From the IMG/VR virus record IMGVR_UViG_3300030098_004452, positions 1-33,376 of that record: a DNA stretch of 33,376 bases, one strand, 5' to 3'. The first letter of the stretch is position 1. Each line of letters begins with the position of its first letter. The translations under genes were made by a program, and so were the position numbers. This DNA is from a virus. This document shows, one piece after another, positions 1-33,376 of the stretch. The notes under the pieces were generated by a model. It saw nothing but the letters and a program-made list of their open reading frames with translations, searched no databases and was not told where the DNA came from.

Positions 1-281
1 TTTGAAGTCTGGCATACTAAAAAGGTATGTCATTTGCACTTAATTGGTTAGACTTTAAAGAATCCAACTCCTCTTTAAGTTTTTTGTTTTCAGCCTTTAA
101 CGACTCCAACTCATCGTTAGACGATTTTGGCTTTGCTTTCTCTATTTTTTCAAACGATCCACCACTATTCATATCAGTAATAGATAAGCCATTTACTTTA
201 AAAAATGTCATTTCTAGGTCTTGACACTTCTCAATAGTGATTTCATCGCCCTCACCTGCACCTAAAGTCTTTATCATACTA
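1..281. repeat. Left copy of the terminal overlap (circular assembly join)
   Basis: This stretch matches 33096-33376 over 281 bases with seven mismatches, at positions 80, 95, 96, 110, 151, 212 and 257. All seven are pyrimidine transitions on the plus strand. The SSB-like gene reads across it, and the gene order continues naturally from the right end of the window into this copy. I infer an overlap of a circular or circularly permuted genome assembled from slightly different strains, rather than a true identical terminal repeat. Confidence 0.9.
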
Positions 282-445
282 TGTAGGGTTTCTGTTGCGA
301 AGAAACAATCCTCATCACTACTAAGGTCTCCGTTTTTAAAGCCATACATATACCACCTACCATAGTCGTTAGTTCCGATTTTTGGCTCATCAAAAGCCAA
401 TGTTAGTGTTTTAGGTTCTCCAACCTTAAACTTAATTGCACTCAT
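17..445 (-). CDS. Single-stranded DNA-binding protein-like, acidic DIPF tail
   Basis: This 142-aa protein has a beta-rich N-terminal region (about residues 1-90) compatible with an OB fold. A Lys/Glu coiled-coil linker follows (about 105-135), and the extreme C-terminus reads ANDIPF. A short tail ending DIPF is the established protein-docking tip of bacterial and phage SSBs, which bind replication and recombination partners through it. The start at 445 has the leader AAGGAGTG. The gene lies between a possible annealing protein upstream and a replication-initiator-like protein that starts right after its stop (33110 in the other copy), which fits a replication/recombination operon. No full SSB sequence motif is obvious, so the assignment rests on tail, size and context. 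In the second copy the two amino-acid differences, K to R and E to K, lie in or next to the linker. Confidence 0.75.
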   Translation of the reverse strand: MSAIKFKVGEPKTLTLAFDEPKIGTNDYGRWYMYGFKNGDLSSDEDCFFATETLHSMIKTLGAGEGDEITIEKCQDLEMTFFKVNGLSITDMNSGGSFEKIEKAKPKSSNDELESLKAENKKLKEELDSLKSNQLSANDIPF

Positions 446-447
446 TA

Positions 448-1065
448 TTACACTCCTTTGTTTAATTTATAAAATTCTATAATAGCATTGTCTATATTAG
501 GGCTTTGTATTTTATCTTTCCACTCTGCCCCTTGCTCTGAATTAAGAGTTTTAAATATAGCCTCAGCTTCTTCTTTCTTATATTGCTCTTTAGCTTTAAG
601 AAATTGTCTTATTGTGTTTTTGTGGTAATTAGACATAGGTTTTTCAGATTGAGCATTTTTCTTAAAATCATCTGCCTCTATATCTGAATATAACCCATAC
701 TCATATAAATCAAGCAACTTCAATACTTGTCTATCTCTAAGTCGTTTTTCAGCCATATTGAAATAATACTTAGCCATAGTGTTGTCTTTAGTAGAATCGG
801 CAGTAGTCCATATTTTATAACCATCTAGCTCAGCCTCTCCCATCATAGCAACACCATAGAAATTATTATCATTATATAATATCTCTACATCGGGTTTGTG
901 AAAGACTATGCCCTCTTGTTTGGCGATCTTTGTCAAAGCATCGTGAAATATAATATAATTATTTCCGATACACCAAAAGTCTCCAGACATATCTTTCTTT
1001 GTTTGTGGTAGTTTAAGATTATACTTCTCAGCCACTTTTATTATAGGTTGTGGAATACCATTCAT
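448..1065 (-). CDS. Possible single-strand annealing/recombination protein
   Basis: This is a 205-aa soluble protein. The start at 1065 (MNGIPQ) is chosen because AAGGAGAG lies five bases before it; an upstream ATG at 1104 has no leader. The central part ends in MAEKRLRDRQVLKLLDLYEY, followed by SDIEADDF. A conserved Glu-Lys-Arg helix running into a LL-x-LYE segment is reminiscent of the 'ratlaYakRyaL..LLGI' region of ERF/Rad52-type annealing proteins, and similar unnamed proteins occur in marine phages. Position directly upstream of an SSB-like gene supports a recombination role. The gene is secure; the function is inference and may be wrong. Confidence 0.5.
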   Translation of the reverse strand: MNGIPQPIIKVAEKYNLKLPQTKKDMSGDFWCIGNNYIIFHDALTKIAKQEGIVFHKPDVEILYNDNNFYGVAMMGEAELDGYKIWTTADSTKDNTMAKYYFNMAEKRLRDRQVLKLLDLYEYGLYSDIEADDFKKNAQSEKPMSNYHKNTIRQFLKAKEQYKKEEAEAIFKTLNSEQGAEWKDKIQSPNIDNAIIEFYKLNKGV

Positions 1066-1114
1066 TTTAACTCTCCTTGTGTTAATTAGGGTTAATATAG
1101 CCATATATAACTAT

Positions 1115-1459
1115 TTAACCAATAAAAAAAATTATTGTTGCAAAATTGTTTGACATAATATAAATTGTTAATCCATTATCGGTTTGGTTCGATACTTTTG
1201 GCGATAATAGGATTAAAGTGGTTACCAAAAGGGGTTTTTGCTCATAGCCACATACAAGACGAAAGAATTTGAGTAGAGCAATAGTTCTTAATAACGATAA
1301 AATCAATTCTCGCAGTTCATAAATTAAGTTATGATTTGTATGCACGAAAGCGACTCTGAAGGTTGTAATTTCTAAAGGCATAGGTTTCCTCCTCCTAATC
1401 ATAGGGGTAGGGACTCCTCTATGCTTTTGCTCTCTAAAGGTTGTAATATAGTTATTCAT
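1115..1459 (-). CDS. Doubtful ORF (114 aa) or structured leader region
   Basis: An open frame from ATG 1459 overlaps the end of the 22-aa gene. A second in-frame ATG near 1380 sits behind a very strong GGAGGAGG leader. Composition is unlike the neighbours: rich in Leu, Thr and Arg, few Lys/Glu, and ending in a hydrophobic tail. The segment ITTFR occurs twice (residues 5-9 and about 31-35), encoded by a 16-base near-identical repeat. An inverted pair ATTATCG/CGATAAT lies around 1173-1210. It could be a real membrane-associated small protein, or an untranslated leader/promoter region for the operon starting at 1065. I cannot decide from sequence alone. Confidence 0.3.
   Translation of the reverse strand: MNNYITTFREQKHRGVPTPMIRRRKPMPLEITTFRVAFVHTNHNLIYELRELILSLLRTIALLKFFRLVCGYEQKPLLVTTLILLSPKVSNQTDNGLTIYIMSNNFATIIFFIG
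1354..1447. repeat. 16-base direct repeat pair
   Basis: CTCTGAAGGTTGTAAT at 1354-1369 recurs as CTCTAAAGGTTGTAAT at 1432-1447 with one mismatch, 78 bases apart and in the same orientation. If the overlapping open frame is translated, both copies encode ITTFR. Otherwise they could be paired binding sites upstream of the early operon. Confidence 0.6.
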
Positions 1460-1520
1460 AACCAATCGCTATAAGAAAGATTAAAGCAATAAACCAAAAT
1501 ATAAAAAACATATAAATCAT
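1452..1520 (-). CDS. 22-aa membrane micropeptide
   Basis: The 22-residue frame is almost entirely hydrophobic (MIYMFFIFWFIALIFLIAI, then GYE), enough for one membrane helix. Its ATG overlaps the stop codon of the 46-aa gene upstream, the same translational-coupling pattern seen throughout this block, and GGGAGG lies about eight bases before the start. The function is unknown. It could be a small membrane regulator or toxin-like peptide. It is too short for homology to be informative. Confidence 0.45.
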   Translation of the reverse strand: MIYMFFIFWFIALIFLIAIGYE

Positions 1521-1660
1521 TAATAAACCTCCCATTCAGACTTTTCAATTAAAGGTTTGATCAGTTTTATATTCTCTATTGATTGTTTATAAATCTTTAA
1601 TAAGGCTGATTTATATAATGTGTGTTGACTTAATATTTCTCTTTTATCTAGTTTTTTCAT
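1520..1660 (-). CDS. Small hypothetical protein, 46 aa
   Basis: A basic, helix-favouring 46-aa protein (MKKLDKREILSQHTLYKSAL at the N-terminus). Its start overlaps the preceding stop as ATGA, with AAGGAG in the preceding bases. No domain recognised. Tight coupling to membrane micropeptides on both sides suggests co-translation. Confidence 0.55.
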   Translation of the reverse strand: MKKLDKREILSQHTLYKSALLKIYKQSIENIKLIKPLIEKSEWEVY

Positions 1661-1767
1661 TTTTCACTCCTTAAATATTTAACACTAACAAACCATAACA
1701 TTATTATTAACACTATATAACATACTTCTCTCATTATATATAATAAATCAAACATAGCTTCAGTCAT
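1657..1767 (-). CDS. 36-aa single-pass membrane peptide
   Basis: A short acidic N-terminus is followed by a hydrophobic stretch (VCYIVLIIMLWFVSV) and a basic end (KYLRSEK), consistent with one transmembrane helix and a positive cytoplasmic tail. The leader AAGGAGAG sits at good spacing before the ATG. First of three coupled tiny genes downstream of the methyltransferase. Function unknown. Confidence 0.5.
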   Translation of the reverse strand: MTEAMFDLLYIMREVCYIVLIIMLWFVSVKYLRSEK

Positions 1768-1779
1768 CTTAACTCTCCT

Positions 1780-2403
1780 TTATTTATTGTTTTCGTAAAA
1801 AGCTTTTGCAAAACCTGGAGGAGTTTTAGACCTCAGCCTTGCTCTTTCATTTGGTGGCAGACTAAAGCTATCATAAAATATTCTAGCCATTCTTTTCTTA
1901 ACACCTTTTTTGCTTGTAAACTCTACCATATCAGGCTCTACTATATTTGTTGGCTTAGGCATATTAAACTCACCCCATAAACAAGTTCTTTTGCTATAAG
2001 CATCCCCATATTCATAGGGTTGGAAAGTGCATTTAGCATCTCCAATATAATGTTTTAATCTACCTACTGGATTTTCTAACACCCAAAACTTTGGTTTAGT
2101 TATAAATATAATTCTAAGACAAGCATCAACAACAGATAAACCCTCAAGTAATGGTTCTTTACCTTTTTTCTTCCAATGCCTAGCCCCACTACCACTAAAA
2201 TGTGTGCAAGGTGGAGCAGACAATATACCATATATTTGTTCTTTAGGTTTTTTAAACAATCTTACATCACCTGTTCCAAAGTCATCTTCTATCCATTCTT
2301 GTGGATCAATAATTCTAACATCATAGCCATTTTCTTTGTATGGCTTACTCCAGGAGCCTGTGCCTCCACATAAATCTAAAATTATTTTATGTTCATTAAA
2401 CAT
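1780..2403 (-). CDS. Cytosine-C5 DNA methyltransferase-like protein
   Basis: A 207-aa protein with the key motifs of C5-cytosine methyltransferases. LDLCGGTGSWSKPY (about residues 10-23) matches the S-adenosylmethionine-binding motif I. APPCTHFSGSG (about 63-73) contains the catalytic Pro-Cys of motif IV. ENPVGRLKHYIG (about 111-122) is the motif VI ENV/ENP region. It is much shorter than restriction-type enzymes (300-400 aa) and shows no obvious separate target-recognition domain, as is common for small phage versions. Likely it methylates phage DNA, protecting it from host nucleases or marking it. No cognate restriction enzyme is adjacent. The ATG at 2403 overlaps the previous stop as TAATG, with AAGGAGAG upstream. 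Confidence 0.8.
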   Translation of the reverse strand: MFNEHKIILDLCGGTGSWSKPYKENGYDVRIIDPQEWIEDDFGTGDVRLFKKPKEQIYGILSAPPCTHFSGSGARHWKKKGKEPLLEGLSVVDACLRIIFITKPKFWVLENPVGRLKHYIGDAKCTFQPYEYGDAYSKRTCLWGEFNMPKPTNIVEPDMVEFTSKKGVKKRMARIFYDSFSLPPNERARLRSKTPPGFAKAFYENNK

Positions 2404-2555
2404 TAACTCTCCTTTTGTTTATCGTTTAGAAAATCCTCAAATGTTATTTCGCCTTGCTTTGTGTCGATAGCTCTAAATTCTTGCAATAGATTATAAATCA
2501 TATCAACATCGTGAAGACTGAAATACTTTTCTAAAACTTCGGTTAAATTGTTCAT
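2403..2555 (-). CDS. Small hypothetical protein, 50 aa
   Basis: An acidic 50-aa helical protein (MNNLTEVLEKYFSLHDVDMI at the N-terminus). It is coupled at both ends by overlapping start/stop codons, and its 3' end supplies the AAGGAG leader of the methyltransferase gene. No recognised family. Confidence 0.6.
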   Translation of the reverse strand: MNNLTEVLEKYFSLHDVDMIYNLLQEFRAIDTKQGEITFEDFLNDKQKES

Positions 2556-2707
2556 TATAAGCCTATCTTATTAAGTTTTTTATCTATATCTACTCTATCA
2601 TTGTGATGCAAATAATTATAATAATCCATTAATATATCATAGGCTTGTTTATATCTATCTAACTCATCTTGTGTTTTATGTAATAAAGCATCTTTATTAA
2701 AACTCAT
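2555..2707 (-). CDS. Small hypothetical protein, 50 aa
   Basis: A helical, charged 50-aa protein with many tyrosines in the middle (YKQAYDILMDYYNYLHH). Start and stop overlap the neighbouring genes by one to four bases. No domain recognised. Too short to appear in default gene calls, but the coupling and codon pattern support translation. Confidence 0.6.
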   Translation of the reverse strand: MSFNKDALLHKTQDELDRYKQAYDILMDYYNYLHHNDRVDIDKKLNKIGL

Positions 2708-2847
2708 TCTTCCTCCTCATCTTTTATAAATTTAATGTCCACACCATCAAACCTCCATTCAAAAGGCTCTCTGCTTCCATATATTAGTTCTTGAAATAAT
2801 CTAATATCTTCCTCTCCTATTGGTATTGTAATTTGCTTATCTCTCAT
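2704..2847 (-). CDS. Small hypothetical protein, 47 aa, acidic tail
   Basis: A 47-aa protein with a DEEEE C-terminus. The leader AAGGAGG precedes the ATG, which overlaps the stop of the zinc-ribbon gene upstream by ATGA. No known family. A strongly acidic tail on a tiny phage early protein is compatible with binding a basic surface, but this is speculation. Confidence 0.6.
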   Translation of the reverse strand: MRDKQITIPIGEEDIRLFQELIYGSREPFEWRFDGVDIKFIKDEEEE

Positions 2848-3032
2848 TTTTCCTCCTTTATATAAAAATCTTTTGGGTTTAATTCATCTCTTATGATGCC
2901 TTTTATAGCTACATCATTTAAGCCTACACACCATTCACATACAAGAGTGCTACCTTGCAATCCACAACTATCTATGAATCTATAATCTTTATGTTTTATA
3001 GGGTGTTTCCTACATATATGACATTTACTCAT
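2844..3032 (-). CDS. Zinc-ribbon-like small protein, 62 aa
   Basis: Two Cys pairs, CHIC near residues 4-7 and CEWC near 32-35, are spaced as in treble-clef or zinc-ribbon folds, with an additional Cys at about 23. Such small zinc proteins are frequent in phage early regions and often bind nucleic acid or host proteins. AAGGAGG leads the ATG. Specific function unknown. Confidence 0.65.
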   Translation of the reverse strand: MSKCHICRKHPIKHKDYRFIDSCGLQGSTLVCEWCVGLNDVAIKGIIRDELNPKDFYIKEEK

Positions 3033-3190
3033 TTTCCCTCCTTTATTAATATTAATTTATAATTTTGATCTTTGCATTTAAACTCAATATAAGGCTTATT
3101 TATATCCTGCATATCAAGTCTAACATCTTTAAATTCGGTTAGATTATTATATTTCTTTAAATGCTCTAATGCTTGTGATATACTATTCAT
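3029..3190 (-). CDS. Small hypothetical protein, 53 aa
   Basis: A mixed helix/strand 53-aa protein (MNSISQALEHLKKYNNLTEF at the start). The leader is GGGGGTTGCG rather than AAGGAG, like several genes further upstream. The stop overlaps the next ATG by four bases. No family recognised. Confidence 0.55.
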   Translation of the reverse strand: MNSISQALEHLKKYNNLTEFKDVRLDMQDINKPYIEFKCKDQNYKLILIKEGK

Positions 3191-3413
3191 CGCAACCCCC
3201 ATTATCATTCATTTGACAATAAGTATTATTTTTATGCCAATGCTCACATAGTGGACAATTAATTAATAACATATAATCAAGCCAAGCATTATACTCATCA
3301 CTTGTTAAATGCTCACTATATATTCTTTTAGTAGGCTCTTCTTTTATAATTTCTTTACTAGGTACACCACCTAATAAATTATTAGCAAAATCTACCATAT
3401 TTATTTTTTCCAT
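3183..3413 (-). CDS. Small Cys/His-containing protein, 76 aa
   Basis: The C-terminal third has a possible metal site: CPLCEHWH (about residues 53-60), a Cys at about 66 and another near the C-terminus (GGCDE). The N-terminal half is polar and helical. It overlaps both neighbours, with leader GGGAG. Possibly another small zinc-binding phage protein. Exact role unknown. Confidence 0.65.
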   Translation of the reverse strand: MEKINMVDFANNLLGGVPSKEIIKEEPTKRIYSEHLTSDEYNAWLDYMLLINCPLCEHWHKNNTYCQMNDNGGCDE

Positions 3414-3538
3414 TTTAACTCCCTTTTTTTATTCTCTTTAAATATACTTGGCTTACGACACCAAGCACATATACCATAATTTTTATTATCTACATCATAT
3501 AAAGGTTTATAATTACAACATTTACTAATCATTGACAT
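3401..3538 (-). CDS. Small zinc-finger-like peptide, 45 aa
   Basis: The frame starts at 3538 (or at the internal ATG 3532) inside the end of the 59-aa gene and runs 13 bases into the next gene. Residues CCNY near the N-terminus and CAWC at 24-27 could form one zinc knuckle, and the C-terminus is very basic. Context and coupling support it. Function unknown. Confidence 0.45.
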   Translation of the reverse strand: MSMISKCCNYKPLYDVDNKNYGICAWCRKPSIFKENKKRELKWKK

Positions 3539-3704
3539 TATTATATACCTCATTATTAAATAAAGCCCATTCATTATTATATTTATAAGGGCTAAACATT
3601 ACCTCAATTATATCTTTTCCATTGAATTTTTGCTCATAATAAAGCCATTCTAAGAATTGTTTAAACCTATCTGTATTTATATAATCTGTTATATTATTAC
3701 TCAT
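3525..3704 (-). CDS. Small hypothetical protein, 59 aa
   Basis: The protein has many Tyr, Asn and Trp residues, with the segment FLEWLYYEQKFNGKDIIEV in the middle. The leader GGGAG lies about eight bases before the ATG. No family recognised. The 107 bases upstream of it (3705-3811) hold no gene that I can support. Confidence 0.5.
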   Translation of the reverse strand: MSNNITDYINTDRFKQFLEWLYYEQKFNGKDIIEVMFSPYKYNNEWALFNNEVYNNVND

Positions 3705-3811
3705 ATCTTAACTCCCATTTATTACTCTTTTAACTATTATAAGTTTATTAATTATATTTCTAAAAAGCAACTATTTATTTTCATATAAGGCAAATAATAG
3801 CTTAAAACATA

Positions 3812-3892
3812 TTAATTTCTTGTAATTACAATTATAAATATAATCGTAAAACATACTATTATAAGCGATCCAAAGCTTAAGTCTATCATCAT
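3812..3892 (-). CDS. 26-aa membrane micropeptide
   Basis: One hydrophobic run (FGSLIIVCFTIIFIIVI, then TRN) of transmembrane length. The ATG overlaps the stop of the 35-aa membrane peptide as ATGA, and GGAGG lies upstream. Paired with that gene, it may be a two-component membrane peptide set. Function unknown. Confidence 0.45.
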   Translation of the reverse strand: MMIDLSFGSLIIVCFTIIFIIVITRN

Positions 3893-3996
3893 TTTATTAT
3901 GCCTCCTATTATTGCTATTGTAAATAAATATAACCAAAATATAGTAACTACTTTCATCGCATTTTTATCTAAGAATTTATCTATTTTATCAATCAT
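3889..3996 (-). CDS. 35-aa single-pass membrane peptide
   Basis: A charged amphipathic N-terminus (MIDKIDKFLDKNAMK) is followed by a hydrophobic helix (VVTIFWLYLFTIAIIGGII). The leader GAGGG is present. The topology resembles small phage membrane peptides such as host inhibitors or accessory lysis proteins, but nothing specific can be assigned. Confidence 0.5.
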   Translation of the reverse strand: MIDKIDKFLDKNAMKVVTIFWLYLFTIAIIGGIIK

Positions 3997-4076
3997 TTTA
4001 TTGCCCTCATTTTATTATTTTTTATTATGTTTTTTATTATTCTCATATATTTATATAAGAGACATAAAAACCTAGC

Positions 4077-4235
4077 CTAATAATTAATTTGTTCTAAATG
4101 CTTTAATTTATTATAAACATTTACTTTAATTCTATTTACTAGCTTTTTTCTTTTTTCAAGATAAAACTCTATTAATTGTCTATCTTTAGTTTTTATTAAA
4201 TGATTTATTAATATATCTAATTCGTTTAAATTCAT
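4077..4235 (-). CDS. Small basic helical protein, 52 aa
   Basis: A highly charged helical protein (MNLNELDILINHLIKTKDRQ at the start) with a basic middle (LEKRKKLVNRIK). The leader AGGGGG lies seven bases before the ATG, sharing the AGGGGGTTT motif of the next genes upstream. No family recognised. The 80 bases downstream (3997-4076) contain at most a doubtful 17-codon frame. Confidence 0.55.
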   Translation of the reverse strand: MNLNELDILINHLIKTKDRQLIEFYLEKRKKLVNRIKVNVYNKLKHLEQINY

Positions 4236-4247
4236 TATAAAACCCCC

Positions 4248-4484
4248 TTATTTAGTTATAAAAATTCCGTCTTCGGTAAAATATCCGTCTTCCGTGTTGG
4301 CTTCAAAGTCTTCTAGCCATTCCGTGTGGTATATTCTGTCGGCTTCAAAGTCTTCTTTAAATAGCTCTTTTGTATAGCCATCTACAAATAAACATTTATC
4401 GGAACAGGCATAACCAATATCCCACACATAGCCTTCGTTCATTCCTTTTTCGCAAGTGTCGCATTTTCTAGCATAATATTCCAT
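4248..4484 (-). CDS. Conserved small phage zinc-binding protein, 78 aa
   Basis: The ATG at 4484 (MEYYARKCDTCEKGMNEGYV) is preferred over a TTG two codons upstream. Cys pairs C8/C11 (CDTC) and a second pair around residues 27-31 (CSDKC) flank a GMNEGYV segment, the layout of a small zinc-finger family often seen in marine phages. The C-terminal half is acidic and aromatic (YHTEWLEDFE). Probably nucleic-acid or protein binding; no enzymatic motif is seen. Confidence 0.7.
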   Translation of the reverse strand: MEYYARKCDTCEKGMNEGYVWDIGYACSDKCLFVDGYTKELFKEDFEADRIYHTEWLEDFEANTEDGYFTEDGIFITK

Positions 4485-4486
4485 TG

Positions 4487-4663
4487 TCAAACCCCCTCTT
4501 TTTTATTTATAAAATCTAGCATTTTTAAAACATCATCTTTGCTTAAATTAATCATCTGCTTTGGAAACCCGTCAACCAAAAAGTCTAAACAATATCCTGT
4601 ATTATATTTACTTTTATCAAATTCTAGCCTGTATTTATTATTTTTACTTTTATATATTAACAT
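4487..4663 (-). CDS. Small hypothetical protein, 58 aa
   Basis: A beta-then-helix 58-aa protein (MLIYKSKNNKYRLEFDKSKY at the start). The leader GAGGGGGTTTAAAA precedes the ATG. Its own last codons contain the GAGGGGGTTT leader of the following gene, so translation of the two is probably linked. No family recognised. Confidence 0.6.
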   Translation of the reverse strand: MLIYKSKNNKYRLEFDKSKYNTGYCLDFLVDGFPKQMINLSKDDVLKMLDFINKKEGV

Positions 4664-4665
4664 TT

Positions 4666-4752
4666 TTAAACCCCCTCTTTGATTAATTGTTTTATCATTA
4701 TAAAAAGCCTAATCCATATATAAACATTTAATATTATTAATATAGTATACAT
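4666..4752 (-). CDS. 28-aa membrane micropeptide
   Basis: The peptide begins MYTILIILNVYIWIRLFIMI and ends in a short basic tail (KQLIKEGV). The leader AAGGGGG is four bases before the ATG, stronger than expected by chance for a random frame. Predicted single membrane helix. Function unknown. Confidence 0.5.
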   Translation of the reverse strand: MYTILIILNVYIWIRLFIMIKQLIKEGV

Positions 4753-4761
4753 AAAACCCCC

Positions 4762-5037
4762 TTATTGATTTACATTCTTACCAAGTTCAATACCTAGTAA
4801 AAACGAATTTATATTGTTATATAGTTCTTTTTTTGTAGTATAGCCTGTATTTAATAAAGTTCTAGCTCCACCGCTTTTGTTTACTATTTGTTGTAATTGA
4901 TAACCGCCATAAGCTCCTTGAATATAATAGGTACCTACATTAGAACCTTTACCAAATATATATGGTTCCCTAGCGTTACCTGTTAAATCATTTAAATAGT
5001 TTACTTTATTTTCTAACTGTTTTTTTGTTACTCTCAT
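4762..5037 (-). CDS. Conserved small phage protein, 91 aa
   Basis: The start at 5037 (MRVTKKQLENKVNYLNDLTG) is chosen over a GTG four codons upstream. The pattern of an N-terminal helix, LTGN, a YGGYQL core, then GYTTKKELYNNINSFLLGIELG is typical of a small conserved family found in many phages of Gram-negative bacteria, with no known function. It is the first gene of the leftward early transcript, directly downstream of the large gene-poor region, so probably expressed first. Confidence 0.7.
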   Translation of the reverse strand: MRVTKKQLENKVNYLNDLTGNAREPYIFGKGSNVGTYYIQGAYGGYQLQQIVNKSGGARTLLNTGYTTKKELYNNINSFLLGIELGKNVNQ

Positions 5038-5568
5038 TTTTACTCTCACTTTTTTTTGTTATTGTTTCCTAACTCATTCACAATCTATTTGATTGCTAGA
5101 CTAAATTACATACCATTAAAGAACTATGCAACTATTTTCTTTCATATTAGGCAAATATGTTATCAATACCGAAGGGAAAAAAGTTTACATATTTCTAAGA
5201 TTTCAAGCCGATCCTATAAGAAATCATATAGACTAAGACAATAACAAAGGCTTTACATTGAGCAACCAAACAACCAGGCCAAACCTGGAAAAAAAGCCGA
5301 ACCATATACAATTAATACTATATACTAAGACACCAATTAAGATAGCATCTTTAAATTTGTTAAAACTATACAATAATTGATATATACAGCCATTCTACCT
5401 CACATTTCCAAGTAAAAAACTACAATAATTTAACTAAGTGCTTGGTTTTTTAGGGGGGTTAGGCGTATGACGGCTAGGAGGGTTCTGGGGTTACCATTCC
5501 CCATAAAATGTAAAACCTAAGTACGGAAATAATTTGGAAAAGAAGTCCAAGTGTCATATATTACAGGT
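5038..5568. other. Gene-poor divergent region upstream of small terminase
   Basis: These 531 bases separate the leftward early block from the rightward small-terminase unit and must carry promoters for both, but I see no confident -35/-10 pair. Notable parts are CCAGG/CCTGG arms around 5270-5290 followed by an A-run, and a G-rich tract from about 5450 to 5490. The tract leads into a hairpin TGGGG-TTACCATT-CCCCA at 5486-5503. Lying just before small terminase, the G-rich segment is a candidate packaging site (pac or cos). That is inference from position only. Confidence 0.5.
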
Positions 5569-5724
5569 ATGGAAAAACCTTTGACCTTAGAAAGGGAGGG
5601 GGCAAGGGTAGAAACTGGGACTCGTTCTTACCGAAAGTGGAAGAAGAGACAGACTGCTATAGCCAAAGCGTCGGATAATGGACGTTGTTGGTGGATTGAG
5701 CAGTATTTAAAAGCAAAGTTATAA
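5569..5724 (+). CDS. Small basic protein preceding small terminase, 51 aa
   Basis: The frame MEKPLTLEREGARVETGTRS and onward is rich in Arg/Lys, with WW near the end, and stops one base before the small-terminase ATG. It lacks a clear Shine-Dalgarno leader. Gapless abutment with the terminase gene and its ordered composition argue that it is real. It may assist DNA recognition for packaging. No family recognised. Confidence 0.55.
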   Translation: MEKPLTLEREGARVETGTRSYRKWKKRQTAIAKASDNGRCWWIEQYLKAKL

Positions 5725-5725
5725 T

Positions 5726-6379
5726 ATGTCCGACCTATTAAAAAGACCAGACGTTCAAAGAGCTATCGAAATGTACGCCTTACAACCTGATGTTACTGCT
5801 GATGAAGTAGCTAAGGAGTTGGGTGTATCTAGGAATCTTATATATATTTGGCGGAAAAACCCCAAGTTTGTAGATGCTATATATGATAGATATATGATTA
5901 AGTTTGGTGGAGAGTTGCCTGCTGTATTACAAGCGATGATAAGAGAGGCTAAAGCGGGGAATGTGCAGGCAGGACGATTAATATTAGAGCATAGTGGTAA
6001 ATTAGTTAAGAATGTTAATGTGACTATTGATAGTCCTTACGAGAAGTTCTTGAAGTCAGAAAAGGCGGAATTTGAGGTAGTTGATGCTGAGGTAGAGGAA
6101 ATAGTTGATTCAATTCCTGATATAAACGTAGACTTACCTGAGAGAAAAGTTGAAGATCAACGAAAAAGAGTAACAAAAGAGAAAAAGAAGCTAATGACAG
6201 CCAAACAAAAAGAGGAAAGGAAAAGAAAGCGTAGAGAGTGGTATAGATGGAACGCAAGGGCTGAGAAAGCAGGTATTGAACCATTACCAGCACGAAGACC
6301 TACTCCTGCCCAGCGAAAAGCTTGGGAACAACAAATAATAGATTATGAAGAAAAACAAAAAGAAGACCAACAAGGATAG
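5726..6379 (+). CDS. terS: Terminase small subunit
   Basis: A 217-aa protein. The N-terminal ~60 residues form a helix-turn-helix typical of small terminases (VTADEVAKELGVSRNLIYIW). A helical oligomerisation region (ELPAVLQAMIREAKAGNVQA, then GRLILEHSG) follows. The C-terminal half is highly charged and basic (KKKLMTAKQKEERKRKRR), ending in a Glu/Lys tail likely to touch DNA or large terminase. Such subunits bind the packaging start site and recruit the motor. It is unusual here because the large subunit lies on the opposite strand, convergent with this gene. Confidence 0.85.
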   Translation: MSDLLKRPDVQRAIEMYALQPDVTADEVAKELGVSRNLIYIWRKNPKFVDAIYDRYMIKFGGELPAVLQAMIREAKAGNVQAGRLILEHSGKLVKNVNVTIDSPYEKFLKSEKAEFEVVDAEVEEIVDSIPDINVDLPERKVEDQRKRVTKEKKKLMTAKQKEERKRKRREWYRWNARAEKAGIEPLPARRPTPAQRKAWEQQIIDYEEKQKEDQQG

Positions 6380-6494
6380 AGACGAAGGCATAACTTGGTG
6401 TATGTCTCAGATATATACTATTAGTTTAGCATTGAAGGCTTTACAAAGCCAAGTCAATGAATTAAGCGATAGCCATAAAGAAGATTCTGCCTGA
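6345..6494 (+). CDS. Possible overlapping small protein, 49 aa
   Basis: The frame starts within the end of small terminase, offset by one base, and ends 33 bases inside the antisense 80-aa gene. It begins with a Lys-rich stretch (MKKNKKKTNKDRDEGITWCM), followed by a helical segment (SLALKALQSQVNEL). The order of a basic start and amphipathic helix looks protein-like, but double overlap makes it uncertain. Confidence 0.4.
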   Translation: MKKNKKKTNKDRDEGITWCMSQIYTISLALKALQSQVNELSDSHKEDSA

Positions 6495-6704
6495 ACCAAG
6501 TTCTTTACACAAATTATAATATATTTCATCATTTAAAGGGATTTGCACATCATTAACATCTTCTACTGTTGAATTTACAGGTTCTTGAACAAGTAAAGCA
6601 GTTTCTAGTGTTTCTAATTGGAATAGTAGTTTGTCTAAAGAGTCTTTGTTTTGCTTAACGTCTTTTAATATCTCAATGAGAATTTTAATTTCTTCGGGCT
6701 TCAT
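6462..6704 (-). CDS. Hypothetical protein at end of packaging block, 80 aa
   Basis: The N-terminal ~45 residues form a strong amphipathic helix (MKPEEIKILIEILKDVKQNK, then DSLDKLLFQLETLETALLV), likely a coiled coil. AAGGAG lies five bases before the ATG. It is the last gene of the terminase-portal transcript. It could be a small head or connector accessory protein. No family recognised. Confidence 0.6.
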   Translation of the reverse strand: MKPEEIKILIEILKDVKQNKDSLDKLLFQLETLETALLVQEPVNSTVEDVNDVQIPLNDEIYYNLCKELGSGRIFFMAIA

Positions 6705-6718
6705 ATAGACTCCTTATT

Positions 6719-7189
6719 TTATGATTGTTTAGAGTGGTATTTTTGCCTCCAAGCTCGTTCAAACTCTTGCTTTATATCTTCAGAGGCTTTTTGGGCGTTT
6801 TTTACCGTAAGACTTATAAACTCTCTTTTTCTGCTTTCATCAGGATTAAATTGGTGATGTTTTCCATACTCTATAAACTCTATCCCATCACTCATTTTAA
6901 TCGAGCTACCTGAAGAAGCTTCTTTTGTCAGCTGTATGCTATCGTGCAATTTCCCAGTATCGTAAAGTGTAGAATTGCTAATTGTTTTGGGAGACTTTCT
7001 AGCTCTTCTTTTTCTAATTGTCTGAGGCGACGTTGGAGGCTTTACTTTATTAGTTCTTATTCTTTCTTTAGAATCTTTTACTAAAGGTTCTGCTACAAGC
7101 TCGTCAACTACCTTTCCAAATTTTCTAGTTTGAATATAGCGTTTTAATTTTGAAAAGCTAAAGTTAGTTTTATAACTAAGCTTTATCAT
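6719..7189 (-). CDS. Virion morphogenesis / head-tail joining protein
   Basis: The 156-aa sequence has the typical arrangement of the phage virion morphogenesis / HK97-gp10-like family. There is a helical start, a basic central segment (TIRKRRARKSPKT), the signature L-x-DTGKLHDSI (about residues 85-94), then FIEYGKHHQF with an aromatic/His turn and a helical end. These proteins act at the head-tail interface or in head completion. The gene overlaps the portal gene by 14 bases, and that pairing supports the role. Confidence 0.7.
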   Translation of the reverse strand: MIKLSYKTNFSFSKLKRYIQTRKFGKVVDELVAEPLVKDSKERIRTNKVKPPTSPQTIRKRRARKSPKTISNSTLYDTGKLHDSIQLTKEASSGSSIKMSDGIEFIEYGKHHQFNPDESRKREFISLTVKNAQKASEDIKQEFERAWRQKYHSKQS

Positions 7190-8450
7190 CTACGTTTAAG
7201 CTATTAGCTTTCTCGTTATCAGCAACTATTTTTTCAGCTTCTTTTAAAGAAAGGTCATCATTATACTCTACCATTAATTTAGGTCTAGTTATAAGGTTGT
7301 TTTGTAGTCTATGATTGTCCCATAGTATTTGATCTTGCATAGTTTTAGGATATTCAGGCTCATTAAAGTCTAATTTAAGACCATCTGGTAGTTTTATTCC
7401 ATTATAATCAGCAATTTCTCTCTCTACTTGATATAATTCGTGTTCATACATCTTCCATAGCTCAATATCGTCCTGATAATCCTCAAATCTCTCTAAATCC
7501 TTAATTTTTAAGGCGATTCCACTAGGAACTTCACCACCATCTTGAGCAAATTGAACATACAAGTGGTTATTTTGAGCAACTAAGTCAACTTGGAACTTAA
7601 CTGTCTCAATAACTGACTGTAAATCAGCGTCTGGAGCTACAATGTCAAATATAGAGCCTTCTGGTAGGTCTAGTATAGTATCAGAACCTGCTCTTTCTAA
7701 TCTTTTGTCGGCTTGAAGTCCAGTTACATAAGGTTGACCAAACATCTGAAATCTTAACCCTAACTGAAGCTCAGTCATAGTTATATTAACGTGTTCGTTA
7801 CAAGAAACAATATCATCTGCGCCATCTACAAAGAATGAATCCAGCTGATTCTCTCTATGGGTAAATACAAATGGTAAAATACCGTAACCGTGTTCATATT
7901 CTTCTAATATGTTCCCGTCTTCGTCATAAAGTGCATACATACCGTTATCCCAATAAGCATATTTCATTTTATCGGCATAAGCAACATCATCTACATTTGA
8001 AAGAACAGGATAAACTATAGCTTCAGGTTTAAAAGGATTGTCTCCAAGATGCACATCGAAATAATAAATAGGTCTATAGTCAAAATGAGGCATATCGTCA
8101 TCAATAAACACTACTTGAGTAGCAACGCTTCCAATTAAACGAGTCATTCTTTCAATATGCTTCATTCTAGCATCTTTCATAACAGTTAAGTTAGAGTAGG
8201 CGCTACCAACATTTCTATTTGCACCTACAGTATATATTCTGCTCATCTTATTTATAAATCTTTTAGTAAAATTAGCCTCATAGCAAGGAATTTCTCTAAA
8301 TGCGTCTGCATCAAAGTATTGAGATATATACCTAGATGTCCCTGAACCGCAATAATAATCAATAAGCTTTCTAACGTGCTTTCTTCTAGCTTGTTGTTGC
8401 GATTGTTTAAATTCTTTTACTGATTCTTGTATTATTTGTTCGACTGTCAT
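7176..8450 (-). CDS. Portal protein
   Basis: A 424-aa protein of the dodecameric DNA gateway at the capsid vertex. Supporting features are position directly after large terminase (four-base overlap), size, and a fold order resembling siphovirus portals: N-terminal helix with YYCGSGTSRYI, the EANFTKRFINKMSRIYTVGA segment, a beta-rich wing with YWDNGMYALYDEDGN, the helix PSGIALKIKDLERFEDYQDD, and an acidic C-terminal stem. PSG-x-ALK is a recurrent portal motif. Identification is by pattern, not a catalytic motif. Confidence 0.85.
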   Translation of the reverse strand: MTVEQIIQESVKEFKQSQQQARRKHVRKLIDYYCGSGTSRYISQYFDADAFREIPCYEANFTKRFINKMSRIYTVGANRNVGSAYSNLTVMKDARMKHIERMTRLIGSVATQVVFIDDDMPHFDYRPIYYFDVHLGDNPFKPEAIVYPVLSNVDDVAYADKMKYAYWDNGMYALYDEDGNILEEYEHGYGILPFVFTHRENQLDSFFVDGADDIVSCNEHVNITMTELQLGLRFQMFGQPYVTGLQADKRLERAGSDTILDLPEGSIFDIVAPDADLQSVIETVKFQVDLVAQNNHLYVQFAQDGGEVPSGIALKIKDLERFEDYQDDIELWKMYEHELYQVEREIADYNGIKLPDGLKLDFNEPEYPKTMQDQILWDNHRLQNNLITRPKLMVEYNDDLSLKEAEKIVADNEKANSLNVDDKA

Positions 8451-9769
8451 CTTTTCCTCACTATTAATTCTTGTTGTCTAATTGGAAATCTATTTATAAA
8501 AAAATATCTTAACATATCGCATCCGTGATCGTGGAAACCATCTTTTAAAGGGTCAGGCTTTAATTCCTTGCCTTCTTTTTGTTCTGGATAACGATAATTC
8601 TCTAAATCTTCTGCTATGCCTTGACATTTATTGTCAACGTGTAAATAACGCTTACCCATAGCATTTTCTATAAAACCTCTAACGTGACTGACACCTGATG
8701 ATATATTTCTAGACACTTTATCTCTTATTGTTTGTATCTGAATACCGTTTTGTCTAAAAATCTCTATATCCCCCATACCTGATTGACCTTGAGCTTGTTT
8801 TCCAGCAGGGTCACCATAGTAAGCCCTAACATTATATGGCTTTGATTTAATACGCTTAATAAGTTCGTCAGTCTTGATATTTGTTTCGTGTATAATCTCA
8901 TCTATTATATTTATGTGCCACTCTCCATTAATCATTTGTGTTTGAAACCAACCTACAGCTGGCATCCTGTAACCAAAGTCAATACTGCAAAAAGTAGGGT
9001 AGTTAGGATTATAAGGAAAATACCCTACATCTAAATTACGGTCAAATGGGTAAACTTGCCCAGCAAAAGTTGTAAACTTCGCACCGTACTCTTGGTCGTA
9101 AGACTCTTTTGACATATTTCGCTTACGTTCTTTTAAGAAAGAATCTTCTTGGCCTTCAGGGAAAGCAAACTCATTATCCCAAGAAGGAGCTTGGTGAGAT
9201 TCCCATAAATCATCTTTCTGACCAAGTAGGTATAAATCATATACCCAGTTAAAACCTTCTGGTGTGGTTATAAAGATTCCTTTACCTTTTCTATCTGACA
9301 AAGTAGGAGATAAATACATATCCCATATCTTCCTCTTTACCTTAGCAGCCTCATCAATTATAAGTAAATCTAAACCTTCACCTACTAATGAATCAGGGTT
9401 ATCGGCAGATTTGCCCTCTACGACTGTTCCCCACTTAAATTTTATAAATCTTTCTTTTTCAGAAGCTCTTTCAATATCATTGGGTTTGCCAACCACCATC
9501 TTTTTCCAAATTTCTCGGAACATTAAGTCGGCTTTGTCGTAAGATAGTCCAACACACCATATCCTTTTATTAGGCTGAGAGGCAACAAATGTTGCTTCCA
9601 TAGCAGAACAAGTTGTCTTGCCGAATCTTCTACCACATACCATTACAAAAAACCTAGATGTTTCCTTTGATGGAAAATGCAACTTGTTTTGACCTTTGTG
9701 GGGCTTATAACCCATATAATCAAACCAAGATTTCTTAAATTTTAATTCTTCTGTTAAATTATTTTCCAT
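8447..9769 (-). CDS. terL: Terminase large subunit
   Basis: The 440-aa packaging ATPase/nuclease starts at 9769 (MENNLTEELKFKKSWFDYMG); the longer frame upstream looks non-coding. ATPase features are Walker A VCGRRFGKTT (about residues 44-53), Walker B LDLLIIDEAAK (about 124-134) and the coupling motif ITTPEG. The nuclease half shows CSIDFGY, YYGDPAGKQ and a late DHGCDMLRYFF segment, placing the three acidic metal ligands of an RNase-H-like fold. No clear Shine-Dalgarno site precedes the ATG, unlike most genes here. It is divergent from the scaffold gene across about 100 bases. Confidence 0.93.
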   Translation of the reverse strand: MENNLTEELKFKKSWFDYMGYKPHKGQNKLHFPSKETSRFFVMVCGRRFGKTTCSAMEATFVASQPNKRIWCVGLSYDKADLMFREIWKKMVVGKPNDIERASEKERFIKFKWGTVVEGKSADNPDSLVGEGLDLLIIDEAAKVKRKIWDMYLSPTLSDRKGKGIFITTPEGFNWVYDLYLLGQKDDLWESHQAPSWDNEFAFPEGQEDSFLKERKRNMSKESYDQEYGAKFTTFAGQVYPFDRNLDVGYFPYNPNYPTFCSIDFGYRMPAVGWFQTQMINGEWHINIIDEIIHETNIKTDELIKRIKSKPYNVRAYYGDPAGKQAQGQSGMGDIEIFRQNGIQIQTIRDKVSRNISSGVSHVRGFIENAMGKRYLHVDNKCQGIAEDLENYRYPEQKEGKELKPDPLKDGFHDHGCDMLRYFFINRFPIRQQELIVRKR

Positions 9770-9869
9770 TAAATGTTGCAATAAACATCTGTCATAATCT
9801 AACTTATGGCAGAAGATAAATACAAGATATAGTATTTTTATTTTTAAAAACACTAAATAGGAGGGCAGT
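9770..9869. promoter_or_regulatory. Divergent region between terL and scaffold genes
   Basis: Two transcription units must start here, leftward for terminase-portal and rightward for the head genes. The rightward gene has the leader GGAGGG. The region is AT-rich with several TATA-like hexamers, but no pair at standard spacing is convincing on either strand. Confidence 0.45.
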
Positions 9870-10406
9870 ATGTCCGAAGAAACCAAAAACGTAGCAAGCG
9901 AAACAGTAAGTGAGCAACCTACCCAAGAAACACCAGCAAGTTCGCCTGATGTTGGTGCATTAATAGCAGAAAGTAAAAAGTACAGATCAAGGGCGCAGGA
10001 TGCAGAAGCTCGTATAGCTGAAATGGAAAAGAAGTTTGCGAAAGCAGAAGAAAAAAAGTTGAAAGAGAAAGAAGATTTTAAAACACTTTATGAAAAAGTG
10101 TCTTCTGAAAATGAAACTTTATCATCTGTTGCAGATAAATGGACTAAGCACGTTGAAACTAGAACAGCCGAATTACTAGAAAAACATCCTGAAGAAGAGA
10201 GGGAACAACTAGCAAAGCTAGATTTGGACACTCTTGAATTTGTTACAAAAAAAATTAACAGCACTAAGGCTAATGCTCCAGAAGTTGCAGGAAACCCAAG
10301 AGGGCATAAGGAAATGCCATCAGATTGGACTAAACTTGATCCAAAAGAAGCTAAGGCTAACTGGGGAGACATACTAAAGTCTGCTAGTGCTAAAAATAAA
10401 AATTAA
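9870..10406 (+). CDS. Capsid scaffolding protein
   Basis: A 178-aa acidic protein lies directly upstream of the major capsid gene. It has a disordered Ser/Thr/Glu-rich start, a long coiled coil from about residue 30 to 90 rich in Glu, Lys and Ala (EARIAEMEKKFAKAEEKKLK), and a polar C-terminal tail likely to touch the capsid shell. This is the established layout of scaffolds in siphoviruses. A strong GGAGGG leader is present. Confidence 0.8.
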   Translation: MSEETKNVASETVSEQPTQETPASSPDVGALIAESKKYRSRAQDAEARIAEMEKKFAKAEEKKLKEKEDFKTLYEKVSSENETLSSVADKWTKHVETRTAELLEKHPEEEREQLAKLDLDTLEFVTKKINSTKANAPEVAGNPRGHKEMPSDWTKLDPKEAKANWGDILKSASAKNKN

Positions 10407-10418
10407 TAGGAGAAAATA

Positions 10419-11411
10419 ATGTTTAATATACAAAACGAAATAGGGTTTGAAGGCGGAAATAGATTCGTTGTTACCCAGCATAGATATGTTATGAATTTCC
10501 AGTTTGCTGCTGGTGATTTAATGGACACTACATCTGGTGATGGATTTATTCCTGAAGTATGGTCTGATGCAATATATAGCTTTTTCTTTAGAGCGAATAA
10601 ACTAAGAGGCTCTGTAGATGATTATAGTGCTTTAGTAAAAGGAAAAGGCGATAAAATAAACATTCCAGCTATCTTAATGCAAACAGCTCAATCTAAAGGT
10701 GCTTCTGATGCTGTTTCTTGGGACACTAATAAAGGCTCAACACCTCAAGCTCACGATGTGGCTGCTGTTGGGTTAGAGATAGACAATCACATCTATCAGG
10801 CTGAGATTTTTGAAGACATCTTAACTATTCAAGCTCAATATGAATTGGTTAGCAAATATGCAAAAATGTTTGGCGAGTCTTTAGCTAGAAAAGTTGAAAC
10901 TGATATATGGGCAGAACTTGATGGCTTCCAAACCACAGTAACATTAGCTGCTGATGATACGGTTGCTGCTGGTGATATGGAAAGCATACTAGCCAATCTA
11001 TATGATTTAGATATAGACCCTAACCAAGCGTCAATGGCTGTTAACCATCTAATACTTGCTGACTTATTAAATCCTTCAGGTGGAATAGGGACTTACTTCA
11101 CAAGAAACGATGCTATCCCAACTGGCGGAAACGCAGCTATGGGCGCACACGTTTCTTCAGGTGCAATGGGACTTATCTATGGAATGGATGTGTTCTTCTC
11201 ACAAGCAATTAGCACTAGCGGCACAGTTAAAAGTGGTGCTGTTTATGTTCCAGGTGCTTGTGCTTTTGCAGCATCTCAAGATGTAAGAGTACAAACTCAG
11301 TACGATGTTGATTATCTTGGTACTAAAGTCATAGCAGATATGATTTATGGTGCTAAGTTGCTTGATAGCGCGACTAACAAACTAGGGCTTAACCTCGTTA
11401 ATCCTTCGTAA
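10419..11411 (+). CDS. Major capsid protein (HK97-like fold)
   Basis: A 330-aa protein follows the scaffold and precedes a strong terminator, the classic capsid position. Protein-level hints are GDGFIPEVWSDAIYSFFFRA (N-arm into E-loop), LEIDNHIYQAEIFEDILTIQ (spine helix region) and AASQDVRVQTQYDVDYLGTK followed by GAKLLD (A-domain/P-domain end). The latter strongly resembles capsid proteins of marine siphoviruses and podoviruses with tail-like AAxx-x-R/Y-D turns. No protease gene is found, so maturation presumably does not use a dedicated protease. Confidence 0.85.
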   Translation: MFNIQNEIGFEGGNRFVVTQHRYVMNFQFAAGDLMDTTSGDGFIPEVWSDAIYSFFFRANKLRGSVDDYSALVKGKGDKINIPAILMQTAQSKGASDAVSWDTNKGSTPQAHDVAAVGLEIDNHIYQAEIFEDILTIQAQYELVSKYAKMFGESLARKVETDIWAELDGFQTTVTLAADDTVAAGDMESILANLYDLDIDPNQASMAVNHLILADLLNPSGGIGTYFTRNDAIPTGGNAAMGAHVSSGAMGLIYGMDVFFSQAISTSGTVKSGAVYVPGACAFAASQDVRVQTQYDVDYLGTKVIADMIYGAKLLDSATNKLGLNLVNPS

Positions 11412-11430
11412 GCAATAAGCGTTTAATCTT

Positions 11431-11459
11431 AAAGGGGGTGGGAAACTGCCCCCTTTTTT
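11431..11459 (+). terminator. Rho-independent terminator after the capsid gene
   Basis: AAAGGGGG at 11431-11438 pairs with CCCCCTTT from 11449 across a 10-base loop, and the T-run continues to 11459. It lies 20 bases after the capsid stop. It probably caps most capsid transcription and lets some read-through reach the lysis and tail genes. Confidence 0.9.
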
Positions 11460-11472
11460 AAAAGGAGAATTT

Positions 11473-11652
11473 ATGATTTACTTAAAAAATAAGCAGGGTG
11501 GAAATATAGAAGTTTTTAAAGATGTTGATTTAAAGTCTGTAAATAATCTTTTAGATTCAGGTCAATGGGTTAGGATAAGCGATACAAAAAAACAATCTGA
11601 ATATGTTTCTTCAAAACCTAAAAAGAAAAAGGTGTCAAAAAGTGGAAAATAA
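11473..11652 (+). CDS. Small hypothetical protein, 59 aa, basic tail
   Basis: The leader AAGGAG precedes MIYLKNKQGGNIEVFKDVDL. A central segment LLDSGQWVRIS is followed by a Lys-rich end (SKPKKKKVSKSGK). Small proteins of this kind commonly sit between capsid and lysis or connector genes. No specific role assigned. Confidence 0.6.
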   Translation: MIYLKNKQGGNIEVFKDVDLKSVNNLLDSGQWVRISDTKKQSEYVSSKPKKKKVSKSGK

Positions 11653-11848
11653 AGAAAGTAAACCAGCTTGTAATCCAAATACAGTAACAGGTCAAAATAG
11701 AGTTATCAGAAAAAAAGGTGATTTGATGGGCGCTGGAAAAGGCGACTGGTTAAGAATTGGTGTAGAAGATAAAAAATATAAAGACAACTATGACAGAATC
11801 TTTGGTAAAAAAGATACTTTAATAGCCAATAAAATTGTCGCCAAATAA
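11642..11848 (+). CDS. Conserved small phage protein (YDRIFGKK type), 68 aa
   Basis: A GTG start at 11642 overlaps the previous gene by 11 bases. An internal ATG at 11726 gives the shorter form MGAGKGDWLRIG and onward. The C-terminal part DNYDRIFGKK matches a widespread short phage protein type with G-x-GD near the start and YD-x-IFG-K at the end, of unknown function. The extra N-terminus (ACNPNTVTGQNRVIRKKGDL) is a small extension. Confidence 0.65.
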   Translation: MENKESKPACNPNTVTGQNRVIRKKGDLMGAGKGDWLRIGVEDKKYKDNYDRIFGKKDTLIANKIVAK

Positions 11849-11879
11849 ATATCAATACTGGACAGAACAATATAACATT

Positions 11880-12284
11880 ATGAAAGATATAATAGAGCAA
11901 TTAAAAATACACGAAGGTTATAAACCTAAAGTATACAAGTGTACTGCTGGGGTAGACACGATAGGTGTGGGCTTTGCTATTAAAGACTTAGAGTTGTCTG
12001 AAGAAGTATGTGAGTTGATCTTACAAGAAAAATTAGAAGTATTAGAAGAAAGATTTGAAAAAAAGTTTGATTGGTTTAAAAATTCACCTGTAGAAGTTAG
12101 AAATGTTATGCTTAATATGGCATATCAATTAGGTTTTAGAGGCTTCTGCAAGTTTAAGAAAACCATTGGCTACTTAGAAGACGCTGAGTGGGAAAAGGCT
12201 TCAGAGGAGATGTTAGATTCAAAATGGGCGAAGCAAACTCCCAACAGAGCTAAAGAGTTAAGTGAGATAATTAAATCTCTTTAG
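11880..12284 (+). CDS. Endolysin, T4-type lysozyme (GH24)
   Basis: A 134-aa protein from the ATG at 11880. The catalytic region reads HEGYKPKVYKCTAGVDTIGVGF, giving Glu, then eight residues to Cys, then five to Thr. This is the T4 lysozyme triad E-x8-D-x5-T with Asp replaced by Cys, a natural variant also seen in other phage lysozymes and known to be active when engineered in T4. The C-terminal QTPNRAKELSEI matches the T4 NQTPNRAK motif. It cleaves murein for lysis. No signal peptide, so it needs the holin. Confidence 0.9.
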   Translation: MKDIIEQLKIHEGYKPKVYKCTAGVDTIGVGFAIKDLELSEEVCELILQEKLEVLEERFEKKFDWFKNSPVEVRNVMLNMAYQLGFRGFCKFKKTIGYLEDAEWEKASEEMLDSKWAKQTPNRAKELSEIIKSL

Positions 12285-12314
12285 TTGCCTTCTACTTACG
12301 TCATTTATTAATTT

Positions 12315-13529
12315 ATGTCATCAAATGAATACTTAGATAAGGTTCTAGCTTGCCCTAGATGCTACCATCGAGGTCTAATTAAAAGTGGATTCGACAAGAC
12401 TAGGCAGAGATATGAATGTAGGGCTTGCAAGCACAGAAGCGTAAATCCTATAGAAGACCTAGAACTTCTTAGAGAAAATGTTAAATATCGTAAAGAGAAA
12501 CAAAAAGCTCAAGATGTTAACAGGATTGAAAGAAAAGGCTTTAGGGAACACGCAAGGATTGAAAACGCTGTAGAAGAATACAGCAAAGAATTAAAAAAGC
12601 TTTTTGAAAAGAATAAACTACACAAGTCAACTAAAAGCCATAAAGTAAGTAAAAGGGCGGTTGGGGTCATCCAATTTAGTGACGTTCATTTTAATGAATT
12701 AGTTGAACTTCAGAATAATCGTTACGATTTTAAAGTTGCATCACAACGATGCCAATACTTCGTAGAGAAGGCATCAGCATACTTCAAGATAAATGGAGTT
12801 AGCCAAGTTGTGGTCGCTTTAACTGGAGACCTAATGAATAGTGACAGAAGGCTGGATGAATTACTTAATCAGGCTTCCAATAGAGCTAATGCAACCTTTT
12901 TAGCTGTAGATATAATGCAGCAGGTTGTGCTAGATTTAAATAGTAGGTTTAATGTTAGTGTGGCAAATGTAGTGGGGAATGAAGGTCGTGCAAATAAGGA
13001 ATTAGGCTGGTCTAATCAAGTAGCTACAGATAACTATGATTATACAATATTTAACTGCTTACGATACCTTTTTAAAGACTCTAAGGTACATTTTATAGAT
13101 GGAGACCCATCTGAGTTAGTTATTAATGTAGCAGGGCAGAACCTTTTGATGATACACGGACACGGAGCAATAAGTGCAGGTGTAGAAAAATCTATCAATC
13201 AAATATGTGGTAGATACTCAATGAAAGGAATAAAGATAGACTATGTTATATTTGGACACGTTCATTCGGCTAGAGTAGGAGACTGTTTTGGAAGGTCATC
13301 TAGTATGGTAGGTGCAAATGATTACTCTGAAAAGGCTTTAAATCTCGGTGGAAGAGCAAGTCAGAACGCTTATGTGTTCTATGATAATGGAAATCGAGAT
13401 GGTATTAAAATAGACTTGCAAAATGTGGATTGTGATGGTTATGAGATTGACAAAACTTTGGAGGCGTATAATGCAAAATCAGCGAAAAAAAATCGGAAAC
13501 GAGAAACCATATTCAAGGTGGTCGTATAG
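12315..13529 (+). CDS. Zinc-ribbon metallophosphoesterase
   Basis: A 404-aa two-part protein. Residues 13-38 carry a CPRC...CRAC zinc ribbon, similar to DNA-binding ribbons of transposase accessory proteins. A charged helical linker (about 45-110) follows. From about 116 on there is a calcineurin-type phosphoesterase: DVH (D123, H125), LTGDLMNSD (D172), GNEGR, IHGHG and FGHVHSA. All five metal-binding blocks are present, suggesting an active nuclease or phosphodiesterase. Similar single-domain enzymes occur in marine phages. The ribbon suggests a nucleic acid substrate; the substrate itself is unknown. Confidence 0.8.
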   Translation: MSSNEYLDKVLACPRCYHRGLIKSGFDKTRQRYECRACKHRSVNPIEDLELLRENVKYRKEKQKAQDVNRIERKGFREHARIENAVEEYSKELKKLFEKNKLHKSTKSHKVSKRAVGVIQFSDVHFNELVELQNNRYDFKVASQRCQYFVEKASAYFKINGVSQVVVALTGDLMNSDRRLDELLNQASNRANATFLAVDIMQQVVLDLNSRFNVSVANVVGNEGRANKELGWSNQVATDNYDYTIFNCLRYLFKDSKVHFIDGDPSELVINVAGQNLLMIHGHGAISAGVEKSINQICGRYSMKGIKIDYVIFGHVHSARVGDCFGRSSSMVGANDYSEKALNLGGRASQNAYVFYDNGNRDGIKIDLQNVDCDGYEIDKTLEAYNAKSAKKNRKRETIFKVVV

Positions 13530-13620
13530 TACATCCTCGGTTTTGTACACTCCATATTATACGAATAAGCGATCTTGCACTACGCTTCCAATATTTTCGG
13601 AGAGTATTTATGATAGATAG
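13471..13620 (+). CDS. Overlapping small protein, 49 aa
   Basis: The frame begins MQNQRKKIGNEKPYSRWSYS inside the last 59 bases of the phosphoesterase gene, with GGAGG six bases before its ATG. It ends 11 bases inside the holin-like gene. The basic start and aromatic, Ser/Thr-rich middle (SSVLYTPYYTNKRSCTTLPI) look ordered. Without it, 80 bases here would be empty. Confidence 0.55.
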   Translation: MQNQRKKIGNEKPYSRWSYSTSSVLYTPYYTNKRSCTTLPIFSESIYDR

Positions 13621-13756
13621 CTTAAAGACAACTACAGCAGGAACAAGTGCTGTGGTTTTGACTTGGGTGGAGTGGCTGCCTTTAGCAATTAGAGTTTTAG
13701 TAGGGGTTGCTACTTTTATATATATATGTTTAAAAATTTATAAGTTAATGAAGTAA
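13610..13756 (+). CDS. Putative small holin, 48 aa
   Basis: A short polar N-terminus (MIDSLKTTTAGTSAVVLTWV) leads to a hydrophobic helix (WLPLAIRVLVGVATFIYICL) and a basic tail (KIYKLMK). Size, topology and position close to lysozyme fit a small holin or pinholin, which would release the cytoplasmic endolysin. Similar short proteins recur in marine phages. Not proven by sequence. Confidence 0.6.
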   Translation: MIDSLKTTTAGTSAVVLTWVEWLPLAIRVLVGVATFIYICLKIYKLMK

Positions 13757-13759
13757 TGA

Positions 13760-14125
13760 ATGAACGAAGAGGAATTACAGAAACAAGCAGAAGGGTTCTT
13801 AGGAAACTGGGTATGGCTATTTGTATCTGGAGTTGCTCTACTATTATTTAAATCAACGATAGAAACTGTTGTTGAGGGTGTTAAAGTATTTATGGGGAAA
13901 GACCTCAATACTGACGATGTAGTTATTCTAGATGGTCGACCTGCAAGAGTTATAAGAGTTGGTTTATGGAAAACAACATTCTTTGCTTACGATATTGGAA
14001 TGGCTAATGGCAAGCCTTATGTTAAAGGCGGAACTAAAATCCAAATCCAAAACGATAAGTTAAAAGAACACGTTATAGAAAGACCTTTGCAGATGCTAGA
14101 CCTAAGTAAGTGGGAAGAAAGATGA
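13760..14125 (+). CDS. Membrane protein with MscS-like domain, 121 aa
   Basis: One transmembrane helix (about residues 16-40, WVWLFVSGVALLLFKSTIET) precedes a soluble part. That part reads DDVVILDGRPARVIRVGLWK, then a strand turn with KGGTKIQIQNDKLKEHV. This order, VxxDG-x-AxVxxV...G-x-xxIxNDxL, resembles the pore-proximal beta domain of small mechanosensitive channels (MscS). It is much smaller than a full MscS, with only one membrane helix. It may modulate membrane tension or lysis timing. The fold is inferred. Confidence 0.6.
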   Translation: MNEEELQKQAEGFLGNWVWLFVSGVALLLFKSTIETVVEGVKVFMGKDLNTDDVVILDGRPARVIRVGLWKTTFFAYDIGMANGKPYVKGGTKIQIQNDKLKEHVIERPLQMLDLSKWEER

Positions 14126-14280
14126 TTAGCATCAAAGACAGGAAAATGATGAACCAGTTAAGGCAAGAGGTCGATGTAAAGCTAAATAGCTTTGGTTTAA
14201 AAATAAGAAGGCTTGAGAATGAAAATATAATGCTCAGGTCTAAAATTATAGAACTAGAAAATTTAATTAAAGGAGAATAA
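14122..14280 (+). CDS. Small coiled-coil protein, 52 aa
   Basis: A heptad-like helix (RRLENENIMLRSKIIELENL) dominates the C-terminal half. Start and previous stop overlap as ATGA. It could be a soluble spanin-like or oligomerisation partner of neighbouring membrane proteins, but it has no membrane anchor or lipobox. Function unknown. Confidence 0.6.
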   Translation: MISIKDRKMMNQLRQEVDVKLNSFGLKIRRLENENIMLRSKIIELENLIKGE

Positions 14281-14282
14281 CT

Positions 14283-14555
14283 ATGGATTGGTTAGCAATG
14301 ACTTTAGGAGCAAGTGGCGGTGGCGCATTTTTATGGGTATTAAAAAAGATACCTAATGATAAGATTTGTGCAGTAGTTGAAGGCTGCTTTGAAAAATTAG
14401 GTATATTAATGACAGCAGGTTTAACTAAGTTTTGGGCAACTAAAAAATTGTGGAATAAGACTATTGAGCCTTATTTTATTGATTTAGTAGATAATGTTGT
14501 AGGTGGTGCATTAAGAGGTCTTATTAAAGGTCTAAGGTCAGACAACAAGAAATGA
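14283..14555 (+). CDS. Small conserved membrane-associated protein, 90 aa
   Basis: A Gly-rich hydrophobic N-terminus (MDWLAMTLGASGGGAFLWVL) and an amphipathic, Lys-rich remainder. Common in the lysis/fibre neighbourhood of marine phages. It could be a second holin or antiholin. AAGGAG precedes the ATG. Function unproven. Confidence 0.55.
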   Translation: MDWLAMTLGASGGGAFLWVLKKIPNDKICAVVEGCFEKLGILMTAGLTKFWATKKLWNKTIEPYFIDLVDNVVGGALRGLIKGLRSDNKK

Positions 14556-14731
14556 TACAGGCAAAAATACTAGGGTTTGTTTTAGAGCATTTGTTTAGAA
14601 AAAGCAAAAGAATGAAGAAAATACTAGACTATGTTAATGAGCCTAATAAAAATGACATTGCAATAGAGAAACTGCAAAAAGAAGTAGAAAAACTAAAGAA
14701 AACAAAGGCAGATAAGAATAAGGTAGCGTGA
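14552..14731 (+). CDS. Small coiled-coil protein, 59 aa
   Basis: MIQAKILGFVLEHLFRKSKR is followed by a Lys-rich coiled coil (IEKLQKEVEKLKKTKADK). It overlaps both neighbours by four bases (ATGA and GTGA). A similar short protein recurs in phage lysis/tail-fibre regions. Function unknown. Confidence 0.6.
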   Translation: MIQAKILGFVLEHLFRKSKRMKKILDYVNEPNKNDIAIEKLQKEVEKLKKTKADKNKVA

Positions 14732-15378
14732 GTAAAGAGTTAAAAATAAAAGGTGCTTTAAGCAGAGATCGTCAACAAATATACATTGGCGATGAGCCAA
14801 CCAATATATTTATAGATGAATCTGGGCATATTTCTAGCGCTAATATTAAAAGCGAAGAAGGCAATTTAACTCTAACTTCTACTGATTTATTTTTACAGAA
14901 TGGTACTGGTAATAGTTTTACCCCATCGCATAACGACCATATTGCAAACAAAAAATATGTAGACGATAATGCAGGGGGAGGGGGAACTTCTTATCATCAC
15001 CAAATGCACCAATGGTATAATACAGGTACGTCTAATTATTACATTCCATTTGGAGCATCTACTGTTGAGCATAGCTCTACATCAAACTCTTTGATTGATG
15101 ATACATTTTGGGTCGCCCCATTTGCAGGAAAATTAATAAAAGGTTATTTATATACAGATAATGCTTGCGGGGCAACAGATATTAAAATAAGAAAAAATGG
15201 AAGCTTAGGCTCGTCTGTGCTGTCGGGAGGTGCTGTTACAGTATCAGCTACAACAGTTGCTACTTTTACCTGCGACCAAAATAACACATTTGACGCAGGA
15301 GATGTTCTTATGATAGAATTTGATATAACTGCTAAAACTGACCAAGCAACATTTTCAACAGTATGGGAACTTGATTGA
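14728..15378 (+). CDS. Tail fibre / receptor-binding-like protein, 216 aa
   Basis: GTG start. The N-terminal half is beta-rich and repetitive. It contains HIANKKYVDDN (about residues 71-81), the NKKYVD turn found in many tail fibres just before the shaft ends, and a Gly-rich hinge GGGGTS. The C-terminal ~130 residues form a likely trimeric jelly-roll head with a WVAPFAGKLIKGYLYT core. A related head appears in the 254-aa protein downstream, suggesting duplicated receptor-binding heads. Host receptor unknown. Confidence 0.65.
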   Translation: MSKELKIKGALSRDRQQIYIGDEPTNIFIDESGHISSANIKSEEGNLTLTSTDLFLQNGTGNSFTPSHNDHIANKKYVDDNAGGGGTSYHHQMHQWYNTGTSNYYIPFGASTVEHSSTSNSLIDDTFWVAPFAGKLIKGYLYTDNACGATDIKIRKNGSLGSSVLSGGAVTVSATTVATFTCDQNNTFDAGDVLMIEFDITAKTDQATFSTVWELD

Positions 15379-15512
15379 TGGATAGAATAGATAAAAGCAA
15401 TATACAGGCTGTAAATGGAAGAGATGAGGCAGATGAAACTAGTCCTGATTATGCTTTATCTTTAATTATAGACAAAATAAATGAAATAGTTGACTGGATT
15501 AATAGTCAATAG
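15378..15512 (+). CDS. Small hypothetical protein, 44 aa
   Basis: An acidic start (MDRIDKSNIQAVNGRDEADE) and an amphipathic helix (LIIDKINEIVDWINSQ). Sits between the two fibre genes with a four-base overlap on one side. It could be an assembly chaperone or adaptor for a fibre; no evidence beyond location. Confidence 0.55.
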   Translation: MDRIDKSNIQAVNGRDEADETSPDYALSLIIDKINEIVDWINSQ

Positions 15513-15520
15513 GAGAATAA

Positions 15521-16285
15521 ATGGCACTAACTAACAAAACAGTAGCAGGCTCATATAAAGACTTATTAGAACTTGACAATTCTAATAACGGGTTATCATC
15601 AACCTCAGCAGTTTTGAAAGATGGAGAAGGCACTTCTAGCGCCTTATACGTTGGAACAAGAGGAGTAAAAGTAAAACCCCCTACTGACAGCACTAGACCT
15701 TTTGAGGTTGAAAACGCATCTGGTACAAATGTTCTTACTGTTGACACTACTAATAAATTGGTTAAAGTAAATGAAACTCAAGCTGTCGCCAACACTCAAT
15801 ATTTAAGGTTTGGATACAACGACATAGACATTGACAACGGTACTCATATAGGAGTCCCAATTATGGGAGCTATAACTAATGCTAACGTAACTTTCGGCAC
15901 AGGGGCAAACCCATCTGCTCCAGCGGTAAGCAATAATGGAGACGATTGGGTTCATTATTTGCATTATGTTGACACAGATATAACTGTAGATGCTGTAAGT
16001 ATATTAGTAGGGGCAACAGCAGCCACAGGAGACTCTACCAACTTTCATTTGTGCAGTTTAGCTACTAGCGATACTACGACTATAGATGAATGGAGTTCTA
16101 CAACGATAGTTGCCGACCAATCATCGGTAACTGTTAATAATGGCTATGAACAGTTTTACAGGATAGCTTTAGACATACAATCAGCAAATGTAGATGCTGG
16201 TAATTATTTAGCATTAACAATAGAAGGGAATGGCACAAATAGCGACTATAGTGTTAATGCCCTAGTAAGATACCATTTAAGGTAA
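15521..16285 (+). CDS. Tail fibre / receptor-binding-like protein, 254 aa
   Basis: A beta-rich Ser/Thr/Asn protein. The N-terminus (ALTNKTVAGSYKDLLELDNS) and a DNTRPFEV-type segment (STRPFEVENASG) are shaft-like. The C-terminal ~120 residues contain alternating strands typical of a fibre head. Comparable length, position and C-terminal design to the 216-aa protein. AGGAG leads the ATG. Likely a virion surface protein; which is the true receptor binder cannot be told. Confidence 0.6.
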   Translation: MALTNKTVAGSYKDLLELDNSNNGLSSTSAVLKDGEGTSSALYVGTRGVKVKPPTDSTRPFEVENASGTNVLTVDTTNKLVKVNETQAVANTQYLRFGYNDIDIDNGTHIGVPIMGAITNANVTFGTGANPSAPAVSNNGDDWVHYLHYVDTDITVDAVSILVGATAATGDSTNFHLCSLATSDTTTIDEWSSTTIVADQSSVTVNNGYEQFYRIALDIQSANVDAGNYLALTIEGNGTNSDYSVNALVRYHLR

Positions 16286-16297
16286 AGGAGAAAAATT

Positions 16298-17845
16298 ATG
16301 CCAGACAGCAAATCAGACGTATCATACTCTCTACCAGGATACACGCTACCTGGGCAAAGAGCGAGAAGGAAAAAACCAACTTTAGAAAAAACGAAATCAG
16401 TATCATATAGCGCTACACAGTCAGATCAAATACTTGCTGTGTCTGCAAGCGCTAGCTCATCAACAACAGAGGGTATGCCTAAAGAGGTAGAGATATCAAA
16501 CACAGGAAGGTCTCCATTAATGATTATGGCTGGCTATGAGACGTATACAGATGATACAAGCGACTCTACTACAGAGTATTTACATACTATGCTTATGCCA
16601 GGTGAAACATATTACCCCCCTGTTAGAGGCGTTATCCAAACAGGTGCAGATACTGTTATAGTTGATGGTACTGTTGTTGATAATGATGCCCCTAATGCCA
16701 ATGAATATGTTGACAGTACAGCAAATGTAGATAGCGCAACTGCAAGTGGTGTTGTTGGCAGTAATAGCTCTAAAATACTTTACCTAGAACCATATACTTC
16801 TGCATCTAACTGTACAGCTAATCTATTTAGAGTTGGCGATTTAGTTAGAGTTGATGACGAGATTATGGAAGTTACAGGAATTGGAGATAAATCAGATTTG
16901 GCTAACAATAGGCTTTCAGTAAAGAGAGGTGTTTATGGTAGTACAGCAGCAACAGATGCAGCAGACGGAGACCCTGTAAGACTTCCTTTCTTTAATGCTT
17001 ACCACGACTATGATAAGTTTAGTGTAGCTCAAACAGATTCTGATGGAAAATTTAAAGCTATGAACTTTTTTGGTTTAGGTAGAGCGGCTACTGAGGTTCA
17101 AGGAATAACTCCAGGCTCAGTATCGTTGAAATTTTATAAAGCAGGTTACCAAGCTTTTGGTTTAAGTGGAATCACAGGAAATACAAACTCTGGTTTAGCC
17201 GCATCAACTGAATATAAGTTTAATATAACAGTAGATGGTGGAAGCACATTTTCTAACCTGACATTTACAACAGATGCTAGTAATCTTAATTTTGGGGGAA
17301 GTAACGGTATTGTTTCTAAAATACAAACAGCTTTAAATGCTCAATTCTATACAGCAGGAAACCTTTTTGAGAAGAAAGTATTTGTTTCAATATCAGGGGG
17401 AGATATAGTTTTCAGATCAGGCTCTCATCTTTCTACTTCAGCTATTGCTTTAGCAGCACCTACAAGTGGAACAACACCTTTTGGAGTTGGAAGATTCCCT
17501 GCAATAGGAGATATAAATGCGGCTGTTGATGCAGTACTTCCTGATGATGTCTCTTATGATAATGTAACTTATGCTCAAGTGCCAAACACAACTGCTTTTG
17601 TGTACGATGACGGTGAAGGTAATTTATTTGGAGCAGCTACAGGGAAAATAAACTATGAGACTGGTGCTATAGATTTTAGAAATGCCCCAGTAAATGCTGA
17701 GTTTGTTGTTAGTTGTATGCACACAGGTGCGTTTTCTGGTAAATTAAACGAAGGGGAAACAGATAGAATAAACTCTCTTGTTGCAGTATATGCAAACACT
17801 CCTGCGGCTAAAGGAAAAGCAGAAGTAACTGTGAGGACATTCTAA
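16298..17845 (+). CDS. Large virion structural protein, 515 aa
   Basis: A low-Cys, Ser/Thr/Gly/Asp-rich protein. It starts with a Pro/Arg-rich arm (YTLPGQRARRKKPTLEKTK) and continues with beta domains. Around residues 185-230 it has VGDLVRVDDEIMEVTGI...LSVKRGVYG, a motif also present in the 408-aa connector. This kind of loop occurs in marine phage head and tail structural proteins. Between fibre-like and connector genes, it may be a head decoration, collar or baseplate protein. Exact position unknown. Confidence 0.6.
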   Translation: MPDSKSDVSYSLPGYTLPGQRARRKKPTLEKTKSVSYSATQSDQILAVSASASSSTTEGMPKEVEISNTGRSPLMIMAGYETYTDDTSDSTTEYLHTMLMPGETYYPPVRGVIQTGADTVIVDGTVVDNDAPNANEYVDSTANVDSATASGVVGSNSSKILYLEPYTSASNCTANLFRVGDLVRVDDEIMEVTGIGDKSDLANNRLSVKRGVYGSTAATDAADGDPVRLPFFNAYHDYDKFSVAQTDSDGKFKAMNFFGLGRAATEVQGITPGSVSLKFYKAGYQAFGLSGITGNTNSGLAASTEYKFNITVDGGSTFSNLTFTTDASNLNFGGSNGIVSKIQTALNAQFYTAGNLFEKKVFVSISGGDIVFRSGSHLSTSAIALAAPTSGTTPFGVGRFPAIGDINAAVDAVLPDDVSYDNVTYAQVPNTTAFVYDDGEGNLFGAATGKINYETGAIDFRNAPVNAEFVVSCMHTGAFSGKLNEGETDRINSLVAVYANTPAAKGKAEVTVRTF

Positions 17846-17916
17846 TGCCATACAAAGCAAAGAAAAGAAAGTCTTATAAAAAGAATAGAAAAATAAAAAG
17901 AAGAAAGAGGAGATAA
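17845..17916 (+). CDS. 23-aa very basic peptide
   Basis: MPYKAKKRKSYKKNRKIKRR and three more residues: 15 of 23 are Lys or Arg. Start overlaps the previous stop as TAATG, and its own last codons include the AGGAG leader of the next gene. It may be a DNA-binding virion peptide or merely a leader-peptide coupling the two genes. A virion role is speculative. Confidence 0.45.
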   Translation: MPYKAKKRKSYKKNRKIKRRKRR

Positions 17917-17919
17917 TAA

Positions 17920-19146
17920 ATGGCAGCAGCACCAACATATATAACACATAAAGAGTTGAAAAGAATATTTCCTCAGTTAGATGAGTTTGACCAAAAAACT
18001 CCTATTTATGGTTGGAGTAAAATGGGAAGTGGAAATATATATGAAGCTAATAACACAGGATTGGTAACTGCTTTATTTTCTGATGGCAGGAAATTAAACT
18101 CTGCCTCTAGTCTTTCTTCATCTTCAAATCCAGATGCCTTAGCCACAGCTCTTGATGGTGAGGGTGACGGAGATACGACTAATTTTAATACCGCTACCCT
18201 TGATGACGCTACTGGGTATAATATAGGAAGCGTGATGGCGGTAGGTAGTGAGCAAATGCTTATTACAGGAAAAGACTCAAGCACATTAACTCTTAGAAGA
18301 GGTTTTAATAGCACTACTATAACGCCACACGCTATAGACGCAGTAACTGCAATGCTAAGCGAGCTTAGCGAAGAATATAACTGGATTTATGACTCTGGCT
18401 TAGATATGCTTTTACTTTATAGCTCCACAGACCCTAACGACCTATTGATAGAGGCAGGAGAAGATTTTAACACTATGGTTACTCAATATAGAGCAGATGC
18501 AAGCCGATACTTTGATTCAAGAGTTGACCCTTCTTTACCTAAAAATCAATTAAAAGATAAGTCTGGAAACTATGATTATATGGTGGTTAGGACTGTTGGT
18601 TTGATTGCTGCTTGTTTTATGATGAGAACAAAAGAACACAGCTCTCCAGTTGCACAATCTTTTATGGAGGAAGCTGAAAGAAATATAGAATTATTAAACG
18701 AAGGTAAAGCTGCCTTGTCTTGGCAAAACACAGCAGATGCAGCTCAAGGGACTATAAGAGACGTAAGTTACACAGATGGCTCTGTAAGACCTGTGGATAC
18801 CAGAGGTGAGTATTCTGGGACTTTTGACCTTATTAGGGTTAAGATTGAAACTGGCGGGGCGATGGACGGTACAGCAACTTATTCTGTGTGGGTTAAAGAT
18901 GGTGACAAGCTAGGTAACCAGCAAGGCAATCAAGTGGTTACTTCTGAAAAAATTAATGGAGACTATCAGGCTCTTGCAGGTGGATTGCAAATAAGATTCG
19001 GAGGAGAGAGTAAAACTTCTGTAGCTACTGCAACAAATGAGTGGGAAGTTGAAGTAACAGGCAGGCAAGAATACGTAGACTCTTCAGATATGAAGTCAGT
19101 CAAACTAACAAGAACAGGAACACCTGCTAGAAGGTATTATAAATAA
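17920..19146 (+). CDS. Head-tail connector (adaptor) with inserted domain, 408 aa
   Basis: The N-terminus (PTYITHKELKRIFPQLDEF) and helical pieces around residues 145-260 (YRADASRYFDSRV, TVGLIAACFMMRTKEHSSPV) match the gp6/Ad1-type adaptors that bind the portal. Unlike the usual ~100-200 aa, it carries an insert (about 45-145) with VMAVGSEQMLITGKD...LTLRRGFNSTTITPHA, and a C-terminal ~140-residue beta domain. Both additions may reach the virion surface. It precedes a tail terminator, as adaptors do. Assignment by pattern. Confidence 0.6.
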   Translation: MAAAPTYITHKELKRIFPQLDEFDQKTPIYGWSKMGSGNIYEANNTGLVTALFSDGRKLNSASSLSSSSNPDALATALDGEGDGDTTNFNTATLDDATGYNIGSVMAVGSEQMLITGKDSSTLTLRRGFNSTTITPHAIDAVTAMLSELSEEYNWIYDSGLDMLLLYSSTDPNDLLIEAGEDFNTMVTQYRADASRYFDSRVDPSLPKNQLKDKSGNYDYMVVRTVGLIAACFMMRTKEHSSPVAQSFMEEAERNIELLNEGKAALSWQNTADAAQGTIRDVSYTDGSVRPVDTRGEYSGTFDLIRVKIETGGAMDGTATYSVWVKDGDKLGNQQGNQVVTSEKINGDYQALAGGLQIRFGGESKTSVATATNEWEVEVTGRQEYVDSSDMKSVKLTRTGTPARRYYK

Positions 19147-19592
19147 TGGCTGTAACATACACAAATAATTGGAAGAATATATTAGATAAATTAAGGAATG
19201 TTTTGCGTACAGAATTTAAAGGCGCATTACCTGTTTATATTGGAGACGAGGGTAGCGAAGGGACTCAATTTTTAAGATTAGAGCCTATAGGTACTGAGCT
19301 TATAGAGTATAGCATAACCTCAGAAATTAGAGAATTTAATATTAACGTGTTTTATTATTTTGCGGAACACAATGTCAAGAAAACCGCATTAGACCACGTT
19401 TTAAGATATGTATCAAGAATTGAAGCATTAATACACGACAATACTACTATGACTTATACGAACGAAAACTCAGCATCAGAAACTGCTTATAATTGCAGAA
19501 TGGAAACTTCTGAATTGTTGCCAGACGATGAAAGTGGAGTGTATATTGCTCAATGGGAATGGAAATGCCTCCATAGAGGCAACCTATCATAA
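19146..19592 (+). CDS. Tail terminator / tail completion protein, 148 aa
   Basis: A mixed alpha/beta protein. The first helix NWKNILDKLRNVLRTEF is followed by VYIGDEGSEGTQFLRLEPIG and later IREFNINVFYYF, all in the order of the Ne1/gpU-like tail completion family. It sits between the connector and tail tube genes, the expected spot. A 6-bp hairpin TGCCTC-CATA-GAGGCA at 19566-19581 overlaps its end but lacks a T-run. Confidence 0.65.
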   Translation: MAVTYTNNWKNILDKLRNVLRTEFKGALPVYIGDEGSEGTQFLRLEPIGTELIEYSITSEIREFNINVFYYFAEHNVKKTALDHVLRYVSRIEALIHDNTTMTYTNENSASETAYNCRMETSELLPDDESGVYIAQWEWKCLHRGNLS

Positions 19593-19607
19593 AAAGAAGG
19601 AGAAAAA

Positions 19608-19805
19608 ATGGCTAAATATAAAGCTAAAAAATCATATAATACTTTATCTGATTCGGAGAACTTCCTCTCTTTAGGTATGGCTTCTAAGCACGCTTGGTTA
19701 AAAGATGGATTGGAAATTGCCTACAATGGAGAGCTTTCTGAAGAATTGGAAAAACATTTAACAAAAGTTGGGGAGAAAAAAGCTCCTGACAAAGGAGATA
19801 AATAA
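19608..19805 (+). CDS. Small hypothetical protein, 65 aa
   Basis: A polar start (MAKYKAKKSYNTLSDSENFL) and a Lys/Glu/Asp tail. Leader AAGGAG. Between tail terminator and tail tube genes; may be a structural accessory. The stop overlaps the next ATG. No family recognised. Confidence 0.55.
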   Translation: MAKYKAKKSYNTLSDSENFLSLGMASKHAWLKDGLEIAYNGELSEELEKHLTKVGEKKAPDKGDK

Positions 19806-20824
19806 TGGCTAGTGCTAATTTTCAAACAACAAGTAATACTAAAGTTTTAATAGGAACAGAAGTTACAATGGGGACTCCCGCAGTAGCTAGTTGCGCTGCT
19901 GTTGAAATGCCTTGTACAGAGTATAGTTTTACAGATATAGGCTCTGGAGGGCAGTCCTTAGACGTAGCGCCTCTCAGAACTGGATCGGGAGGACAAACTC
20001 AAAGCGACGATATGGTGAAAGCAAGAAGGCACGATAGAATGTATGAAGTTTCTATTACCTTTCATTGTACAGACCTTGCAACAAAAAGAGTAACTAAGAA
20101 TCTTTTTGAAGATGGAGTTGCAGGGGAAATCGCATCTTTAATTGGCTCTATGCCAACAACAAGCAAGTTTGCAGATAATGTCTCTAACGCAATACCTGTT
20201 TCAATCATTATAACAAATGGTGGGCATAACGCTCCTGCTGGTACAGATTTAGATATGGTGTTTACAAGCTGTATGTGTACAGGGCTTACTTTTAGTGGAG
20301 ACATCGGCTCTAATGGTGGCGTTGTTATGTGTACTGCTACATTTGTAACAGCTTACCTTCCAACAGCAACAACTAACTTGAGCTATACTGTAGCTACTGC
20401 TGTTAGCGCTCAACAAACAGTTTTTAATATGCACGATCTTCAGACAACAGATTTTGGAGGTCAAGATTTGGTGCTTCACGGATTTGAGATAGGCATACAA
20501 AGACCTGTAACCAGAATATCATTTCAGGACGGAGCTGCTTTTAAGCCTTATGGCTACGCTTTAGGTGGATACGAGGTTACTGGAAGTTTGACTTGCAAAA
20601 GGGACAACCTTTCTTTAGTAGCATCTGCTGAAGGCAATAGCACAGTAGCTTTAGACTTAGATACTACTGTATATCAAATATTAGCGCCTACTTGTATGAA
20701 CGACCAGTCTTCTGTTTCGTTTGATGAAGATGGGTGGAAGATGACGCTGCCTTTTAGAGCTGTATATACAGGCGCAACAACTTCTACAATATTTTCTTTT
20801 GCTGGAACTGGAAGTGATAGCTAA
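19805..20824 (+). CDS. Major tail (tube) protein, 339 aa
   Basis: Beta-rich, Gly/Thr/Ser-rich with low charge, the style of tube proteins. The N-terminus (MASANFQTTSNTKVLIGTEV then TMGTPAVA) resembles siphovirus tube proteins, and a later GGYEVTGSLTCKRDN strand pair is typical of the tube fold. Immediately followed by the frameshifted chaperone and the tape measure, its expected partners. Polymerises into the tail tube around the tape measure. Confidence 0.8.
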   Translation: MASANFQTTSNTKVLIGTEVTMGTPAVASCAAVEMPCTEYSFTDIGSGGQSLDVAPLRTGSGGQTQSDDMVKARRHDRMYEVSITFHCTDLATKRVTKNLFEDGVAGEIASLIGSMPTTSKFADNVSNAIPVSIIITNGGHNAPAGTDLDMVFTSCMCTGLTFSGDIGSNGGVVMCTATFVTAYLPTATTNLSYTVATAVSAQQTVFNMHDLQTTDFGGQDLVLHGFEIGIQRPVTRISFQDGAAFKPYGYALGGYEVTGSLTCKRDNLSLVASAEGNSTVALDLDTTVYQILAPTCMNDQSSVSFDEDGWKMTLPFRAVYTGATTSTIFSFAGTGSDS

Positions 20825-20868
20825 TAAGGTTTAGCGTTGTAATAATAAAATAAAAAGAGGATGATAAA

Positions 20869-21147
20869 ATGGAGATTAAGTTAAAAAATAAAAAAACGTT
20901 CAAAATAAAAGAGTTTACTATTGCTGATGAAGCAAAGCTTAAAGATATCTTGATGAGAATGGTCAAAACAGTTGAAGGTGGAGTTGAAATTATAGACCCT
21001 AACTACAACTGCCTTTCAATCTTAAAAATAGCTTTAATAGACTCTTCAGATGACAGTATAAGAAAAATAAGCGATGAGGATAGAATAAATATTGCTTTAG
21101 AAATTCAAAAACTGTTGTTTGAGGGAAACGAGAAGCCCTCCAAGTAG
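20869..21147 (+). CDS. Tail assembly chaperone, short form (gpG-like), 92 aa
   Basis: Small acidic helical protein (MEIKLKNKKTFKIKEFTIAD at the start) upstream of the tape measure. It corresponds to lambda gpG, which coats the tape measure during tail assembly. Its stop codon TAG (21145-21147) lies within the stem of the downstream frameshift structure. Ribosomes that slip on GGGAAAC continue into the long GT-like form. Confidence 0.85.
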   Translation: MEIKLKNKKTFKIKEFTIADEAKLKDILMRMVKTVEGGVEIIDPNYNCLSILKIALIDSSDDSIRKISDEDRINIALEIQKLLFEGNEKPSK

Positions 21148-21180
21148 AATTAAATATTCTTTTACCTACTTGTGGGGGCT
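21123..21180 (+). promoter_or_regulatory. Programmed -1 frameshift signal (slippery GGGAAAC and stem)
   Basis: GGGAAAC at 21123-21129 reads G-GGA-AAC in the incoming frame, the X-XXY-YYZ form; lambda uses GGGAAAG. A 4-base spacer follows. Then 21134-21147 pairs with 21166-21180 to give 14 base pairs (one G-U) with a single bulged U at 21173 and an 18-base loop. The shifted frame is open from 21129 to the stop at 21569. Spacing is a little short, but opening the first pairs gives the usual distance. Confidence 0.93.
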
Positions 21181-21569
21181 GTAGATACCACAGCTTTCCC
21201 TATAGCGCTCAGATTCCAATATTAGTTGATGGGGTCAGAGAAGTAAGAAGGTTTGATAATATAGACGATGTTTGGGAGGTTGCAGATATGGTTATGAAAG
21301 AATCTGCCAAAATAAACGAAGAGCAAAAAATGTCTTTTGACGTTATCGAGTCTTTAGTGGCGCAAATTCCGTTTTTTGCTTGCTCTAACGCTTTTATGAA
21401 CGTGCATTTAAACGAAGACATAGAAAGGTATGTTTATTGCGAAAAATTCAATGTGCCTCCCTATGAAGGTTCTTATCAAAATCAGCCTGCTAAATGGGTT
21501 AGGCGAGCATTTGCAATCAGGAAAGCATTTGCTAAAAAAGAGAAGAAGGATGTAAATAGTGTCAAATAA
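21129..21569 (+). CDS. Tail assembly chaperone, T-like extension via -1 frameshift
   Basis: The extension adds 146 residues to 87 residues of the short form, making a fusion of about 233 aa, like lambda gpGT. It begins REALQVELNILLPTCGGCRY; a CxxC occurs early. Ordinary gene callers start it at the internal ATG 21288. No suitable leader precedes that ATG, so the frameshift is the likely way to express it. The T part binds the tail tube protein in lambda. It overlaps the tape measure start by 11 bases. Confidence 0.85.
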   Translation, partial: REALQVELNILLPTCGGCRYHSFPYSAQIPILVDGVREVRRFDNIDDVWEVADMVMKESAKINEEQKMSFDVIESLVAQIPFFACSNAFMNVHLNEDIERYVYCEKFNVPPYEGSYQNQPAKWVRRAFAIRKAFAKKEKKDVNSVK

Positions 21570-23937
21570 CATAATAGTAAGATTTCAACCTAAAGGCGAT
21601 AAAAGATTAATAAATTCACTTGAAAAGCTAGTTGCTTTACAAAAAGAATTAGCAGGTGCTACTAAAAAAACAGCATCAGCATTTGATGGTCTCGGTAAAA
21701 ACCAAAAACTTATCAATCAAAGAGTTAGCTCTAATATAACAGGGTTTAATAGCCTACAGTCTAGCGTGGCTATGCTAAGAAACAAGATTCTTTTAGCTTC
21801 ATTTGCTTTTACAGCTTTTAGCGCAACAATATTAAGGTTTACTAATGCCACAGGAAAAGCGAATGAAATAATTAGCAAGTCTAATGTTGTGTTTGGAGAA
21901 AATGCAGATGAGGTTAAAGAGTGGGCTGACTCTTATGGTAATGCTGTTGGTAGAGCCACTACTGACATTTTAGAGTTTGCTTCATCACTACAAGACACAT
22001 TTGTTCCTTTAGGCTTTGGTAGGCGTGAGGCAGCGGCACTTTCCCAAACATTAACTCGACTAGCTATAGATGTTGCAAGTTTTAACAATGCGTCTGATGC
22101 ACAAGTTTTAGAAGCTTTTAAAAGTGCAGTAGTTGGTAATCACGAAACTGTTAAAAGATATGGAATTATTATTAATGAAGCTGCTTTGCAGAAAGAGGCT
22201 CTTAGGTCTGGACTAATCAAAATTAAAAGACCTTTAACGGATTACGAAAAAGTTTTAGCTAGAGTTAATCTTATACAAAAAGGAACTACTGACGCTCAAG
22301 GTGATGCTATAAGAACATCTGATTCTTATGTTAATAAAGTAAAAGAACTTAATGCAGCCTGGACAGAGTTTAGCCAAGAAATAGGAGAAGTCCTGCTTCC
22401 TGCTGTAACAGTCTTGGTTGAAAAACTAACCGAGCTTTTACAGTCCCTAGATGTAAACAGGGTTGTAGGCTATTCTGCCGCTATTACTGGACTTGGGGCT
22501 GCTTACCTAGGAGCAAGAGCTGGGGCAACATTCCTTACAAGGGCTGCAAAATTACTTGGAAGGGGGCTGCTTGGAACTTCTGGTCTTATTGGAGGTACTG
22601 TTCTTGTTTTGGGAGAGCTAGCAAGCTGGTTTTTTAAGAACGAAGAAAAAACAAAGAGCCTTAAAAAAGAAGTAAAAGATATAGTTCCTGAGATAAAATC
22701 ATTAACCCAAGAATTAAAGGATCAAGGTTTTTCCGATTATGCCGCAATCATACAAGAGACAAGTAGAAGCTACGGAGACTTACAAACAGGCATAAAGTTA
22801 GTTGATAACGAGCTAAAAAAACTTGACCCTATGACATACGACCCTCTTCACGAAGTAACAGAAGAGGAAATCCAAAATGTTATAGATATATTTGATAAAG
22901 AAATTGAAGTTAAAAAGAACAGCGCCCTTATAAGCAAAGAATTAGGTAACTCATATGACAAGCTTGGCAATAAAGAACAAATTCTATTTAATCAGATTAA
23001 AGAGGGTAATATAGAAATTGACAAAAACAACAAGCTGGTCGAAATTCAAAACCAGTTCTCAGAATACAATTTAGCATTAGCTAACAAAGCAATAAATAAA
23101 GAAAACAGGATAAATGCTTTGATTAAAATGAAGGCTGATTTGCAGAAAAAGCTAAACAAACTTGCGGAAGAAAATGACGTGAAGATGGCGTTGTTATTTC
23201 CTAAGCTGAAAAACGAAATAGAGTTTCTTGAGTTAAAAAATAAATTTTCTGGAGACGAATTATTTGTTCAGCAAGAACTTATGAAATTAAAAATGAAAGG
23301 TATGGAATTAAACAGCGAGGCTGCTGATGGAGAAGAGAGCGAGCTTGAAAGATTTAAAAGACTAATAAAAGTGAAAAAAGATTTAACCGATGTTGAGAAG
23401 ATTCAATTAAATTGGGCTAACAAATTAAGCGATGCTCTTATACGAGGCGGTGAAAATAACGGAAAATATGCTGAAGCTTTTAAAGCTATGCTAGAAGATA
23501 TGGCAAAACAATTAGCTGCAAAAGCGGTCGTTTTTTCTTTCTTAAATATTCTTTCTGGAGGCACTTTTGCAGGCGGGTGGGGAGGCAAAAACTTCTTAAA
23601 TTTTGTTGGAGGAGCTGGAGGGGGAATATTTCATCAAGGTGGTCAAGTTCAAGGCTATGCAACAGGGGGAATGATACCTATGAACAGCTATCACTCTGGG
23701 GGAGGTGTAGATGACGTTCCTATTATGGCTCAAGAAGGTGAGTTTGTAATGCGAAGAAGTGCTGTAGAGTCTATAGGCGTTGAAAACTTAAATAGAATGA
23801 ATAGAACTGGACAAACAAGCGGTGGAGTAAATGTAACTTTTAGCGGAAATGTTGTAAGCGATGATTTTATAGAAGATGTAGCCATACCAAAAATTAAAGA
23901 TGCTATCCGAAGGGGTGCAGATATAGGTATCGGCTAA
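21559..23937 (+). CDS. Tape measure protein, 792 aa
   Basis: GTG start. Mostly alpha-helical with a hydrophobic patch near residues 260-355. The C-terminal part has GGVDDVPIMAQEGEFVMRRS...GVENLNRMNR, a typical tape-measure end. A preceding glycine-rich region (GGTFAGGWGGKNFLNFVGGA) suggests a flexible link. Using about 1.5 angstrom per residue, a tail near 120 nm is expected; that is an estimate. Sets tail length and likely helps DNA pass into the host. Confidence 0.9.
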   Translation: MSNNIIVRFQPKGDKRLINSLEKLVALQKELAGATKKTASAFDGLGKNQKLINQRVSSNITGFNSLQSSVAMLRNKILLASFAFTAFSATILRFTNATGKANEIISKSNVVFGENADEVKEWADSYGNAVGRATTDILEFASSLQDTFVPLGFGRREAAALSQTLTRLAIDVASFNNASDAQVLEAFKSAVVGNHETVKRYGIIINEAALQKEALRSGLIKIKRPLTDYEKVLARVNLIQKGTTDAQGDAIRTSDSYVNKVKELNAAWTEFSQEIGEVLLPAVTVLVEKLTELLQSLDVNRVVGYSAAITGLGAAYLGARAGATFLTRAAKLLGRGLLGTSGLIGGTVLVLGELASWFFKNEEKTKSLKKEVKDIVPEIKSLTQELKDQGFSDYAAIIQETSRSYGDLQTGIKLVDNELKKLDPMTYDPLHEVTEEEIQNVIDIFDKEIEVKKNSALISKELGNSYDKLGNKEQILFNQIKEGNIEIDKNNKLVEIQNQFSEYNLALANKAINKENRINALIKMKADLQKKLNKLAEENDVKMALLFPKLKNEIEFLELKNKFSGDELFVQQELMKLKMKGMELNSEAADGEESELERFKRLIKVKKDLTDVEKIQLNWANKLSDALIRGGENNGKYAEAFKAMLEDMAKQLAAKAVVFSFLNILSGGTFAGGWGGKNFLNFVGGAGGGIFHQGGQVQGYATGGMIPMNSYHSGGGVDDVPIMAQEGEFVMRRSAVESIGVENLNRMNRTGQTSGGVNVTFSGNVVSDDFIEDVAIPKIKDAIRRGADIGIG

Positions 23938-26900
23938 TGTTAAATGTCCCACAAAATTTTTTAAATGGGTTTGTCGGCAAAGCTTCTTCTGTTTACCCTA
24001 TAGTTATTATAAGAACAGGGGACAAAACAATAAGACTATCTCAAATAAAAGGTGTATTTGACGGAGAATATTATGAGGATAGGTTTTTAGTTGTAGATTC
24101 TATAAGTGAAAAAATAAACATTCAGGAAAAATCCTTCCAAGTAAACCAGGTTAAAATAAAGGTATCTAACTACATTATAAGTCAAGTAAGGTTTTCAGAG
24201 AAGTTTAAAAATTTTTCATTTACAAACGCTGAAGTAGATATTTATTATGCCAACAAAGCTTGTAAAACTTTAGAAGAGTGTCTTCATATATTTAAAGGAT
24301 TTGTTAAAAGCTATGAAGGAGACAAGGAATCTGTGTCTTTTAATATTGAAGACCATAGCCAATACACATTAGACCAAAAAAACCTTCCAAAACACAGCAC
24401 CGTAGACCCTGAAGCTGAGACTGTAGAGGAAAGTAAAGATGTTTACTTTCCTATGGTTTATGGTCACGTAGAAAAATCACCTATGATATTTAGCAAAGGT
24501 GTAAACGGGACTGTTTTTTCTCAGATATACCCAGAAGCTATTATGTATGGAGTAAAAATAAAGGGCATAGTTGACAATATAGACAATCCTCTTTCTATGT
24601 TTAGAGATGATATGTATCTGCCTGTTCCAGAGGTTTTTAGAGACCTTCCTGAAGACTTCTTTGTAAATGGATATGATTATAGTAAATATAACGGTACGAG
24701 GCAATATGATATATCTCCAGACAGAAATTGGATTCAGCTAGAAAAAAAATCAACAGACTTTAATAGTTCGTATCTTCTTCCTTTAAATGTAGCAGCTAGA
24801 GATCAGTTTCAAGTTGATGTTAGCAGACCAGTAACTGGGATAAGCGCTGACACTTCTGCTGGCGAAGGGGATGACGATACTGGTAATTATTTAAATTATG
24901 GTGATGCTGGTGGGATTAGGTATTTAGGCAGAGCTGATGGCTTTGAGCCTTATGGAGAAAACAACGACTGGCTATTCCCATTTCCTTCTGGACAGTTAAA
25001 AATGGGTTATTATCAAGATTTTGTATTAGGTGGGATTGTTAGAAAATGGAGAAAGTATTATAATGCCGCAGGCGGTGGGTCTGGTCAGGATAGTTATCTT
25101 TACGGAGAAAGTTCTCACGCCTGTTTATATTACCATATGGCTACAAGCACCCCTACAGCAGATGGTATAAAAGGTTTTGATATGGTTTACCTTCCTATGC
25201 CAGAAGGAGAAGGGCAAACAGAACTTATACAGTATTTTAATGAAGATTATATTCAAGAAAACAACATAGTGGAAATAAATTGGAAAATGGGCGACAGCTT
25301 AGTTGATGCTTATGATGAAGACCCTGATTTTTTACCGCAACCTGGCAATGCTTACGGAGGTTTGTGGAACGGTCATAGCTATGCAGATTTTGACCCTGAT
25401 AATTCTTCAGGATTCCCAGAAGACTCTGACTGGTTTGCGCTATACCAAACAGGAACGGTTTATAAAAAAAGGAAAAATTGGTATCAATATCTTTGGGGTG
25501 TAGAGCTAAAAAATAGCAATGGAGAGGTTGTTGATGTTATTGGTATAGACAATCAAAATTTAGGGGAAAACAATGAAGGTGTAAGCTTAGACCTTGTTAT
25601 AAAGCCTGAGGTTTATGCTTGGATAAATGTGCTTGATGCCCAGTTCAATGAAGAGGGAAATAACGAGGAAATGTACCCAGAGCTACAGCCAGATTCGGTT
25701 ATTAATTTAAGAAAGTTGCTTTGGGGCAGAAAAGTCACAGTAGCTGAAAGTAATTTTGCTTTTAATCCAGCAGACGAATCATTAAACCCTAAATCTATAC
25801 CAACAGGCTCTTCTGTGTATGGACTATACCCTTGCTTAGGGTACAATGTTCCTAAAGCATCAGATAAAGCAGATGAGTATTATACAGAACACAATCCTTT
25901 TGCAAATGGTTATCAATGGAGATTTGAGCATTTTGAGTTAGTTGTAGATAATTTATTTTCTTATAAAAATCCATATCTTTTAAATCCCCAAGACCCTATT
26001 GGCGATTACAGATGGGATAACATTTTGTTTTCTCTTGAAAAATTTAATTATAATCAATTAAATACACCCGAAGAACAAAACAGGCTTGTTATAACAAAAC
26101 ACGACTCTGAAAAAAGCTATATAAACAATCAAGATACTGCTGGGAGGATTGCCTTTTATGGAAACCAACCATTTGAGTTTGTCGAATCTGTGGCGGACCT
26201 TCCTACTGGACCAGAACCTGATATAGACCACGCATACCAAGCATCAAACATAGTATCAGCAGGTATAGAAAAAGTAAATGGTGGAAACTGGTGTCCGATA
26301 AATAACACAGAAGGTAAAAAGGACTTGGTAAAATTAGACCTAACCTTTCAGTCTTTAAGTGGGGACGATGTTGTTTTGGGGGGAGTATATAGTAAAATCA
26401 GAGGAAAAATTACGGTAGATTTATGGAAAGTTCCAAGCGATCAAGAATATCAGGGTGCGGCTGGAGATATGCCAACTTTTAGAGTGCAATGCGATGCCCT
26501 GCATAAAAATGAAGATGAAGTAGTTTATGGGGCTGATATTTTTAATCTCCCAGACACAGAAACAGACGACAACGGAGAGCCTTCCAATGAGGGCGATATA
26601 CAGCATTACTCAACAGGAGACCCAGGGTTTGGTTTTAACACTTCTGAGGAAGATGCTGAATCGGGTATAACATTTGACGAAAACGACCCTCAGTACTTTA
26701 ATACAGATTGTACAGCTTATGAAGATGAAGATGAAGACCAATGGAGGGAGAATATAAACTCATTAAATACTATATCACTATATTATGATATAGACGCTGA
26801 AAATCTTAGTAATGAGTGTGAGACAACAACGACAACATACTTTAAAACAAATATTAAAAACTTTACTTTAGACCAAAGATATATTGTCGCCAACGCATCT

Positions 26901-28139
26901 CATCAGAAATATTTTGCCAACATTGAGGGCAGAGTAGATAATGCAGACGGAAGATATACTGGCGTTGAAGATTTAGATGAACAGCAACTAATTAAGAGAC
27001 CTTCTGATATAATTATGCACATTATGGAAAGAGAATTAGATTATTACAATGTAGATTCTTTCGACCAAGAATCTATAGAGCAGGCTCGTTCTAATCACGG
27101 AGGCTGGAAATTTGGCTTTTCAATAACAGAAAAAACCCCAGCTAAAGAGTTTATAGCAGACTTTGCTAAAAGCACAAAACTAATACCAAGATTTAGGCAT
27201 AATGGAACATTTGGATTTATAAATATATTTGAAAGCTATAATGGAGCAGACGCAGTCATAAATGCCGCTGACGTATCTAAGTTTAAATATTCAAAAACCC
27301 CTATGGAAGACGTAAAGCTTATGGTAAGAGTTAAATATATGTATGATTATGGGAACGATACATACACAGAAGCTACAAATTTAAGTAATGACGGTGCTGT
27401 TCCTAAAAATGTTGAAGCTATGCAAGAAATGTATGCTATAAATAGCTTATCAGACGCTTATTTAGAGGTAGAGTCTAAATATATAAGAGATTATAATACA
27501 GCTTTACTTTTAAGGAACTATTTGCTTGAATGGCATAAAAATCAACATAATATTATTGACTGTACTTTACCTCCCAAGTATATGTATTTAGAGTGTGGCG
27601 ATGTGGTTGAGCTTGATTCTTTAATTGAAGAAATGACCATATTTGGAGAAGATTACACAAGCCCTTATTTTATGGGTGGCGAGCCAGATGGGACTAATTA
27701 TGCACAAAGAATATTGCCATTCTTTATTGTTCAGGAAATAAAAAAGTCTCAAAAAAATGTAAAAGTTAAGCTAATTCAATTACATCAACACAATATAATG
27801 AATATAGACAACAATAGCCCCAACTATTTTACAGCTGATTTTTATAACCCTGTAGAAGAGTTTTCTGTATCTTCTCAAGTAGTAGAAGAAGAAGTTATTG
27901 ATGATGGGAATGGAGACGATGATGACGAAACTATTGTATTAGGGGATGTTGATGGCGATAATGCGGTAACTGTACTTGATATCGTTGCTGTTGTTCAAGT
28001 CGTTCTTGGAAATACCACTCTGGAAGGAAGTCAAGCAACAGCCGCAGATTACGACCAAGACGGAGTTATTACGGTTCTTGATATTGTACAAATTGTTCAG
28101 GTTATTCTTAATAATACCCCAGACCAGGGAGGACTATGA
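23937..28139 (+). CDS. Large tail-tip protein with C-terminal dockerin-like module, 1400 aa
   Basis: The N-terminal ~150 residues (VYPIVIIRTGDKTIRLSQIK region) fit a distal-tail or hub-like fold. Long beta-rich segments follow. Residues ~1000-1300 contain PAKEFIADFAKSTKLIPRFR, typical of a tail hub or baseplate protein. After an acidic linker (DDGNGDDDDE), residues 1336-1400 hold two calcium-loop repeats, DVDGDNAVTVLD...ADYDQDGVITVLD, each followed by a VLDIVxxVQVxL helix: a type I dockerin-like pair. Overlaps next gene by four bases (ATGA). Probably at the tail tip and exposed to the host surface. Confidence 0.7.
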   Translation: MLNVPQNFLNGFVGKASSVYPIVIIRTGDKTIRLSQIKGVFDGEYYEDRFLVVDSISEKINIQEKSFQVNQVKIKVSNYIISQVRFSEKFKNFSFTNAEVDIYYANKACKTLEECLHIFKGFVKSYEGDKESVSFNIEDHSQYTLDQKNLPKHSTVDPEAETVEESKDVYFPMVYGHVEKSPMIFSKGVNGTVFSQIYPEAIMYGVKIKGIVDNIDNPLSMFRDDMYLPVPEVFRDLPEDFFVNGYDYSKYNGTRQYDISPDRNWIQLEKKSTDFNSSYLLPLNVAARDQFQVDVSRPVTGISADTSAGEGDDDTGNYLNYGDAGGIRYLGRADGFEPYGENNDWLFPFPSGQLKMGYYQDFVLGGIVRKWRKYYNAAGGGSGQDSYLYGESSHACLYYHMATSTPTADGIKGFDMVYLPMPEGEGQTELIQYFNEDYIQENNIVEINWKMGDSLVDAYDEDPDFLPQPGNAYGGLWNGHSYADFDPDNSSGFPEDSDWFALYQTGTVYKKRKNWYQYLWGVELKNSNGEVVDVIGIDNQNLGENNEGVSLDLVIKPEVYAWINVLDAQFNEEGNNEEMYPELQPDSVINLRKLLWGRKVTVAESNFAFNPADESLNPKSIPTGSSVYGLYPCLGYNVPKASDKADEYYTEHNPFANGYQWRFEHFELVVDNLFSYKNPYLLNPQDPIGDYRWDNILFSLEKFNYNQLNTPEEQNRLVITKHDSEKSYINNQDTAGRIAFYGNQPFEFVESVADLPTGPEPDIDHAYQASNIVSAGIEKVNGGNWCPINNTEGKKDLVKLDLTFQSLSGDDVVLGGVYSKIRGKITVDLWKVPSDQEYQGAAGDMPTFRVQCDALHKNEDEVVYGADIFNLPDTETDDNGEPSNEGDIQHYSTGDPGFGFNTSEEDAESGITFDENDPQYFNTDCTAYEDEDEDQWRENINSLNTISLYYDIDAENLSNECETTTTTYFKTNIKNFTLDQRYIVANASHQKYFANIEGRVDNADGRYTGVEDLDEQQLIKRPSDIIMHIMERELDYYNVDSFDQESIEQARSNHGGWKFGFSITEKTPAKEFIADFAKSTKLIPRFRHNGTFGFINIFESYNGADAVINAADVSKFKYSKTPMEDVKLMVRVKYMYDYGNDTYTEATNLSNDGAVPKNVEAMQEMYAINSLSDAYLEVESKYIRDYNTALLLRNYLLEWHKNQHNIIDCTLPPKYMYLECGDVVELDSLIEEMTIFGEDYTSPYFMGGEPDGTNYAQRILPFFIVQEIKKSQKNVKVKLIQLHQHNIMNIDNNSPNYFTADFYNPVEEFSVSSQVVEEEVIDDGNGDDDDETIVLGDVDGDNAVTVLDIVAVVQVVLGNTTLEGSQATAADYDQDGVITVLDIVQIVQVILNNTPDQGGL

Positions 28140-28714
28140 CAAGTGCAACAATAACATATAACGATGGCGCTGTTTATTTAGAGTGCGATGGAAACCCTTT
28201 GGTTATAAAAATATCATACGAAGGAAAAATTTCTGCCGAATCGGCTTTGCCTAGCGGCTTTATAATACAAGAAAAGAATAATGTTATGCTTATTATAAGA
28301 ATGGTAGATGTTCAATTCCCAGAGCATCTTTTTAATTATGTTGGCAGTTTTAAGATAAAAAGAGCCGATCTATACAATAAAGAAATGAGAATTACTGCAA
28401 ACTTTAAAACAAACACCCATTACTTTTATAAAATTAGAGATAATTGGGAACAGATGAATAGTCAATGGTCAGAATATTACGAGGGTTATGAGTACGGACA
28501 ATCCGAAAAAAGAAGAACAGATATTGTTACTAATAATTTAGAATCAAAATCAGGCTCTTTAGTGCTAAAAGACGGAACTCCTTATTACGGGGATGTTCAC
28601 TTTCATTCAAATGGTCGTTTTATGACAGGTGCAAAACATAACAAAGACTCTAAATTGCTGTACAAAAAAAAGAAAAAAAGAATTATTAAAAACGGAATTG
28701 CAAGGAAAATTTAA
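28136..28714 (+). CDS. Tail-associated structural protein, 192 aa
   Basis: A beta-rich start (TITYNDGAVYLECDGNPLVI), then a helical middle. The end contains YYGDVHFHSNGRFMTGAKHN, a YxG-x-xHxH-x-NGxxMTGxxH motif known from virion proteins of marine T4-like and siphophages. A very basic tail (KKKKKRIIKNG) follows. It lies between two tail-tip genes. Role in baseplate assembly is likely but undefined. Confidence 0.6.
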   Translation: MTSATITYNDGAVYLECDGNPLVIKISYEGKISAESALPSGFIIQEKNNVMLIIRMVDVQFPEHLFNYVGSFKIKRADLYNKEMRITANFKTNTHYFYKIRDNWEQMNSQWSEYYEGYEYGQSEKRRTDIVTNNLESKSGSLVLKDGTPYYGDVHFHSNGRFMTGAKHNKDSKLLYKKKKKRIIKNGIARKI

Positions 28715-28725
28715 GGAGATTATTA

Positions 28726-29844
28726 ATGGCTAATCAAAGTGTTGGAACGCCAAGATTTTATGTAGACTTTACACAGCTAGCTAGGCTAAAGGGTGATTAT
28801 TTTTGGTCTGAAGACTACCAGTCTGCTATAAATATCACAGATGATGAGGATGGTCAAAGACCTCATAGGGTTTGGAATTTTGACTTTTATGACGTGCAGA
28901 CATATCAAGTCTTTAGTGATACTGAAGGGTTTGGGTGGAAGTTTACTTTTAATCCAAATTCGCCTATATCAAGACTTATATCTGTTTCAAACTGGGCAGG
29001 AGTTTTTAACCATAAGCTTGCATCTGATTTATCCACCCCTTTTGTTTCAAGGCTTAACGCTAAATTTTTTGCGCAGTCTGGAGTGGCTACAGATCATTAT
29101 AACGTAGGGGATTTTACAGATTCTTCTATTCCTTTCGACAGAGATTATAATGCTTCTTTGGTGGAAAAAAATGGGTTCTCATTGTTTGAGTTTCCTTCCC
29201 CAGACACAGAAACTCCTTTTATAGAATTTTGGCTTTTAAACTATCCTACTGAAGTAGATGTGGCTGGAGGTATTAGCTTGCTTGGGAAAACCGTTGATAT
29301 TGGAGCTATAGGGTTTGGGAGATATTACGATATGCCTCAAGCACCAGATTTAAGTGTAAAAAAATCAATAGAATATGAAGGCGTTAAAATACAAAGAACT
29401 TTAGGTGGTGGAGATTATGTCCAGATTGACAATTTTGGGACACCTGACTGGATTAGTGGAGAGCCTTGGGCTTTAGTTCATCCAGATGAAAGCAACTTAA
29501 GGCTTGGAAGGCACGGAAGACGCTCTTGGCAGTTAAGCTTTAGTTATATTAGTAATGATGATTTGTTTTTTGACACAAATAGACTTAACTCTTTTGCAGA
29601 CCTAGAGTTTATAGTAGAAGAAACAGAAAGAGGGTCAAGAGACAATATAGTGACAGCGGGGACAGAGATACAGCAAATATTTGACCTTACTATGTGCGGA
29701 GGGTTAAGCTTTGTGTTCACGCCTGATAAAGATGCCGATAACCCTGAGTTTGCTCAATGCAGAATAGACCAAAATTCTTTATCAGCTACACAAATAGCTC
29801 ACCAATGCTGGAACATATCTATGAATATAGTAGAGGTGTGGTAA
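28726..29844 (+). CDS. Tail/baseplate structural protein, 372 aa
   Basis: A Phe/Tyr/Trp/Asp-rich beta protein (VGTPRFYVDFTQLARLKGDY at the start) with a WNFDFYDVQTYQVFS segment, typical of tail-tip proteins in this phage type. Last gene of the rightward virion transcript. Its stop is directly next to the stop of the leftward NinB-like gene, with no terminator in between. No specific fold assigned. Confidence 0.6.
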   Translation: MANQSVGTPRFYVDFTQLARLKGDYFWSEDYQSAINITDDEDGQRPHRVWNFDFYDVQTYQVFSDTEGFGWKFTFNPNSPISRLISVSNWAGVFNHKLASDLSTPFVSRLNAKFFAQSGVATDHYNVGDFTDSSIPFDRDYNASLVEKNGFSLFEFPSPDTETPFIEFWLLNYPTEVDVAGGISLLGKTVDIGAIGFGRYYDMPQAPDLSVKKSIEYEGVKIQRTLGGGDYVQIDNFGTPDWISGEPWALVHPDESNLRLGRHGRRSWQLSFSYISNDDLFFDTNRLNSFADLEFIVEETERGSRDNIVTAGTEIQQIFDLTMCGGLSFVFTPDKDADNPEFAQCRIDQNSLSATQIAHQCWNISMNIVEVW

Positions 29845-30186
29845 TTAGCTCTTTCTAGGGTCTTCAACAACAAAGCCTAAAGTTGCAGAAAACCGAATAA
29901 TGCTATCTAACAATTCGCTAAACTCTTCAACATTTAAATCTTTAGTTGATTCTATTCTAAATCTTTCTTTTATAACTTCGTGCATCTCATCTTCAGAATA
30001 ACCTAGATGATTACCTATTTGTCTTATAATATGTCTGTAGTATGCGTTTTGCTGACTAGAACGAGCTTTAGGAGCCTTTTTTATATCAATCCATATATCA
30101 CCCTCAGTACTATCTAAATAGCTAGAAAAACCCTCTTTATCGTGTAGTTTTAATTGACCATCTTTTATAGTGGCGGTAAACTTCAT
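29845..30186 (-). CDS. NinB-like recombination protein
   Basis: A 113-aa protein with RSSQQNAYYRHIIRQIGNHL, EDEMHEVIKERF, and a Ser-Thr then LNVEEFSELLDSI helix, a pattern of the NinB/recombination-mediator family common in phage ninR-like regions. NinB binds ssDNA in lambda. Here it follows three nuclease-like genes in one operon. Exact family not proven. Confidence 0.65.
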   Translation of the reverse strand: MKFTATIKDGQLKLHDKEGFSSYLDSTEGDIWIDIKKAPKARSSQQNAYYRHIIRQIGNHLGYSEDEMHEVIKERFRIESTKDLNVEEFSELLDSIIRFSATLGFVVEDPRKS

Positions 30187-30614
30187 AGCAACTCCTTAAA
30201 CTCTGACATTAATATATGGACAGCGGGTTGTATATCTTGCCAATCTCTAGTGTTTTTAGTTCTAGCACCCCATCTTAATTTATATTTAGTATCGTCTGTT
30301 AGTTTGCAATAAATATCTTTATCTGTGTATCTACAAGCTAGTATGGTTGGTAGTTTTGTAGAATCTCTTAATTGCTTAGCTTTCATCCACTTATTTAAGT
30401 TAATCATAGAGTCATTATAATCTTTTGAGTGCAAGTTTCTTTTTTTGATCTCAAGAAAACCTTTAATCTCTCCCTGCTTTAAAATAACATAATCAAATCT
30501 ATAATCAATCGCCAATTTCTTTAGCTGACAATTCCATTTTCTTTGTATGTCTTCTTTAAAGTCTTTTTCTTTTAACTCACAAGCAACAACATCATTCTGT
30601 ATCTTTTCTCTCAT
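30183..30614 (-). CDS. PD-(D/E)XK-like nuclease, 143 aa
   Basis: The segment AIDYRFDYVILKQGEIKGFL followed by EIKKR (about residues 36-60) gives Asp and E-x-K in the order and spacing of the PD-(D/E)XK fold. Later helices include MINLNKWMKAKQLRD. The leader AAGGGGGTATT precedes the ATG. Likely DNA recombination, repair or defence; not certain to be active. Confidence 0.6.
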   Translation of the reverse strand: MREKIQNDVVACELKEKDFKEDIQRKWNCQLKKLAIDYRFDYVILKQGEIKGFLEIKKRNLHSKDYNDSMINLNKWMKAKQLRDSTKLPTILACRYTDKDIYCKLTDDTKYKLRWGARTKNTRDWQDIQPAVHILMSEFKELL

Positions 30615-30879
30615 AATACCCCCTTAGTGTTCTAAATGCTTCTTTCCATAGGTTTATTTTATACTTATCTTCAAATTCTTTTAGTGGTAAGGCGTGTCTT
30701 TCGGTGTGATGCAATCGGCACAGAGGTATAGCTGAGTAGTGTTTGAGTGTGGGTTTTTTGCGATTACCGCCCATACCGATCGCTTCAAGGTGGTCTGGGT
30801 CTGGGGAGGAGGTAAAACAGACCAAACAGTACAACCCTCGGACATAATTTAAATATTCTAAACTAGGGTCTTTAGCCAA
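30592..30879 (-). CDS. HNH endonuclease-like protein, 95 aa
   Basis: The core is CLVCFTSSPDPDHLEAIGMGG...LCRLHHTERH. It has two Cys, the catalytic D-H, and a LCRLHH-x-x-x-H segment that matches small HNH/DUF968-type phage nucleases. Such enzymes often help packaging or recombination. Short but complete. It overlaps both neighbours by over 20 bases, showing strong gene compression. Confidence 0.75.
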   Translation of the reverse strand: MAKDPSLEYLNYVRGLYCLVCFTSSPDPDHLEAIGMGGNRKKPTLKHYSAIPLCRLHHTERHALPLKEFEDKYKINLWKEAFRTLRGYYERKDTE

Positions 30880-31151
30880 TCCTCTAGCCTCAAAACTATA
30901 TAAGCATCTCCTCTATTTTGGCGAATCACTTGAGCATCCACATTCTCATTAGGTAGTAGGTAAGACGCTATACTCTTACGGATTTTTGCTTGTATCTTGT
31001 AGTCCTCAATTATAAGGTCTACTTCTGCGTGCATACCAAGTGATTCCCCATTTGACGCATACGCCCTTTTGGAGTCGAGTCCAAACTCTTTTGCTTTATT
31101 AACAACATCTCTTTCAAATTTATTACCTTTAACTTTACTTGGATGAGCCAT
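30858..31151 (-). CDS. Holliday-junction resolvase-like nuclease, 97 aa
   Basis: GNKFERDV (Glu), AEVDLIIEDY (Glu-Val-Asp) and KIQAKI (Gln-x-Lys) place the catalytic residues of the archaeal Hjc/phage resolvase type of PD-(D/E)XK enzymes. KRAYASNGESLG is a typical middle loop. Expected to resolve branched DNA before packaging. Coupled to the HNH-like gene. Confidence 0.7.
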   Translation of the reverse strand: MAHPSKVKGNKFERDVVNKAKEFGLDSKRAYASNGESLGMHAEVDLIIEDYKIQAKIRKSIASYLLPNENVDAQVIRQNRGDAYIVLRLEDWLKTLV

Positions 31152-31381
31152 TATAACTCCCCATAAACTGAGTCTAATTCAAAATCTGTATCAACACCTC
31201 TATTGTTAAGCTCTAAATACATAGCATCATAACAATCAGGATATTTATAATCTGAATCTCTTTCATACATTTTATTGGTTAGTTTTATACAATTTATAAT
31301 ATAAGTTGTTTTCATTTTAGTAATATCTAACTTTTCATCTTTAGTTTCCCAAAAATAAGTATCACTTGGAACTATTTTCAT
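31151..31381 (-). CDS. Hypothetical protein, 76 aa
   Basis: An acidic mixed helix/strand protein (MKIVPSDTYFWETKDEKLDI at the start) with several Tyr and Asp. Leader AGGAGA. The stop overlaps the resolvase-like start as TAATG. No domain recognised. Confidence 0.6.
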   Translation of the reverse strand: MKIVPSDTYFWETKDEKLDITKMKTTYIINCIKLTNKMYERDSDYKYPDCYDAMYLELNNRGVDTDFELDSVYGEL

Positions 31382-31389
31382 TTTCTCTC

Positions 31390-31587
31390 CTATTTGTTTT
31401 TTGCAACCGACTGAAATACTTGCAAAGTTTCGTTTAACGCTTTTATAGCGTTTATGGCAGAGTCTCTTTGTCTCTTAATATAATCAGCCTCTTCAAGTTT
31501 TTTGATAAGTACACAATAGCTTTTATAATCCTTTTTTTCAAGATCGTCCAACAGTCCTTTTAAGGCACTTTCTTCATATTTTGTCAT
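31390..31587 (-). CDS. Small coiled-coil protein, 65 aa
   Basis: Two amphipathic helices (YEESALKGLLDDLEKKDYKS and RDSAINAIKALNETLQVFQS). Leader AAGGAG inside the end of the previous gene. No known family. Confidence 0.6.
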   Translation of the reverse strand: MTKYEESALKGLLDDLEKKDYKSYCVLIKKLEEADYIKRQRDSAINAIKALNETLQVFQSVAKNK

Positions 31588-31690
31588 TTTTATTTCTCCT
31601 TAATTTTTTCTTCATTCTTTTATACTTTCTTATCTCTAAGTTTTTCTTTCTTCTTTCCATTTTTCTATGTTTGGCTTTTTTATTCGGCAT
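31574..31690 (-). CDS. Small basic protein (MPNKKAKHRK type), 38 aa
   Basis: MPNKKAKHRKMERRKKNLEI at the start; more than half of the residues are Lys or Arg. Short phage proteins starting MPNKK-x-KH-x-K are common in marine phages, function unknown. Probably binds nucleic acid. AGGAG lies before the ATG, in the end of the preceding gene. Confidence 0.6.
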   Translation of the reverse strand: MPNKKAKHRKMERRKKNLEIRKYKRMKKKLRRNKNDKI

Positions 31691-31835
31691 CTTTTTCTCC
31701 TAAATAAACGAGTACTTCTGCATCACAGCCAGAACAAGATAAATTAGTAACAACCCCATCTCCATCTAGACAATAGTCTTCAAAGGTGTGGTCTCCACCC
31801 CATATTAATTCAGATTGACAGTGCCAGCATTTCAC
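31680..31835 (-). CDS. Conserved zinc-ribbon protein (KCWHC...LIWGGDH type), 51 aa
   Basis: A GTG start overlaps the previous stop as GTGA. CWHC at residues 3-6 and CSGC at 34-37 make a zinc ribbon, and the intervening ELIWGGDHTFEDY is the signature of a small phage family widely seen in marine phages. No known biochemical role. Confidence 0.75.
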   Translation of the reverse strand: MKCWHCQSELIWGGDHTFEDYCLDGDGVVTNLSCSGCDAEVLVYLGEKDAE

Positions 31836-32146
31836 TTTATTATATCTTTTAATTTAAGCTTTTTAAGGTCTTTGATCTTGTCCTCAACCTTCTCAATTTC
31901 TTTTTTAACTTCATCTTTCTTCTCTTCGACTTTATCTTCAACTTTCTCAACTTCTTTCTTAACATCTTCTTTTTTCTTATTGAGCTTTTCCTCAACATCT
32001 TTTTTAAACTCCTCTACTTTCTGCTTTACTTTTTCTTCAGCTTCGCCTTTAATTATAGCCCCTAAGTCTGTAAAATATAAAACACAAGCTATTCCACCAC
32101 ATAGAGCAAGTATAATAGCTAATTTCTTAATTATTCCATCTAACAT
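31832..32146 (-). CDS. Membrane-anchored Lys/Glu-rich helical protein, 104 aa
   Basis: A hydrophobic N-terminal helix (about residues 7-26, KLAIILALCGGIACVLYF) is followed by about 70 residues of Lys/Glu/Asp/Val heptads. The segment KKEVEKVEDKVEEKKDEV is followed by the near repeat KKEIEKVEDKIKDLKK. This would form a long rigid helix or coiled coil anchored at the inner membrane. It resembles an i-spanin in topology but lies in the early operon, far from the lysin. It may instead tether phage replication complexes or act in superinfection exclusion. Speculative. Confidence 0.65.
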   Translation of the reverse strand: MLDGIIKKLAIILALCGGIACVLYFTDLGAIIKGEAEEKVKQKVEEFKKDVEEKLNKKKEDVKKEVEKVEDKVEEKKDEVKKEIEKVEDKIKDLKKLKLKDIIK

Positions 32147-32266
32147 TTACTTCTCCTTGTTTAGTTCGTCTAGATATTGTTCGGCTTTCTTTTTATCGAG
32201 AAATTTCTTGCCTTTAACGATATATACAAAAGCCAATTCTTTATACATTTTGATTTTATCTTTCAT
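32147..32266 (-). CDS. Small basic protein, 39 aa
   Basis: MKDKIKMYKELAFVYIVKGK at the start, then a Lys-rich helix. Its last codons contain the AAGGAG leader of the membrane protein gene. No family recognised. Just downstream of a strong inverted-repeat structure. Confidence 0.5.
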   Translation of the reverse strand: MKDKIKMYKELAFVYIVKGKKFLDKKKAEQYLDELNKEK

Positions 32267-32279
32267 AGTGAAAAGGAAA

Positions 32280-32341
32280 GAGGCGAGGGGGGTTTTTTTG
32301 GTGAGTAGTCCAAAAAAGTGAGAGTTAAGATACCTCGCCTC
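32280..32341 (-). terminator. Nested stem-loops between early genes
   Basis: Outer arms GAGGCGAGG (32280-32288) and CCTCGCCTC (32333-32341) pair perfectly over nine bases. Inside, TTTTTTGG (32294-32301) pairs with CCAAAAAA (32310-32317). The structure begins six bases after the stop of the 69-aa gene and is followed, leftward, by TTTCCTTTT. It could be a weak terminator, an mRNA-stability element or a regulatory RNA. Which one is not clear. Confidence 0.6.
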
Positions 32342-32346
32342 ATATT

Positions 32347-32556
32347 TTATAATGTTTCCCTATATTTTACTGCGTGTCGGTTAAACAAATCTATGAAACC
32401 TGACTTATCTCTTGCAATAGTTTTCTTTTCAACACTACCTATTTTTTTAAACTTTCTTTTAAAATAAGTCCTTCCCTTCATCGCTTCTCTTTGATTTCGA
32501 TAAAAAGCACAGAACTCAACATCGCCATCTTCATAGCGAACCATATATACATTCAT
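32347..32556 (-). CDS. Hypothetical protein, 69 aa
   Basis: MNVYMVRYEDGDVEFCAFYR at the start, then a basic helix and strand. The leader AGGAGAC precedes the ATG. Last gene before the nested stem-loops. No family recognised. Confidence 0.6.
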   Translation of the reverse strand: MNVYMVRYEDGDVEFCAFYRNQREAMKGRTYFKRKFKKIGSVEKKTIARDKSGFIDLFNRHAVKYRETL

Positions 32557-32568
32557 TTTTGTCTCCTT

Positions 32569-32751
32569 TTATATGAACTTTTTTATTTCAGCTAGAGCTT
32601 TGCTAGGCAAATCATAACCCCTATCGTGCATTATTAATAGTGTTTGAATAGAAATTCTGACTATTTTATGCAAATTTTGATCCATTGGGTGTTCTAATTC
32701 AACCTTATCAACATATTGTCTAAACTCGTCTGTATTTATATTTATTTCCAT
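32569..32751 (-). CDS. Hypothetical protein, 60 aa
   Basis: A helical protein (MEININTDEFRQYVDKVELE at the start) with HKIVRISIQTLLIMHDRGYD in the middle. Overlaps the replication-like gene by 10 bases. No domain recognised. Confidence 0.6.
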   Translation of the reverse strand: MEININTDEFRQYVDKVELEHPMDQNLHKIVRISIQTLLIMHDRGYDLPSKALAEIKKFI

Positions 32752-33110
32752 TTTTTTCTCTTGTTAAAGAAGGAGGCTAAGGCTTCTTGAACTTCATACT
32801 CCTCAGCCCCTTCTGATTCTTTTACTTTTTGCAAGGTCTCATTTTTATAACCCTGCTCTACAACTTCTTTTGAGTCCTCAAGTTCGTCCTCCCACCTTTT
32901 TTGGTTCAACCAAGTAGATGGGTGTGGTATAAATTGTTTCTCTGTTTTACTGCTCTCCCAAAACTTAATATAATTAACAAGACCATCATAAGCCAACTGC
33001 TTTTCTCTTTTATTAAGTTTCTTAAAAGACCTTTGAGCAACAACCCTACCAATTTTTCTAGGATATAGCTTATAAAACTTATCGAAAGTTATATCTTTGA
33101 AGTCTGGCAT
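32742..33110 (-). CDS. Replication-initiator-like protein, 122 aa
   Basis: Starts at 33110 (MPDFKDITFDKFYKLYPRKI) one base after the SSB-like stop codon. The pattern F-x-x-FYKLYPRK-x-G...A...F-x-KL, then FIPHPSTWLNQKRWEDEL (about residues 77-94), is the C-terminal signature of phage replication proteins of the O/DnaD-like group that load host helicase. It lacks the usual N-terminal winged-helix DNA-binding domain, so it may rely on another protein for origin recognition. Function is inferred from the motif. Confidence 0.7.
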   Translation of the reverse strand: MPDFKDITFDKFYKLYPRKIGRVVAQRSFKKLNKREKQLAYDGLVNYIKFWESSKTEKQFIPHPSTWLNQKRWEDELEDSKEVVEQGYKNETLQKVKESEGAEEYEVQEALASFFNKRKKWK

Positions 33111-33376
33111 ACTAAAAAGGTATGTCATTTGCACTTAATTGGTTAGACTTTAAAGAATCCAACTCCTCTTTAAGCTTTTTGTTTTCAGCTCTTAACGACT
33201 CCAATTCATCGTTAGACGATTTTGGCTTTGCTTTCTCTATTTTTTTAAACGATCCACCACTATTCATATCAGTAATAGATAAGCCATTTACTTTAAAAAA
33301 TGTCATCTCTAGGTCTTGACACTTCTCAATAGTGATTTCATCGCCCTCACCCGCACCTAAAGTCTTTATCATACTA
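33096..33376. repeat. Right copy of the terminal overlap
   Basis: Matches 1-281 at 274 of 281 positions. It contains the last 86 codons of the SSB-like gene, cut off by the end of the window. The differences cause K to R and E to K in the protein; the other four changes are silent. Joining the copies gives a circle of 33,095 bases. Confidence 0.9.
33112..33376 (-). CDS. SSB-like protein, 3' part (second, truncated copy)
   Basis: Same gene as 17-445, represented here only by its C-terminal half because the window ends. The coiled-coil linker and ANDIPF end are intact. It should be annotated once in a circularised genome. Confidence 0.85.
   Translation of the reverse strand, partial: SMIKTLGAGEGDEITIEKCQDLEMTFFKVNGLSITDMNSGGSFKKIEKAKPKSSNDELESLRAENKKLKEELDSLKSNQLSANDIPF

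Follow-up and report, generated by a model that had tools for sequence, protein, structure and literature searches.

Introduction

In phage lambda, the C-terminal end of the tail-tip hub protein gpJ contacts the receptor LamB. Type I dockerins are stable, small calcium modules whose recognition pair is classically located at loop positions 10-11, which are Ser-Thr in clostridial dockerins. Dockerins and gpJ-like hubs are each already known kinds of protein; here, we describe a viral protein that, by profile and predicted fold, joins the two.

The window, which is the whole 33,376-base stretch of DNA that we analysed, is a virus record carrying terminase, capsid, lysozyme, tail tube and tape measure genes, the usual head and tail set. 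A direct repeat of 281 bases is found at both of its ends (1-281 and 33096-33376), and because of this terminal repeat we read the window as probably a near-complete genome. The two copies are 98% identical rather than exact, which may reflect slight population variation or an assembly effect. The genes of interest lie in the tail module:

21559-23937, + strand: tape measure protein, directly upstream of the hub gene, with matches to tail-length tape measure PHROGs (e.g. phrog_8462, E = 4e-14)
23937-28139, + strand: tail-tip hub protein (gpJ-like by predicted fold), an ORF of 1400 amino acids following the tape measure gene, with a dockerin at its C-terminus
28136-29844, + strand: two tail-module genes (192 and 372 amino acids) after the hub gene, their order conserved in relatives (blastp against related viral loci)

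Results

The hub protein ends in a type I dockerin

An initial annotation of this DNA had proposed a type I dockerin at the C-terminal end of a phage tail protein, on the basis of two D-x-D-x-D...D loops that are each followed by a VLDIVxxVQVxL helix. Both repeats are indeed present, within the last 65 residues of the 1400-residue protein:

27942-28121, + strand: type I dockerin module (residues 1336-1395), above the curated cutoff of PF00404 and related to solved dockerins by profile and fold
27945-27980, + strand: first calcium loop, D1337-x-D1339-x-D1341...D1348, followed by helix 1 (from the sequence)
28047-28082, + strand: second calcium loop, D1371-x-D1373-x-D1375...D1382, followed by helix 3 (from the sequence)

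Within the ORF, GDVDGDNAVTVLDIVAVVQVVL starts at residue 1336 (base 27942) and ADYDQDGVITVLDIVQIVQVIL starts at residue 1370 (base 28044), and an aspartate is found wherever a calcium ligand is expected, at positions 1, 3, 5 and 12 of each loop (eight in total). We conclude from the profile match, the homology to solved dockerins and the predicted fold that residues 1336-1395 form a genuine type I dockerin. The Pfam search that had been suggested, with PF00404 (Dockerin_1), matches residues 1335-1388 at 32.6 bits, above the cutoff of 22.9 (E = 9.1e-8), and a six-frame search recovers the dockerin at 38.9 bits (E = 3.4e-11). A profile of the phage module, in turn, recovers solved cellulosomal dockerins at E-values from 3e-7 to 1e-5. 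An AlphaFold2 model of the last 73 residues, built with 41 phage dockerins, has a mean pLDDT of 88 (94-97 in its core) and folds into the anticipated F-hand pair of a dockerin. The 33 leading Foldseek matches to this model are all dockerins (33/33), and the best structural alignment, to 2ccl_B, has a Z-score of 12.2 and an rmsd of 0.9 Å over 62 residues. The profile and fold matches exclude a chance motif or another type of EF-hand.

The protein is a gpJ-like hub by predicted fold

Two further parts of the protein precede the dockerin:

26904-27815, + strand: hub domain beside the dockerin (residues 990-1293), found by BLAST in 58 dockerin-bearing viral ORFs (alignment A6) and matching hub folds
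27816-27935, + strand: flexible acidic linker (residues 1294-1333; VSSQVVEEEVIDDGNGDDDDETIV), from its sequence and from a pLDDT below 50 at model residues 305-341

In a model of residues 990-1400 (mean pLDDT 77), the predicted fold of residues 990-1293 aligns with the hubs of phages chi, lambda (gpJ), JBD30, T1 and T5 at Z-scores of 12-17, with phage chi (Z = 17.0) and lambda gpJ (Z = 16.8) superposing at an rmsd of 3.4-3.9 Å over about 240 residues; Foldseek with the hub model gives an E-value of 4e-11. The sequence identity of the window's hub to known siphophage hubs is only ~10-12%, and the sole Pfam match to the 1400-residue protein besides the dockerin is to Phage-tail_3 (PF13550) at 14.2 bits, below the cutoff of 23. 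By its modelled fold, the protein is a gpJ-like tail-tip hub and a remote relative that lies outside PF13550 at its cutoff; its earlier description as a phage tail protein is borne out in this refined form. In the tail module, its gene is the next one downstream of the tape measure gene. Because the C-terminal end of lambda gpJ makes the receptor contact, the dockerin would occupy the place where a receptor-binding end is expected. The acidic flexible linker that had been noted in front of the dockerin is present (approximately residues 1306-1333), and the model predicts disorder across residues 1294-1330.

We also considered whether the protein is a cellulosome component and rejected this assignment, as there is no enzyme or scaffoldin among the phage proteins scanned and the protein's fold is that of a tail hub.

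Phage and marine Neomarinimicrobiota dockerins have a recognition signature in common

We then compared dockerin repeats, extracted by HMM alignment, from phages and from cellular groups that were sampled by different routes; the cellular sets were retrieved without using the LD[IV]V motif. The motif LD[IV][VI] is found at loop positions 11-14 in 48 of 80 repeats from marine Neomarinimicrobiota, and in 69 of 84 phage repeats, a figure that is inflated because the retrieval pattern for the set of 42 viral dockerins contained LD[IV]V. Elsewhere, it occurs in 0/69 Bacteroidota, 2/103 Bacillota, 0/30 other Neomarinimicrobiota and 1/24 other repeats. When dockerins are instead retrieved through the hub, L remains the most frequent residue at that loop position (11) in both repeats, and the window's dockerin has VL at loop positions 10-11 of both. 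The closest cellular group is marine Neomarinimicrobiota for 33 of the 42 phage dockerins. By these comparisons, the phage dockerins have a recognition signature in common with the dockerins of marine Candidatus Neomarinimicrobiota, where the label marine is taken from the record name of a genome and from what is generally known. On the same basis, the viral contigs of this group also appear to be marine.

Among the cellular dockerins sampled, the nearest reach ~53% identity to the dockerin of the window and at most 63% to any of the 42 phage dockerins. Capture of the domain from a host, which the initial annotation had raised, is plausible as its ultimate origin; a recent capture is not seen at these identities.

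Dockerins and cohesins are common in the candidate host phylum

When 84,980 species genomes were scanned with the phage dockerin profile, the best four among the matches listed were from Candidatus Neomarinimicrobiota (Marinimicrobia). In this phylum, dockerins are found in 92 of 149 genomes. A search for cohesins in candidate hosts, also proposed at the outset, finds them to be common here: 91 of 149 Neomarinimicrobiota genomes have one, compared to 1 of 150 Pseudomonadota. The two go together, as cohesins occur in 74 of 92 dockerin-bearing versus 17 of 57 dockerin-free Neomarinimicrobiota genomes (Fisher p = 1e-9, from hand-counted genomes). Eight Neomarinimicrobiota genomes of 1.4-1.9 Mb (G004, G005, G006, G007, G047, G112, G126 and G133) have 46-69 dockerin matches each. 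Their dockerins are mostly located at the extreme C-terminus, and many of the proteins carrying them start with a signal peptide; these eight dockerin-rich genomes apparently encode a dockerin-tagged secretome that is so far undescribed.

The cohesins detected by Pfam are few, between one and five per genome in the dockerin-rich genomes that we looked at. The cohesins of the phylum include several candidate receptors, with signal peptides, lipoboxes and T9SS-type ends assigned by eye: a cohesin protein of ~180 amino acids with a lipobox (L168, in G007), cohesins of ~250 amino acids that start with a signal peptide and have a C-terminus of the T9SS type (L173 in G006 and L175 in G001) and one protein with both a cohesin and a dockerin (L171, in G004). 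In two genomes, the gene for the ~250-residue T9SS-tailed cohesin adjoins a murA-like gene.

With the hub profile as query, prophage-like loci are detected in 4 of 245 Neomarinimicrobiota genomes (best E = 1.6e-47), in 1 of 296 Bacteroidota genomes (a partial match) and in 0 of 299 Pseudomonadota genomes. Three of these five loci have capsid and further tail genes in common with the window, and this gene sharing is seen in Neomarinimicrobiota prophages. The dockerin is absent from all five prophage-like hubs, whose ORFs terminate with the hub domain or close to it, and the genomes hosting them have 0-2 dockerins each. Prophages without a dockerin in dockerin-poor hosts fit a module that pays only where the host uses the dockerin code. 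With the hub profile, no dockerin-bearing phage was found inside the Neomarinimicrobiota, Bacteroidota or Pseudomonadota genomes. The 372-residue tail protein encoded after the hub has no match in 244 Neomarinimicrobiota genomes and is therefore of no help to the host link. Together with the signature, these loci point indirectly to Neomarinimicrobiota as the likely host of these particular phages.

The dockerin is retained across divergent hubs

A dockerin-only scan of the viral collection yielded 133 confirmed viral loci, 80 of which were kept, and direct BLAST identified a hub that is common to the window and 58 dockerin ORFs (residues about 980-1300). To avoid circularity, the viral collection was also scanned with the hub only, leaving the dockerin out; we used two smaller alignments (A7 and A8), the 32-hub alignment being too diverse, and obtained 133 distinct contigs, a number that agrees with the dockerin scan by coincidence. 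In these hub-only scans, whose alignments were themselves mostly built from dockerin-bearing relatives, a dockerin follows the hub in the same ORF in 113 of the 120 cases where the end of the ORF can be seen. It lies within 15 residues of the C-terminus in 113 of 119 cases (median distance, 2 residues), and the stretch separating it from the hub is anywhere between about 15 and 390 amino acids long. The dockerin is retained, with its calcium ligands kept, across hubs down to ~30% identity, and close relatives with complete C-termini all have one.

This retention bears directly on the reading in which the dockerin was taken from the host and is now carried passively, with no present function. 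Its host-like sequence and the abundance of dockerins in the likely host phylum are what such a capture would produce, but a module without function would hardly persist in 113 of 120 hub ORFs on such divergent hubs with intact calcium ligands. We regard passive carriage, already disfavoured, as very improbable.

Several loci depart from the common arrangement. In a distant relative (L012:9422-13614), the hub is split into two ORFs of 630 and 766 amino acids, and its dockerin lacks the first calcium loop and keeps the second repeat intact. At two other loci (L034:7827-11069 and L060:3942-8075), a dockerin is located near the N-terminus of long ORFs (1080 and 1377 amino acids) that are unrelated to the hub.

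The whole 1400-residue protein had no tblastn match in the annotated phage collection, and the hub alignment, used as a query against genome contigs, found no relative. BFVD contains unnamed predicted structures of close relatives, the best with 57% identity over the hub-dockerin region; the sequences are therefore public, though the feature is apparently undescribed.

The dockerin is exchanged and varied between close phages

Between close phages, the dockerin diverges far more than the hub does, and it can be replaced as a unit. In one pair (L367/L379), DNA identity is 96-100% as far as the dockerin, drops to ~53-66% over it and is back at 96-100% right after the stop codon; the proteins are near-identical over the 70 residues before the dockerin. 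In two other pairs (L345/L347 and L342/L343), the swapped piece consists of the dockerin and its preceding domain, and in a fourth (L354/L363), dockerins that are 98% identical are found on hubs that are 86% identical.

Sequence changes within the dockerin follow a pattern. The calcium aspartates at loop positions 1, 5 and 12 show a single change in 186 comparisons across 31 independent pairs, and D1, D5 and D12 are invariant in both repeats of 41 aligned phage dockerins. Several positions on the outer helix faces have changed in about half of the 31 pairs. In several close pairs, dN/dS is higher in the dockerin than upstream, with few substitutions per pair. At the level of sequence, this exchange between close phages is as would be expected of a receptor-specificity cassette.

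A second variable segment lies ~0.6-1.2 kb beyond the end of the hub ORF in L342/L343, L345/L347 and L367/L379, where identity again falls between close phages; judging from this pattern, it may be another host-interaction gene.

The same data weigh on two other roles for the dockerin. It may bind a host cohesin as a tether and not as the primary receptor contact, keeping virions attached to the dockerin-cohesin assemblies of cells, vesicles or particles so as to raise the encounter rate, with another tail protein making the irreversible contact. A flexible and acidic linker, a dockerin at the outermost end and two further conserved tail genes after the hub would all suit a tether. Cassette exchange and rapid change, however, hit the dockerin itself, as they would the main specificity determinant, and no separate receptor-binding domain was identified, though outside any systematic search. 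We consider this role unlikely.

Alternatively, the dockerin may be structural, acting as a calcium-stabilised cap or an oligomerisation element or docking on a virion protein, with no host cohesin involved. Near-universal retention and the general stability of dockerins as small calcium modules would agree with such a role, but structural parts are rarely exchanged as exact cassettes or variable on their outer faces, and the related Neomarinimicrobiota prophage hubs stop straight after the hub and do without a dockerin. In addition, no cohesin scores above the cutoff in 27 phage records, where there is one sub-cutoff match of 13.8 bits. A phage-encoded cohesin partner was consequently rejected for these records, and because of this result a partner internal to the phage is unlikely. 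A purely structural dockerin is thus, in our judgement, distinctly improbable.

Discussion

We consider it probable that the dockerin is a receptor-binding module that mimics host dockerins, through which the tail tip plugs into a cohesin on the host surface; we infer both the binding and its use in adsorption. If the hub is a trimer like gpJ, a valency that we presume, up to three dockerins would be displayed at each tail tip on their flexible acidic linkers. A calcium-loaded dockerin would then insert into a host cohesin exported to the cell surface, whose normal role there would be to hold the host's own dockerin-tagged secreted proteins. The phage would adsorb by imitating the host's plug. 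Extending this to the group, we lean towards the view that phages of dockerin-rich Neomarinimicrobiota use their host's dockerin-cohesin code, with an exchangeable dockerin at the tail tip and surface cohesins as the receptors.

Dockerins also occur on another type of viral protein. Three viral loci (L018:784-1962, L051:3816-4943 and L055:7020-8276) and eight others (L015, L019, L023, L024, L025, L027, L052 and L053) code for a trypsin-like serine protease that has a lipoprotein-type signal and, close to its C-terminus, a dockerin. The stretches of these contigs that we examined contain no hub homologue. It is a matter of speculation that a phage's dockerin-tagged protease could act at the same host cohesins, for example in superinfection exclusion.

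In a literature search that covered few subscription journals and no preprints, we found no precedent for a dockerin-hub fusion serving as an exchangeable tail-tip specificity module. Three articles mention both phage and dockerin (PMC5967307, PMC3558961 and PMC9377139) and are not precedents: their subjects are a model based on homology to a carbohydrate-binding module, a single BLAST hit and genes of host MAGs.

If the mimicry reading is true, the socket of this receptor-binding module would be defined in advance, which would be unusual for a phage; specificity could be read from the dockerin sequence and checked with purified pairs. It would also provide a molecular entry to the host and a receptor assignment for phages of a largely uncultured phylum, for which host and receptor are normally both unavailable. 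The findings point to a dockerin-cohesin surface system in Neomarinimicrobiota that is undescribed in the literature searched, and suggest that its own display system makes the host vulnerable to phages.

The phage dockerin can be compared to four known or related systems. The type I dockerins of Clostridium thermocellum (1ohz and 2ccl) have the same pair of 12-residue calcium loops, with a helix after each loop and a linker helix in addition, and the same size of ~60 amino acids and C-terminal position. In contrast to theirs, which are carried on a secreted enzyme, the phage dockerin is carried on a tail-tip protein, and its loop positions 10-11 are V/I-L where the clostridial pair is generally known as Ser-Thr. 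The NagJ-NagH pair of Clostridium perfringens (2ozn) likewise uses a dockerin for protein attachment outside cellulosomes (2ozn_B, Z = 6.0); that dockerin and cohesin are bacterial, whereas the phage dockerin is viral. The dockerin-tagged secretome of marine Neomarinimicrobiota has the same signature and the same extreme C-terminal placement, but its proteins have signal peptides, while the phage hub lacks one and would be displayed by the virion. Finally, the window protein has its predicted hub fold in common with lambda gpJ and the hubs of T1, chi, JBD30 and T5 (pb3). It differs from these hubs at its C-terminal end, which consists of a dockerin carried on an acidic linker and would act as a protein plug with a predefined socket.
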